IMG/VR virus record: IMGVR_UViG_3300005613_000287
Location: 1-30,513 of that record
From: a virus
Length of the DNA stretch: 30,513 nt
Direction: 5' to 3' (one strand)
Numbering within the stretch: the first letter of the stretch is position 1; each line of letters opens with the position of its first letter. The position numbers and the translations under genes are program-made. This document shows, one piece after another, positions 1 through 30,513 of the stretch. The notes below the pieces were generated by a model, which did not search any database, was not told where the DNA came from, and worked only from the letters and a program-made list of their open reading frames with translations.

Positions 1-104
1 AGTTAAGAAAAGGTTGATCCTCCTCTACTATATATTATTATACTCCTCCTTATGTAGGCCGTTTTTTTTTGAAACTCTTTAAAATAAAGGATCGTTATTT
101 TTTA
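1..104. repeat. Left copy of genome-end repeat
   Basis: These 104 bases are identical to 30236-30339, so the window reads through the circular or terminally redundant junction. The stretch is non-coding. It contains two CTCCT-type pyrimidine blocks (about 19-26 and 43-50) separated by an AT-rich TATATATTATTATA segment, then a run of nine T. I see no open frame and cannot tell whether it holds a packaging site, an origin or only a leader. Confidence 0.95.
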
Positions 105-112
105 AGAGAGAG

Positions 113-145
113 TGGATTTTTAAATATATAAAAATAAAAATCCAT
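113..145 (+). promoter_or_regulatory. Inverted repeat ending at HNH start codon, with AT-rich promoter-like core
   Basis: The arms TGGATTTTTA (113-122) and TAAAAATCCA (135-144) are perfectly complementary and enclose AATATATAAAAA. The right arm ends one base before the ATG at 146. The core TATATAAAAATAAAAA is shared with the leaders at 30387-30403 and, with G for A, at 25377 and 29439. It probably combines a short-leader promoter with an RNA hairpin or operator abutting the start codon. Confidence 0.55.
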
Positions 146-776
146 ATGAAAAAATGTAAAGTTTGTTTAGAAGAAAAAGAATTAAATTTATTTGATAAAG
201 TTAGTAAATCTGGATATAGAGGAACTTGTAGAAAATGTAGAAATACAAAAAATAGGAAATCTTGGTTATCAAATGAAAAAAATATAGAAAAAAGGAGAAA
301 ATATATGAAAAATTATATGAGGGAAAAATATCATAATAATGAAGAATATAGAAGATATCATTGTTTATTATCTAAATTGAGTTATAAATTAAAAAATGAT
401 ATTAGATTTAGAGAAAAATTTGAATTAAAATTTGATGAAAATATGAATTGGGATAATAAAGGTATTTATTGGGAGATAGATCATATCAATTCTGCATTAA
501 AAATGATTAAAAATGGTTATAGCGATGAAGAAATAAATGATATTAGAAATGTCAGACCACTTACTATAAAACAAAATAGAGAAAGAGTAAAAAAAGATAA
601 TAATGAATATGTTGAATATAAAGAACCAATAAGTCAAAAAAAATATAGAAAAAAATATTATCAAAAAAATAAAGAACAAATATCAAAGAAAAATAAAATA
701 TGGTATCAAGAAAATAAAGAAAGATTAAAATATGAAAGAGATCTTAAAAATTTGAGTAAAAATTAAAAAAATCCAT
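136..776 (+). mobile_element. HNH-gene insertion bounded by 10-bp direct repeats
   Basis: The decamer AAAAATCCAT occurs at 136-145, directly before the HNH start codon, and at 767-776, directly after its stop codon. The second junction copy has the decamer once (30349-30358) and no HNH gene. The net length difference between the copies is 653 bp: 631 bp for the ORF plus one decamer, and 22 bp of promoter-side sequence. The left and right flanks next to the insert also differ between copies, while sequence further out is identical. This is what a recently gained or lost free-standing homing-endonuclease cassette would look like. Confidence 0.7.
146..766 (+). CDS. HNH homing endonuclease with N-terminal zinc finger
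   Basis: This 206-aa protein has a Cys4 zinc knuckle (C4, C7, C28, C31), a basic linker, and an HNH core with D112-H113 in WEIDH followed by an R-x-x-N-V-R-P-L segment and N144. The C-terminal 50 residues are a Lys/Tyr-rich repeat-like tail. The HNH family nicks or cuts DNA using one metal ion. Free-standing phage copies usually promote their own spread into gene-lacking alleles. The start is fixed by the inverted repeat that ends at 144. A related but distinct HNH lies at 25397-26086. The gene is missing from the second junction copy, which supports mobility. The HNH call is firm; homing activity is inferred. Confidence 0.85.
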   Translation: MKKCKVCLEEKELNLFDKVSKSGYRGTCRKCRNTKNRKSWLSNEKNIEKRRKYMKNYMREKYHNNEEYRRYHCLLSKLSYKLKNDIRFREKFELKFDENMNWDNKGIYWEIDHINSALKMIKNGYSDEEINDIRNVRPLTIKQNRERVKKDNNEYVEYKEPISQKKYRKKYYQKNKEQISKKNKIWYQENKERLKYERDLKNLSKN

Positions 777-787
777 AGTAGAAAAAA

Positions 788-826
788 AGTTGTTTTTATA
801 GTTAATAAATAAAAATAAAAACAACT
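788..826 (+). promoter_or_regulatory. Inverted repeat ending at the start codon of the PD-(D/E)XK gene
   Basis: AGTTGTTTTTAT (788-799) pairs perfectly with ATAAAAACAACT (815-826), and the ATG at 827 follows with no gap. The arms differ in sequence from those at 113-144 but keep the same layout and a similar A-rich core. The second junction copy (30370-30408) has a different loop and still keeps 10 bp of pairing. Confidence 0.55.
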
Positions 827-1414
827 ATGAGTAAATATTATGAAGACAGTATCGTAGAAAGAATGTATCTAAAAGAACTAACCAATAGACTTAGAGATAC
901 ATTTGATATAAAATTATATCAAACACCACCTGAAGGCAAAGATAAATATGATGGTATATTATATTTCTTTGATAAAGGTGGATATAAATTAAAGAAGAGA
1001 GTTATCATAGAAGTTAAAGTTAGAAAGGATTGGTATTCTACTTTAATGTTGGAAAAGATTAAACTAAATAATCTTCTTGATATAAGAAAGAATTTAGATA
1101 AGCAATCTGAAAAAGAAACTGGTGATAAGATTGAATCTGATATATGGTATATGAGCGTTACTCCGAAAGAAACATATATTTGGAAATTAGGAAAAAAATA
1201 TGAATGGAAACAAGAATATCATAATAAATCAACTAATAATCCTTCTTTAGGAAAAATTTTAAAAGATGTTACATATTTAGATATAAATAAATCTAAAAGA
1301 TTTGAATGGACATCTAATACTTTTAAATATAATGATGTATCTAAAAAACAAATAGAAACTATAAACTTAAATATAAAAAGAAATATTTGTATATTTAAAT
1401 CAATTGGATTATAA
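827..1414 (+). CDS. PD-(D/E)XK-like nuclease, putative
   Basis: This 195-aa protein has the pattern of a PD-(D/E)XK fold in its first third: D42 in YDG, a beta-hairpin (residues 43-58), then E62-V-K64 in IIEVKVRKDW. These are the usual acidic, acidic and lysine catalytic positions. Such proteins in phages act as recombination or restriction-type endonucleases; which of these applies cannot be told here. The C-terminal half (about 100-195) is not recognised. It directly follows the HNH gene and is followed 16 bp later by a DUF6378-like gene. The first 35 codons are repeated at the window end, an effect of genome circularity and not a duplication. The fold assignment rests on a short motif only. 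Confidence 0.55.
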   Translation: MSKYYEDSIVERMYLKELTNRLRDTFDIKLYQTPPEGKDKYDGILYFFDKGGYKLKKRVIIEVKVRKDWYSTLMLEKIKLNNLLDIRKNLDKQSEKETGDKIESDIWYMSVTPKETYIWKLGKKYEWKQEYHNKSTNNPSLGKILKDVTYLDINKSKRFEWTSNTFKYNDVSKKQIETINLNIKRNICIFKSIGL

Positions 1415-1430
1415 AAAATAAAAATTAATT

Positions 1431-1697
1431 ATGAATATATTAAAGAAAGCAGATGAAATAATAAATGAAAGAAGTGAAGAAAAATTAAGAGAATATGGTC
1501 CGATAGATGATAATATAAAAAATATGGTTGAATTATTTAAAATAATGAGTGGAAAAGAATTAAGTATAGAAGAAGGTTATATGATTTTAATTTGTAATAA
1601 ATTAGCAAGACAATCTTTTAAACATAAAGAAGATAATTTGTTAGATTTATGTGCATATACAGGAGCTTTAAATAATTATATTGAGAAAAAATTGTAA
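1431..1697 (+). CDS. DUF6378-like phage protein
   Basis: This 88-aa protein matches the pattern of the DUF6378 family of phages: an N-terminal helix with NERSEEKLREYGP, a middle helical stretch with SGKELSIEEGYMIL, and the KEDNLLD-x-x-AYTGALNNY ending. The family function is not known to me. The acidic DN-x-x-D segment recalls all-alpha NTP-pyrophosphohydrolase-like small proteins, but I do not claim that activity. It follows the A-rich leader AAAAATTAATT-ATG and is the last gene before a terminator, so it closes the first transcription unit. Confidence 0.6.
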   Translation: MNILKKADEIINERSEEKLREYGPIDDNIKNMVELFKIMSGKELSIEEGYMILICNKLARQSFKHKEDNLLDLCAYTGALNNYIEKKL

Positions 1698-1777
1698 AAT
1701 AAGATATCAAAAAAGAAGTATAGAAAACTAATAGAAGATTTTAGAAGAAATCATATGTGAAAAATCTAATGTGTGAT

Positions 1778-1812
1778 AAGGGTCGTTCTTGGAAACAAGG
1801 CGGCCCTTTTTT
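1778..1812 (+). terminator. Rho-independent terminator with GNRA-type loop
   Basis: AAGGGTCG (1778-1785) pairs with CGGCCCTT, with one G-T wobble. An inner CTTG/CAAG stem is capped by GAAA, and a T run follows. It separates the first unit (HNH, nuclease, DUF6378-like) from the zinc-ribbon gene, whose promoter-like sequence overlaps the T tract. Confidence 0.85.
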
Positions 1813-1824
1813 AATATATAATAT
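1811..1824 (+). promoter_or_regulatory. Promoter-like TTAATATATAATAT
   Basis: The string TTAATATATAATAT lies between the terminator and the ATG at 1825. Similar AATATATAA strings stand just before the starts at 9994, 10209, 25397 and 29457. No clear -33 element is seen. Confidence 0.4.
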
Positions 1825-2244
1825 ATGAAATGTAAAAAATGTGGAATAAAAAAACATAATAATGGACAAGAATTATGTTTTAGATGTAAGCCTAGGAAAC
1901 AATCTATCTATAAAAAATGTGGTAAATGTGGTTGTGAAAAAACAAATGCTCTTAGTACGCCATATTGTAAGCCTTGTAATAGAGAATATAGTAAAAATCT
2001 AAGAGAATATAATTTAGAAAATATAAGTAAATATGATGAAAAATCAATAATAAAGTTTATTGAAAGGATTGAAAGAAGAAATGGTTATGTAAGCATATAT
2101 GAATTATTAGTTGAATTGATTACTTTATTCAATACATTAGGCAAAGGTAGTGAAATTTATAATGAATATGAACCGAATATTCAATTACAAAAAATGTATA
2201 AAGAGTTAAAAAAAGTTGTTAAGTATGATAAAAGAAATATGTAA
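1825..2244 (+). CDS. Zinc-ribbon protein of unknown function
   Basis: This 139-aa protein begins with two zinc-binding CxxC pairs (C3-C6 and C18-C21) and then a second set (C32, C35, C48, C51). These resemble the N-terminal fingers of the two HNH proteins in this genome. No HNH core follows. Instead there is a helical region (about 60-139). It may be a DNA- or RNA-binding regulator, or a remnant of an HNH protein that kept its fingers. It begins a new transcription unit after the terminator at 1778-1812 and overlaps the next gene by 20 bp. Confidence 0.6.
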   Translation: MKCKKCGIKKHNNGQELCFRCKPRKQSIYKKCGKCGCEKTNALSTPYCKPCNREYSKNLREYNLENISKYDEKSIIKFIERIERRNGYVSIYELLVELITLFNTLGKGSEIYNEYEPNIQLQKMYKELKKVVKYDKRNM

Positions 2245-2437
2245 AGAAAAGAATATAAATTTTAAAAGAGATTATAAAAATGGATTATGGATTTTTTCAT
2301 ATAAGAAAAAAGATTTTGAGTTTTCATTTGGTTATTCAATGGATCAAGATCCATTAAAATGTTTACCTCATTTTGAAGAGATGTTAAAGGTTGAATTAAG
2401 AAATAAAAAGATAGAATCCATAATTGGAAAAAAATGA
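2225..2437 (+). CDS. Hypothetical protein
   Basis: This 70-aa protein starts at ATG 2225. A TTG nine bases upstream is in frame but has no support. It has a short N-terminal helix (IKEICKEKNINF) and then an alternating aromatic/charged pattern that suggests a small alpha/beta fold. The start lies inside the end of the zinc-ribbon gene, so translation is probably coupled. No family is recognised. Confidence 0.6.
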   Translation: MIKEICKEKNINFKRDYKNGLWIFSYKKKDFEFSFGYSMDQDPLKCLPHFEEMLKVELRNKKIESIIGKK

Positions 2438-2461
2438 CTTTTTAAATATAATATATAAAGT

Positions 2462-2587
2462 ATGAAAACAATAGATTATATAAATTGGATGATTTTAGAG
2501 AATAGAAAAAATCCTATACGCTTATCTATATGGAGGTTCATATTAGGTAAATATATTGAGTGTAAGAGACGATCTAATAAAAAATGA
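2462..2587 (+). CDS. Small basic protein (41 aa)
   Basis: The frame encodes MKTIDYINWMILENRKNPIR and then a Trp/Arg/Lys-rich tail. It follows a promoter-like AATATAATATATAAAG string (2446-2461) immediately before the ATG, which favours it being real. It ends 10 bases before the preferred ATG of the next gene. There is no homology I recognise; it could be a short leader or regulator. Confidence 0.45.
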   Translation: MKTIDYINWMILENRKNPIRLSIWRFILGKYIECKRRSNKK

Positions 2588-2597
2588 TATATCATAT

Positions 2598-2990
2598 ATG
2601 ACTAGTACAGATAGTTTAAGAGAGTTAAGAAAAAAGTGGCAACATATTAGTTATGAAATGCCAATATATTTAGAAAAAAGTAATAAAAGAGATTATGTTG
2701 TTTATCATAATTATAGATGTATATTAGAATTTATATTAGTTTTGATTAAAGATAAAATATATTCTGATGTTTATATTGATAAAATAATTCTGAAATGTCA
2801 GGAAAATTTTGATAAAATATATGTTGAATGGAATGAAGATTCATATGATAAATTGTTTTTAATGTCTGCTGATTTAATTAACTTTATAGAAGGAATTATT
2901 GAAGATGCAGAACAATATGAATTATATGAAGTTTGTCATAATATAAAATCTTTTGATGAAAAATTTAAATTAATTAGTGAAGAAGAATGA
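2598..2990 (+). CDS. Hypothetical all-helical acidic protein
   Basis: I take ATG 2598 (130 aa). The frame is open back to a TTG at 2556, which would give 144 aa and overlap the small gene at 2462-2587. The protein is rich in Asp, Glu, Tyr and Ile, with predicted helices throughout and no membrane segment or metal motif. Its stop overlaps the GTG of the sigma-like gene by 14 bp, so the two are probably co-translated. No family is recognised. Confidence 0.65.
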   Translation: MTSTDSLRELRKKWQHISYEMPIYLEKSNKRDYVVYHNYRCILEFILVLIKDKIYSDVYIDKIILKCQENFDKIYVEWNEDSYDKLFLMSADLINFIEGIIEDAEQYELYEVCHNIKSFDEKFKLISEEE

Positions 2991-3543
2991 TATAATTATA
3001 TGGTTATATAATAATAAAGATTTTAATGATGGCTTTAATAAAATATGTACTGATGATAATTTTAAAGGAGATTTAATGCAAGAATTTTATCTGATACTTT
3101 TAGAAAAACCTGGAAATGAATTAAGAACATTATATTATAGTAAGAATTTAGTTTATTGGAGCTTAAAGATTTTAAAAAATCAATTTCATAGTAAAAGTAG
3201 TCCTTTTTATAAAAAATATAGAGTTAGAAAAGAAGATATAGAAGATTTGAATTTAATTGAAAATGAAACAGATTTAACAAGATATAAGATAATAGAAGAA
3301 GTTGAAAGAATTTTAGATGTAGATATACATTGGTTTGATGCACATCTTTTTAGATTATATTATTTAAATAATATATTAGAAGATGGTAATGAACTGAAAC
3401 CTATGAGTTTAAGAAAAATAAAAGAATTACATACATATGAAAATCTCTCAATAAGTATAAATACTATAACAAAAAGTCTATCAAAAACATTAACAACTAT
3501 TAGAAAAAAATTAAAAGAAAATTATGAAAAAGAAAGAGATTGA
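2977..3543 (+). CDS. Sigma-70-like factor, putative late transcription regulator
   Basis: This 188-aa protein starts with GTG 2977, preceded by AAATTAATTA; no earlier ATG is available. Residues 31-45 (GDLMQEFYLILLEKP) resemble the region-2 helix of sigma factors. Residues about 120-180 form a region-4-like helical pair with SLRKIKELH and a basic recognition-like helix (SLSKTLTTIRKKLK). Distant sigma-like proteins of this size are common in Bacteroidota phages. Its likely task is to direct host RNA polymerase to the AAATATATTTATA motifs before the late blocks. The last 20 bases overlap the first leucine-rich-repeat gene. The assignment is by pattern only and the binding site is inferred. Confidence 0.6.
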   Translation: MKKNDIIIWLYNNKDFNDGFNKICTDDNFKGDLMQEFYLILLEKPGNELRTLYYSKNLVYWSLKILKNQFHSKSSPFYKKYRVRKEDIEDLNLIENETDLTRYKIIEEVERILDVDIHWFDAHLFRLYYLNNILEDGNELKPMSLRKIKELHTYENLSISINTITKSLSKTLTTIRKKLKENYEKERD

Positions 3544-4312
3544 ATTAATTTGTAAAGAATATGGAATAGGAAATTATACCATTAATGAAGATGGGTCTAT
3601 TGATGTTCAAGGAAGTGTTCATTTATCTAATAAAAGATTAAAGAAGTTACCCATAAAATTTAAACACGTTAGTGGACATTTTAATTGTTCTAATAATCAA
3701 TTAACTACATTATCAGGAAGTCCAAGGACAGTAGGAGGTTATTTTGATTGTCATAATAATCAATTAACTACATTATCAGGAGGACCAAATTCAGTAGGAG
3801 GGAATTTTATTTGTTCTTATAATCAATTAACTACATTAGAAGGAAGTCCAAATTCAGTAGGAGGTAATTTTTATTGTTATAATAATCAATTAACTACTTT
3901 AGAAGGATCTCCAAAAAGTGTAGGTCTTAATTTTTATTGTTATGATAATAAATTAACTACTTTAGAAGGAAGTCCAAGAACAGTAGGAGGTGATTTTTGG
4001 TGTGATGATAATCAATTAACTTCTTTAGAAGGATCTCCAAAAAGTGTAGGTCATAGTTTTTATTGTAATAATAATCAATTAACTTCTTTAGAAGGATCCC
4101 CAAAAAGTGTAGGAGGTGATTTTTATTGTTCTAGAAATCAATTAACTACTTTAGAAGGAAGTCCAAGAACAGTAGGAGGTAGTTTTTATTGTAGAAATAA
4201 TAAATTAACTCTAGAAAGTTATGATAGTGATTATGTTAAATCTTATATTAAACAATTAAATAGAGATATAAAAATAAATGAATTATTAAATTATGAAAAA
4301 GAAAGAGATTGA
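3524..4312 (+). CDS. Leucine-rich-repeat protein, 8 repeats
   Basis: This 262-aa protein has three parts: an N-terminal cap (1-57, with YTINEDGSIDVQG), eight 21-residue repeats (58-225), and a C-terminal cap (LESYDSDYVKSYIKQLN). The repeat consensus is NQLTTLEGSP-x-x-VGG-x-FYC-x-x. The repeats form a solenoid; each has a conserved Cys. Proteins with this repeat are frequent in large Bacteroidota phages and their role is unproven; protein binding is the usual guess. It overlaps the sigma-like gene by 20 bp and its shorter paralogue by 20 bp, through the same DNA string at both junctions. Confidence 0.8.
   Translation: MKKKEIELICKEYGIGNYTINEDGSIDVQGSVHLSNKRLKKLPIKFKHVSGHFNCSNNQLTTLSGSPRTVGGYFDCHNNQLTTLSGGPNSVGGNFICSYNQLTTLEGSPNSVGGNFYCYNNQLTTLEGSPKSVGLNFYCYDNKLTTLEGSPRTVGGDFWCDDNQLTSLEGSPKSVGHSFYCNNNQLTSLEGSPKSVGGDFYCSRNQLTTLEGSPRTVGGSFYCRNNKLTLESYDSDYVKSYIKQLNRDIKINELLNYEKERD
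3695..4198 (+). repeat. Tandem 63-bp coding repeats (8 units)
   Basis: Eight in-frame 63-bp units begin with AATCAATTAACTAC or a close variant (AATAAATTAACT in one). Neighbouring units share long identical stretches, for example around GAAGGATCTCCAAAAAGTGT. Repeat number can therefore change by slippage or recombination without breaking the frame. Confidence 0.9.
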
Positions 4313-4766
4313 ATTAATTTGTAAAGAATATAATATAAGAAATTATACCATTAATGATGATGGGTCTATTGATGTTGATGGAGATGTTAATTTATCAGGA
4401 AGAAAATTAACAAAGTTACCTTTAAAATTTAGAAATCTTAGTGGTGATTTTGATTGCTATGATAATCAATTAACTACTTTATCAGGATCTCCAAAAAGTG
4501 TAGGAGGTTATTTTTATTGTACATATAATCAATTAACTACTTTAGAAGGATCTCCAAAAAGTGTAAAAGGTAGTTTTTATTGTAATAATAATCAATTAAC
4601 TACTTTAGAAGGAAGTCCTCAGGTAGAAGGTAATTTTTATTGTTCTGATAATAAACTAAATCTAGAAAGTTATGATAGTGAATATGTTAAATCTTATATT
4701 AAACAATTAAATAGAGATATAAAAATAAATGAATTATTAAATTATGGAATGGATGATATTATTTAA
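4293..4766 (+). CDS. Leucine-rich-repeat protein, 3 repeats
   Basis: This 157-aa protein is a tandem paralogue of the preceding gene. The N-terminal cap (1-57) and C-terminal cap (LESYDSEYVKSYIKQLN) are nearly the same, but there are only three repeats (58-119), the third being one residue short. The first 40 or so bases are almost identical to those of the first paralogue and are likewise embedded in the tail of the upstream gene. This indicates that whole genes, including the overlap junction, were duplicated. The last codons diverge (GMDDII) and overlap the next gene by 23 bp. Confidence 0.8.
   Translation: MKKKEIELICKEYNIRNYTINDDGSIDVDGDVNLSGRKLTKLPLKFRNLSGDFDCYDNQLTTLSGSPKSVGGYFYCTYNQLTTLEGSPKSVKGSFYCNNNQLTTLEGSPQVEGNFYCSDNKLNLESYDSEYVKSYIKQLNRDIKINELLNYGMDDII
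4464..4649 (+). repeat. Tandem 63-bp coding repeats (3 units)
   Basis: Three units (63, 63 and 60 bp) of the same family as 3695-4198, with identical blocks shared between the two genes. Recombination between the arrays could fuse or delete the genes in frame. Confidence 0.85.
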
Positions 4767-5010
4767 AGGATTATTATTAGGGTGGTTTATAGTTGAGATG
4801 CCATTTTTCGCTGTAATAAGTATGATTATAGTTGAATACTTTAAAATTAAAAACGAGATAATAAAGTTTATTATTGAGAAACCTTTTAATTGTTTGAAAT
4901 GTGGTGCATTTTGGGCAACATTATTATTAAGCCAAGATATATTCATATCAATTATGGCCGCTTGGATTATGTATATTTATGATTCAAAATTTAATACTAT
5001 TGAACTATGA
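4744..5010 (+). CDS. Small membrane protein with Cys-x-x-Cys
   Basis: This 88-aa protein has an N-terminal membrane segment (about 5-30), a short basic loop with KPFNCLKCGAFWATLLL (about 48-64), and a second hydrophobic segment (about 55-80). A CxxC followed by G-x-x-W at the entrance of a membrane helix is common in small phage and bacterial inner-membrane proteins of unknown role. Its start is inside the end of the leucine-rich-repeat gene, and its stop overlaps the next start by 4 bp. A role in host takeover or exclusion is possible, but nothing specific can be claimed. Confidence 0.65.
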   Translation: MEWMILFKGLLLGWFIVEMPFFAVISMIIVEYFKIKNEIIKFIIEKPFNCLKCGAFWATLLLSQDIFISIMAAWIMYIYDSKFNTIEL

Positions 5011-5201
5011 AAGAAGTAATGAAATGGAGAAATATAACACCAAGAAGAATAGAAAAATTATTAACATATCATAAAGATTTGTTTGGAGATGAAATGTCTA
5101 ATTATTATAAAAATTGTAAATGCCCAGGCGCTTTAAAAAGTATGTTAAGTGATATAAAAAAATATATAATAGTAAATGAGCAATTTAAAATACAAAGGTG
5201 A
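5007..5201 (+). CDS. Hypothetical protein (64 aa)
   Basis: The start codon overlaps the preceding stop (ATGA), and the end overlaps the methyltransferase gene by 26 bp, typical of a tightly coupled phage operon. The protein is basic at the N-terminus, with NITPRRIEKLLTYHKDLFG, and has two Cys near residue 37. No family is recognised. Confidence 0.6.
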   Translation: MKEVMKWRNITPRRIEKLLTYHKDLFGDEMSNYYKNCKCPGALKSMLSDIKKYIIVNEQFKIQR

Positions 5202-5667
5202 TAAAGAAGCACACTTCACAACAGATGAGTTAATAAATGAAATGTTTAATTTATTAAAAAAATATTATAAAGAAGATATATCAGAATATTTAGAAAATTC
5301 TGCTGGTGATGGTAGAATTATAGATAGATTTGATAAACCTTATATAGCTTTTGATATTAAAAGCAGAAGATATGATATAAAAGAATGTGATTATTTGAAA
5401 GAAAATATAGAATATAAGAAAAATAGAGTTTGTATAATGAACCCTCCTTTCAATAAAGGTTTGAAATTTTTATATAAAGCTCTTAAAGAATGTGATTATG
5501 TATTAACAATTCTAAGCCAAAATAGTCTATTAAATATTGATTATGATAAAGTATGGTGTGATGAAATACAATTGTGGAGAAAGTATGATTTTACCACTTG
5601 TAAAGCTGGAATTATTTTGGTTGCTTGTAGAAGTAAAAAAGAAGGTGATAAATATGAATATGAATAA
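5176..5667 (+). CDS. DNA N6-adenine methyltransferase-like protein
   Basis: This 163-aa protein has the SAM-binding motif I as ENSAGDGRI (40-48) and the catalytic motif IV as NPPF (89-92) after VCIMN. The order I then IV is that of the gamma/beta N6-adenine or N4-cytosine methyltransferase fold. At 163 aa it is smaller than most and shows no separate target-recognition domain, so its specificity may be loose. There is no restriction partner nearby; solitary phage methyltransferases commonly protect phage DNA or modify host DNA. Its 3' end overlaps the first of two paralogous genes by 14 bp. Confidence 0.75.
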   Translation: MSNLKYKGDKEAHFTTDELINEMFNLLKKYYKEDISEYLENSAGDGRIIDRFDKPYIAFDIKSRRYDIKECDYLKENIEYKKNRVCIMNPPFNKGLKFLYKALKECDYVLTILSQNSLLNIDYDKVWCDEIQLWRKYDFTTCKAGIILVACRSKKEGDKYEYE

Positions 5668-5992
5668 GACACTTGAGAATAGAAGAAAAGTTGGTGGTGA
5701 TAATTTTACAATTAAACATTCAAGAAGATCTAATTTATATTTAAGTGATTATATAGATAAATTCAATTTCAATGATTATTGGTGTTTTAAGTCAAGTGGT
5801 CATCAAAAATTAATAGATGAAGAAGATTTTCTAAAATTAAAATATTCTAGTTATATTTTCTTTAAAAAAGACTTATATAATGTTAATGAAATTATAGAAT
5901 GGATTGATTGGTGTAAAAATATAGGAGGAATACAATTCTTAGATAAATTAACTCCTCCTTTTAATCCTAAAAAAATTATAATAAAACAATGA
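5654..5992 (+). CDS. Hypothetical protein, first of a tandem paralogue pair
   Basis: This 112-aa protein starts at ATG 5654. The frame is open upstream to 5537, but that part overlaps the methyltransferase and has no counterpart in the paralogue, which begins with the same MNMNKT. Shared features are RKVGGD, SNLYL-x-DYI-x-KFNF, DYWCFK, HQKLIDEEDFLK and the ending TPPFNPKK-x-IIKQ. The mix of aromatic and basic residues suggests a compact alpha/beta domain. It overlaps its paralogue by ATGA. No function is recognised. Confidence 0.7.
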   Translation: MNMNKTLENRRKVGGDNFTIKHSRRSNLYLSDYIDKFNFNDYWCFKSSGHQKLIDEEDFLKLKYSSYIFFKKDLYNVNEIIEWIDWCKNIGGIQFLDKLTPPFNPKKIIIKQ

Positions 5993-6342
5993 ATATGAAT
6001 AAGACAATTGCGAATGTTAGAAAAGTTGGTGGAGATTATTTTAGGTTAATGTACCTAAGAAAATCTAATTTATACTTAAAAGATTATATTAATAAATTTA
6101 ACTTTGATGATTATTGGTGTTTTAAGGCAACTAATCATCAAAAATTAATAGATGAAGAAGATTTTCTAAAATTTGAATATTCTTGTTATGTTTTCTTCAA
6201 AAAAGAATTATATGATGTTAATAAAATTATAGAATGGACTGATTGGATAAAAGTAAATAGTGTTCAAAATGGTAATGGTGGTGGATATTTAGTTATACCA
6301 ACTCCTCCTTTTAATCCTAAAAAAGTTATAATAAAACAATAA
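5989..6342 (+). CDS. Hypothetical protein, second of a tandem paralogue pair
   Basis: This 117-aa protein is a close paralogue of the preceding gene along its full length. The main difference is a longer, Gly/Asn-rich loop (VQNGNGGGYL) before the conserved C-terminal TPPFNPKK. The four-base overlap (ATGA at 5989-5992) indicates coupled translation, so the two products may form a hetero-oligomer. It is the last gene of the accessory block; a promoter-like motif and the packaging genes follow. Confidence 0.7.
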   Translation: MNMNKTIANVRKVGGDYFRLMYLRKSNLYLKDYINKFNFDDYWCFKATNHQKLIDEEDFLKFEYSCYVFFKKELYDVNKIIEWTDWIKVNSVQNGNGGGYLVIPTPPFNPKKVIIKQ

Positions 6343-6344
6343 TT

Positions 6345-6364
6345 AAAAAAATATATTTATATAT
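6345..6364 (+). promoter_or_regulatory. AAATATATTTATATA motif (late class)
   Basis: AAAAAA-TATATTTATATAT lies directly before ATG 6365. The core AAATATATTTATA recurs at 11038, 20069, 23063 and 26107, each time before a structural block. Here it touches the start codon, so it would give a leaderless message if it is the promoter itself. Confidence 0.5.
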
Positions 6365-6634
6365 ATGGAATATAAAATAAAACAAGAACAAAGAGATTTT
6401 ATAAACTATCTTAAAAATAAAAGTCGTTTAGATGCGAATGATATATCTAAAATGCAAATACTTTATCAAGAGTTAATTAACAAATATAAGAAAGTGATTG
6501 TTGATTGGAGGTGTCCAGTTTGTTTAAGAAATGTAATAAAAGAATTGATAAGATTTGATGAAAGAAGTGAATTATATGAAGATAAAGTTGTTAAAGGGAA
6601 ACGATCTACAAAAACTAGAAAATCTTCTAAATAA
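6365..6634 (+). CDS. Hypothetical protein with CPVC motif
   Basis: This 89-aa protein has a helical N-terminus (KQEQRDFINYLKNKSRLD), a single CPVC knuckle at about 50-53 and a Lys/Arg-rich end (KGKRSTKTRKSSK). Small proteins of this kind often precede terminase genes in Bacteroidota phages. Nucleic-acid binding is likely from the basic tail, but the role is unknown. It starts right after a late-class motif and overlaps the following microprotein by 59 bp. Confidence 0.6.
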   Translation: MEYKIKQEQRDFINYLKNKSRLDANDISKMQILYQELINKYKKVIVDWRCPVCLRNVIKELIRFDERSELYEDKVVKGKRSTKTRKSSK

Positions 6635-6722
6635 ATTCATAGGAGATAAGAAAATTATTGATGTAAGTTTATATAAATATGATAGTTATATATTCTTAAT
6701 AAAATATTATGATATATTGTAA
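6576..6722 (+). CDS. Cse60-like microprotein (48 aa)
   Basis: The frame starting at ATG 6576 inside the preceding gene encodes MKIKLLKGNDLQKLENLLNK, then IGDKKIIDVSLYKYDSYIFL and the end YYDIL. The layout (KIKL, a helix beginning with L-x-x-LE, then an IID strand and a YxxY strand) is that of Cse60-type small proteins found in Bacillota and phages. Their function is not established. It fills the otherwise empty gap before the small terminase. The family call is from memory of the pattern. Confidence 0.6.
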   Translation: MKIKLLKGNDLQKLENLLNKFIGDKKIIDVSLYKYDSYIFLIKYYDIL

Positions 6723-6759
6723 TTTTTTTTTTACAAATAAAAACGTATCGAAGTGAAAT

Positions 6760-7161
6760 ATGCCAGATAAAAGACACAAATCAAAATTAAAAAAAGACGA
6801 TTTAATAGCTAAGGTTATTGAAATGCGTTTAAGAGAATGTAAATCAACAAGAACAATTCTAAAATATTTAGAAGATGAGGGACTTGGTAAAACTCAACAA
6901 TATAAATATCTAAGTTGGGCTAGGGAGGTTATTGCTGAACAATTTGATGCTACTAATAAAGAGGCTATAAACGAAGCTATAGGTCAATATGAATCAATTA
7001 TGGAAAAAGTACTTGAAGAAAAAAACTATAAGATTTGGAATGATATGAATAAGGAGTTGAATAAATTGAAAGGTTTATATACAGATAAATTGGAAGTTAA
7101 AGGTGAAATAACATATTCTGCTAAATTTCCAAATATAAATGATAATAATGATAATGAATAA
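6760..7161 (+). CDS. terS: Small terminase subunit
   Basis: This 133-aa protein has an N-terminal helix-turn-helix region (about 12-60, with RECKSTRTILKYLEDEGL and KYLSWAREVIAEQ), a helical oligomerisation segment (65-105), and the typical TerS end in which a beta-rich VKGEI string follows LYTDKLE. TerS recognises the packaging site and regulates the large subunit. Its position 42 bp before TerL confirms the call. The recognition site was not located. Confidence 0.85.
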   Translation: MPDKRHKSKLKKDDLIAKVIEMRLRECKSTRTILKYLEDEGLGKTQQYKYLSWAREVIAEQFDATNKEAINEAIGQYESIMEKVLEEKNYKIWNDMNKELNKLKGLYTDKLEVKGEITYSAKFPNINDNNDNE

Positions 7162-7203
7162 GATAAAATATACAAATTACTACGATAATAAATATAAAAT
7201 TAT

Positions 7204-8421
7204 ATGAATATAGAATTAGTAAAACCACATAAAAAACAATTTGATATAATTAATGCTTGTTTAGATGATGACATATTTTTTATTGTTGCGGTAATAGGTC
7301 GTCAATTTGGTAAAACTTTAATAAGTGAAAATATGGCTATTTATTGGGCATTAAACAATAAAAACACAATAACATATTGGATTAGTCCTACTGATTCACA
7401 AGCTCAAAAAGTATATAAAGAAATAAAAGAAGCTTTAATAAACAGTGGTGTTATAAAAAGTTCAAAAGCTCCTAAAGGTGATACTGAAATTATATTTAAT
7501 AATAATAGTAAGATATTGTTTAGAAGTGCTGCTTCTGAAGATAGTTTAAGAGGTCAAAGTGTTCATTATATGATTTTAGACGAAGCAGCTTTTATAAAAA
7601 AGGATACTATAGATAGTATATTGATGCCTATGTTAAATGTAACAGGTAGAAAATGTTTATTTATTAGCACTCCTAAGGGTAAGAATTATTTATATGATTA
7701 TTATAAGAAAGGTATGGATCCTAATAATAAAAAATGGAGAAGTATAAGATATTCTACATTTGATAGTCCTTTTGCTAATAAAGAATTGATACAAATGTAT
7801 AGAGAAACTCTACCAACTAAATTATTTCAACAAGAAATAGAAGCAGAATTTGTTGATTCATCATCAATTTTCAATAATTTAAATGATGTTATGATTTTAA
7901 ATAAACAAGAACCATTATCTAATAAAGATTATTATGTTGGTATAGATATTGGTATTGTAAATGATGCTACTGTTTTAACTATTTTAGATGAAAATGGTGA
8001 TATGGTTAATTATTTTAGATGGGAAAAGTTAGAAAGTCCAGATTTGATTAATGAAATAATAAATTTAAATAATAAATGGAAGTTTAAAAAGATTCTAATT
8101 GAAAATAATAATCAAGGATTGCCTATATATCAGGATTTAAAAAGGAAACTTAGTAATATAATTGATTTTAATACAAATAGTAAAACTAAACCAGAAATTA
8201 TAGATCGTTTAATACACCTTTTCAATATGAAAGAGATAAAAATAATTAAAGATGAATATTTAAGAATAGAATTAGAGAGTTTCATATTTAAACAAAATAA
8301 TGGTAATATAAAATATATGGCTGATAGTGGGTTTCACGATGATTGTGTTATTAGTTTGGCTATTGCTAGATATTGTTTTGAAAAGTTTAAATATAAAAGT
8401 GTTCCATTTTTTATTGGTTAA
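7204..8421 (+). CDS. terL: Large terminase subunit (ATPase and nuclease)
   Basis: This 405-aa protein has the Walker A-like GRQFGKT (32-38), the Walker B ILDEA (124-128) and the coupling motif STPKG (155-159). The RNase-H-like nuclease domain contributes D248 in VGIDIG, E300 in ILIEN and D379-D380 in FHDDC. All catalytic positions are present, so it should be a complete packaging motor. Length is typical of compact TerL. It is followed by an unusual insertion of a structured leader and a polymerase-like gene, not by portal. Confidence 0.95.
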   Translation: MNIELVKPHKKQFDIINACLDDDIFFIVAVIGRQFGKTLISENMAIYWALNNKNTITYWISPTDSQAQKVYKEIKEALINSGVIKSSKAPKGDTEIIFNNNSKILFRSAASEDSLRGQSVHYMILDEAAFIKKDTIDSILMPMLNVTGRKCLFISTPKGKNYLYDYYKKGMDPNNKKWRSIRYSTFDSPFANKELIQMYRETLPTKLFQQEIEAEFVDSSSIFNNLNDVMILNKQEPLSNKDYYVGIDIGIVNDATVLTILDENGDMVNYFRWEKLESPDLINEIINLNNKWKFKKILIENNNQGLPIYQDLKRKLSNIIDFNTNSKTKPEIIDRLIHLFNMKEIKIIKDEYLRIELESFIFKQNNGNIKYMADSGFHDDCVISLAIARYCFEKFKYKSVPFFIG

Positions 8422-8430
8422 AAAAAGTTT

Positions 8431-8472
8431 AAAAAAAGTGATAGGAGAGGCGAAAGTTTTAATATATATAAT
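8431..8472 (+). promoter_or_regulatory. GATAGG leader motif and promoter-like core before the RNA element
   Basis: AAAAAAAGTGATAGGAG (8431-8447) is followed by TTTTAATATATATAATT (8457-8473). A near copy, AAAAAAAGTTGATAGGGG (9951-9968) with AATAATATATAATAT, follows the polymerase-like gene at the same relative spacing. This could be a promoter with an upstream element, or the borders of an inserted cassette. Confidence 0.4.
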
Positions 8473-8555
8473 TGTAGGTTTGCGAGTTAACGGGTGAGAG
8501 GTAATTGGCTCACCCCCTACATAACAAAAAACTCGATAAAAATTAAACTCGCTAA
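8473..8555 (+). ncRNA. Structured RNA leader, pseudoknot-capable, before polymerase-like gene
   Basis: Two coaxial stems are visible: UGUAGG (8473-8478) with CCUACA (8516-8521), and GGGUGAG (8492-8498) with CUCACCC (8509-8515), capped by a 10-base loop. The strand between them (8479-8491) contains GCGAGUU. This can pair with AACUCG at 8530-8535 or with AACUCGC at 8546-8552, giving alternative pseudoknots; the second ends three bases before the ATG. The two downstream partners lie in an imperfect 16-bp tandem repeat (AAACTCG-x-TAAA). Local G+C is far above the surroundings. It matches no riboswitch or tRNA I recognise. It may control translation of the next gene, or serve as origin, primer or template for its product. 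Confidence 0.65.
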
Positions 8556-9962
8556 ATGAAAAATTATACAAAAAGGTATATACCTGAATCAATCGACAAC
8601 TTTTTAAAAAATCACACACACTCTTATACAAAATGGAATTCAAAAGATCTAAGTAGTGAAATTATATCACTAGATTATGATGGTTTAGTTATAGCTTGTG
8701 ATACTATACTTAGAGTATCTGGATCTAGAGATATAAATGATAAAAACTTCTGTGAGATACAGACAAATATTTTTCATAAAATATTACAAAATGATTATTC
8801 AAATTATATTAATTATCTAATAGATTGTAAAATAATAATAAGTGATAACTTTTACATTAAAGGTGAAAAGTCTATCGGTTATAAAATAAATGAATACTTT
8901 ATTGATGATTTAAAATCTATAGATATAAATAATAAATTATTCAATAAGAGAACATTAGCTTCAATAAAAAGTAATGTTAAACTTAAAGTTAGTAAGGAAC
9001 ATCAAAATAATTTCAAATCAACATTTAAGATTGATTATGATGAGGCAATAAAATATTTATTAAATTGTTATTTAACAAAAAAAGAAGATCATAAAGGTAG
9101 GATCTTAAATAAATATACTAAATCATTACTACAACATAAATTACTTCAAATAAAAGATGGTCAATTGTGGATTAACAGAAGTGATACCAATGGTAGAATA
9201 AATTCTAACTTTACTACTTTAAATGGTGATTATAAACAATTTATTATTGGATATGATTATAATATAGATATAAAAAATAGTCAACCTTTAATTCTTTCTT
9301 TGTTTATTGATTATGTTGCTGGTTTATCAGGTCAATTAAGTAAAGTTTATGATTTAAATTCAAGTTCAGCGGGGCTATATAATTTACATTTAACTAGTCT
9401 TTCCTCTTATGAATATAAAATCATACAAAAAAACCTCTCAAAGTCAAACCAGGTAAGGTTTATAGAAGATTTAGAGTCGATGAAATTACCAAGTAAAAAT
9501 GAGATAAAATTATGGAAAGAATTATGTCAAAAAGGTCAAATATATGAATATTTTCAAAGGGAAATTTACACATTAACAGGAAAGAAATTTACAAGAACAG
9601 AGGTAAAGGAGATATTTATAACTATACTTTATTCTTCTAATAGAAGTCAAAGTGAGTATAAGAAATTATTTTCAGCTATATTCCCATCAATATACAATTT
9701 TATTTCAAAGATTAAGAATTTATTAAAAGAAAAAAGAAGTCATAGGATATTCCCAATAATGATGCAAGGAATAGAAAGTTTCTTAATGGTAGAACAAATA
9801 CTTCCTAAATTAGATAAAATGAAAATTAAATATCATTTTATACACGATGGTTTAGTTATAAAGGAAGATGATGTTGATAGAGTTGAATTATTAATAATGC
9901 AAGAATTTGGATATTTTAGATTGAGTCCAAGTTTAAGTATAGAAAAACTAAAAAAAAGTTGA
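8556..9962 (+). CDS. Divergent family-A polymerase-like replication protein
   Basis: In this 468-aa protein, residues about 65-115 look like a winged helix of the plasmid Rep type (a helix pair, then DNFYIKGEKSIGYKINEYF). The C-terminal half carries a degenerate family-A polymerase palm: motif A as DIKNSQP (238-244), an O-helix-like motif B with R347, K351 and Y359 in RTEVKEIFITILYS, a QG motif as MQGIES (403-408), and motif C as HDGLVI (430-435). The usual 3'-5' exonuclease and much of the fingers are absent. No other polymerase, primase or helicase is seen in the genome. It is a good candidate for the phage replication protein, or for a polymerase acting with the RNA at 8473-8555. Polymerase activity is inferred from motifs only. 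Confidence 0.6.
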   Translation: MKNYTKRYIPESIDNFLKNHTHSYTKWNSKDLSSEIISLDYDGLVIACDTILRVSGSRDINDKNFCEIQTNIFHKILQNDYSNYINYLIDCKIIISDNFYIKGEKSIGYKINEYFIDDLKSIDINNKLFNKRTLASIKSNVKLKVSKEHQNNFKSTFKIDYDEAIKYLLNCYLTKKEDHKGRILNKYTKSLLQHKLLQIKDGQLWINRSDTNGRINSNFTTLNGDYKQFIIGYDYNIDIKNSQPLILSLFIDYVAGLSGQLSKVYDLNSSSAGLYNLHLTSLSSYEYKIIQKNLSKSNQVRFIEDLESMKLPSKNEIKLWKELCQKGQIYEYFQREIYTLTGKKFTRTEVKEIFITILYSSNRSQSEYKKLFSAIFPSIYNFISKIKNLLKEKRSHRIFPIMMQGIESFLMVEQILPKLDKMKIKYHFIHDGLVIKEDDVDRVELLIMQEFGYFRLSPSLSIEKLKKS

Positions 9963-9993
9963 TAGGGGCAGCAACAAAAATAATATATAATAT
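9951..9993 (+). promoter_or_regulatory. Second GATAGG motif and promoter-like core
   Basis: AAAAAAAGTTGATAGGGG overlaps the stop of the polymerase-like gene and is followed by AAAATAATATATAATAT just before ATG 9994. It mirrors 8431-8472 and so brackets the polymerase-like cassette. Confidence 0.4.
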
Positions 9994-10134
9994 ATGATGA
10001 AAGAAATAGATATTTTACTAAACAGATTAGAAATGGAATTAATTTTTAATGATAATCAAAAAGAGATAGAAAATTTACGAAATAAAATTAAACAATTAAA
10101 AAGAGATGCTCTTATTGATGAGATTTTATCGTAG
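9994..10134 (+). CDS. Small coiled-coil protein (46 aa)
   Basis: The frame encodes MMKEIDILLNRLEMELIFND, then a heptad-like stretch (EIENLRNKIKQLKRD) and a Leu/Ile-rich end. A second Met directly follows the first, so the start is at 9994 or 9997. It stands between the polymerase-like gene and the tail chaperone with its own promoter-like string. A coiled-coil dimer is likely. No family is recognised. Confidence 0.55.
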   Translation: MMKEIDILLNRLEMELIFNDNQKEIENLRNKIKQLKRDALIDEILS

Positions 10135-10179
10135 CAAAAGTGGCTATAAATTATTTTGGAAAAAAACCATTATTTATTA

Positions 10180-10192
10180 ATAATATATAATA
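10180..10192 (+). promoter_or_regulatory. Promoter-like AATAATATATAAT
   Basis: AATAATATATAAT lies 16 bases before ATG 10209 of the tail-assembly chaperone, followed by an A-rich leader. Confidence 0.35.
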
Positions 10193-10208
10193 AAAAAAAG
10201 AAATAAAT

Positions 10209-10829
10209 ATGATAGATTTAACTATAGGAAAAGAAAATTTTGAACTACCTGAAAGTTATGATGAATTAAGTTTAGGTAGATTTATAGAATTATCAAAAGT
10301 TTTAGATAAACAAAAAGAATATAAAAGTGATTTAAGGTTTAGTTTAGAAGTTTTATCTAAACTAATAGGTTGTGAAGTTTCATTATTATATGAATTATCT
10401 ATTGATGATGTTTCATTATTATCAGAGGAGATAAAATGGATTAATGAAAATCCAAAGAGAACAAAAAACAATAAAGTTGTTATTGATGATAAAGAATACT
10501 TAGCAGTTTCAACTAATAAGATTACAACTGGTGAGATGATATCAATTGAGAGTTTTCAGCAGAATATAACTGATAATAGAGACAATTTACATTATGTAAT
10601 GGCGATTTTATTTAGGCCAGTTGTTGATGGAAAAGTATGTCCATTAGAAGATGATTTTGATATAATCACAGAAAGGGCTGAATTATTCAAAGAAAAGATG
10701 ATGATTGGTGAGGTATATGGGCCTCTTATGGGTTTTACGAGTGGCGCCAGTGGATATTCTTCGAGGAGTTCGGTGCGTTCTTCAATCCTAAAAATCAAAA
10801 AAAGAAAAGTAAATTCAGGGAAAAAGTAG
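10209..10829 (+). CDS. Tail assembly chaperone, unshifted product (gpG-like)
   Basis: This 206-aa protein has a helical N-terminal domain (FELPESYDELSLGRFIELSK) seen in tail-chaperone proteins of Bacteroidota phages. In lambda-type phages gpG and its frameshifted form gpGT coat the tape measure during tail-tube assembly. After residue 176 the sequence becomes Ser-rich and then Lys-rich (GYSSRSSVRSSILKIKKRKV), typical of a frame read through DNA that encodes another protein in the -1 frame. The gene sits about 10 kb from the tape measure, unlike in most siphophages. Confidence 0.75.
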   Translation: MIDLTIGKENFELPESYDELSLGRFIELSKVLDKQKEYKSDLRFSLEVLSKLIGCEVSLLYELSIDDVSLLSEEIKWINENPKRTKNNKVVIDDKEYLAVSTNKITTGEMISIESFQQNITDNRDNLHYVMAILFRPVVDGKVCPLEDDFDIITERAELFKEKMMIGEVYGPLMGFTSGASGYSSRSSVRSSILKIKKRKVNSGKK

Positions 10830-11026
10830 GAGATACAGGAGGTTTAGATGATCGTTGGCTATGGCATAGTTTAACAAAGAGATTAGTTGATGAATTAAAC
10901 TATAATCCAGATCAAGTTTATGAAATGAATTTTATTGCATCTTGTAATTGGTTATCATATTTCAAAGAAAGGGATGAAGCTGAAAGAAAAAGATTAGATC
11001 GTGAAAAAGGAAAACAAATCTTCTAA
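10209..11026 (+). CDS. Tail assembly chaperone, -1 frameshift fusion (gpGT-like)
   Basis: After the slippery heptamer at 10730-10736 the -1 frame stays open to TAA 11024-11026. It adds 96 residues beginning YEWRQWIFFEEFGAFFNPKN and ending with a charged helix (ERDEAERKRLDREKGKQIF). The fusion is about 272 aa (10209-10736 joined to 10736-11026). The extension has normal protein-like composition, with many aromatic residues, and fills the 240-bp region that otherwise has no gene. This arrangement is the hallmark of G/GT tail chaperones, whose shifted form binds the tape measure and major tail protein. Frameshift efficiency cannot be judged from sequence. Confidence 0.8.
10730..10736 (+). promoter_or_regulatory. 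Programmed -1 ribosomal frameshift site GGGTTTT
   Basis: The heptamer fits X-XXY-YYZ exactly in the frame of the gene that starts at 10209 (G-GGT-TTT). The following 50 bases are locally GC-rich (for example TGGCGCCA) and may form a stimulatory structure. Confidence 0.8.
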
Positions 11027-11037
11027 AAACAAAAATC

Positions 11038-11060
11038 AAAAAAATATATTTATATAAAAT
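11038..11060 (+). promoter_or_regulatory. AAATATATTTATATAAAAT motif (late class)
   Basis: This 23-bp string shares its whole core, including the TATAAAAT tail, with 20069-20090. It lies just after the frameshift product's stop and 12 bases before ATG 11072. Confidence 0.6.
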
Positions 11061-11071
11061 AGAAAGTAATT

Positions 11072-12721
11072 ATGGCTTTACCGATTAGTAATACACCAAA
11101 GAACCTACAGTGGATTGTCGCTATATTCAAGGACTTTACACTTCGTTCAAAGGATTTAAATGGATTTGGATTTGGAAAAATAGAAAATTTAAATTCATTG
11201 GTTTTAGAATACCCATATCTTTATGTATCTCCTGTTAATATATCAATAGTTTCTAATGATAGGAATGTTAAGAGTGGTTATTCTACAATAGAAGTTGAGT
11301 TAGATATATATATTGCGGATAAACTCAGGAGTGATTTAGAGAACGATTTAGAGACTTTAAGTGATGTAGGTGAGATAGCTATGGCTATGGTATCAGAACT
11401 ATCACAGCACCCATATTATTCAGAAAACAATGTAAGTTTAGTTGATGATGTTGAGATTGAATATGAATTTGAAGAAAATGATGATATAACGAATAGAGTT
11501 AGAGTTAATTTGAATTTAAGATACCCGTTTAAATATACATTTTGTTCAAATCCAGTTGATGAATTAGATGGTATGTATATATCAGATTTATTCTTGACAG
11601 TTACTCAGAGTTTTTGTGCATTAGTTTCAGATTGTATAGAAGGATTAGATTTGAGAGGTGCGACAGGTGCGACTGGACCAACTGGTGCGATAGGTGCGAC
11701 TGGGCCGCAGGGTGCCACAGGTCCTCAAGGTGAAGTTGGTGCGACTGGCCCACAAGGAGTAAGTGGACCAACAGGACCGACTGGACCAACTGGTGATTTA
11801 AATGATTTAGCTGATGTAAATATAACAGGAGCGACAAATGGACAAGGTTTAGTATATCAAAATGGAATATGGGTAAATGGTGATATAGAATTGGAATTAT
11901 ATGAAGAAGGTTCTTTTGGTATAAGATTGTTAGCCACAAATTCTACAACACACTCACTTTGGTTAGGAACGAATAGTCAGAATTTAGTATATATTACAAA
12001 TGAAGGTGAGTTTTTTAATAGATATGATTTAAATAATACTTATATTTATAATGATGTAAATTTAACTTCTTTTTATTCAACTCAAAGTTCATATGAGATT
12101 ATAGCAGGTTTATTTGGATCATCATCTGTTTTATCATACAGTGATAATAATGTAAATAATTTGATAGCTTCTTCTGTTAATGGAAGTATAGTTTCTAGTG
12201 AAAATCAGGTCAGTGGTGATATAAATAGACTTTTAGCTACTGAAAATGACTTACAACTTATAAATATAAATAATTCAACTGGTGAAATAACAGGAATATA
12301 TATTACATCAAGTACATCTGGTTTGAATATAAATTTTCCTAATTCATCTACAAGGTTTAATAATATAACAACCGGAGATGAATATTTTAGAGTAGATGAA
12401 CAAGGTGCGATTTTATCAACTTACTCTACATCATCTTCCGAAAGAGCAGTTGTTTTAGATACAAATGATAGATTAAGTTTAACTACTAATCCAATAACAT
12501 TGAGTTTAAATTTTAATTATGGAACATATTCATATACTTATGTAGCGCCATATGATTTAAAGATAGATTCATTTATTACATCAACTACGATGTCTGTTAC
12601 TTTTTCATATAATGGAAGTGGAACTTATTCATTTGGAGCAACTATAAGTCAATTTGATACTTTAAGTATAGAAGTAAATGTAGATGGATTATTAGTTTTA
12701 CAAGGAAATAAATTAATATAA
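11072..12721 (+). CDS. Tail terminator-like / collagen / fibre fusion protein
   Basis: This 549-aa protein has three parts. Residues 1-165 resemble a tail-completion/terminator-like domain ([20 protein letters not shown], then a beta strand pair IEVELDIYI and [12 protein letters not shown]). Residues 196-243 are sixteen perfect Gly-x-y triplets (GAT, GPT, GPQ), a collagen-like triple-helix shaft. Residues 244-549 are beta-rich with [16 protein letters not shown], typical of trimeric phage fibres. The whole suggests a virion protein anchored at the tail by its N-terminus and displaying a trimeric fibre. The join of a terminator-like domain to a fibre is unusual. It starts after a late-class motif and is followed 2 bp later by another fibre-like gene. 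Confidence 0.7.
11657..11800 (+). repeat. Collagen-like Gly-x-y repeat region
   Basis: This region encodes sixteen consecutive Gly-x-y triplets without interruption. The DNA is visibly richer in G and C (GGTGCGAC and GGACCAAC units) than its surroundings. Near-repeats make it prone to length change. Confidence 0.9.
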
Positions 12722-12723
12722 TT

Positions 12724-13722
12724 ATGATAGAACAATATATAGATGTTTTTAATTTTAATAGTACGAGTGGAACGGCGAGTGTTGATTGTGAATCTACAAA
12801 AACTTATTTACAATCAGTTATAGGAACTAATTCATATTTTATGAATTTTGAAATTGATGGTGGTTTACCTCCGAATGTTTGTGCAATTAATACTCATAGA
12901 GATGAGTTTTACGTCGCTGGTCATCAATATATTCAGGTTTGGCAGTTATCAACAAAAACTTTAATTACAACTTTGACTGGAATAGGTTCGAGTAGTGCAA
13001 GAGCGGCTTGTATAAATATAAATTCAGATGGAAGTAAATTATGTATAGCTTGGTATGGTTGGTCATATATTGAACAATATGATTTAAGCACAAGGACGGT
13101 TGATTGGTCAACAGGAGTTGGAATATCAGGAGGTGCACAAGCCTCTTTATGCACTTATTCAACTGATGGTTTATATGTTTATTGGGGATGGTTTGGAAAT
13201 AATAGAGTTGGTAGAATAGATGTTTCAACTGGTATAAATACTTTAGTAAGTAGTTTAACATCAGCTCCAACGGCTAATTATCACGGTGATTGTATAACAT
13301 ATGGTGGATATCAATGGTGGGCTGGTAATGATGGTATAGCTCAGTTTGATGATCAATTTGGAACATATGGAACGGTTTCTACTTTGATTTCATATGATAC
13401 AAACAATGAGTTTCCTTCTTTTGGATCTAATATATCCTCAATATGGATAGATGATAATTATGAAGTTTTAAAGGATTCTAGAGGAACAATAGCTTTTTAT
13501 GAAAAAGGATCTACATTTTCTAATCTTTTATTTGTTGAAGGATTAGGTGGAACATCTAATAATGAGGTTGATTTAGGTGGAAAGATAAGGGGAACGGGTA
13601 CTTTTAGTGGTATAGATTGTTTTGATACCTTTATACATTCAAATTTTCAAGGTAGAAATAATACAACTCAATACTTAAATAATACTGGGCCGAACTTTTT
13701 ATTAAAAATAAATGATTTTTAA
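12724..13722 (+). CDS. Beta-propeller-like tail fibre or receptor-binding protein
   Basis: This 332-aa protein is rich in Gly, Ser, Thr, Trp and Tyr and has several spaced repeats of the kind I-x-x-W/Y-x-LST-x-T and INSDGSKLCIAWYG, DGLYVYWGWFGNN, TYGGYQWWAGNDG, which look like propeller blades. There is no signal peptide. It lies 2 bp after the collagen/fibre gene with the A-rich AATATAATT leader. It is probably a distal adsorption protein; enzymatic activity on host glycans is possible but no catalytic motif is seen. Confidence 0.6.
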   Translation: MIEQYIDVFNFNSTSGTASVDCESTKTYLQSVIGTNSYFMNFEIDGGLPPNVCAINTHRDEFYVAGHQYIQVWQLSTKTLITTLTGIGSSSARAACININSDGSKLCIAWYGWSYIEQYDLSTRTVDWSTGVGISGGAQASLCTYSTDGLYVYWGWFGNNRVGRIDVSTGINTLVSSLTSAPTANYHGDCITYGGYQWWAGNDGIAQFDDQFGTYGTVSTLISYDTNNEFPSFGSNISSIWIDDNYEVLKDSRGTIAFYEKGSTFSNLLFVEGLGGTSNNEVDLGGKIRGTGTFSGIDCFDTFIHSNFQGRNNTTQYLNNTGPNFLLKINDF

Positions 13723-14245
13723 AATGATAACAAAATGGATAAAATATAATGAAGACGGTTTAATTTCTCAGATTAGTGAAATTGAACAAGATGGATTTAC
13801 AAGATTGGATTTGAATATAACTGAACAGTTATGGATTTCTAATTATTATAATTTGATAGTAATTGGTAAGTTAATATATTCAAATGGTGATTTGATAGAA
13901 AACCCAAATTATGTAGAACCTATATCAGATAAAGTAGATCTTCAATTAGAAAAAAGGGATTTCGGACAAAGGTTGATAGCCGAAGTGATGGTTGAAACAG
14001 GAGTCGAAGGTATATTAACAGTTAATCCTCAATTAGGAATGACTTTAATGACATTAACTGAAAGTTTATTTTATGCTTTAAATAATGGATTTTTGATTTT
14101 AGCTATAAACTCAATAAAATCAATTCCTTTGGCTGATATAGGAGATCCAGTTAATAATATAATTAATGAAGATTTACTTTTAAAGTATAGAAATAAAATA
14201 CATAGTTTTTTAAATATAGAACCAGTACAAAATTATAATGATTAA
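13712..14245 (+). CDS. Hypothetical tail-region protein
   Basis: This 177-aa protein starts at ATG 13712 after AAAAATAA; ATG 13724 is a possible alternative four codons in. The first 75 residues (KWIKYNEDGLISQISEIEQD, then WISNYYNLIVIGKLIYSNGD) resemble short beta-rich domains found in fibre-associated proteins. The rest (about 85-177) is helical and hydrophobic (TLMTLTESLFYALNNGFLIL) but with polar breaks, so it is not clearly a membrane protein. A chaperone or accessory role to the neighbouring fibres is possible. No family is recognised. Confidence 0.6.
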   Translation: MIFKMITKWIKYNEDGLISQISEIEQDGFTRLDLNITEQLWISNYYNLIVIGKLIYSNGDLIENPNYVEPISDKVDLQLEKRDFGQRLIAEVMVETGVEGILTVNPQLGMTLMTLTESLFYALNNGFLILAINSIKSIPLADIGDPVNNIINEDLLLKYRNKIHSFLNIEPVQNYND

Positions 14246-14246
14246 G

Positions 14247-14411
14247 ATGCCTATAAAAAAATGTAAATTAGAAGGTAAAGATGGATTTAAATGGGGTGAT
14301 AATGGAAAGTGTTATACTCACGATAATACTCCGAAATCTAAAAAAGAAGCAAAAAGAAAAGCTTTAATACAGGGCATAGCCACTGGTGAAATTTTTAAAG
14401 ATAAAAAATGA
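14247..14411 (+). CDS. Small conserved phage protein of the MPIKKC-x-KWG type (54 aa)
   Basis: The frame starting at ATG 14247 gives MPIKKCKLEG, DGFKWGDNGKCYTH, a Lys-rich helix and QGIATGEIF. The pattern MPxKKC-x(5-7)-G-x-KWG-x-x-GKCY-x(n)-KKKA-x-x-QG is widespread in Bacteroidota phages and in C-terminal segments of head proteins. Its function is unknown; the two Cys could bind a metal. The stop overlaps the next start (ATGA at 14408-14411). An ATG at 14238, overlapping the preceding stop, is a less likely start. Confidence 0.7.
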   Translation: MPIKKCKLEGKDGFKWGDNGKCYTHDNTPKSKKEAKRKALIQGIATGEIFKDKK

Positions 14412-14731
14412 AAAAGATTTTAAAAGATATACTTATTGATTGGGCTGAAAAAACTAAAGATGATATAGTTGATAAAATCATCAAAGAAGGAGCAGTTGAT
14501 ACTGGACAATTAAGAGATAGTATAGATTATGAAATAAAAGAAAAGACTGATATATATTCAGTTAAATTTGAGATGGTTGAATATGGTATATTTGTAGATG
14601 AGGGAACTAAATATATAAGACCGAGAGAATTTTTCAATAAAATTATTGAAAAAAATGAAAAAGATTTGATTAATGAAATAGAAGAGGATTTAGGTGATTT
14701 TATTGAAAAAGAATTAACAAAAAAAAGATAA
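14408..14731 (+). CDS. HK97 gp10-like head-tail/tail completion protein
   Basis: This 107-aa protein has the gp10-like pattern: an N-terminal helix, AVDTGQLRDSIDYE (about 28-42), a beta segment, and YGIFVDEGTKYIRPREFF (about 58-77) before a C-terminal acidic helix. In HK97-type phages the family joins the tail tube to the head or completes the tail. Overlap with the small KWG protein and a 3-bp gap to the next gene suggest coupled expression. Confidence 0.75.
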   Translation: MKKILKDILIDWAEKTKDDIVDKIIKEGAVDTGQLRDSIDYEIKEKTDIYSVKFEMVEYGIFVDEGTKYIRPREFFNKIIEKNEKDLINEIEEDLGDFIEKELTKKR

Positions 14732-14734
14732 ACT

Positions 14735-16210
14735 ATGGCAATTACAATAAATACACAACCGAGTGATAGTATATTACCTGCATATACATATTATATACCA
14801 TATGTAGTAACATCTACATTGAATATTGAAAGTGATTTCAAGTATGTTTTTGATTTATATACAAAATCACAGTGGAATGTAAGTCCTTATATTTTTCAAG
14901 GTAGGTTTTCAACATTTCCAAGGAGTAATGGTGAAGGAGTTTTTTCTCCTCATAAATTTTTACAAAGTTTAGTTGGAGAAGTGGATATAGATCCATTTGA
15001 AAGTACATTTGAAAGATCTCAAAATCATTATGAGAGTTTTGAGTTAGAATTATTTGAGCAATATAATCCAAATATATATTATAAAGAAGTGATAAGTATA
15101 TCAGCTACTGAAAGTCAAATAGGATTCGCTTTGGGTCAAGATGGAAATCCTACACAATCAGTTTTTGAAGTTGGTGATATAATTTTTATAGATCCTTCTA
15201 ATAAACTTTTACAACCAAAGATTTTTGGTGAAAGTGAGGTTTTATCAGTTACATTTTCATCTACATATTCTTATATTAATATAGCTACAGGTTCTTCAGT
15301 TAGTTCAACTGGAGTTAATGTTGGATTTATAAGTAATTTATTAAGGTATGACCAAACAACTGATAGGAAAGGTGTTGTAAATATGGCTGAACAGTACTTA
15401 GAATATGGAAGTTCAAAGATAAATGATTTTATTATGAAAACATCTTCTAATGGCTCTTTCTTATCAGAGCACAGAGAACAAATAAAATATGTTTATGATA
15501 GTACATATGAAACAATTTCATATTTAATAGATCAAGAAGCATACCCTAATTTTACTGATTTACAATTTAAAGTTGATTTATATGATAATTCATCAAGTTT
15601 GATACAAACTTTAACATATTCAGTTTCAACTCCAATTGGTTCAATACCAACTTTATATAGTGGAGTTGGTTATAAAAATCTTGAAGAATTGGCTACATTT
15701 TTAGGAGCAACTTTATCCACATCAGTTGAGACTTGGGAGGTTAATTTATTAGAATCAGGTGCGACTATATCAAATGGTATGACATATTCATTAAAAACTC
15801 AATGTAGAGAATATGAGTTAATTCATATAGGATTCAAGAATAAATTAGGTGGTATAGATTATTTTACATTTAATCTAGTTTCAAGATATGTTTCAAATGT
15901 TCAGAGAACTACTATAAATAAGAACTTAGATTATAATTTTTCTAATGGTGATAGGGGAAGAGATGTTATATATCAAACTATCAGAGAAAATTGGACAATA
16001 AATACTGATTTTTTAAGTGATTATGAAGCTTTATTTATTAGAGAGTTGATTGAAAGTCCGCAAGTATATTTAATAGATAATATAAATAAGAAATTGATAC
16101 CGATTATAATAACAGATAGTGGATATCAATTTAGGTCTACTTTAAATGATGAGTTAATTCAATATACAATTAATTTTGAAAAATCAATAGATATAAATAG
16201 TAATATATAA
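14735..16210 (+). CDS. Structural tail protein, family unknown
   Basis: This 491-aa protein is beta-rich, with Ser/Thr/Tyr/Asn richness and no membrane segment or enzyme motif. It has a central segment DRKGVVNMAEQYLEYGSSKI and a C-terminal domain (IRENWTINTDFLSDYEALFI, then QVYLIDN) that resembles tail-tip or distal tail domains. It is 3 bp before the very large tail protein, with which it probably forms the tail tip or baseplate. The call rests mainly on position and composition. Confidence 0.6.
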   Translation: MAITINTQPSDSILPAYTYYIPYVVTSTLNIESDFKYVFDLYTKSQWNVSPYIFQGRFSTFPRSNGEGVFSPHKFLQSLVGEVDIDPFESTFERSQNHYESFELELFEQYNPNIYYKEVISISATESQIGFALGQDGNPTQSVFEVGDIIFIDPSNKLLQPKIFGESEVLSVTFSSTYSYINIATGSSVSSTGVNVGFISNLLRYDQTTDRKGVVNMAEQYLEYGSSKINDFIMKTSSNGSFLSEHREQIKYVYDSTYETISYLIDQEAYPNFTDLQFKVDLYDNSSSLIQTLTYSVSTPIGSIPTLYSGVGYKNLEELATFLGATLSTSVETWEVNLLESGATISNGMTYSLKTQCREYELIHIGFKNKLGGIDYFTFNLVSRYVSNVQRTTINKNLDYNFSNGDRGRDVIYQTIRENWTINTDFLSDYEALFIRELIESPQVYLIDNINKKLIPIIITDSGYQFRSTLNDELIQYTINFEKSIDINSNI

Positions 16211-16213
16211 GAT

Positions 16214-19200
16214 ATGAACAGAACACAATTATACATAAAGATAAGAGGACAATGGAAAGAATTGGATTTAACAGATGATGTTTCAATTCCGATTACATAT
16301 TCAATATATGATGTTAAGGATCCATCAAAGGTTAAGTCATCATTTTCTAAGAGTATATCTATACCAGATACTAATAATAATAGAGATTTATTAGAAGGTT
16401 TATATGATGTTAATAATATAATTACATCAAATGTAAATAATAAAATGGATTGTTATTTAACTCGTGATAGTATAACAATTTTTGAAGGTAAGATAAGGTT
16501 TGATAATATAAGTACTTCTAATAATAGAAAATTTGTTTATTCAGCAACTTTGATAGGTAAGAATAATGATTTATTTAAGAGTATAGGTGAAAAATATATG
16601 ACTGAATTAGATTTAAGTCCATTGAATCATACCTTTTCTACTGATAATATTATGCAGACTTGGACATCTTCCACTGATTTAGGTTATTATTATGGTATGA
16701 TAGATTATAATGGTGATTTTGAAATTATAAAGGAGTCTAGGTTATATAGGCCACAGATTTATATTAAAAAGTTAGTTGATGATATAATTTATAGTGCTGG
16801 ATATACATATGATAGTAATTTTTTCAATAATAATGAAACATATAACAATCTTTTACTTCCATATATGGATCGTAAGAACATTGACATATTTTCAGTTACC
16901 AACAATTTAGAAGAAAGAGTTTTTATTGGTTTAACAACATCTAGTCAGACATATAGTTTTTTTGTTAATAGTGCTTTAAATAATGCTATAGAAGATAGAG
17001 ATAGAATAGAATTCACGAATGAGATAGATCCTTTTGGTGATTTTTCTAATAAATGGAATATATCTACTTATGAATATAATGGTGATGGTGTAAATAGAAA
17101 ACCTCAATTTGGATTAAATATAGATATAACAATAAATGAACAAGGTTTAGACTTTTTATTTGATGATTGGGCTGTTGAAGTTGAGTTTAGAAGATCTATC
17201 AATCCAAAAACAGGTGTTGTAAATACAACTGATGGATGGCCGGTTCCTAATTTAAAAGTTTTACAAGGTGGTTTACCGGAAGATCCATATATATTAGTAT
17301 CAAGAAACAATGAGAACTTTTTCACTCAAATAACTCCTAATTTTACATCTTTAAATGAGGTTGATAATGATGGATCCAGTTTTACATATAGAGGAGTTTT
17401 ACAATCAGCTTTATTGGATAATACACCACACCCTGATGATATATATAAACCTTTACAATTAAATGAAAAATTATGGGCAACGATTAGATTAAAATGGTAT
17501 AGAAAAACTACTGGTACAAGTGGTACGTTTTCATATATAACTTTGAATTCTACACCAACTGTTGGAGAATTAGGCACGTTTTTAATTTCTAATTTAAGTA
17601 AATTATCTAATTTTTCAGATGGGTTTTTAGTAGATATGAATGAGTTATTACCTGAGAAGGTAAAGCAAAGAGATTTCTTATCTTCTATATTTAAGATGTT
17701 TAATTTATATGTTGATGTAGATAAAATAAATAATAATAAACTGATTATTGAACCGAGGAATGATTTTTACACTAATGAGATTTTAGATTGGTCTGACAAA
17801 TTAGATATATCAAAGGAAATCACACAAAATATATTAGTTAATAAAAATAGAGAATTTATTTTCACACATAAGTATGATGATAAAGAAAAATTATTAAAAA
17901 ATTATAAAGATAAATTAGATGATATATATGGTCAATATGAATTGAATATAGAAGGTGAATATAGAACAGGTTCTGAGAAGATAGAAACTATATTTACGCC
18001 TATATGTTTACAAAATGTTGGAATACAAAATGGATATAATTATAGAAGTTTAATTATATCAAGAATGGTTAAAGAAAATAGTAATAGTAATGATTATTTT
18101 CAATATATAGGTGGTCCTAGAATAGTTCAAAGAAATCCAAGAGGATTTGTTTATTTAGATGAAACTGAGAGATATGAATTTGGAACTTATAGTTTAACAT
18201 ATTATCCATATGTTGGTCATTATGATGATCCTTTAAATGCAACAACAGATATAAACTTTGGTTTAAACAAATCTTTATATTATGAGATTAATTCATCTAC
18301 TAATAATAATTTATATAATACATATTGGAGAGATTTAATAGAAGAATTGATAGATAAAGATACGAGAATTGTAAATGCTTATTTTAAATTGAGTCCTGTT
18401 GATATAAATAATTTTTCATTTAGAAAGTATATTAGGGTTAGTCAATTAGCTTCTTCAAGTTCCACATTATTCAAAGTGAATAAGATAGAATATGATCCGT
18501 CTAATGAAATAACAAAAGTAGAATTATTAAAAACTAAACAATATACTTATATTGATAATAAGAGAACTTTTAATAAGCCTTTTAGCAATCCTAATTTTAT
18601 AGATGATGGTATATCTATAGGTGGTGGTATAAATAATGGTAATAATAACATACAATCAAATGGATTATCATTAATTAACGGTAGAAACAATATAGTATCT
18701 CCAAATTTTAAAAATATATTAATTTCAGGAAGTGATAATTATATTGCAAGTAACGTTGAAAATGTTTCAATTATATCTTCAACAGGTTCTTCTATATTAG
18801 GTGAGAACTCTAATTCAATTTTATTTGGTGGGTCAAATAATATCATTAATGAGAGGAGTAATAATTCTTTTATATTTGGTGGTTCTAACAATAAGATTGG
18901 AACAGGTATTACTAATTCTTTTATATTTGGTGGAGATGGTTTAACTTTAACTCAGAGTAATGTATCTTATTTTCAAAATAAAGTTATTGTTGGTTCAATA
19001 GAAGATTTATCTGGAAATCCTATAGGTGGTTTAGAGATACCATTTACTAAAACAGGATCTAATACTTTATTTGGTGTAGATAATAATAATGTTTATTTTG
19101 ATTCTGACAATTTTTATTTAACATCTTCTAATATATTCTTAAATGGAACTGTTAGTTTTGTAAATGAGATTATTAGTGGTGATACATCAGGTGGTGGTAT

Positions 19201-20056
19201 AAAAATTAATCCGAATAACACGACTGCTTCTATATCTATCAAATCTGACAATAATGTAATAACATTTGGTGATGAAGCTCCTAACTATGTTGGATCTGCT
19301 GGTGAGAGTAATATGTTGTTCGGAAAAGGTGGTCAATTTGATATAACAACTGGTGTTGAAAATACTGTTTTTGGATATAATACTGGAAATAATATAACAA
19401 CTGATAGTAGAAATGTTTTAATAGGTTCTAATGTAGCTCCGAATTCATCAGGAGCGAATGATAATACAGCGGTTGGATATAATTCTATGAATGGTGTATC
19501 TACTGGTGATTTTAATACTGCGGTTGGTTCAAGAGCTTTAGAAGATATATCAATTGGGTTTAATAATGTGGCGATTGGATATGGAGCTGGTAAAAATTTT
19601 ACAAGTGCTCAAGATGCAGTTGTGATTGGATATGATGCTTATTCAACAAGGACAATTGGACAAGGTGGTGTAGCGATTGGTTATAGAGCTGGTGTAAATA
19701 CAACAGGAATTAATACTTTAATTGGATTTCAGACAGGTGTAAGTTTATCAACAGGTTCTTCTAACGTTTTTATTGGAGCTCAAGTTGGTCAATATACAGG
19801 TGGATCTTTCGCCACAGGTAGTAGAAATATATTAATTGGAAATAGTATAGGAGTAAATGCTTTTGGCTCAGATCCTCAACCAAATAATTCTATAGCTTTT
19901 GGTAATGATGTTACTGTTTATGAAAGTAATTCTATAAATATAGGTTCTTCTGGATTATATGCTGTAAATACATCTGCTACTGCTTCAGCTACAGCTTCTA
20001 ATTATTTAGAAATATGGATTAATGATGCAAAATATAAAATACCATTATTTACATAA
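16214..20056 (+). CDS. Large tail hub/fibre protein with YadA-like repeats
   Basis: At 1280 aa this is the largest gene. The N-terminus (KELDLTDDVSIPITYSIYDV and KSSFSKSISIPDTNNNRDLL) is the start seen in baseplate/hub proteins of Bacteroidota siphophages. Residues about 1-770 are mixed hub-like. About 814-915 has short beta-helix repeats (NSILFGGSNN, NSFIFGGSNN). About 1045-1250 has YadA-head-like repeats of the N-x-AVGYGA type (NTAVGYNSMN, NVAIGYGAGK, NILIGNSIG). The end, LEIWINDAKYKIPLFT, is a common fibre C-terminus. The protein is probably a trimer joining the tail tip to a left-handed beta-roll adsorption stalk. Fusing hub and stalk in one chain is notable. Confidence 0.75.
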   Translation: MNRTQLYIKIRGQWKELDLTDDVSIPITYSIYDVKDPSKVKSSFSKSISIPDTNNNRDLLEGLYDVNNIITSNVNNKMDCYLTRDSITIFEGKIRFDNISTSNNRKFVYSATLIGKNNDLFKSIGEKYMTELDLSPLNHTFSTDNIMQTWTSSTDLGYYYGMIDYNGDFEIIKESRLYRPQIYIKKLVDDIIYSAGYTYDSNFFNNNETYNNLLLPYMDRKNIDIFSVTNNLEERVFIGLTTSSQTYSFFVNSALNNAIEDRDRIEFTNEIDPFGDFSNKWNISTYEYNGDGVNRKPQFGLNIDITINEQGLDFLFDDWAVEVEFRRSINPKTGVVNTTDGWPVPNLKVLQGGLPEDPYILVSRNNENFFTQITPNFTSLNEVDNDGSSFTYRGVLQSALLDNTPHPDDIYKPLQLNEKLWATIRLKWYRKTTGTSGTFSYITLNSTPTVGELGTFLISNLSKLSNFSDGFLVDMNELLPEKVKQRDFLSSIFKMFNLYVDVDKINNNKLIIEPRNDFYTNEILDWSDKLDISKEITQNILVNKNREFIFTHKYDDKEKLLKNYKDKLDDIYGQYELNIEGEYRTGSEKIETIFTPICLQNVGIQNGYNYRSLIISRMVKENSNSNDYFQYIGGPRIVQRNPRGFVYLDETERYEFGTYSLTYYPYVGHYDDPLNATTDINFGLNKSLYYEINSSTNNNLYNTYWRDLIEELIDKDTRIVNAYFKLSPVDINNFSFRKYIRVSQLASSSSTLFKVNKIEYDPSNEITKVELLKTKQYTYIDNKRTFNKPFSNPNFIDDGISIGGGINNGNNNIQSNGLSLINGRNNIVSPNFKNILISGSDNYIASNVENVSIISSTGSSILGENSNSILFGGSNNIINERSNNSFIFGGSNNKIGTGITNSFIFGGDGLTLTQSNVSYFQNKVIVGSIEDLSGNPIGGLEIPFTKTGSNTLFGVDNNNVYFDSDNFYLTSSNIFLNGTVSFVNEIISGDTSGGGIKINPNNTTASISIKSDNNVITFGDEAPNYVGSAGESNMLFGKGGQFDITTGVENTVFGYNTGNNITTDSRNVLIGSNVAPNSSGANDNTAVGYNSMNGVSTGDFNTAVGSRALEDISIGFNNVAIGYGAGKNFTSAQDAVVIGYDAYSTRTIGQGGVAIGYRAGVNTTGINTLIGFQTGVSLSTGSSNVFIGAQVGQYTGGSFATGSRNILIGNSIGVNAFGSDPQPNNSIAFGNDVTVYESNSINIGSSGLYAVNTSATASATASNYLEIWINDAKYKIPLFT

Positions 20057-20068
20057 AACAAAATAAAG

Positions 20069-20090
20069 AAAAATATATTTATATAAAATA
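20069..20090 (+). promoter_or_regulatory. AAATATATTTATATAAAAT motif (late class)
   Basis: AAAAATATATTTATATAAAATA lies 11 bases before ATG 20102 of the tape measure. It is identical over the core to 11038-11060. Confidence 0.6.
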
Positions 20091-20101
20091 CATCATATAA
20101 A

Positions 20102-22099
20102 ATGGCAAGAAAAATTGAATTAGATTTACAGATAAATGGAACTGGTGAAGCCATAAAAGACTTTGAAAAGTTAGATAAGAATATAGATAAAGTTGATGAT
20201 TCATTATCTAAACCTATAGGAGATAAGACATTTGATGGTTTAAAGAAGGACTTAGATGATATCGCTAATTCAAAGGTTGAAAAGTTTATAACAAATTTAG
20301 ATGGTAGTATAAAAACTTTAACTGGTGTTGTCGGAATAGCTGCTGGTGCAATGGGTGCTTTTGGAATTGAAAATGAGAAAGTTCAAGAGACTTTATTAAA
20401 AGTGCAATCGGCGATAGCTTTCACAACTGGTGTGAAAGATTTATCAGAAGGTTTTAAACAATTAGGATTAACTCAAAAATTATATAATACAATAACTCAA
20501 TTAACTACAACAACTATGGGTAAATTGAAGTTAGCATTGGCTTCTACTGGTATAGGAGCTTTAATTGTTGGTTTAGGATTATTAATAGCTAATTGGGATG
20601 AAGTTAAATTAGCAGTTGAAAGTTTTATTGAAGTATCTTGGAAGCCATTATCAGAAGGTTTTGAGAATTTTACTAATTATTTAAAAGATACAGCTTTATA
20701 TTATTTTAGACAACCAAAAGAAATTTTGAATGATTTAGGTGATTTTATTGTAGGACAATTTACTAATAGAGTTAAAGCTTTACAAAATATATTTTCAGGA
20801 TTAGGAGATGCGTTTAATTCCGTTTTAGCAGGGGATTTTGGTGCAGCTAAAGAAGCTTTATCAGAAGTTGGTTCTAATTTTGTAGATTTTCAAACAGGTG
20901 TACAAGGAACGATAGATAAAGTAAAAGGTTCTTTTAATAGTTTTGTAGATAATGTAGGAAATATTGTAAATGCAACAACTGAATTATATAAAAAGAAAAA
21001 AGAAGAACAAGATAAAGATCTTGAAGAAGTACAAAGAGTTAATCAAGAAACTATAAATATAACAACAAAAACACAAGATGAAATTTTACAAAATACTAGT
21101 AACTTTTCTGATAAAATGCAAGAATATGTTATTGAAGGATTATCTATTCCAGAACAAACGTTTTCTAAATGGGATTTATTTAAAGAAAAAGTCATAATAC
21201 TTGGTGAAGATATAAGAAATACTTACTTAGGATTAGGAGAAGGAATAATGATGATAGAAGGACCTCTTAATGGAATAGGAAATTTAATAGGTGGATTAAC
21301 TTCTAATTTTTCAAACTTTCAAGACGCTATAATAAATTTTACATCAGCTGAAGGTAGAGATAAGGTTGTAGCAGGACTTCAAGCGACAGTGGCAGCTTTT
21401 GAAATACTTGGAGGAGCGATAGACCAAATAACACAATTATCTGCTGAAAAAACAGAAGAAAGAATAAGTCAAATTGAAAGAGAAACTGATGTAAAATCCA
21501 GAGAGCTACAAAAACAATTTAATGATGGTGTTATCACCGAGACTGAATTGGCTAATGCTCAATTTAAATTAGAAAATCAAAAATTTAAAGAAATTGAAAA
21601 ACAAAGAAAAAAAGAGTTTGAAAAACAAAAAAAATTAAGAATAATTTCAGCTACAATAGATATGATTCAAGGAGCTGTGACTGCATTCGCATCTGCTTTT
21701 CAATTAGGTCCAATAGCTGGTCCAATAGTTGGTGGTATATTAGCAGCTACTGTAACGGCTTTTGGATTAGCTAATATAGCAAAAATTAAAAAGGAAAAGT
21801 ATGAAGGAGGCGAATCACCTACGCCACCTAGAATAACACCTCCTTCACCTCCAAGTTTATCATCATCAGGAGGTGATATATCTAGAAGTAATAATCAAAA
21901 TACAGGAATTGATACTTTATCAACACAATTATTTGGAGTTAATACAGGAGCTATAGGTGGTTCTCAAAATATAGAAGGTATGAGTAATAAAGGATTTGAA
22001 AGAGGAATGATTAATCAAAGAGTTTATGTTGTTGAGAGTGATATAACAAATGTTCAAAATAGAGTAAATGTTATTGAAAGTGATTCAACAATAGGATAA
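20102..22099 (+). CDS. Tail tape measure protein
   Basis: This 665-aa protein has the tape-measure layout: an N-terminal beta start (ARKIELDLQINGTGEAIKDF), a long helical body, a hydrophobic segment (about 144-163, ALASTGIGALIVGLGLLIA), a coiled coil (about 455-515, EERISQIERETDVKSRELQK) and a second hydrophobic segment (about 528-562, GPIAGPIVGGILAATVTAFG). It ends in a Pro/Ser-rich region and a short beta tail. At about 0.15 nm per residue the tail would be near 100 nm. It starts after a late-class motif and is followed by the head protease. Confidence 0.85.
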   Translation: MARKIELDLQINGTGEAIKDFEKLDKNIDKVDDSLSKPIGDKTFDGLKKDLDDIANSKVEKFITNLDGSIKTLTGVVGIAAGAMGAFGIENEKVQETLLKVQSAIAFTTGVKDLSEGFKQLGLTQKLYNTITQLTTTTMGKLKLALASTGIGALIVGLGLLIANWDEVKLAVESFIEVSWKPLSEGFENFTNYLKDTALYYFRQPKEILNDLGDFIVGQFTNRVKALQNIFSGLGDAFNSVLAGDFGAAKEALSEVGSNFVDFQTGVQGTIDKVKGSFNSFVDNVGNIVNATTELYKKKKEEQDKDLEEVQRVNQETINITTKTQDEILQNTSNFSDKMQEYVIEGLSIPEQTFSKWDLFKEKVIILGEDIRNTYLGLGEGIMMIEGPLNGIGNLIGGLTSNFSNFQDAIINFTSAEGRDKVVAGLQATVAAFEILGGAIDQITQLSAEKTEERISQIERETDVKSRELQKQFNDGVITETELANAQFKLENQKFKEIEKQRKKEFEKQKKLRIISATIDMIQGAVTAFASAFQLGPIAGPIVGGILAATVTAFGLANIAKIKKEKYEGGESPTPPRITPPSPPSLSSSGGDISRSNNQNTGIDTLSTQLFGVNTGAIGGSQNIEGMSNKGFERGMINQRVYVVESDITNVQNRVNVIESDSTIG

Positions 22100-22117
22100 A
22101 AAAAATAAAAATTAATT

Positions 22118-23047
22118 ATGGAAAAATTACCAGTTTATGAAATTATGATTGATGAAAATGATGAATTAACAGGAGTTGATTTTATCAGTTTAGTTGATTA
22201 TCCAGCTATGGAGTTGAATTGGATAAAAATGGAAAAACAAAAAATACAATTTAAAGCCGATAAAAAGAAGAAGATGGTTTATGGAGTTTTTATTGTACCT
22301 GATAAGATGATTTATAGAGAAGATCCTCAAATGGGTCAATACTATACTTTCTTTTCTAAAGATACGATTGAAATTATTGTTAAAAAGTTTAATAAAAATA
22401 ATTTTAATAAAAACATTAACTTCCAACACGGTGATAATAAAGTAAAAGGATTTGTAGTTGAAAACTTTATTACATCTGATAAAATAAAAGTTGATTTTGG
22501 TTTCGAAGTTCCTGATGGTTCTTGGGTAGGATCGGTTCATATAGAAGATGAAATGTTTTGGAATGATTTTATTGAAACAGAAAGTTTAAAAGGATTTTCA
22601 GTTGAAATCTTATCACAATTAGTTAAACAAGATTTTTTAAAATTTGAAAGTTATACTGATTACCCACAAGCAGCTTCTAAAAATGCTCAAACTGCTTTAA
22701 ATTGGGCTGAAAAAAATGGATGGGGTGATTGTGGAACACCTGTTGGAAAAATTAGAGCCAATCAACTGGCGAATAGAGAACCAATTAGTGAAGATACGAT
22801 AGCGAGAATGGCTGCCTTTGAAAGACATAGGCAGAATAGTGATAAAAAATTAGGTGATGGTTGTGGTCGATTAATGTGGTTAGCTTGGGGTGGTGATGAA
22901 GGAATTGAGTGGGCTCAAAGAAAGTTAAAACAGATAAGAAAAGAAGAATTAAAAGAAGATGAAAAATATGAAAAGATGTTAGAAATTCTTAATTCGGATT
23001 TTTCTAAAATTGAAAAAATTGATAAATTGAAAGATTTATTAAAATAA
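22118..23047 (+). CDS. XkdF-like prohead protease with C-terminal KNAQ/RAxQLAN domain
   Basis: This 309-aa protein begins with an XkdF-like serine-protease domain (about 1-170). It has YGVFIVPDKMIYR, H104 in FQHGDN and S161 in LKGFSVE, which fit the His and Ser of phage prohead proteases. Residues about 184-275 form a well-known add-on: SKNAQTALNWAEKNGWGDCG, VGKIRANQLANREPIS, TIARMAAFERHR and LAWGGDEGIEWAQRKL. The protease trims capsid and scaffold proteins during head maturation. The add-on is common in phages but of unknown function. It is followed by a scaffold-like gene and the capsid gene, as expected. Confidence 0.8.
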   Translation: MEKLPVYEIMIDENDELTGVDFISLVDYPAMELNWIKMEKQKIQFKADKKKKMVYGVFIVPDKMIYREDPQMGQYYTFFSKDTIEIIVKKFNKNNFNKNINFQHGDNKVKGFVVENFITSDKIKVDFGFEVPDGSWVGSVHIEDEMFWNDFIETESLKGFSVEILSQLVKQDFLKFESYTDYPQAASKNAQTALNWAEKNGWGDCGTPVGKIRANQLANREPISEDTIARMAAFERHRQNSDKKLGDGCGRLMWLAWGGDEGIEWAQRKLKQIRKEELKEDEKYEKMLEILNSDFSKIEKIDKLKDLLK

Positions 23048-23062
23048 AATGATACAAAAAAT

Positions 23063-23079
23063 AAAAAAATATATTTATA
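23063..23079 (+). promoter_or_regulatory. AAAAAAATATATTTATA motif (late class)
   Basis: The shared core stands 32 bases before ATG 23112. A hairpin, ACTAAT (23088-23093) with ATTAGT (23099-23104), lies between the motif and the start codon and may stabilise the scaffold/capsid message. Confidence 0.5.
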
Positions 23080-23111
23080 GTTGAAAGACTAATAAAAAAT
23101 TAGTAGTTAAT

Positions 23112-23723
23112 ATGGAAAAAAATGAAATCATAGAAAAAGTTAAAGAATTACTTTTTTCTAAGCCAGAAGTAAAAGAAGAAGTTGAAAATAAGTTTATTGA
23201 TGCTGAATTAGAAAATGGTACAAAGATTAAAGTGGATGGAGAATTAGTTCCTGAATCACCAGTTTTTGTTTTAGATGAAGAAGGTAATGAAACACCGGCA
23301 CCTGATGGAGAACATAAATTATCAGATGGTTCAATAGTAAAAACTGAAGGAGGTATTATAGTAGAAGTGATGCCAGCTGATATTGTTGATGTTGTTGAAG
23401 ATTTAGTAGAGAAAAAAGAAGAAAAAATGGAAGAAGTAAAATTAGAAGAGAATGTAGAGATGAGTGAAATTGAAATGATTAAAGAAAAATTAACAGCGTT
23501 AGAAAAGAAAATTGAAGATATGATTTCTGATAAAGAAGTTGTTTCAGAAGATATGAAAGCTGTTAAAGAAGCAACTGTTTATTTAGCAGAAGAGTTTTCA
23601 AAAACACCAGCAGGTGAAAAAATAGAAATTAAAAAATCAGGGTTTATATCTAATTTGACTGATTCAAAAAGAAATAACAAAGAAGAAAAATTAAATAAAA
23701 TCAAAGAAATCCTTAGAGGATAA
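23112..23723 (+). CDS. Scaffold-like capsid assembly protein
   Basis: This 203-aa protein is highly acidic and Lys-rich. A beta segment (about 38-85, with SPVFVLDEEGNETPAPDGEH and LSDGSIVKTEGGIIVEV) is followed by a coiled coil (about 95-150, MSEIEMIKEKLTALEKKIED). Its position between the protease and the major capsid gene, with a 19-bp gap to the latter, and its charged coiled-coil composition fit a scaffold or delta-domain-like protein removed by the protease. Sequence identity to known scaffolds was not seen directly. Confidence 0.65.
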   Translation: MEKNEIIEKVKELLFSKPEVKEEVENKFIDAELENGTKIKVDGELVPESPVFVLDEEGNETPAPDGEHKLSDGSIVKTEGGIIVEVMPADIVDVVEDLVEKKEEKMEEVKLEENVEMSEIEMIKEKLTALEKKIEDMISDKEVVSEDMKAVKEATVYLAEEFSKTPAGEKIEIKKSGFISNLTDSKRNNKEEKLNKIKEILRG

Positions 23724-23742
23724 AAAAAAATAAAATTAAATT

Positions 23743-24705
23743 ATGGCAGGAGTAGTAGACTTATCAGCACTTACAAAATATACTGACGAATTGGCAATCG
23801 ATTTGATTAGTAAAGCAGTTTTGAAAGGTAGAACAGCAGACACTGGTATCACAATTCAACCAGATGTTAAATACAAAGCAGCGTTGAATATAATGAATTC
23901 AACTTTAACAGCTCAAGCAACATCTTGTGGAATTTCAGCAACTGGTTCAGTAGCTTTATCACAAAGAGATTTAGAAGTTTGTCCATTGACAATCTTTGAA
24001 GATGTTTGTTTAAATGATTTAGAACAATATTGGGCTGGAAAATTAATGAGAGCAGGTTCTTATAATGAACAAATACCTTTTGAACAACTTTATACAGAGG
24101 ATAAAGTAAATAAAATGCAAGCTCTTATAGAAGATCTTTTCTGGAAAGGATCTAAAGATGGTAATGATGTTACAGGTGCTGGTGCAGCTTCTGGAAACTT
24201 GGCATTATGTGATGGTGTTTTGGATATCTTACAATTTACATCAGCTACATCATCTGTTTTAACTCCAGGCACAACTGCTTCTTTTACAAAAGCAACTGCG
24301 ATTGATATTATTGATTCAATAATCAACAAGTTTAACTCTGATGCAACTGACGCACTTGGTGAAGAAAATATAAACATCTATATTTCTTACCCGAACTTTA
24401 CATTATTGACACAAGCTCTTAGAGATGCGAATTATTTCCACTATGATGCTAATCAAGGTGATTTTAGAATAAATGGTTATTTAGGAACACAATTCAATGT
24501 AATCGCTGTAAGAGGTTTAAATGGTTCTAATAGAATTGTTATGACACCAGCAGCTAACCTTTATATGGGAACTGACTTGTTAAATGATTATGAAACTTTT
24601 GAAGTTTTCTATCACCAAAAAGATGATAAAGTATATTTCAGATCTAAGTGGAAAATTGGTGCTCAAGTGGCTTTCCCTGAGTTCGTAGTACTTTACAACG
24701 TTTAA
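23743..24705 (+). CDS. Major capsid protein
   Basis: This 320-aa protein starts MAGVVDLSALTKYTDELAID, and the C-terminal beta part (IVMTPAANLYMGTDLLNDYE, YHQKDDKVYFRSKWKIGAQ, PEFVVLYNV) resembles HK97-fold capsid proteins of Bacteroidota phages. It is preceded by a scaffold-like gene and followed directly by a strong terminator. Several codons use C- or G-ending forms (CTT-TAC-AAC-GTT, TTC-GTA) more than the neighbours, fitting very high expression. The fold assignment comes from pattern and context. Confidence 0.8.
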   Translation: MAGVVDLSALTKYTDELAIDLISKAVLKGRTADTGITIQPDVKYKAALNIMNSTLTAQATSCGISATGSVALSQRDLEVCPLTIFEDVCLNDLEQYWAGKLMRAGSYNEQIPFEQLYTEDKVNKMQALIEDLFWKGSKDGNDVTGAGAASGNLALCDGVLDILQFTSATSSVLTPGTTASFTKATAIDIIDSIINKFNSDATDALGEENINIYISYPNFTLLTQALRDANYFHYDANQGDFRINGYLGTQFNVIAVRGLNGSNRIVMTPAANLYMGTDLLNDYETFEVFYHQKDDKVYFRSKWKIGAQVAFPEFVVLYNV

Positions 24706-24717
24706 TAATTGATAAAT

Positions 24718-24744
24718 AAGGGGTTAGAATAATTCTAACCCCTT
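24718..24744 (+). terminator. Rho-independent terminator after capsid gene
   Basis: AAGGGGTTAGAAT (24718-24730) and ATTCTAACCCCTT (24732-24744) are perfectly complementary, with a short T tract. It should cap the capsid message and partly insulate the tail-tube gene. Confidence 0.9.
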
Positions 24745-24771
24745 TCAATAAAAAAAATAAATTAAAAAAAT

Positions 24772-25281
24772 ATGGCTTGTACAATAAATAGTGGTTATAG
24801 TTTAGGTTGTAGAGACTCAGTTGGTGGTATTGAATATGTTGCGATAGCTTCATATGATTCAACTACTACTTATACAACTGGTACAACTTATTCAATTGAT
24901 TCTTTTTCACCGACTGCTTCATTTTATAAATTTGAACAATTCGTCGAACAAGGATTAGCTTCACAAGAAGGAGCTTTTGATAATGTTAATGGAACATCTT
25001 TCTATACTCAAACAGTGACAATAATTTTAGAAAAAATGGACACTGCGACAAGAGAACAATTCTTAGCATTAACTCAAGCAAGAGTTAGAATTATATTTAA
25101 AACTCAAAATGGTAGATATTTCTTGGTTGGTCAAGTAAATGGAGCTAGAGCTTCTGCTGGTTCAGCAGGTCCAGGCCAAGGTCTTGGAGATTTGGCTGGT
25201 TTCACTTTAACTTTTGAAGCTAAAGAACCAACACCAGCTGTTGAATTAGAACCAACTTTCGCTGAAAGTTTAATAGTTTAA
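24772..25281 (+). CDS. Major tail tube protein
   Basis: This 169-aa protein starts MACTINSGYSLGCRDSVGGI and is beta-rich. It has the tail-tube pattern of Bacteroidota siphophages: FVEQGLASQEGAFDNVNGTS, TQTVTIILEKMDTATREQFL, and a C-terminal beta domain after GPGQGLGDLAGFTLTFEAKE. It stands between two terminators, so it is a single-gene unit of high output, as expected for a protein needed in many copies. It is separated from the tape measure by the head genes, which is an unusual order. Confidence 0.8.
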   Translation: MACTINSGYSLGCRDSVGGIEYVAIASYDSTTTYTTGTTYSIDSFSPTASFYKFEQFVEQGLASQEGAFDNVNGTSFYTQTVTIILEKMDTATREQFLALTQARVRIIFKTQNGRYFLVGQVNGARASAGSAGPGQGLGDLAGFTLTFEAKEPTPAVELEPTFAESLIV

Positions 25282-25305
25282 TCCTTTCTTTTCTTATATA
25301 CATTT

Positions 25306-25344
25306 AAAATCCTCATATTTATTCTAATATGGGGATTTTTTTTT
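25306..25344 (+). terminator. Rho-independent terminator after tail-tube gene
   Basis: AAAATCCTCATAT (25306-25318) pairs with ATATGGGGATTTT (25327-25339) with one G-T wobble, and a T tract follows. Confidence 0.85.
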
Positions 25345-25373
25345 ATTTATTTTCATATGTAGAACAATATATT

Positions 25374-25392
25374 TAATATATAAAAGTAAAAA
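25374..25392 (+). promoter_or_regulatory. Promoter-like TAATATATAAAAGTAAAAA
   Basis: This 19-base string is immediately before the HNH start at 25397 and is nearly identical to the one before 29457. It also resembles the core at 125-140 before the first HNH gene. Confidence 0.5.
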
Positions 25393-25396
25393 GTTT

Positions 25397-26086
25397 ATGA
25401 AAAAGTGTATAAAATGTAATTTAGAAAAAAATATAGAAGATTTTAGTAAATGTAAAAATTTAAAAAGTGGATATAGGAATGAATGTAAAAAATGTATGAA
25501 TGAATATAAAAAAAATAATATAAAGTATAATTGGACTGAGGAACATTATAATGAAAATGATAATAAAATTTTTAAATGTGGTAAATGTAAAGAAGATAAA
25601 TTAGGTTCTTGTTTTTTTAGAGACAATAGAACAAAAAATGGTTATTGTTCAAGATGTAAGAAATGTCAAAATGAATATAATAAATATATTTATTATAAAA
25701 ATAATTGGCATAAGAATAACAGGATTTTAATTAATAAATATAGAAGGGACAAGTATAAAAATGATGATATATATAGATTGAGTGAATGTTTAAGGTCTCT
25801 TGTTAATAGAGGACTAAAAAAATATAATAAAAAATCAAGAACAGAGGAAATACTTGGTTGTTCATTCATTCAATTCAAAGAATATATTGAATCTAAATTT
25901 GAAAATTGGATGAATTGGGACAATTATGGAAAATATAATGGTGAATTAAATTATGGATGGGATATAGATCATATTATACCAATCTCATCAGCAAAAACAG
26001 AAGATGAGATCATTAATCTAAACCATTATACAAATTTACAACCACTTTGTAGTAAAATTAATAGAGATATAAAGAAAGATAATTAA
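25397..26086 (+). CDS. HNH homing endonuclease in the structural region
   Basis: This 229-aa protein has Cys4 knuckles (C4, C7, C30, C33 and C61, C64, C87, C90), a helical segment (TEEILGCSFIQFKEYIESKF), an N-terminal HNH strand (MNWDNYGKYNGELNYGWDID) with D191-H192, and NLQPL before N222. The order and the LGCSF and LNHYTNLQPL strings match free-standing phage HNH endonucleases. It has its own promoter-like string and sits between the tail-tube terminator and the next late-class motif, so it interrupts the virion gene order as an independent insert. It is only distantly similar to the HNH at 146-766. Confidence 0.9.
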   Translation: MKKCIKCNLEKNIEDFSKCKNLKSGYRNECKKCMNEYKKNNIKYNWTEEHYNENDNKIFKCGKCKEDKLGSCFFRDNRTKNGYCSRCKKCQNEYNKYIYYKNNWHKNNRILINKYRRDKYKNDDIYRLSECLRSLVNRGLKKYNKKSRTEEILGCSFIQFKEYIESKFENWMNWDNYGKYNGELNYGWDIDHIIPISSAKTEDEIINLNHYTNLQPLCSKINRDIKKDN

Positions 26087-26106
26087 ATAAAGTAAAACAA
26101 AAATCA

Positions 26107-26125
26107 ATAAAATATATTTATATAT
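26107..26125 (+). promoter_or_regulatory. AATAAAATATATTTATATA motif (late class)
   Basis: The AAATATATTTATATA core lies 30 bases before ATG 26156 and restarts transcription of the portal block after the HNH insert. Confidence 0.55.
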
Positions 26126-26155
26126 GTAGATATATTGTAAAAGTTATTAAAAGTT

Positions 26156-26542
26156 ATGCAAACATTAAGTAAAAGTGGAACAAGTTCGGTGATATTCAGG
26201 TTAAATAAGGTGAGCCAGTATGTAAGTCCTTATTATATTTTTGAATTAGAAAATCAAAATAGTAAAGAAAAAACTTTATTTACTGGTTCTGATATATCAC
26301 CAGTACCATTACAATATAATGAATTTCAATGGGTTAATGGCGTTACATATTCTGCAACTCAAAGTAGATTTAATTTAGATAGTGGAAATTATTTTTTGAA
26401 TATATATGAAACAGAATTTCAAGGGATTACTAATTCTGCTTCTGCTTCTTTATTATATCAAGGTGAAATAAAAATTGAAGGTGATGTTAAACCAGATACA
26501 ATATATTATGAAAATAATAATACGATAAAATACTTCGAATAA
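26156..26542 (+). CDS. Beta-rich virion-like protein (128 aa)
   Basis: The sequence has the pattern of a small beta-sandwich: VIFRLNKVSQYVSPYYIFEL, TLFTGSDISPVPLQYNEFQW, FNLDSGNYFLNIYE and SLLYQGEIKIEGD. Similar proteins are common in structural clusters of Bacteroidota phages, possibly capsid decoration or tail-associated. There is no signal peptide or enzyme motif. It is 16 bp upstream of the portal gene and probably co-transcribed with it. Confidence 0.6.
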   Translation: MQTLSKSGTSSVIFRLNKVSQYVSPYYIFELENQNSKEKTLFTGSDISPVPLQYNEFQWVNGVTYSATQSRFNLDSGNYFLNIYETEFQGITNSASASLLYQGEIKIEGDVKPDTIYYENNNTIKYFE

Positions 26543-26558
26543 AAATAAATAAGAATAT

Positions 26559-27710
26559 ATGCAAGTTAAAAGAGATGATGATAAATTAATTTCAAATAAA
26601 TTTAGAGTTATAGATCTAAATACTAAAATTGATTTACCACTTTTTAGAGAAACAGGTTATAGAGATTGGATAGATTATGGAATTGATAATTTATTTCCAC
26701 AATTCTTACAAGATGTTTATATAATGAAATCTATTACTCAAAAAACAATTATTAATAGAAAACAAAAAATGATAGCTGGTGAAGGTTGGAAAACACCAAC
26801 TAGTCCTGAACTTTTAAGATTTTTTAAAAATATATTTAGTGATGATAATTTAGACGACATATTATTGAAAATAACGTATGATCTTGAAATAAATGGTGGT
26901 TATGCTTTAAATATAATTTGGAGTAAAGATGGTGAAAGTATAGCTCAATTAGAACATATTCCATTCGAGACAGTAAGAATAGATAAGAATAATGGAGAAA
27001 AAGGTAAACCAGATTATTATTGGATTTGTGATGATTGGAGTAATACAAGAAAGTTTAAACCTGAAAGAAAACAAGGATTTTCTAAAAAGTTTAAACAAGA
27101 AAAAAATCAAATACTTTATAAACAAGAATACCAGCCTGGTTCAAGAATGTTCTACCCTATACCATCTTATTATTCTTCAATAAATTGGGTTTTATCAGAA
27201 TGGGAGATTTCCAATTTTCATAGGGCAACAATTCAGAATGGTTTTAATGCAGGTTTCATTTTAAACTTCGCAACAGGTGTTCCGAGTCCTGATGAAATTG
27301 AAACAGCATATCGTGAAATAGAAAATAAATATACTGGCACATATAACGCCGGCAAATTCATTTTAACATTTTCAAATGGTCAAGATGAAGCTCCTAAATT
27401 AGAACCAATTCCATTGGCTGATACTGATGCAAGATATACTCAATTAAATGATTTAATAAGACAAAATATATTTGTGGCTAATGAAGTTGTTAATCCAGAA
27501 TTGTTCGGTATATCAGTTCCTGGCAAGTTGGGGAATAAACAAGAAATGTTAGAAGGTTTAGAGATTTTTCAATCCACTTATGTAAATTATAAACAAAAGT
27601 TTATTGAAGATTGTTTTAATAAATTGAAAGATATAAATGGAATAGAAGAAAATCTAATGATAAACAAATATGAATTAGATTTACAAAAAATAAGTGAAAC
27701 AAATGAGTAA
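26559..27710 (+). CDS. Portal protein
   Basis: This 383-aa protein resembles PBSX/HK97-type portals: an N-terminal region with RDWIDYGIDNLFPQFL, a stem/wing region (YDLEINGGYALNIIW, then IPFETVRIDKN), ISNFHRATIQNGFNAGFILN, KFILTFSNGQDEAPKLEPIP and IFVANEVVNPELFGIS, followed by a C-terminal helix. The portal is the dodecameric ring through which DNA is packaged. In most siphophages it follows terL; here it is about 18 kb downstream. Its stop overlaps the next gene by 8 bp. Confidence 0.85.
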   Translation: MQVKRDDDKLISNKFRVIDLNTKIDLPLFRETGYRDWIDYGIDNLFPQFLQDVYIMKSITQKTIINRKQKMIAGEGWKTPTSPELLRFFKNIFSDDNLDDILLKITYDLEINGGYALNIIWSKDGESIAQLEHIPFETVRIDKNNGEKGKPDYYWICDDWSNTRKFKPERKQGFSKKFKQEKNQILYKQEYQPGSRMFYPIPSYYSSINWVLSEWEISNFHRATIQNGFNAGFILNFATGVPSPDEIETAYREIENKYTGTYNAGKFILTFSNGQDEAPKLEPIPLADTDARYTQLNDLIRQNIFVANEVVNPELFGISVPGKLGNKQEMLEGLEIFQSTYVNYKQKFIEDCFNKLKDINGIEENLMINKYELDLQKISETNE

Positions 27711-28281
27711 TTATGCTTCTTTTATAACAACTAAATATATCAAAGATAATACGGCTGCTTTAGGTTATATAAACGATGATGAATTAAGAACCTTTATACG
27801 ACCTGCACAAGACCAGTACGTAGAAAGAGTTTTAGGTTCTAATCTATATAGAGCTTTAATAAACGCTGTAATTAATTCAACTTTATCATCAGACCAAGAA
27901 GAATTATTGAGACAATATATTCAACCTGCTTTACAATACTGGGTTATTTATGAATGGGTTTTATGGTCTAATTATAAATTAACTAACAAATCTGTTTCAT
28001 TACAAAATTCTGATAATTCTAATCCCGCGGATTTTAGTCAAGTTATTTCTTTAAAGAATAATGTAAGAGATTGGGCTGAATACTATACTGAAAGAATTTC
28101 TAATTATTTAAAAGACAATCCTAATAAGTTTCCTGAATATTTAGTTGGCAATACTGGATTTAGTGATAAAAACCCAAAATCTGATAATTATATGATTTTT
28201 GGAGGAATGTATATTCCTAAACAATTCGGTTCATTATGTCCAGCTCCTATGGCTTGGGATGCTATAAAATTATATTGGTAA
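27703..28281 (+). CDS. Head-tail connector / head completion protein
   Basis: The preferred start is ATG 27703 (192 aa); an in-frame GTG at 27694 is less likely. The sequence (ASFITTKYIKDNTAALGYIN, FIRPAQDQYVERVLGSNLYR, then LRQYIQPALQYWVIYEWVLW and NNVRDWAEYYTERISNYL) is the helical pattern of DUF6712-like adaptors found next to portals in Bacteroidota phages. Such adaptors form the ring between portal and tail. It overlaps the portal gene by 8 bp. Confidence 0.75.
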   Translation: MSNYASFITTKYIKDNTAALGYINDDELRTFIRPAQDQYVERVLGSNLYRALINAVINSTLSSDQEELLRQYIQPALQYWVIYEWVLWSNYKLTNKSVSLQNSDNSNPADFSQVISLKNNVRDWAEYYTERISNYLKDNPNKFPEYLVGNTGFSDKNPKSDNYMIFGGMYIPKQFGSLCPAPMAWDAIKLYW

Positions 28282-28282
28282 A

Positions 28283-28417
28283 ATGAAAAGAGAAAGAAGA
28301 GATAAAAGCAAAGGAAATATATCTAACCTTATTAGAAGACAAATGATTACAAAAATAAAGCCTTCTAAAAAGATATACAATAGAAAAAAAGATAATAAAT
28401 TATGCAAACATATTTAA
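28283..28417 (+). CDS. Small basic phage protein (44 aa)
   Basis: The frame gives MKRERRDKSKGNISNLIRRQ and then a Lys-rich segment PSKKIYNRKKDN. This type of short, very basic protein with a PSKK-x-Y-x-RKK motif is a frequent neighbour of holin genes in Bacteroidota phages. It begins two bases after the connector stop and overlaps the holin start by 16 bp. The role is unknown; nucleic-acid or membrane-surface binding is plausible from charge. Confidence 0.65.
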   Translation: MKRERRDKSKGNISNLIRRQMITKIKPSKKIYNRKKDNKLCKHI

Positions 28418-28833
28418 AATCGTTTTTAGTTAGTTTATTAAGTTTTTTTATTCCAGTTGTACCACTACTTTTATTGGTTGGTGGATTTATATTATTTGAT
28501 ACTATACTTGGAATATGGGCAGCTAAAAAAAGAGGTGAGAAAATCACATCAAGAAAATTGGGAAATATAATACCAAAAATGATTTTATATCAAATGGCAG
28601 TTTTAAGTGCGTTTGTTTTAGATGTTTGGTTATTAGGTGAGTTTGTAAAATTCATACTTTCAATAGATTTATTATTTACTAAGTTAGTGGCTATGACTTT
28701 GGTTTTTATTGAGATATTAAGTATAAATGAAAACTTTACTTTTATTACTGGTAAAAATCTTTTTCAATCTTTTAAGTTGATGATAACAAGAGCATCATCA
28801 GTTAAACAAGATATAAAAAAATTAAATGATTAA
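28402..28833 (+). CDS. Holin (phage holin family 4-like)
   Basis: This 143-aa protein has three hydrophobic segments (about 15-40, 58-78 and 88-108). The signature FDTILGIWAAKKRGEKITSR follows the first one, as in the toxin-secretion/phage-lysis holin family. It would form membrane lesions that release or activate a lysin at the end of infection. No lysin is recognisable beside it. The start overlaps the small basic gene. Confidence 0.8.
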   Translation: MQTYLKSFLVSLLSFFIPVVPLLLLVGGFILFDTILGIWAAKKRGEKITSRKLGNIIPKMILYQMAVLSAFVLDVWLLGEFVKFILSIDLLFTKLVAMTLVFIEILSINENFTFITGKNLFQSFKLMITRASSVKQDIKKLND

Positions 28834-28834
28834 T

Positions 28835-28891
28835 ATGGAAAAATTAAAAGAACTCCTTGAAAGAGTATATAAAAAAATTGTAAATAAATGA
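28835..28891 (+). CDS. Very short ORF after holin (18 aa)
   Basis: MEKLKELLERVYKKIVNK is an amphipathic helix. It starts 1 bp after the holin stop and overlaps the next start by ATGA, so translation would couple the holin to the fibre-like gene. It may be a leader or the remnant of a longer gene. Short length keeps confidence low. Confidence 0.35.
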   Translation: MEKLKELLERVYKKIVNK

Positions 28892-29415
28892 GTTGGTTAA
28901 ATAGTAGGCAAAATATATTAGATGGAGATCACGGAAAGTTATCACAGATAGATAACACAGGCGAACAATTATATTATTTAAGAGAAGATGATAAACAAGC
29001 TTATATAAATTGTTTTATGTTTGGAACATCATCTACTACAATAATTGGAACTCAAAGTGAATTTATTAAATTAGAAGCAGTAACAACTAAAGGATTTTCA
29101 AGAAATGGATTAGTTCATACAAATAATAGATTTACTAATACTGGATCTAAAAAGATTTTTAAAGGAGAAGCAATTGTTTCTATATCATCAGGGAATAATA
29201 ATGAAATACATCTAGCTTTTTTCAAAAATGATAGTATAGTACCTTGTTCAGAACAAGAATTAACAACCAATTCTGGTGGTAGATTAAGTGCTGCTCCTAT
29301 ACAATGTTTAGTTGAATTAGATTTAAATGATTATGTTGAAATATGGGTTATGAATAATTCTGGAACAACGGATGTTGATTGTGATAATTATAATTTTATT
29401 TTAAATGAAATGTGA
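28888..29415 (+). CDS. C1q/TNF-like fibre-head domain protein
   Basis: This 175-aa protein has an N-terminal segment (MSWLNSRQNILDGDHGKLSQ). A jelly-roll-like pattern follows: NRFTNTGSKKIFKGEAIVSI, SGNNNEIHLAFFKNDSIV, LTTNSGGRLSAAPIQCLVEL, DLNDYVEIWVMNNSGTTDV. This alternation and the order of strands are like small trimeric C1q-type heads of phage fibres. It is probably an adsorption or virion surface protein; the gene is separate from the main tail block and adjacent to the holin. Confidence 0.6.
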   Translation: MSWLNSRQNILDGDHGKLSQIDNTGEQLYYLREDDKQAYINCFMFGTSSTTIIGTQSEFIKLEAVTTKGFSRNGLVHTNNRFTNTGSKKIFKGEAIVSISSGNNNEIHLAFFKNDSIVPCSEQELTTNSGGRLSAAPIQCLVELDLNDYVEIWVMNNSGTTDVDCDNYNFILNEM

Positions 29416-29422
29416 TTTTTTC

Positions 29423-29456
29423 ATTTTTTAATAATAATATATAAAAGTAAAAAATT
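29423..29456 (+). promoter_or_regulatory. Inverted repeat with promoter-like core ending at start codon
   Basis: ATTTTTTA (29423-29430) pairs with TAAAAAAT (29448-29455), enclosing AATATATAAAAG. One T separates the right arm from ATG 29457, the same geometry as at 113-145. Confidence 0.45.
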
Positions 29457-29582
29457 ATGGGTGCTGCAAAAGATGATTATATAAATAATGAAAATCTAAG
29501 ATATAAAGATATATTGATTATTAGATTGAAAAAAGAAATTAAAAAATTAAAAGAAAAGATAAATGATAAACAGGAAAAATGA
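29457..29582 (+). CDS. Small coiled-coil protein (41 aa)
   Basis: MGAAKDDYINNENLRYKDIL is followed by a Lys-rich heptad-like helix (IRLKKEIKKLKEKINDKQEK). It is preceded by a strong promoter-like string and overlaps the next gene by 20 bp. A helical oligomer is likely. No family is recognised; there is no membrane or signal segment that would support a spanin. Confidence 0.55.
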   Translation: MGAAKDDYINNENLRYKDILIIRLKKEIKKLKEKINDKQEK

Positions 29583-30183
29583 ATTTGATATAGATTATGG
29601 GCCGTTAAAAGGAGTTGATTTAAATGGTGTTAATTACACGTATATAAACGATAAGATGTTAGGCGAGGGTTTGGTATGGAATGGTGTAAAAGTTTCGTTA
29701 GATACGAGTTTTGATATAAAATTAAATATGATAAAAGTTCTTTTAGAAAGTTTAAAAGAAGATTTTAATTTAAGTCAAGAAGAATTAGATGAAATAGTAA
29801 AATTATTAAATAACAATAAAGAAATATCAAAAGATAATAATGATATATTAAATGAAATAAAGGATAAGATAGAACCTAAAATTATTTATAAAGAATTAGT
29901 AAAAAAGGTTACTGAATATGTTGAAGTAAGAACAACTAAATATATTGAAGTAAATAAAGGACAAAAAAAGCCTGATAAAGTTGAAAGAATAAATACTGGT
30001 TCATTGCCTCCATCTGGAACAGGAGGCTGGACTGATACTGGTAAAGGTTATTGGATTAAACAAAAAGGAAGTAGAACATATTATAAAGTTGGAAATAAAG
30101 TTTTAGATGAAGATGGATTTATGAAAGAATATAAAATCGGGCCATATGCTTTTAAGAAACCTAAACATTGGGGTTGGTATTGA
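29563..30183 (+). CDS. Unknown protein with coiled coil, last gene of the genome
   Basis: In this 206-aa protein the N-terminus (DIDYGPLKGVDLNGVNYTYI, then MLGEGLVWNGVKV) looks like a small beta domain. Residues about 55-125 form helices and a coiled coil. Then come a basic segment with KVTEYVEVRTTKYIEV, a Gly/Ser/Pro linker (SLPPSGTGGWTDTG) and a Tyr/Lys/Trp-rich end (RTYYKVGNKV, PKHWGWY). It starts inside the preceding small gene and ends before a terminator. No enzyme motif is visible. A lysis or host-surface role is possible only by position. Confidence 0.55.
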   Translation: MINRKNEFDIDYGPLKGVDLNGVNYTYINDKMLGEGLVWNGVKVSLDTSFDIKLNMIKVLLESLKEDFNLSQEELDEIVKLLNNNKEISKDNNDILNEIKDKIEPKIIYKELVKKVTEYVEVRTTKYIEVNKGQKKPDKVERINTGSLPPSGTGGWTDTGKGYWIKQKGSRTYYKVGNKVLDEDGFMKEYKIGPYAFKKPKHWGWY

Positions 30184-30187
30184 AATT

Positions 30188-30217
30188 AAAGAGGTTTAGA
30201 AATGAACCTCTTTTTTT
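30188..30217 (+). terminator. Rho-independent terminator at right end
   Basis: AAAGAGGTT (30188-30196) pairs with AACCTCTTT (30205-30213) around an 8-base loop, followed by T residues. It closes the late operon before the junction. Confidence 0.9.
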
Positions 30218-30235
30218 GTTTATGGTTGTTTTTTA

Positions 30236-30339
30236 AGTTAAGAAAAGGTTGATCCTCCTCTACTATATATTATTATACTCCTCCTTATGTAGGCCGTTTT
30301 TTTTTGAAACTCTTTAAAATAAAGGATCGTTATTTTTTA
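30236..30339. repeat. Right copy of genome-end repeat
   Basis: These 104 bases are identical to 1-104. After 30339 the two copies diverge until 30409, where identity with 827 onward resumes. Confidence 0.95.
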
Positions 30340-30348
30340 CTTTCTATA

Positions 30349-30358
30349 AAAAATCCAT
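30349..30358. other. Empty (HNH-less) allele of the insertion site
   Basis: A single AAAAATCCAT is present here, whereas the first junction copy has two, flanking the HNH gene. The 9 bases before it (30340-30348) and the 50 bases after it (30359-30408) also differ in part from the HNH-bearing copy; the 50-base segment is the same length in both. Confidence 0.75.
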
Positions 30359-30369
30359 TCTTTCTAAAA

Positions 30370-30408
30370 AGTTGTTTTTTTAGTTTATATATAAAAATAA
30401 AAACAACT
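30370..30408 (+). promoter_or_regulatory. Start-adjacent inverted repeat, allelic version of 788-826
   Basis: AGTTGTTTTT (30370-30379) pairs with AAAAACAACT (30399-30408) around TTAGTTTATATATAAAA, and ATG 30409 follows directly. The loop differs from the first copy, but both arms are kept. Confidence 0.55.
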
Positions 30409-30513
30409 ATGAGTAAATATTATGAAGACAGTATCGTAGAAAGAATGTATCTAAAAGAACTAACCAATAGACTTAGAGATACATTTGATATAAAATTATA
30501 TCAAACACCACCT
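30409..30513 (+). CDS. PD-(D/E)XK-like nuclease, 5' part (cut by window end)
   Basis: These are the first 35 codons of the same gene as 827-1414, identical in sequence, reached again because the window overruns one genome length. It is not a second gene. Here it follows the HNH-less leader. Confidence 0.9.
   Translation, partial: MSKYYEDSIVERMYLKELTNRLRDTFDIKLYQTPP

Follow-up and report, generated by a model that had tools for sequence, protein, structure and literature searches.

Introduction

Each phage homing endonuclease is, as a rule, linked to a single conserved gene. Intronless homing has a precedent (PMC6083498), and free-standing phage endonucleases usually cut the DNA hundreds of base pairs away from their own gene (PMC2988022). 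Carriage of a promoter with the mobile unit and autorepression by I-TevI provide two further precedents; upstream of the I-TevI reading frame, sequence shared with the homing target (15/20 identity) acts as an operator (PMC2988022).

The locus described here lies in a stretch of viral DNA of 30,513 bp, hereafter the window, which comprises the whole of IMG/VR record IMGVR_UViG_3300005613_000287. Its GC content is 26%, and its genes include those for terminase, portal, holin and tail-like proteins. The nearest named relatives of the portal protein, at 28% identity, belong to the Nonlabens phages P12024L and P12024S, which have a flavobacterial host. The two ends of this contig carry two versions of a single locus, with an HNH open reading frame (ORF) present at one end and absent from the other.

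Results

Two alleles of one locus occupy the contig ends

The sequence to the left of the locus, positions 1-104, is identical to its second copy at 30236-30339 (no strand is assigned to either), and the two copies diverge from positions 105 and 30340 onwards. At the left end of the window, the filled allele continues with a leader found only in this allele (105-145, plus strand) and with the HNH ORF itself (146-766, plus strand), which runs from ATG to TAA and encodes 206 amino acids. At the right end, comparison within the window delimits an empty allele devoid of both the HNH gene and the HNH leader (30340-30408, plus strand), followed by a second copy of the start of the downstream nuclease gene, which is cut by the contig end (30409-30513, plus strand). 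The two copies are identical again over 809-931 and 30391-30513. Between these points, 9 of 63 positions to the right of the insert do not match the empty copy, all of them inside 777-808.

An earlier note on this DNA had placed the ORF exactly between two copies of the decamer AAAAATCCAT, with a lone copy and no gene at the other end of the contig. Its coordinates are exact: the two copies at 136-145 and 767-776 lie flush on either side of the ORF, and the empty copy holds a single AAAAATCCAT at 30349-30358. The decamer occurs five times in the window against an expectation of 0.53, a count reached in 0 of 100 shuffles; two of the five occurrences fall within ORFs, on the minus strand. The central claim of the note, an HNH insertion polymorphism, is upheld by the filled and empty alleles of the window together with a second pair of alleles from two other contigs (L007 and L078, below).

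A search of the viral contigs with an exact 24-mer from the common left sequence returned no match. Contig L034 (positions 1-4054 of record 3300005346) is 99% identical to the window and covers window positions 26218 to 30253. It stops shortly before the allele boundary and is uninformative as to which allele it carried.

The overlap of the contig ends has the length of an assembly k-mer

In de Bruijn assemblers, contigs that halt at a branch of the graph overlap by the final k. JGI metagenome assemblies used MEGAHIT with k = 23,43,63,83,103,123 (PMC6646334; also PMC6243002), and the right-hand overlap of the present contig is exactly 123 bp. Because 123 is the last k of this list, the overlap is probably one of the assembly graph and not a physical repeat. 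The left-hand overlap, at 104 bp, departs from 123 and is close to k = 103. If, as we infer, this record came from the same assembler, the simplest account is that the contig ends form a bubble, that is, a shared genome from which an alternative branch leads off at either end of the contig. An overlap at a graph branch implies that both forms of the locus were in the reads, and by this assembly reasoning both alleles were probably present in the sample.

These observations bear on two further proposals of the earlier note. It had set the polymorphism within a physical terminal redundancy, for which we find no support, since the overlap has the length of a k-mer used in assembly and its two copies represent distinct alleles. 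It had also pointed out that the flanks close to the insert differ while the outer sequence is identical, which is correct; the outer identity, however, is built in by a contig that ends at a branch, and is thus no evidence for short co-conversion. The divergence at 777-808 would fit co-conversion, protection of the filled allele and strain divergence alike.

A conserved element precedes phage nuclease genes

The empty allele and related sequences contain an element, which we call E, of the form TATAAAAAATCCA-N(7-8)-AAAAGTTG. By comparison with relatives, E is intact in the empty allele (30345-30374, plus strand), where it reads TATAAAAAATCCA-TTCTTTCT-AAAAAGTTG. In the filled allele (763-792, plus strand), comparison of the alleles reveals an altered 5' edge (TTAAAAAAATCCA) and a changed spacer (TAGTAGAA), and six of the nine substitutions in the right flank sit in this spacer between the halves of E. 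The remainder of the leader of the downstream gene follows at 793-826 (plus strand), as delimited from the window sequence and the inverted-repeat test on leaders. The gene itself (827-1414, plus strand) encodes a PD-(D/E)XK-like nuclease with invariant D42, E62 and K64, and its predicted structure is nearest in fold to Hjc, the Holliday junction resolvases of archaea (Foldseek E 3.7e-4 to 2eo0). A single-sequence search with the same protein confirmed nothing.

In other phages, E stands 64-73 bp ahead of the start codons of PD-(D/E)XK-like nuclease genes that fall into two or more unrelated families. Homologues of the 827-1414 gene with E upstream were found in L036, L037, L041, L062, L063 and L072, relatives that were obtained through searches with the portal and capsid proteins. 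A scan of the viral_contigs collection for the exact E pattern yielded 10 records. Six of these are intergenic, 66-73 bp before the ATG of a PD-(D/E)XK-like gene, and represent several families (L080, L083 and L084; L085 and L086; L081); the remaining four match the pattern by chance within coding sequence, and three of these are one and the same sequence. The same scan of genome_contigs gave 7 matches, none ahead of a PD-(D/E)XK-like gene. The assignment of the other E-linked families to PD-(D/E)XK is made by motif and by one sub-threshold Pfam match (E 0.014).

A second copy of E occurs in L037 (at 14096) and in L081, and no nuclease gene follows either copy. These second copies weaken the idea that E is confined to nuclease genes and make a general early leader or promoter the more likely identity. 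On these comparisons we regard E as a real and conserved element and, to our knowledge, this conserved leader of phage nuclease genes has not been described. Because E stands before nuclease genes in other phages, the empty allele is ancestral and the filled allele derived.

Two features of these relatives were observed in passing. In L084 (4416-4460), E can pair with sequence just 3' of it (AAAAATCCA ... TGGATTTTT), as if the halves formed a hairpin. In L037 (14096-14600), the second E is followed by a stretch with no nearby ORF that resembles structured non-coding sequence, for which Rfam returned no match.

A second filled and empty pair lies before a different nuclease gene

The closest homologue of the HNH protein found, at 48% identity, is encoded by L007 (metagenome 3300027754), which was retrieved by protein similarity alone. 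In L007 a near-identical HNH leader precedes the HNH gene; downstream of that gene come a degenerate E (ATATCAAATCCACACTTGCCAAAAGTTG) and then a nuclease gene. When the fetched loci were searched by tblastn with the 827-1414 protein, no match was obtained in L007. A search with the L007 nuclease found L078 (metagenome 3300042304), 91% identical to L007 over 3.5 kb, in which E is intact (CTATAAAAAATCCATACTTACTAAAAGTTG) and the HNH gene is absent. In both pairs the insertion boundary falls within 5-8 bp of the 5' edge of E, and each empty allele keeps the TATAAA of E whereas each filled allele has it altered, which again marks the empty form as ancestral. Since L007 and L078 form a filled and empty pair at E before a different nuclease, the pattern is replicated at a non-homologous locus. 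The two known insertions may not be fully independent, given their related HNH proteins and leaders.

The decamers belong to the HNH leader and to E

The leader of the HNH gene (105-145) consists of the inverted-repeat arms GTGGATTTTT and AAAAATCCAT around an AT-rich core, and its right arm abuts the ATG. The inverted repeat is significant against 200 shuffles (p=0.005), and the leader reads AGAGTGGATTTTTAAATATATAAAAATAAAAATCCAT-ATG in the window and AGTGTGGATTATTTAATATATAAAAATAAAAATCCAT-ATG in L007. The bases before the left decamer are those of the HNH leader (105-135) and not the CTTTCTAT of the empty copy, and the two decamers therefore do not represent a simple target duplication. The left AAAAATCCAT is the right arm of the HNH leader, and the right AAAAATCCAT belongs to E.

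In L007 the right decamer is degenerate and does not lie flush with the stop codon, which leaves a reading of the flush decamers as target repeats unsupported. For the same reason, and with the left copy assigned to the leader and the right copy to E, we reject an insertion sequence or transposon with a 10-bp target-site duplication. The further proposal that the moving unit comprises promoter plus ORF fared better: the same leader recurs with the closest HNH homologue, that of L007, which has an empty relative. Among leaders at large, 8 of 18 have a best inverted-repeat stem stronger than in shuffled sequence (p<=0.025), which makes a general hairpin in leaders suggestive, not established. 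More speculatively, and by analogy, the AAAAATCCAT before the HNH start codon might act as an operator-like mimic of the target that limits expression of the HNH gene itself.

The HNH protein resembles free-standing homing endonucleases

The HNH protein matches PHROG 1035 (E 3.8e-10), which carries the family name 'endonuclease VII'. Four cysteines (Cys4: C4, C7, C28, C31) lie near its N-terminus, and the residues of an HNN metal site are present (D112-H113, N135, N144), with H113 and N144 invariant in a 9-sequence alignment. A Pfam search with the protein yielded no family above threshold. The predicted model is moderate in quality (pLDDT 77), and Foldseek with this model gave no match at E below 0.001; the best VIA structural matches were HNH nucleases, at weak scores (Z 5.2 and 4.6; I-HmuI 2.6), which makes a beta-beta-alpha metal fold no more than tentative.

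Membership of the Endo VII/DHHRN group was rejected, as the protein has DHIN in place of the DHDH motif as defined in PMC6083498. A group I intron-encoded endonuclease was also rejected: the insertion is intergenic, and no Rfam match reached the gathering score anywhere in the window. Instead, both in the window and in L007/L078, the gene is an optional one between conserved genes with allelic empty sites, as expected of a free-standing homing endonuclease. Among 15 related records, this HNH gene is carried only by that of L007.

Other insertions and duplications in the window

The interval 25282-26155, between the genes at 24772-25281 and 26156-26542, contains a further HNH gene (25397-26086, 229 aa). 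At this site there is just a short gap in L036, L037, L039 and L041, while L033 has a zinc-ribbon ORF and L035 has other HNH-like ORFs on the minus strand; on this comparison we regard 25282-26155 as an insertion hotspot. The span of L034 lies near both HNH sites, and strain variants of this phage exist. Elsewhere, two adjacent paralogous genes at 3524-4766 contain many LTTLxGSPxxVGG (leucine-rich-like) repeats and have common start and end sequences, and two adjacent paralogous ORFs at 5537-6342 have similar C-termini (PPFNPKKxIIKQ).

Discussion

The locus is probably the product of a free-standing HNH homing endonuclease that, together with its own promoter or leader (105-766), was inserted at the 5' edge of the conserved leader element E and targets E, cleavage being a prediction from sequence. 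During co-infection, the HNH protein would nick or cut empty genomes at E or directly beside it, and repair from a filled genome would copy leader and ORF into the empty one. The insertion would change the 5' TATAAA and the spacer of E, such that the filled allele would no longer be a substrate, and enough of E and of the nuclease's own leader would be left for expression of the nuclease gene. The two forms at the contig ends would then reflect the presence of both in the sample. A bolder version, possible but less likely than not, is that the homing site is a conserved cis-regulatory leader and not coding sequence, that the endonuclease invades non-homologous operons across phages, and that a half-site is reused as an operator before its own start codon.

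Other histories could produce a similar arrangement. If E were a conserved early leader that provides a short homology seam, the HNH gene and its leader could have been swapped by ordinary recombination without homing, the nuclease activity being directed elsewhere or incidental. Such mosaic exchange would suit the occurrence of E and leader in otherwise non-homologous operons, the nine differences between filled and empty right flanks, and the phage's other intergenic site (after the gene ending at 25281), which holds different genes in different relatives. Yet exchange makes no prediction of which gene sits there; the inserted gene is both times an HNH nuclease with intact motif residues, with boundaries twice within 5-8 bp of the 5' edge of E, and we consider this history unlikely. 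Given that free-standing endonucleases usually cut far from their own gene, the true cut site could also lie inside the coding sequence of the neighbouring nuclease, the leader being the insertion site only. This is the usual T4 arrangement (PMC2988022), but the nucleases beside the two insertions have no BLAST similarity, whereas E is common to both, and a cut site in the nuclease gene seems to us unlikely, although it is, like mosaic exchange, a serious rival.

It is harder still to credit a misassembly, in which an HNH segment of another phage was joined on and either the filled or the empty form is unreal. The contig does end within a repeated region, with a left overlap of 104 bp and not 123. 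The right overlap is nevertheless exactly 123 bp, the length expected with the JGI MEGAHIT k-list 23..123 where the graph truly branches; the empty form matches the family element E, and the architecture of the filled form recurs in the independent contig L007. Homing into E is our preferred reading.

If the HNH endonuclease targets a leader element common to unrelated operons, it would have landing sites at its disposal in different phages. The two natural filled and empty pairs make both the target and the boundaries directly testable, and E is itself of interest apart from the HNH gene.

Among known proteins, the present one is like F-CphI and the DHHRN group with the Endo VII motif in the name of PHROG 1035 and in its Cys4 zinc site, and unlike them in having DHIN for DHDH and in carrying the HNH family's central Asn. 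With the I-HmuI-type HNH homing endonucleases it shares the HNN active-site pattern and a weak structural match (Z 2.6); it differs from them in a Cys4 N-terminus and a basic helical C-terminus with no detected relation, and in not being intron-encoded. As in T4 I-TevI, I-TevII and I-TevIII, whose operators resemble their homing sites, a part-copy of the putative target stands directly before the endonuclease ORF. In contrast to these enzymes, there is no intron here, the operator role is putative, and the shared stretch is one decamer (plus its inverted arm) as opposed to 15/20 nucleotides for I-TevI.

In its genomic setting, the locus resembles T4 segF, segG and mobE and the Skunavirus HNH endonucleases, each a nuclease gene that is optionally present in the space separating two conserved genes and has polymorphic flanks. 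Unlike the arrangement proposed here, characterised free-standing phage endonucleases mostly cut hundreds of base pairs away in coding genes, SegB being an exception among them in that it targets a tRNA intergenic region. Seven T4 free-standing endonucleases are promoterless cassettes (PMC2988022), whereas the present unit brings its own leader and is inserted where a conserved non-coding element begins, at its edge.

Follow-up and report, generated by a model that had tools for sequence, protein, structure and literature searches.

The window analyzed here is the complete viral record IMGVR_UViG_3300005613_000287, positions 1 to 30,513. The gene under study is an ATG-started plus-strand frame of 468 amino acids at 8556-9962, lodged behind the gene for the large terminase subunit (Table 1). 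In single-sequence searches its product was recognized by none of the Pfam, NCBIfam, or PADLOC models, the DNA polymerase I model PF00476 gave no match, and the best match in PHROGs reached just E = 0.11. Searches of PDB sequences with phmmer and hmmsearch returned nothing useful (one Pol I chain, E = 3.7).

Table 1. Features of the polymerase gene and of its surroundings in the window
Feature	Position	Strand	Size or basis
TV-Pol-like minimal family-A polymerase gene	8556..9962	+	468 aa
Winged-helix-like N-terminal domain, residues 41-124	8676..8927	+	Structure models; low-Z winged-helix matches; aligns with TV-Pol N-terminal region
Template-side hairpin DTNGR, residues 210-214, invariant R214	9183..9197	+	Conservation; TV-Pol/Pol I hairpin arginine (PMC2579912)
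Motif A, DIKNSQP, residues 238-244, predicted first catalytic Asp	9267..9287	+	Near-invariance in 101 rows
Motif B, fingers helix, R347-S360	9594..9635	+	Profile alignment with Pol I RxxxK...YG helix
QxxE motif, MQGIES, residues 403-408	9762..9779	+	Q404 aligns with Pol I QG motif
Motif C, IHDG, residues 429-432, predicted second catalytic Asp	9840..9851	+	Aligned with Pol I VHDE
terL, large terminase subunit	7204..8421	+	PHROG terminase, E 3e-48; upstream edge of slot
Variable slot after terL, holding the polymerase gene	8422..10208	+	30 bp in relative L119
Gene of unknown function, downstream edge of slot	10209..10829	+	Conserved in L119
Left contig end	1..104		Recurs at 30236-30339, 100% identity
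Right-end overlap	30236..30513		Matches 1-104 and 766-931; without HNH gene

The protein is a minimal family-A polymerase, with a putative short thumb, a palm, and fingers, and no exonuclease. Its AlphaFold model has a mean pLDDT of 83 and a pTM of 0.81, and family-A polymerases appear throughout among the matches listed by Foldseek against the PDB. In a second structural comparison, Bst Pol I aligns with model region 133-467 (Z = 14.6 over 261 residues); T7 DNA polymerase reaches Z = 13.3 against the model. By profile comparison, the family matches a PolA profile of about 25 sequences at E = 7.8e-5 (whole protein) and 7e-7 (core), and the two line up at motifs B and C and at the Q motif; seven unrelated control proteins score E = 0.28-0.87. 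Only this Pol I alignment clearly beats the controls; a single sequence of Pol I, divPolA2, or T7 RNA polymerase scores weakly. We take the Pol I equivalents to be R754 for R347, K758 for K351, Q849 for Q404, and HD881-882 for HD430-431. Three helices (143-156, 161-173, and 186-200) precede the hairpin in the AlphaFold model, where TV-Pols have a minimal two-helix thumb. The window protein shares palm, fingers, motif residues, and profile and fold matches with the Pol I proteins of PF00476, but it escapes detection by that model, lacks the exonuclease domains, has shorter fingers, and carries an extra winged-helix-like N-terminus.

The motifs listed by a first-pass annotation of the sequence are all present (DIKNSQP 238-244, R347/K351/Y359, MQGIES 403-408, and IHDG 429-432), and they are the conserved positions of a first alignment of seven sequences. 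Among 101 aligned relatives, R214, D238, S242, and Q243 occur in every row; N241, P244, K351, E407, and D431 each in 100; and H430 and Q404 in 97 each. Position 347 is R in 68 rows of this alignment and K in 30. Since the named motifs are near-invariant across the 101 relatives, they are not chance or degenerate look-alikes, and the annotation's description of them as degenerate is wrong for the family, in most members of which motif B is spaced as in Pol I (Rx3Kx3[FY]x3[FY]G). Motif C reads HDS in most members. The window copy departs slightly from the consensus at I355, S360, and G432. The position of motif A comes from the hairpin and from spacing, not from the Pol I profile alignment; by spacing, Q243 takes the position of the Pol I steric-gate Glu. 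The polymerase palm, named beforehand as a test of the annotation, is found in the predicted structure, and the residues conserved in homologs match the motifs. We consider the window protein likely to be catalytically competent.

When folded alone, the N-terminal 132 residues yield a model of lower confidence (pLDDT 73), and its leading structural matches are mostly winged-helix proteins (Z ≤ 6.4). Of the proposed Rep-type winged helix, these matches support a generic winged-helix fold without singling out Rep, and nothing among them points to plasmid Rep proteins. Among the three kinds of protein suggested for profile and structure comparison, Pol I matched, T7 RNA polymerase scored no better than the controls, and Rep was not indicated by the N-terminal fold matches.

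The closest known kind of protein is the TV-Pol group of transposon-virus polymerases, defined in 2008 by Iyer, Abhiman, and Aravind (PMC2579912). These are minimal family-A cores of 400-600 aa without a nuclease, found on mobile elements with integrases or resolvases, and the hairpin arginine is conserved in TV-Pols and Pol I (PMC2579912). Our TV-Pol comparison set is small: It consists of Ma-LMM01 gp030 and relatives from plasmids and Bacteroidota, with gp030 taken as a TV-Pol from its motifs and the adjoining transposase, not from the record annotation (Ma-LMM01 was covered to 100 kb). A profile of this set matches the family at E = 9e-6 in the N-terminus and E = 1.7e-4 in the core, with the motifs in register. 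The likeness extends to the minimal core without a nuclease, the hairpin Arg, the fingers RxxxK, the two palm Asps, and the linkage to integrases on mobile elements. Both sets also have the LQxxE signature and an HD(G/S) motif C, the TV-Pol set showing the hairpin Arg, an LQxxE-like motif (LLQGVES, LLQRIEV), and HDG. In the window itself the polymerase gene has no integrase linkage. The two sets differ in motif A, which is DIxNSQP in the window family and YDxxxxH in most TV-Pols examined (one relative has YDLKSSQ). Moreover, the window family is centered on Bacteroidota and huge phages and is joined to the TV-Pols at the profile level only, and no D5-like helicase was recognized in the surveyed neighborhoods of its members. 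Because the comparison set is small, we file the protein as a TV-Pol-like branch and not as a firm member of a named subfamily.

The sole biochemically tested TV-Pol found in the literature searched is CcPol, which extends primers alone and makes DNA primers with its partner MP (PMC7581432, PMC10061031), using dNTPs (PMC7581432). CcPol-MP and the PolA-SSB primases of SCCmec and other Bacillota elements share with the window protein the family-A core, the occurrence on integrative elements, and possible primer making. However, CcPol primes only with the SSB-like MP, and its gene is paired with a helicase gene; neither a helicase nor an SSB partner is recognizable next to the polymerase gene in the window. 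The divPolA1 and divPolA2 proteins of tailed phages are likewise divergent, short, and PolA-like. In the text covered (PMC11348598), they are presented as additional to a regular DNA polymerase, divPolA1 retains a dead exonuclease domain, and DIxNSQP is not reported. Foldseek matches our model to a divPolA2-type protein of Rheinheimera phage Barba31A (E = 3.7e-5), and the profile alignment with divPolA2 as a single sequence is weak (E = 0.011); divPolA2 is a more distant structural neighbor than the TV-Pols. As a kind, minimal family-A polymerases of mobile elements were already known in 2008. In the limited literature searched, the DIxNSQP branch of Bacteroidota and huge phages, its tRNA-targeted, defense-bearing elements, and its position as sole replication gene are not described.

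By tblastn, the window protein has weak relatives in huge phages, the best at E = 4e-13, and a weak relative on one Hymenobacter plasmid at E = 3e-10. An alignment-based scan found 80 loci in viral contigs and 31 in bacterial genomes, the latter nearly all Bacteroidota. Members occur in 15 of 395 sampled Bacteroidota genomes, and the window protein was matched in 17 of 299 Flavobacterium genomes, so that about 4-6% of the genomes sampled in these groups carry one. In the tree, a chromosomal Flavobacterium clade is the weakly supported neighbor (97/48) of the window protein. The huge phages with a member are about 600-735 kb in size. In one 595-kb phage (L002), a separate short Pol I-like gene (5963-7249) directly follows the family member, giving two family-A proteins in tandem, and the Hymenobacter plasmid also has an annotated replication initiation protein and ParA. 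Since the huge phages and the plasmid encode other polymerases or replication genes, the family member is an extra in large replicons. A general role of the family as a plasmid Rep, which we considered, is weakened by the plasmid's own replication protein. The neighborhood in huge phages is conserved (L041, L060, L064, and about 50 other loci): a gene of ∼443 aa, the polymerase, a gene of ∼179 aa, and then a gene of ∼252 aa on the opposite strand. In Tenacibaculum (L090, 9857-11914), the member is a 686-aa fusion with a C-terminal GIY-YIG homing endonuclease.

A tyrosine recombinase/integrase gene lies directly upstream, on the same strand and within 1.6 kb, at 12 of the 31 chromosomal loci, and in four of those 12 a tRNA gene is found just ahead of the integrase. 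The locus in Pontibacter vulgaris (L110, 7432-19994) is a 12.5-kb integrative element bounded by a 20-bp direct repeat of the tRNA-Leu 3′ end (chance about 3e-6). The island has a GC content of 33%, compared with 44% outside, and matches in two further Pontibacter genomes pass from one flank straight into the other through the joined tRNA/terminator site, as an empty site would. The genes of this element encode the integrase, the TV-Pol-like polymerase, a McrBC-like pair, a HEPN-like protein, and unknowns, which leaves the polymerase as its sole recognizable replication gene. In Bacteroides fluxus (L101, 8038-11823), tRNA-Met, integrase, and polymerase are followed by an ApeA-like defense gene. 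Because the defense genes vary while the integrase-polymerase pair recurs, the defense genes look like cargo. Near the polymerase, a protein of 113-116 aa is conserved in L090 (7029-7367), L109 (11655-12002), and L110 (11146-11484) only; no solved relative of the 113-aa form was found in the PDB, and we regard this neighbor as a candidate SSB-like partner. The L109 member also has a Sak4-like recombinase gene nearby. In Bacteroidota chromosomes, the family is probably the replication gene of small integrase-bearing elements, starting the copying of element DNA.

Turning to the window phage, the two contig ends overlap: Besides the exact repeat of the left end, 766-931 recurs at 30348-30513 with 95% identity. 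The contig therefore most simply closes on itself as a circle of ∼30.2 kb (30,235 bp), although it could conceivably stem from a larger genome in which a module is duplicated. This self-overlap supports the 30-kb genome size assumed at first pass better than the record's "linear" label suggests. An HNH/endonuclease VII-like gene (146-766) is present at the left end and missing from the otherwise matching right-end overlap; it is probably a homing-type presence/absence polymorphism at the circle junction and the cause of the "linear" label. PHROGs identifies terminase, portal, protease, tail, holin, methyltransferase, and endonuclease/nuclease genes in the window but no replication gene, and there is no DNA_pol_A match. 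Within these searches, the first-pass statement that 8556-9962 is accompanied by no further polymerase, primase, or helicase is borne out. Iteron-like repeats are absent from the flanks of the polymerase gene.

The slot after terL is variable. In L119, a close and near-complete phage relative with a 69% identical TerL, the next gene begins 30 bp after terL, and its 28.65-kb contig has neither a family member anywhere nor a replacement replication gene; a GTSGTS repeat at the end of this contig leaves room for a small gap. The gene is thus not core to this phage group, and a role as essential replicase is not established. Calling it the only replication candidate is literally true of the window, but the gene is absent from L119. 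As an alternative replication gene, we considered and rejected the methyltransferase encoded upstream of terS in L119 and L121.

On balance we lean slightly toward an acquired primer-making polymerase or initiator of the TV-Pol type, with the host replisome taking over. Starting from homology, motif conservation, predicted fold, and genomic context, we infer catalysis, origin binding, primer making, and hand-over as follows. The N-terminal domain would bind element or phage DNA, the palm would synthesize either a short primer or the initial part of the new strand, and host helicase and replisome would then continue copying; the copy in the window phage, its only dedicated replication gene, appears to be an acquisition that occupies the variable slot behind terL. 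The integrase-linked elements and the TV-Pol kinship make an initiator or primer role the best supported function, as the first-pass annotation had suggested; it is context and kinship that speak for it, and for the protein in the window phage we put such a role at about even. Against the overall reading stand the L119 phage without the gene, the status as an extra in large replicons, the lack of iterons and of a partner, and the off-consensus residues I355, S360, and G432.

Several of these points would also suit an active but accessory family-A polymerase, one that fills gaps, takes part in repair or recombination-coupled synthesis, or bypasses lesions, with phage replication left entirely to host enzymes. 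The absence without replacement in L119, the members beside other replication genes in huge phages and a plasmid, and the Sak4-like annealing/recombination gene in L109 all fit such a role. In small elements, however, the gene sits right behind the integrase, the usual place of a replication gene, the L110 element has no other recognizable one, and TV-Pol kinship points to priming; we consider an accessory role rather unlikely. That the gene is a mere passenger, a leftover of an integrative element or homing-type cargo without a role in the phage, is suggested by the variable slot, the weakly supported neighboring Flavobacterium clade, and the GIY-YIG fusion in Tenacibaculum, but it is quite unlikely: The frame is intact and all catalytic residues are kept although identity to relatives is about 25%, and such retention requires lasting selection.

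A T7-like single-subunit RNA polymerase, serving transcription or making RNA primers, might explain the HDS motif C of most members (T7 RNA polymerase has IHDS) and Gln243 at the steric-gate position. Against this, the T7 RNA polymerase profile match (E = 0.24) is no better than the controls, DNA polymerases lead the fold lists, promoter-recognition parts of the T7 type are not seen in the 468-aa protein, and CcPol uses dNTPs (PMC7581432), so that we regard this explanation as very unlikely. A defense or counter-defense function, also raised at first pass, finds no support in PADLOC, where none of 58 members had a meaningful match. McrBC-like, HEPN-like, or ApeA-like genes do lie beside members in related integrative elements, but they look like variable cargo next to a recurring integrase-polymerase pair, and a defense role of the protein itself seems highly improbable.

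If the primer-making reading is followed further, a single protein of 400-500 aa might start replication by combining origin recognition through its winged helix with priming by its family-A palm, a proposal we make tentatively. It is similarly doubtful whether such a start plus the host replisome would be enough for a 30-kb phage and for small tRNA-integrated elements, and we can only suggest, with the same reserve, that it might need no helicase, separate primase, or SSB partner supplied by the element. If true, this would make the protein a family-A equivalent of primase-type Rep proteins. Family-A primase activity has so far been shown biochemically for CcPol-MP (PMC7581432, PMC10061031); should the proteins described here prime DNA synthesis, they would provide a second, helicase-free test case for family-A polymerases as primases and would explain how replication starts in some minimal phages and in many of the unclassified integrative elements of Bacteroidota. 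The branch is missed by four protein-family libraries, yet it is present in over 80 metagenomic viral contigs, in huge phages, and in Bacteroidota, often behind an integrase on elements able to carry defense genes.

Elsewhere in the window, 2977-3543 is a probable sigma-factor-like gene, whose L119 homolog weakly matches sigma-70/ECF region 4 models. Two adjacent genes at 3524-4766 are composed of 63-nt (21-aa) repeats, NQLTTLEGSPxxVGGxFxC, in ten register copies, and their products are leucine-rich-like. A pair of tandem duplicated genes occupies 5537-6342 (88% identical over 190 nt, spacing 335).
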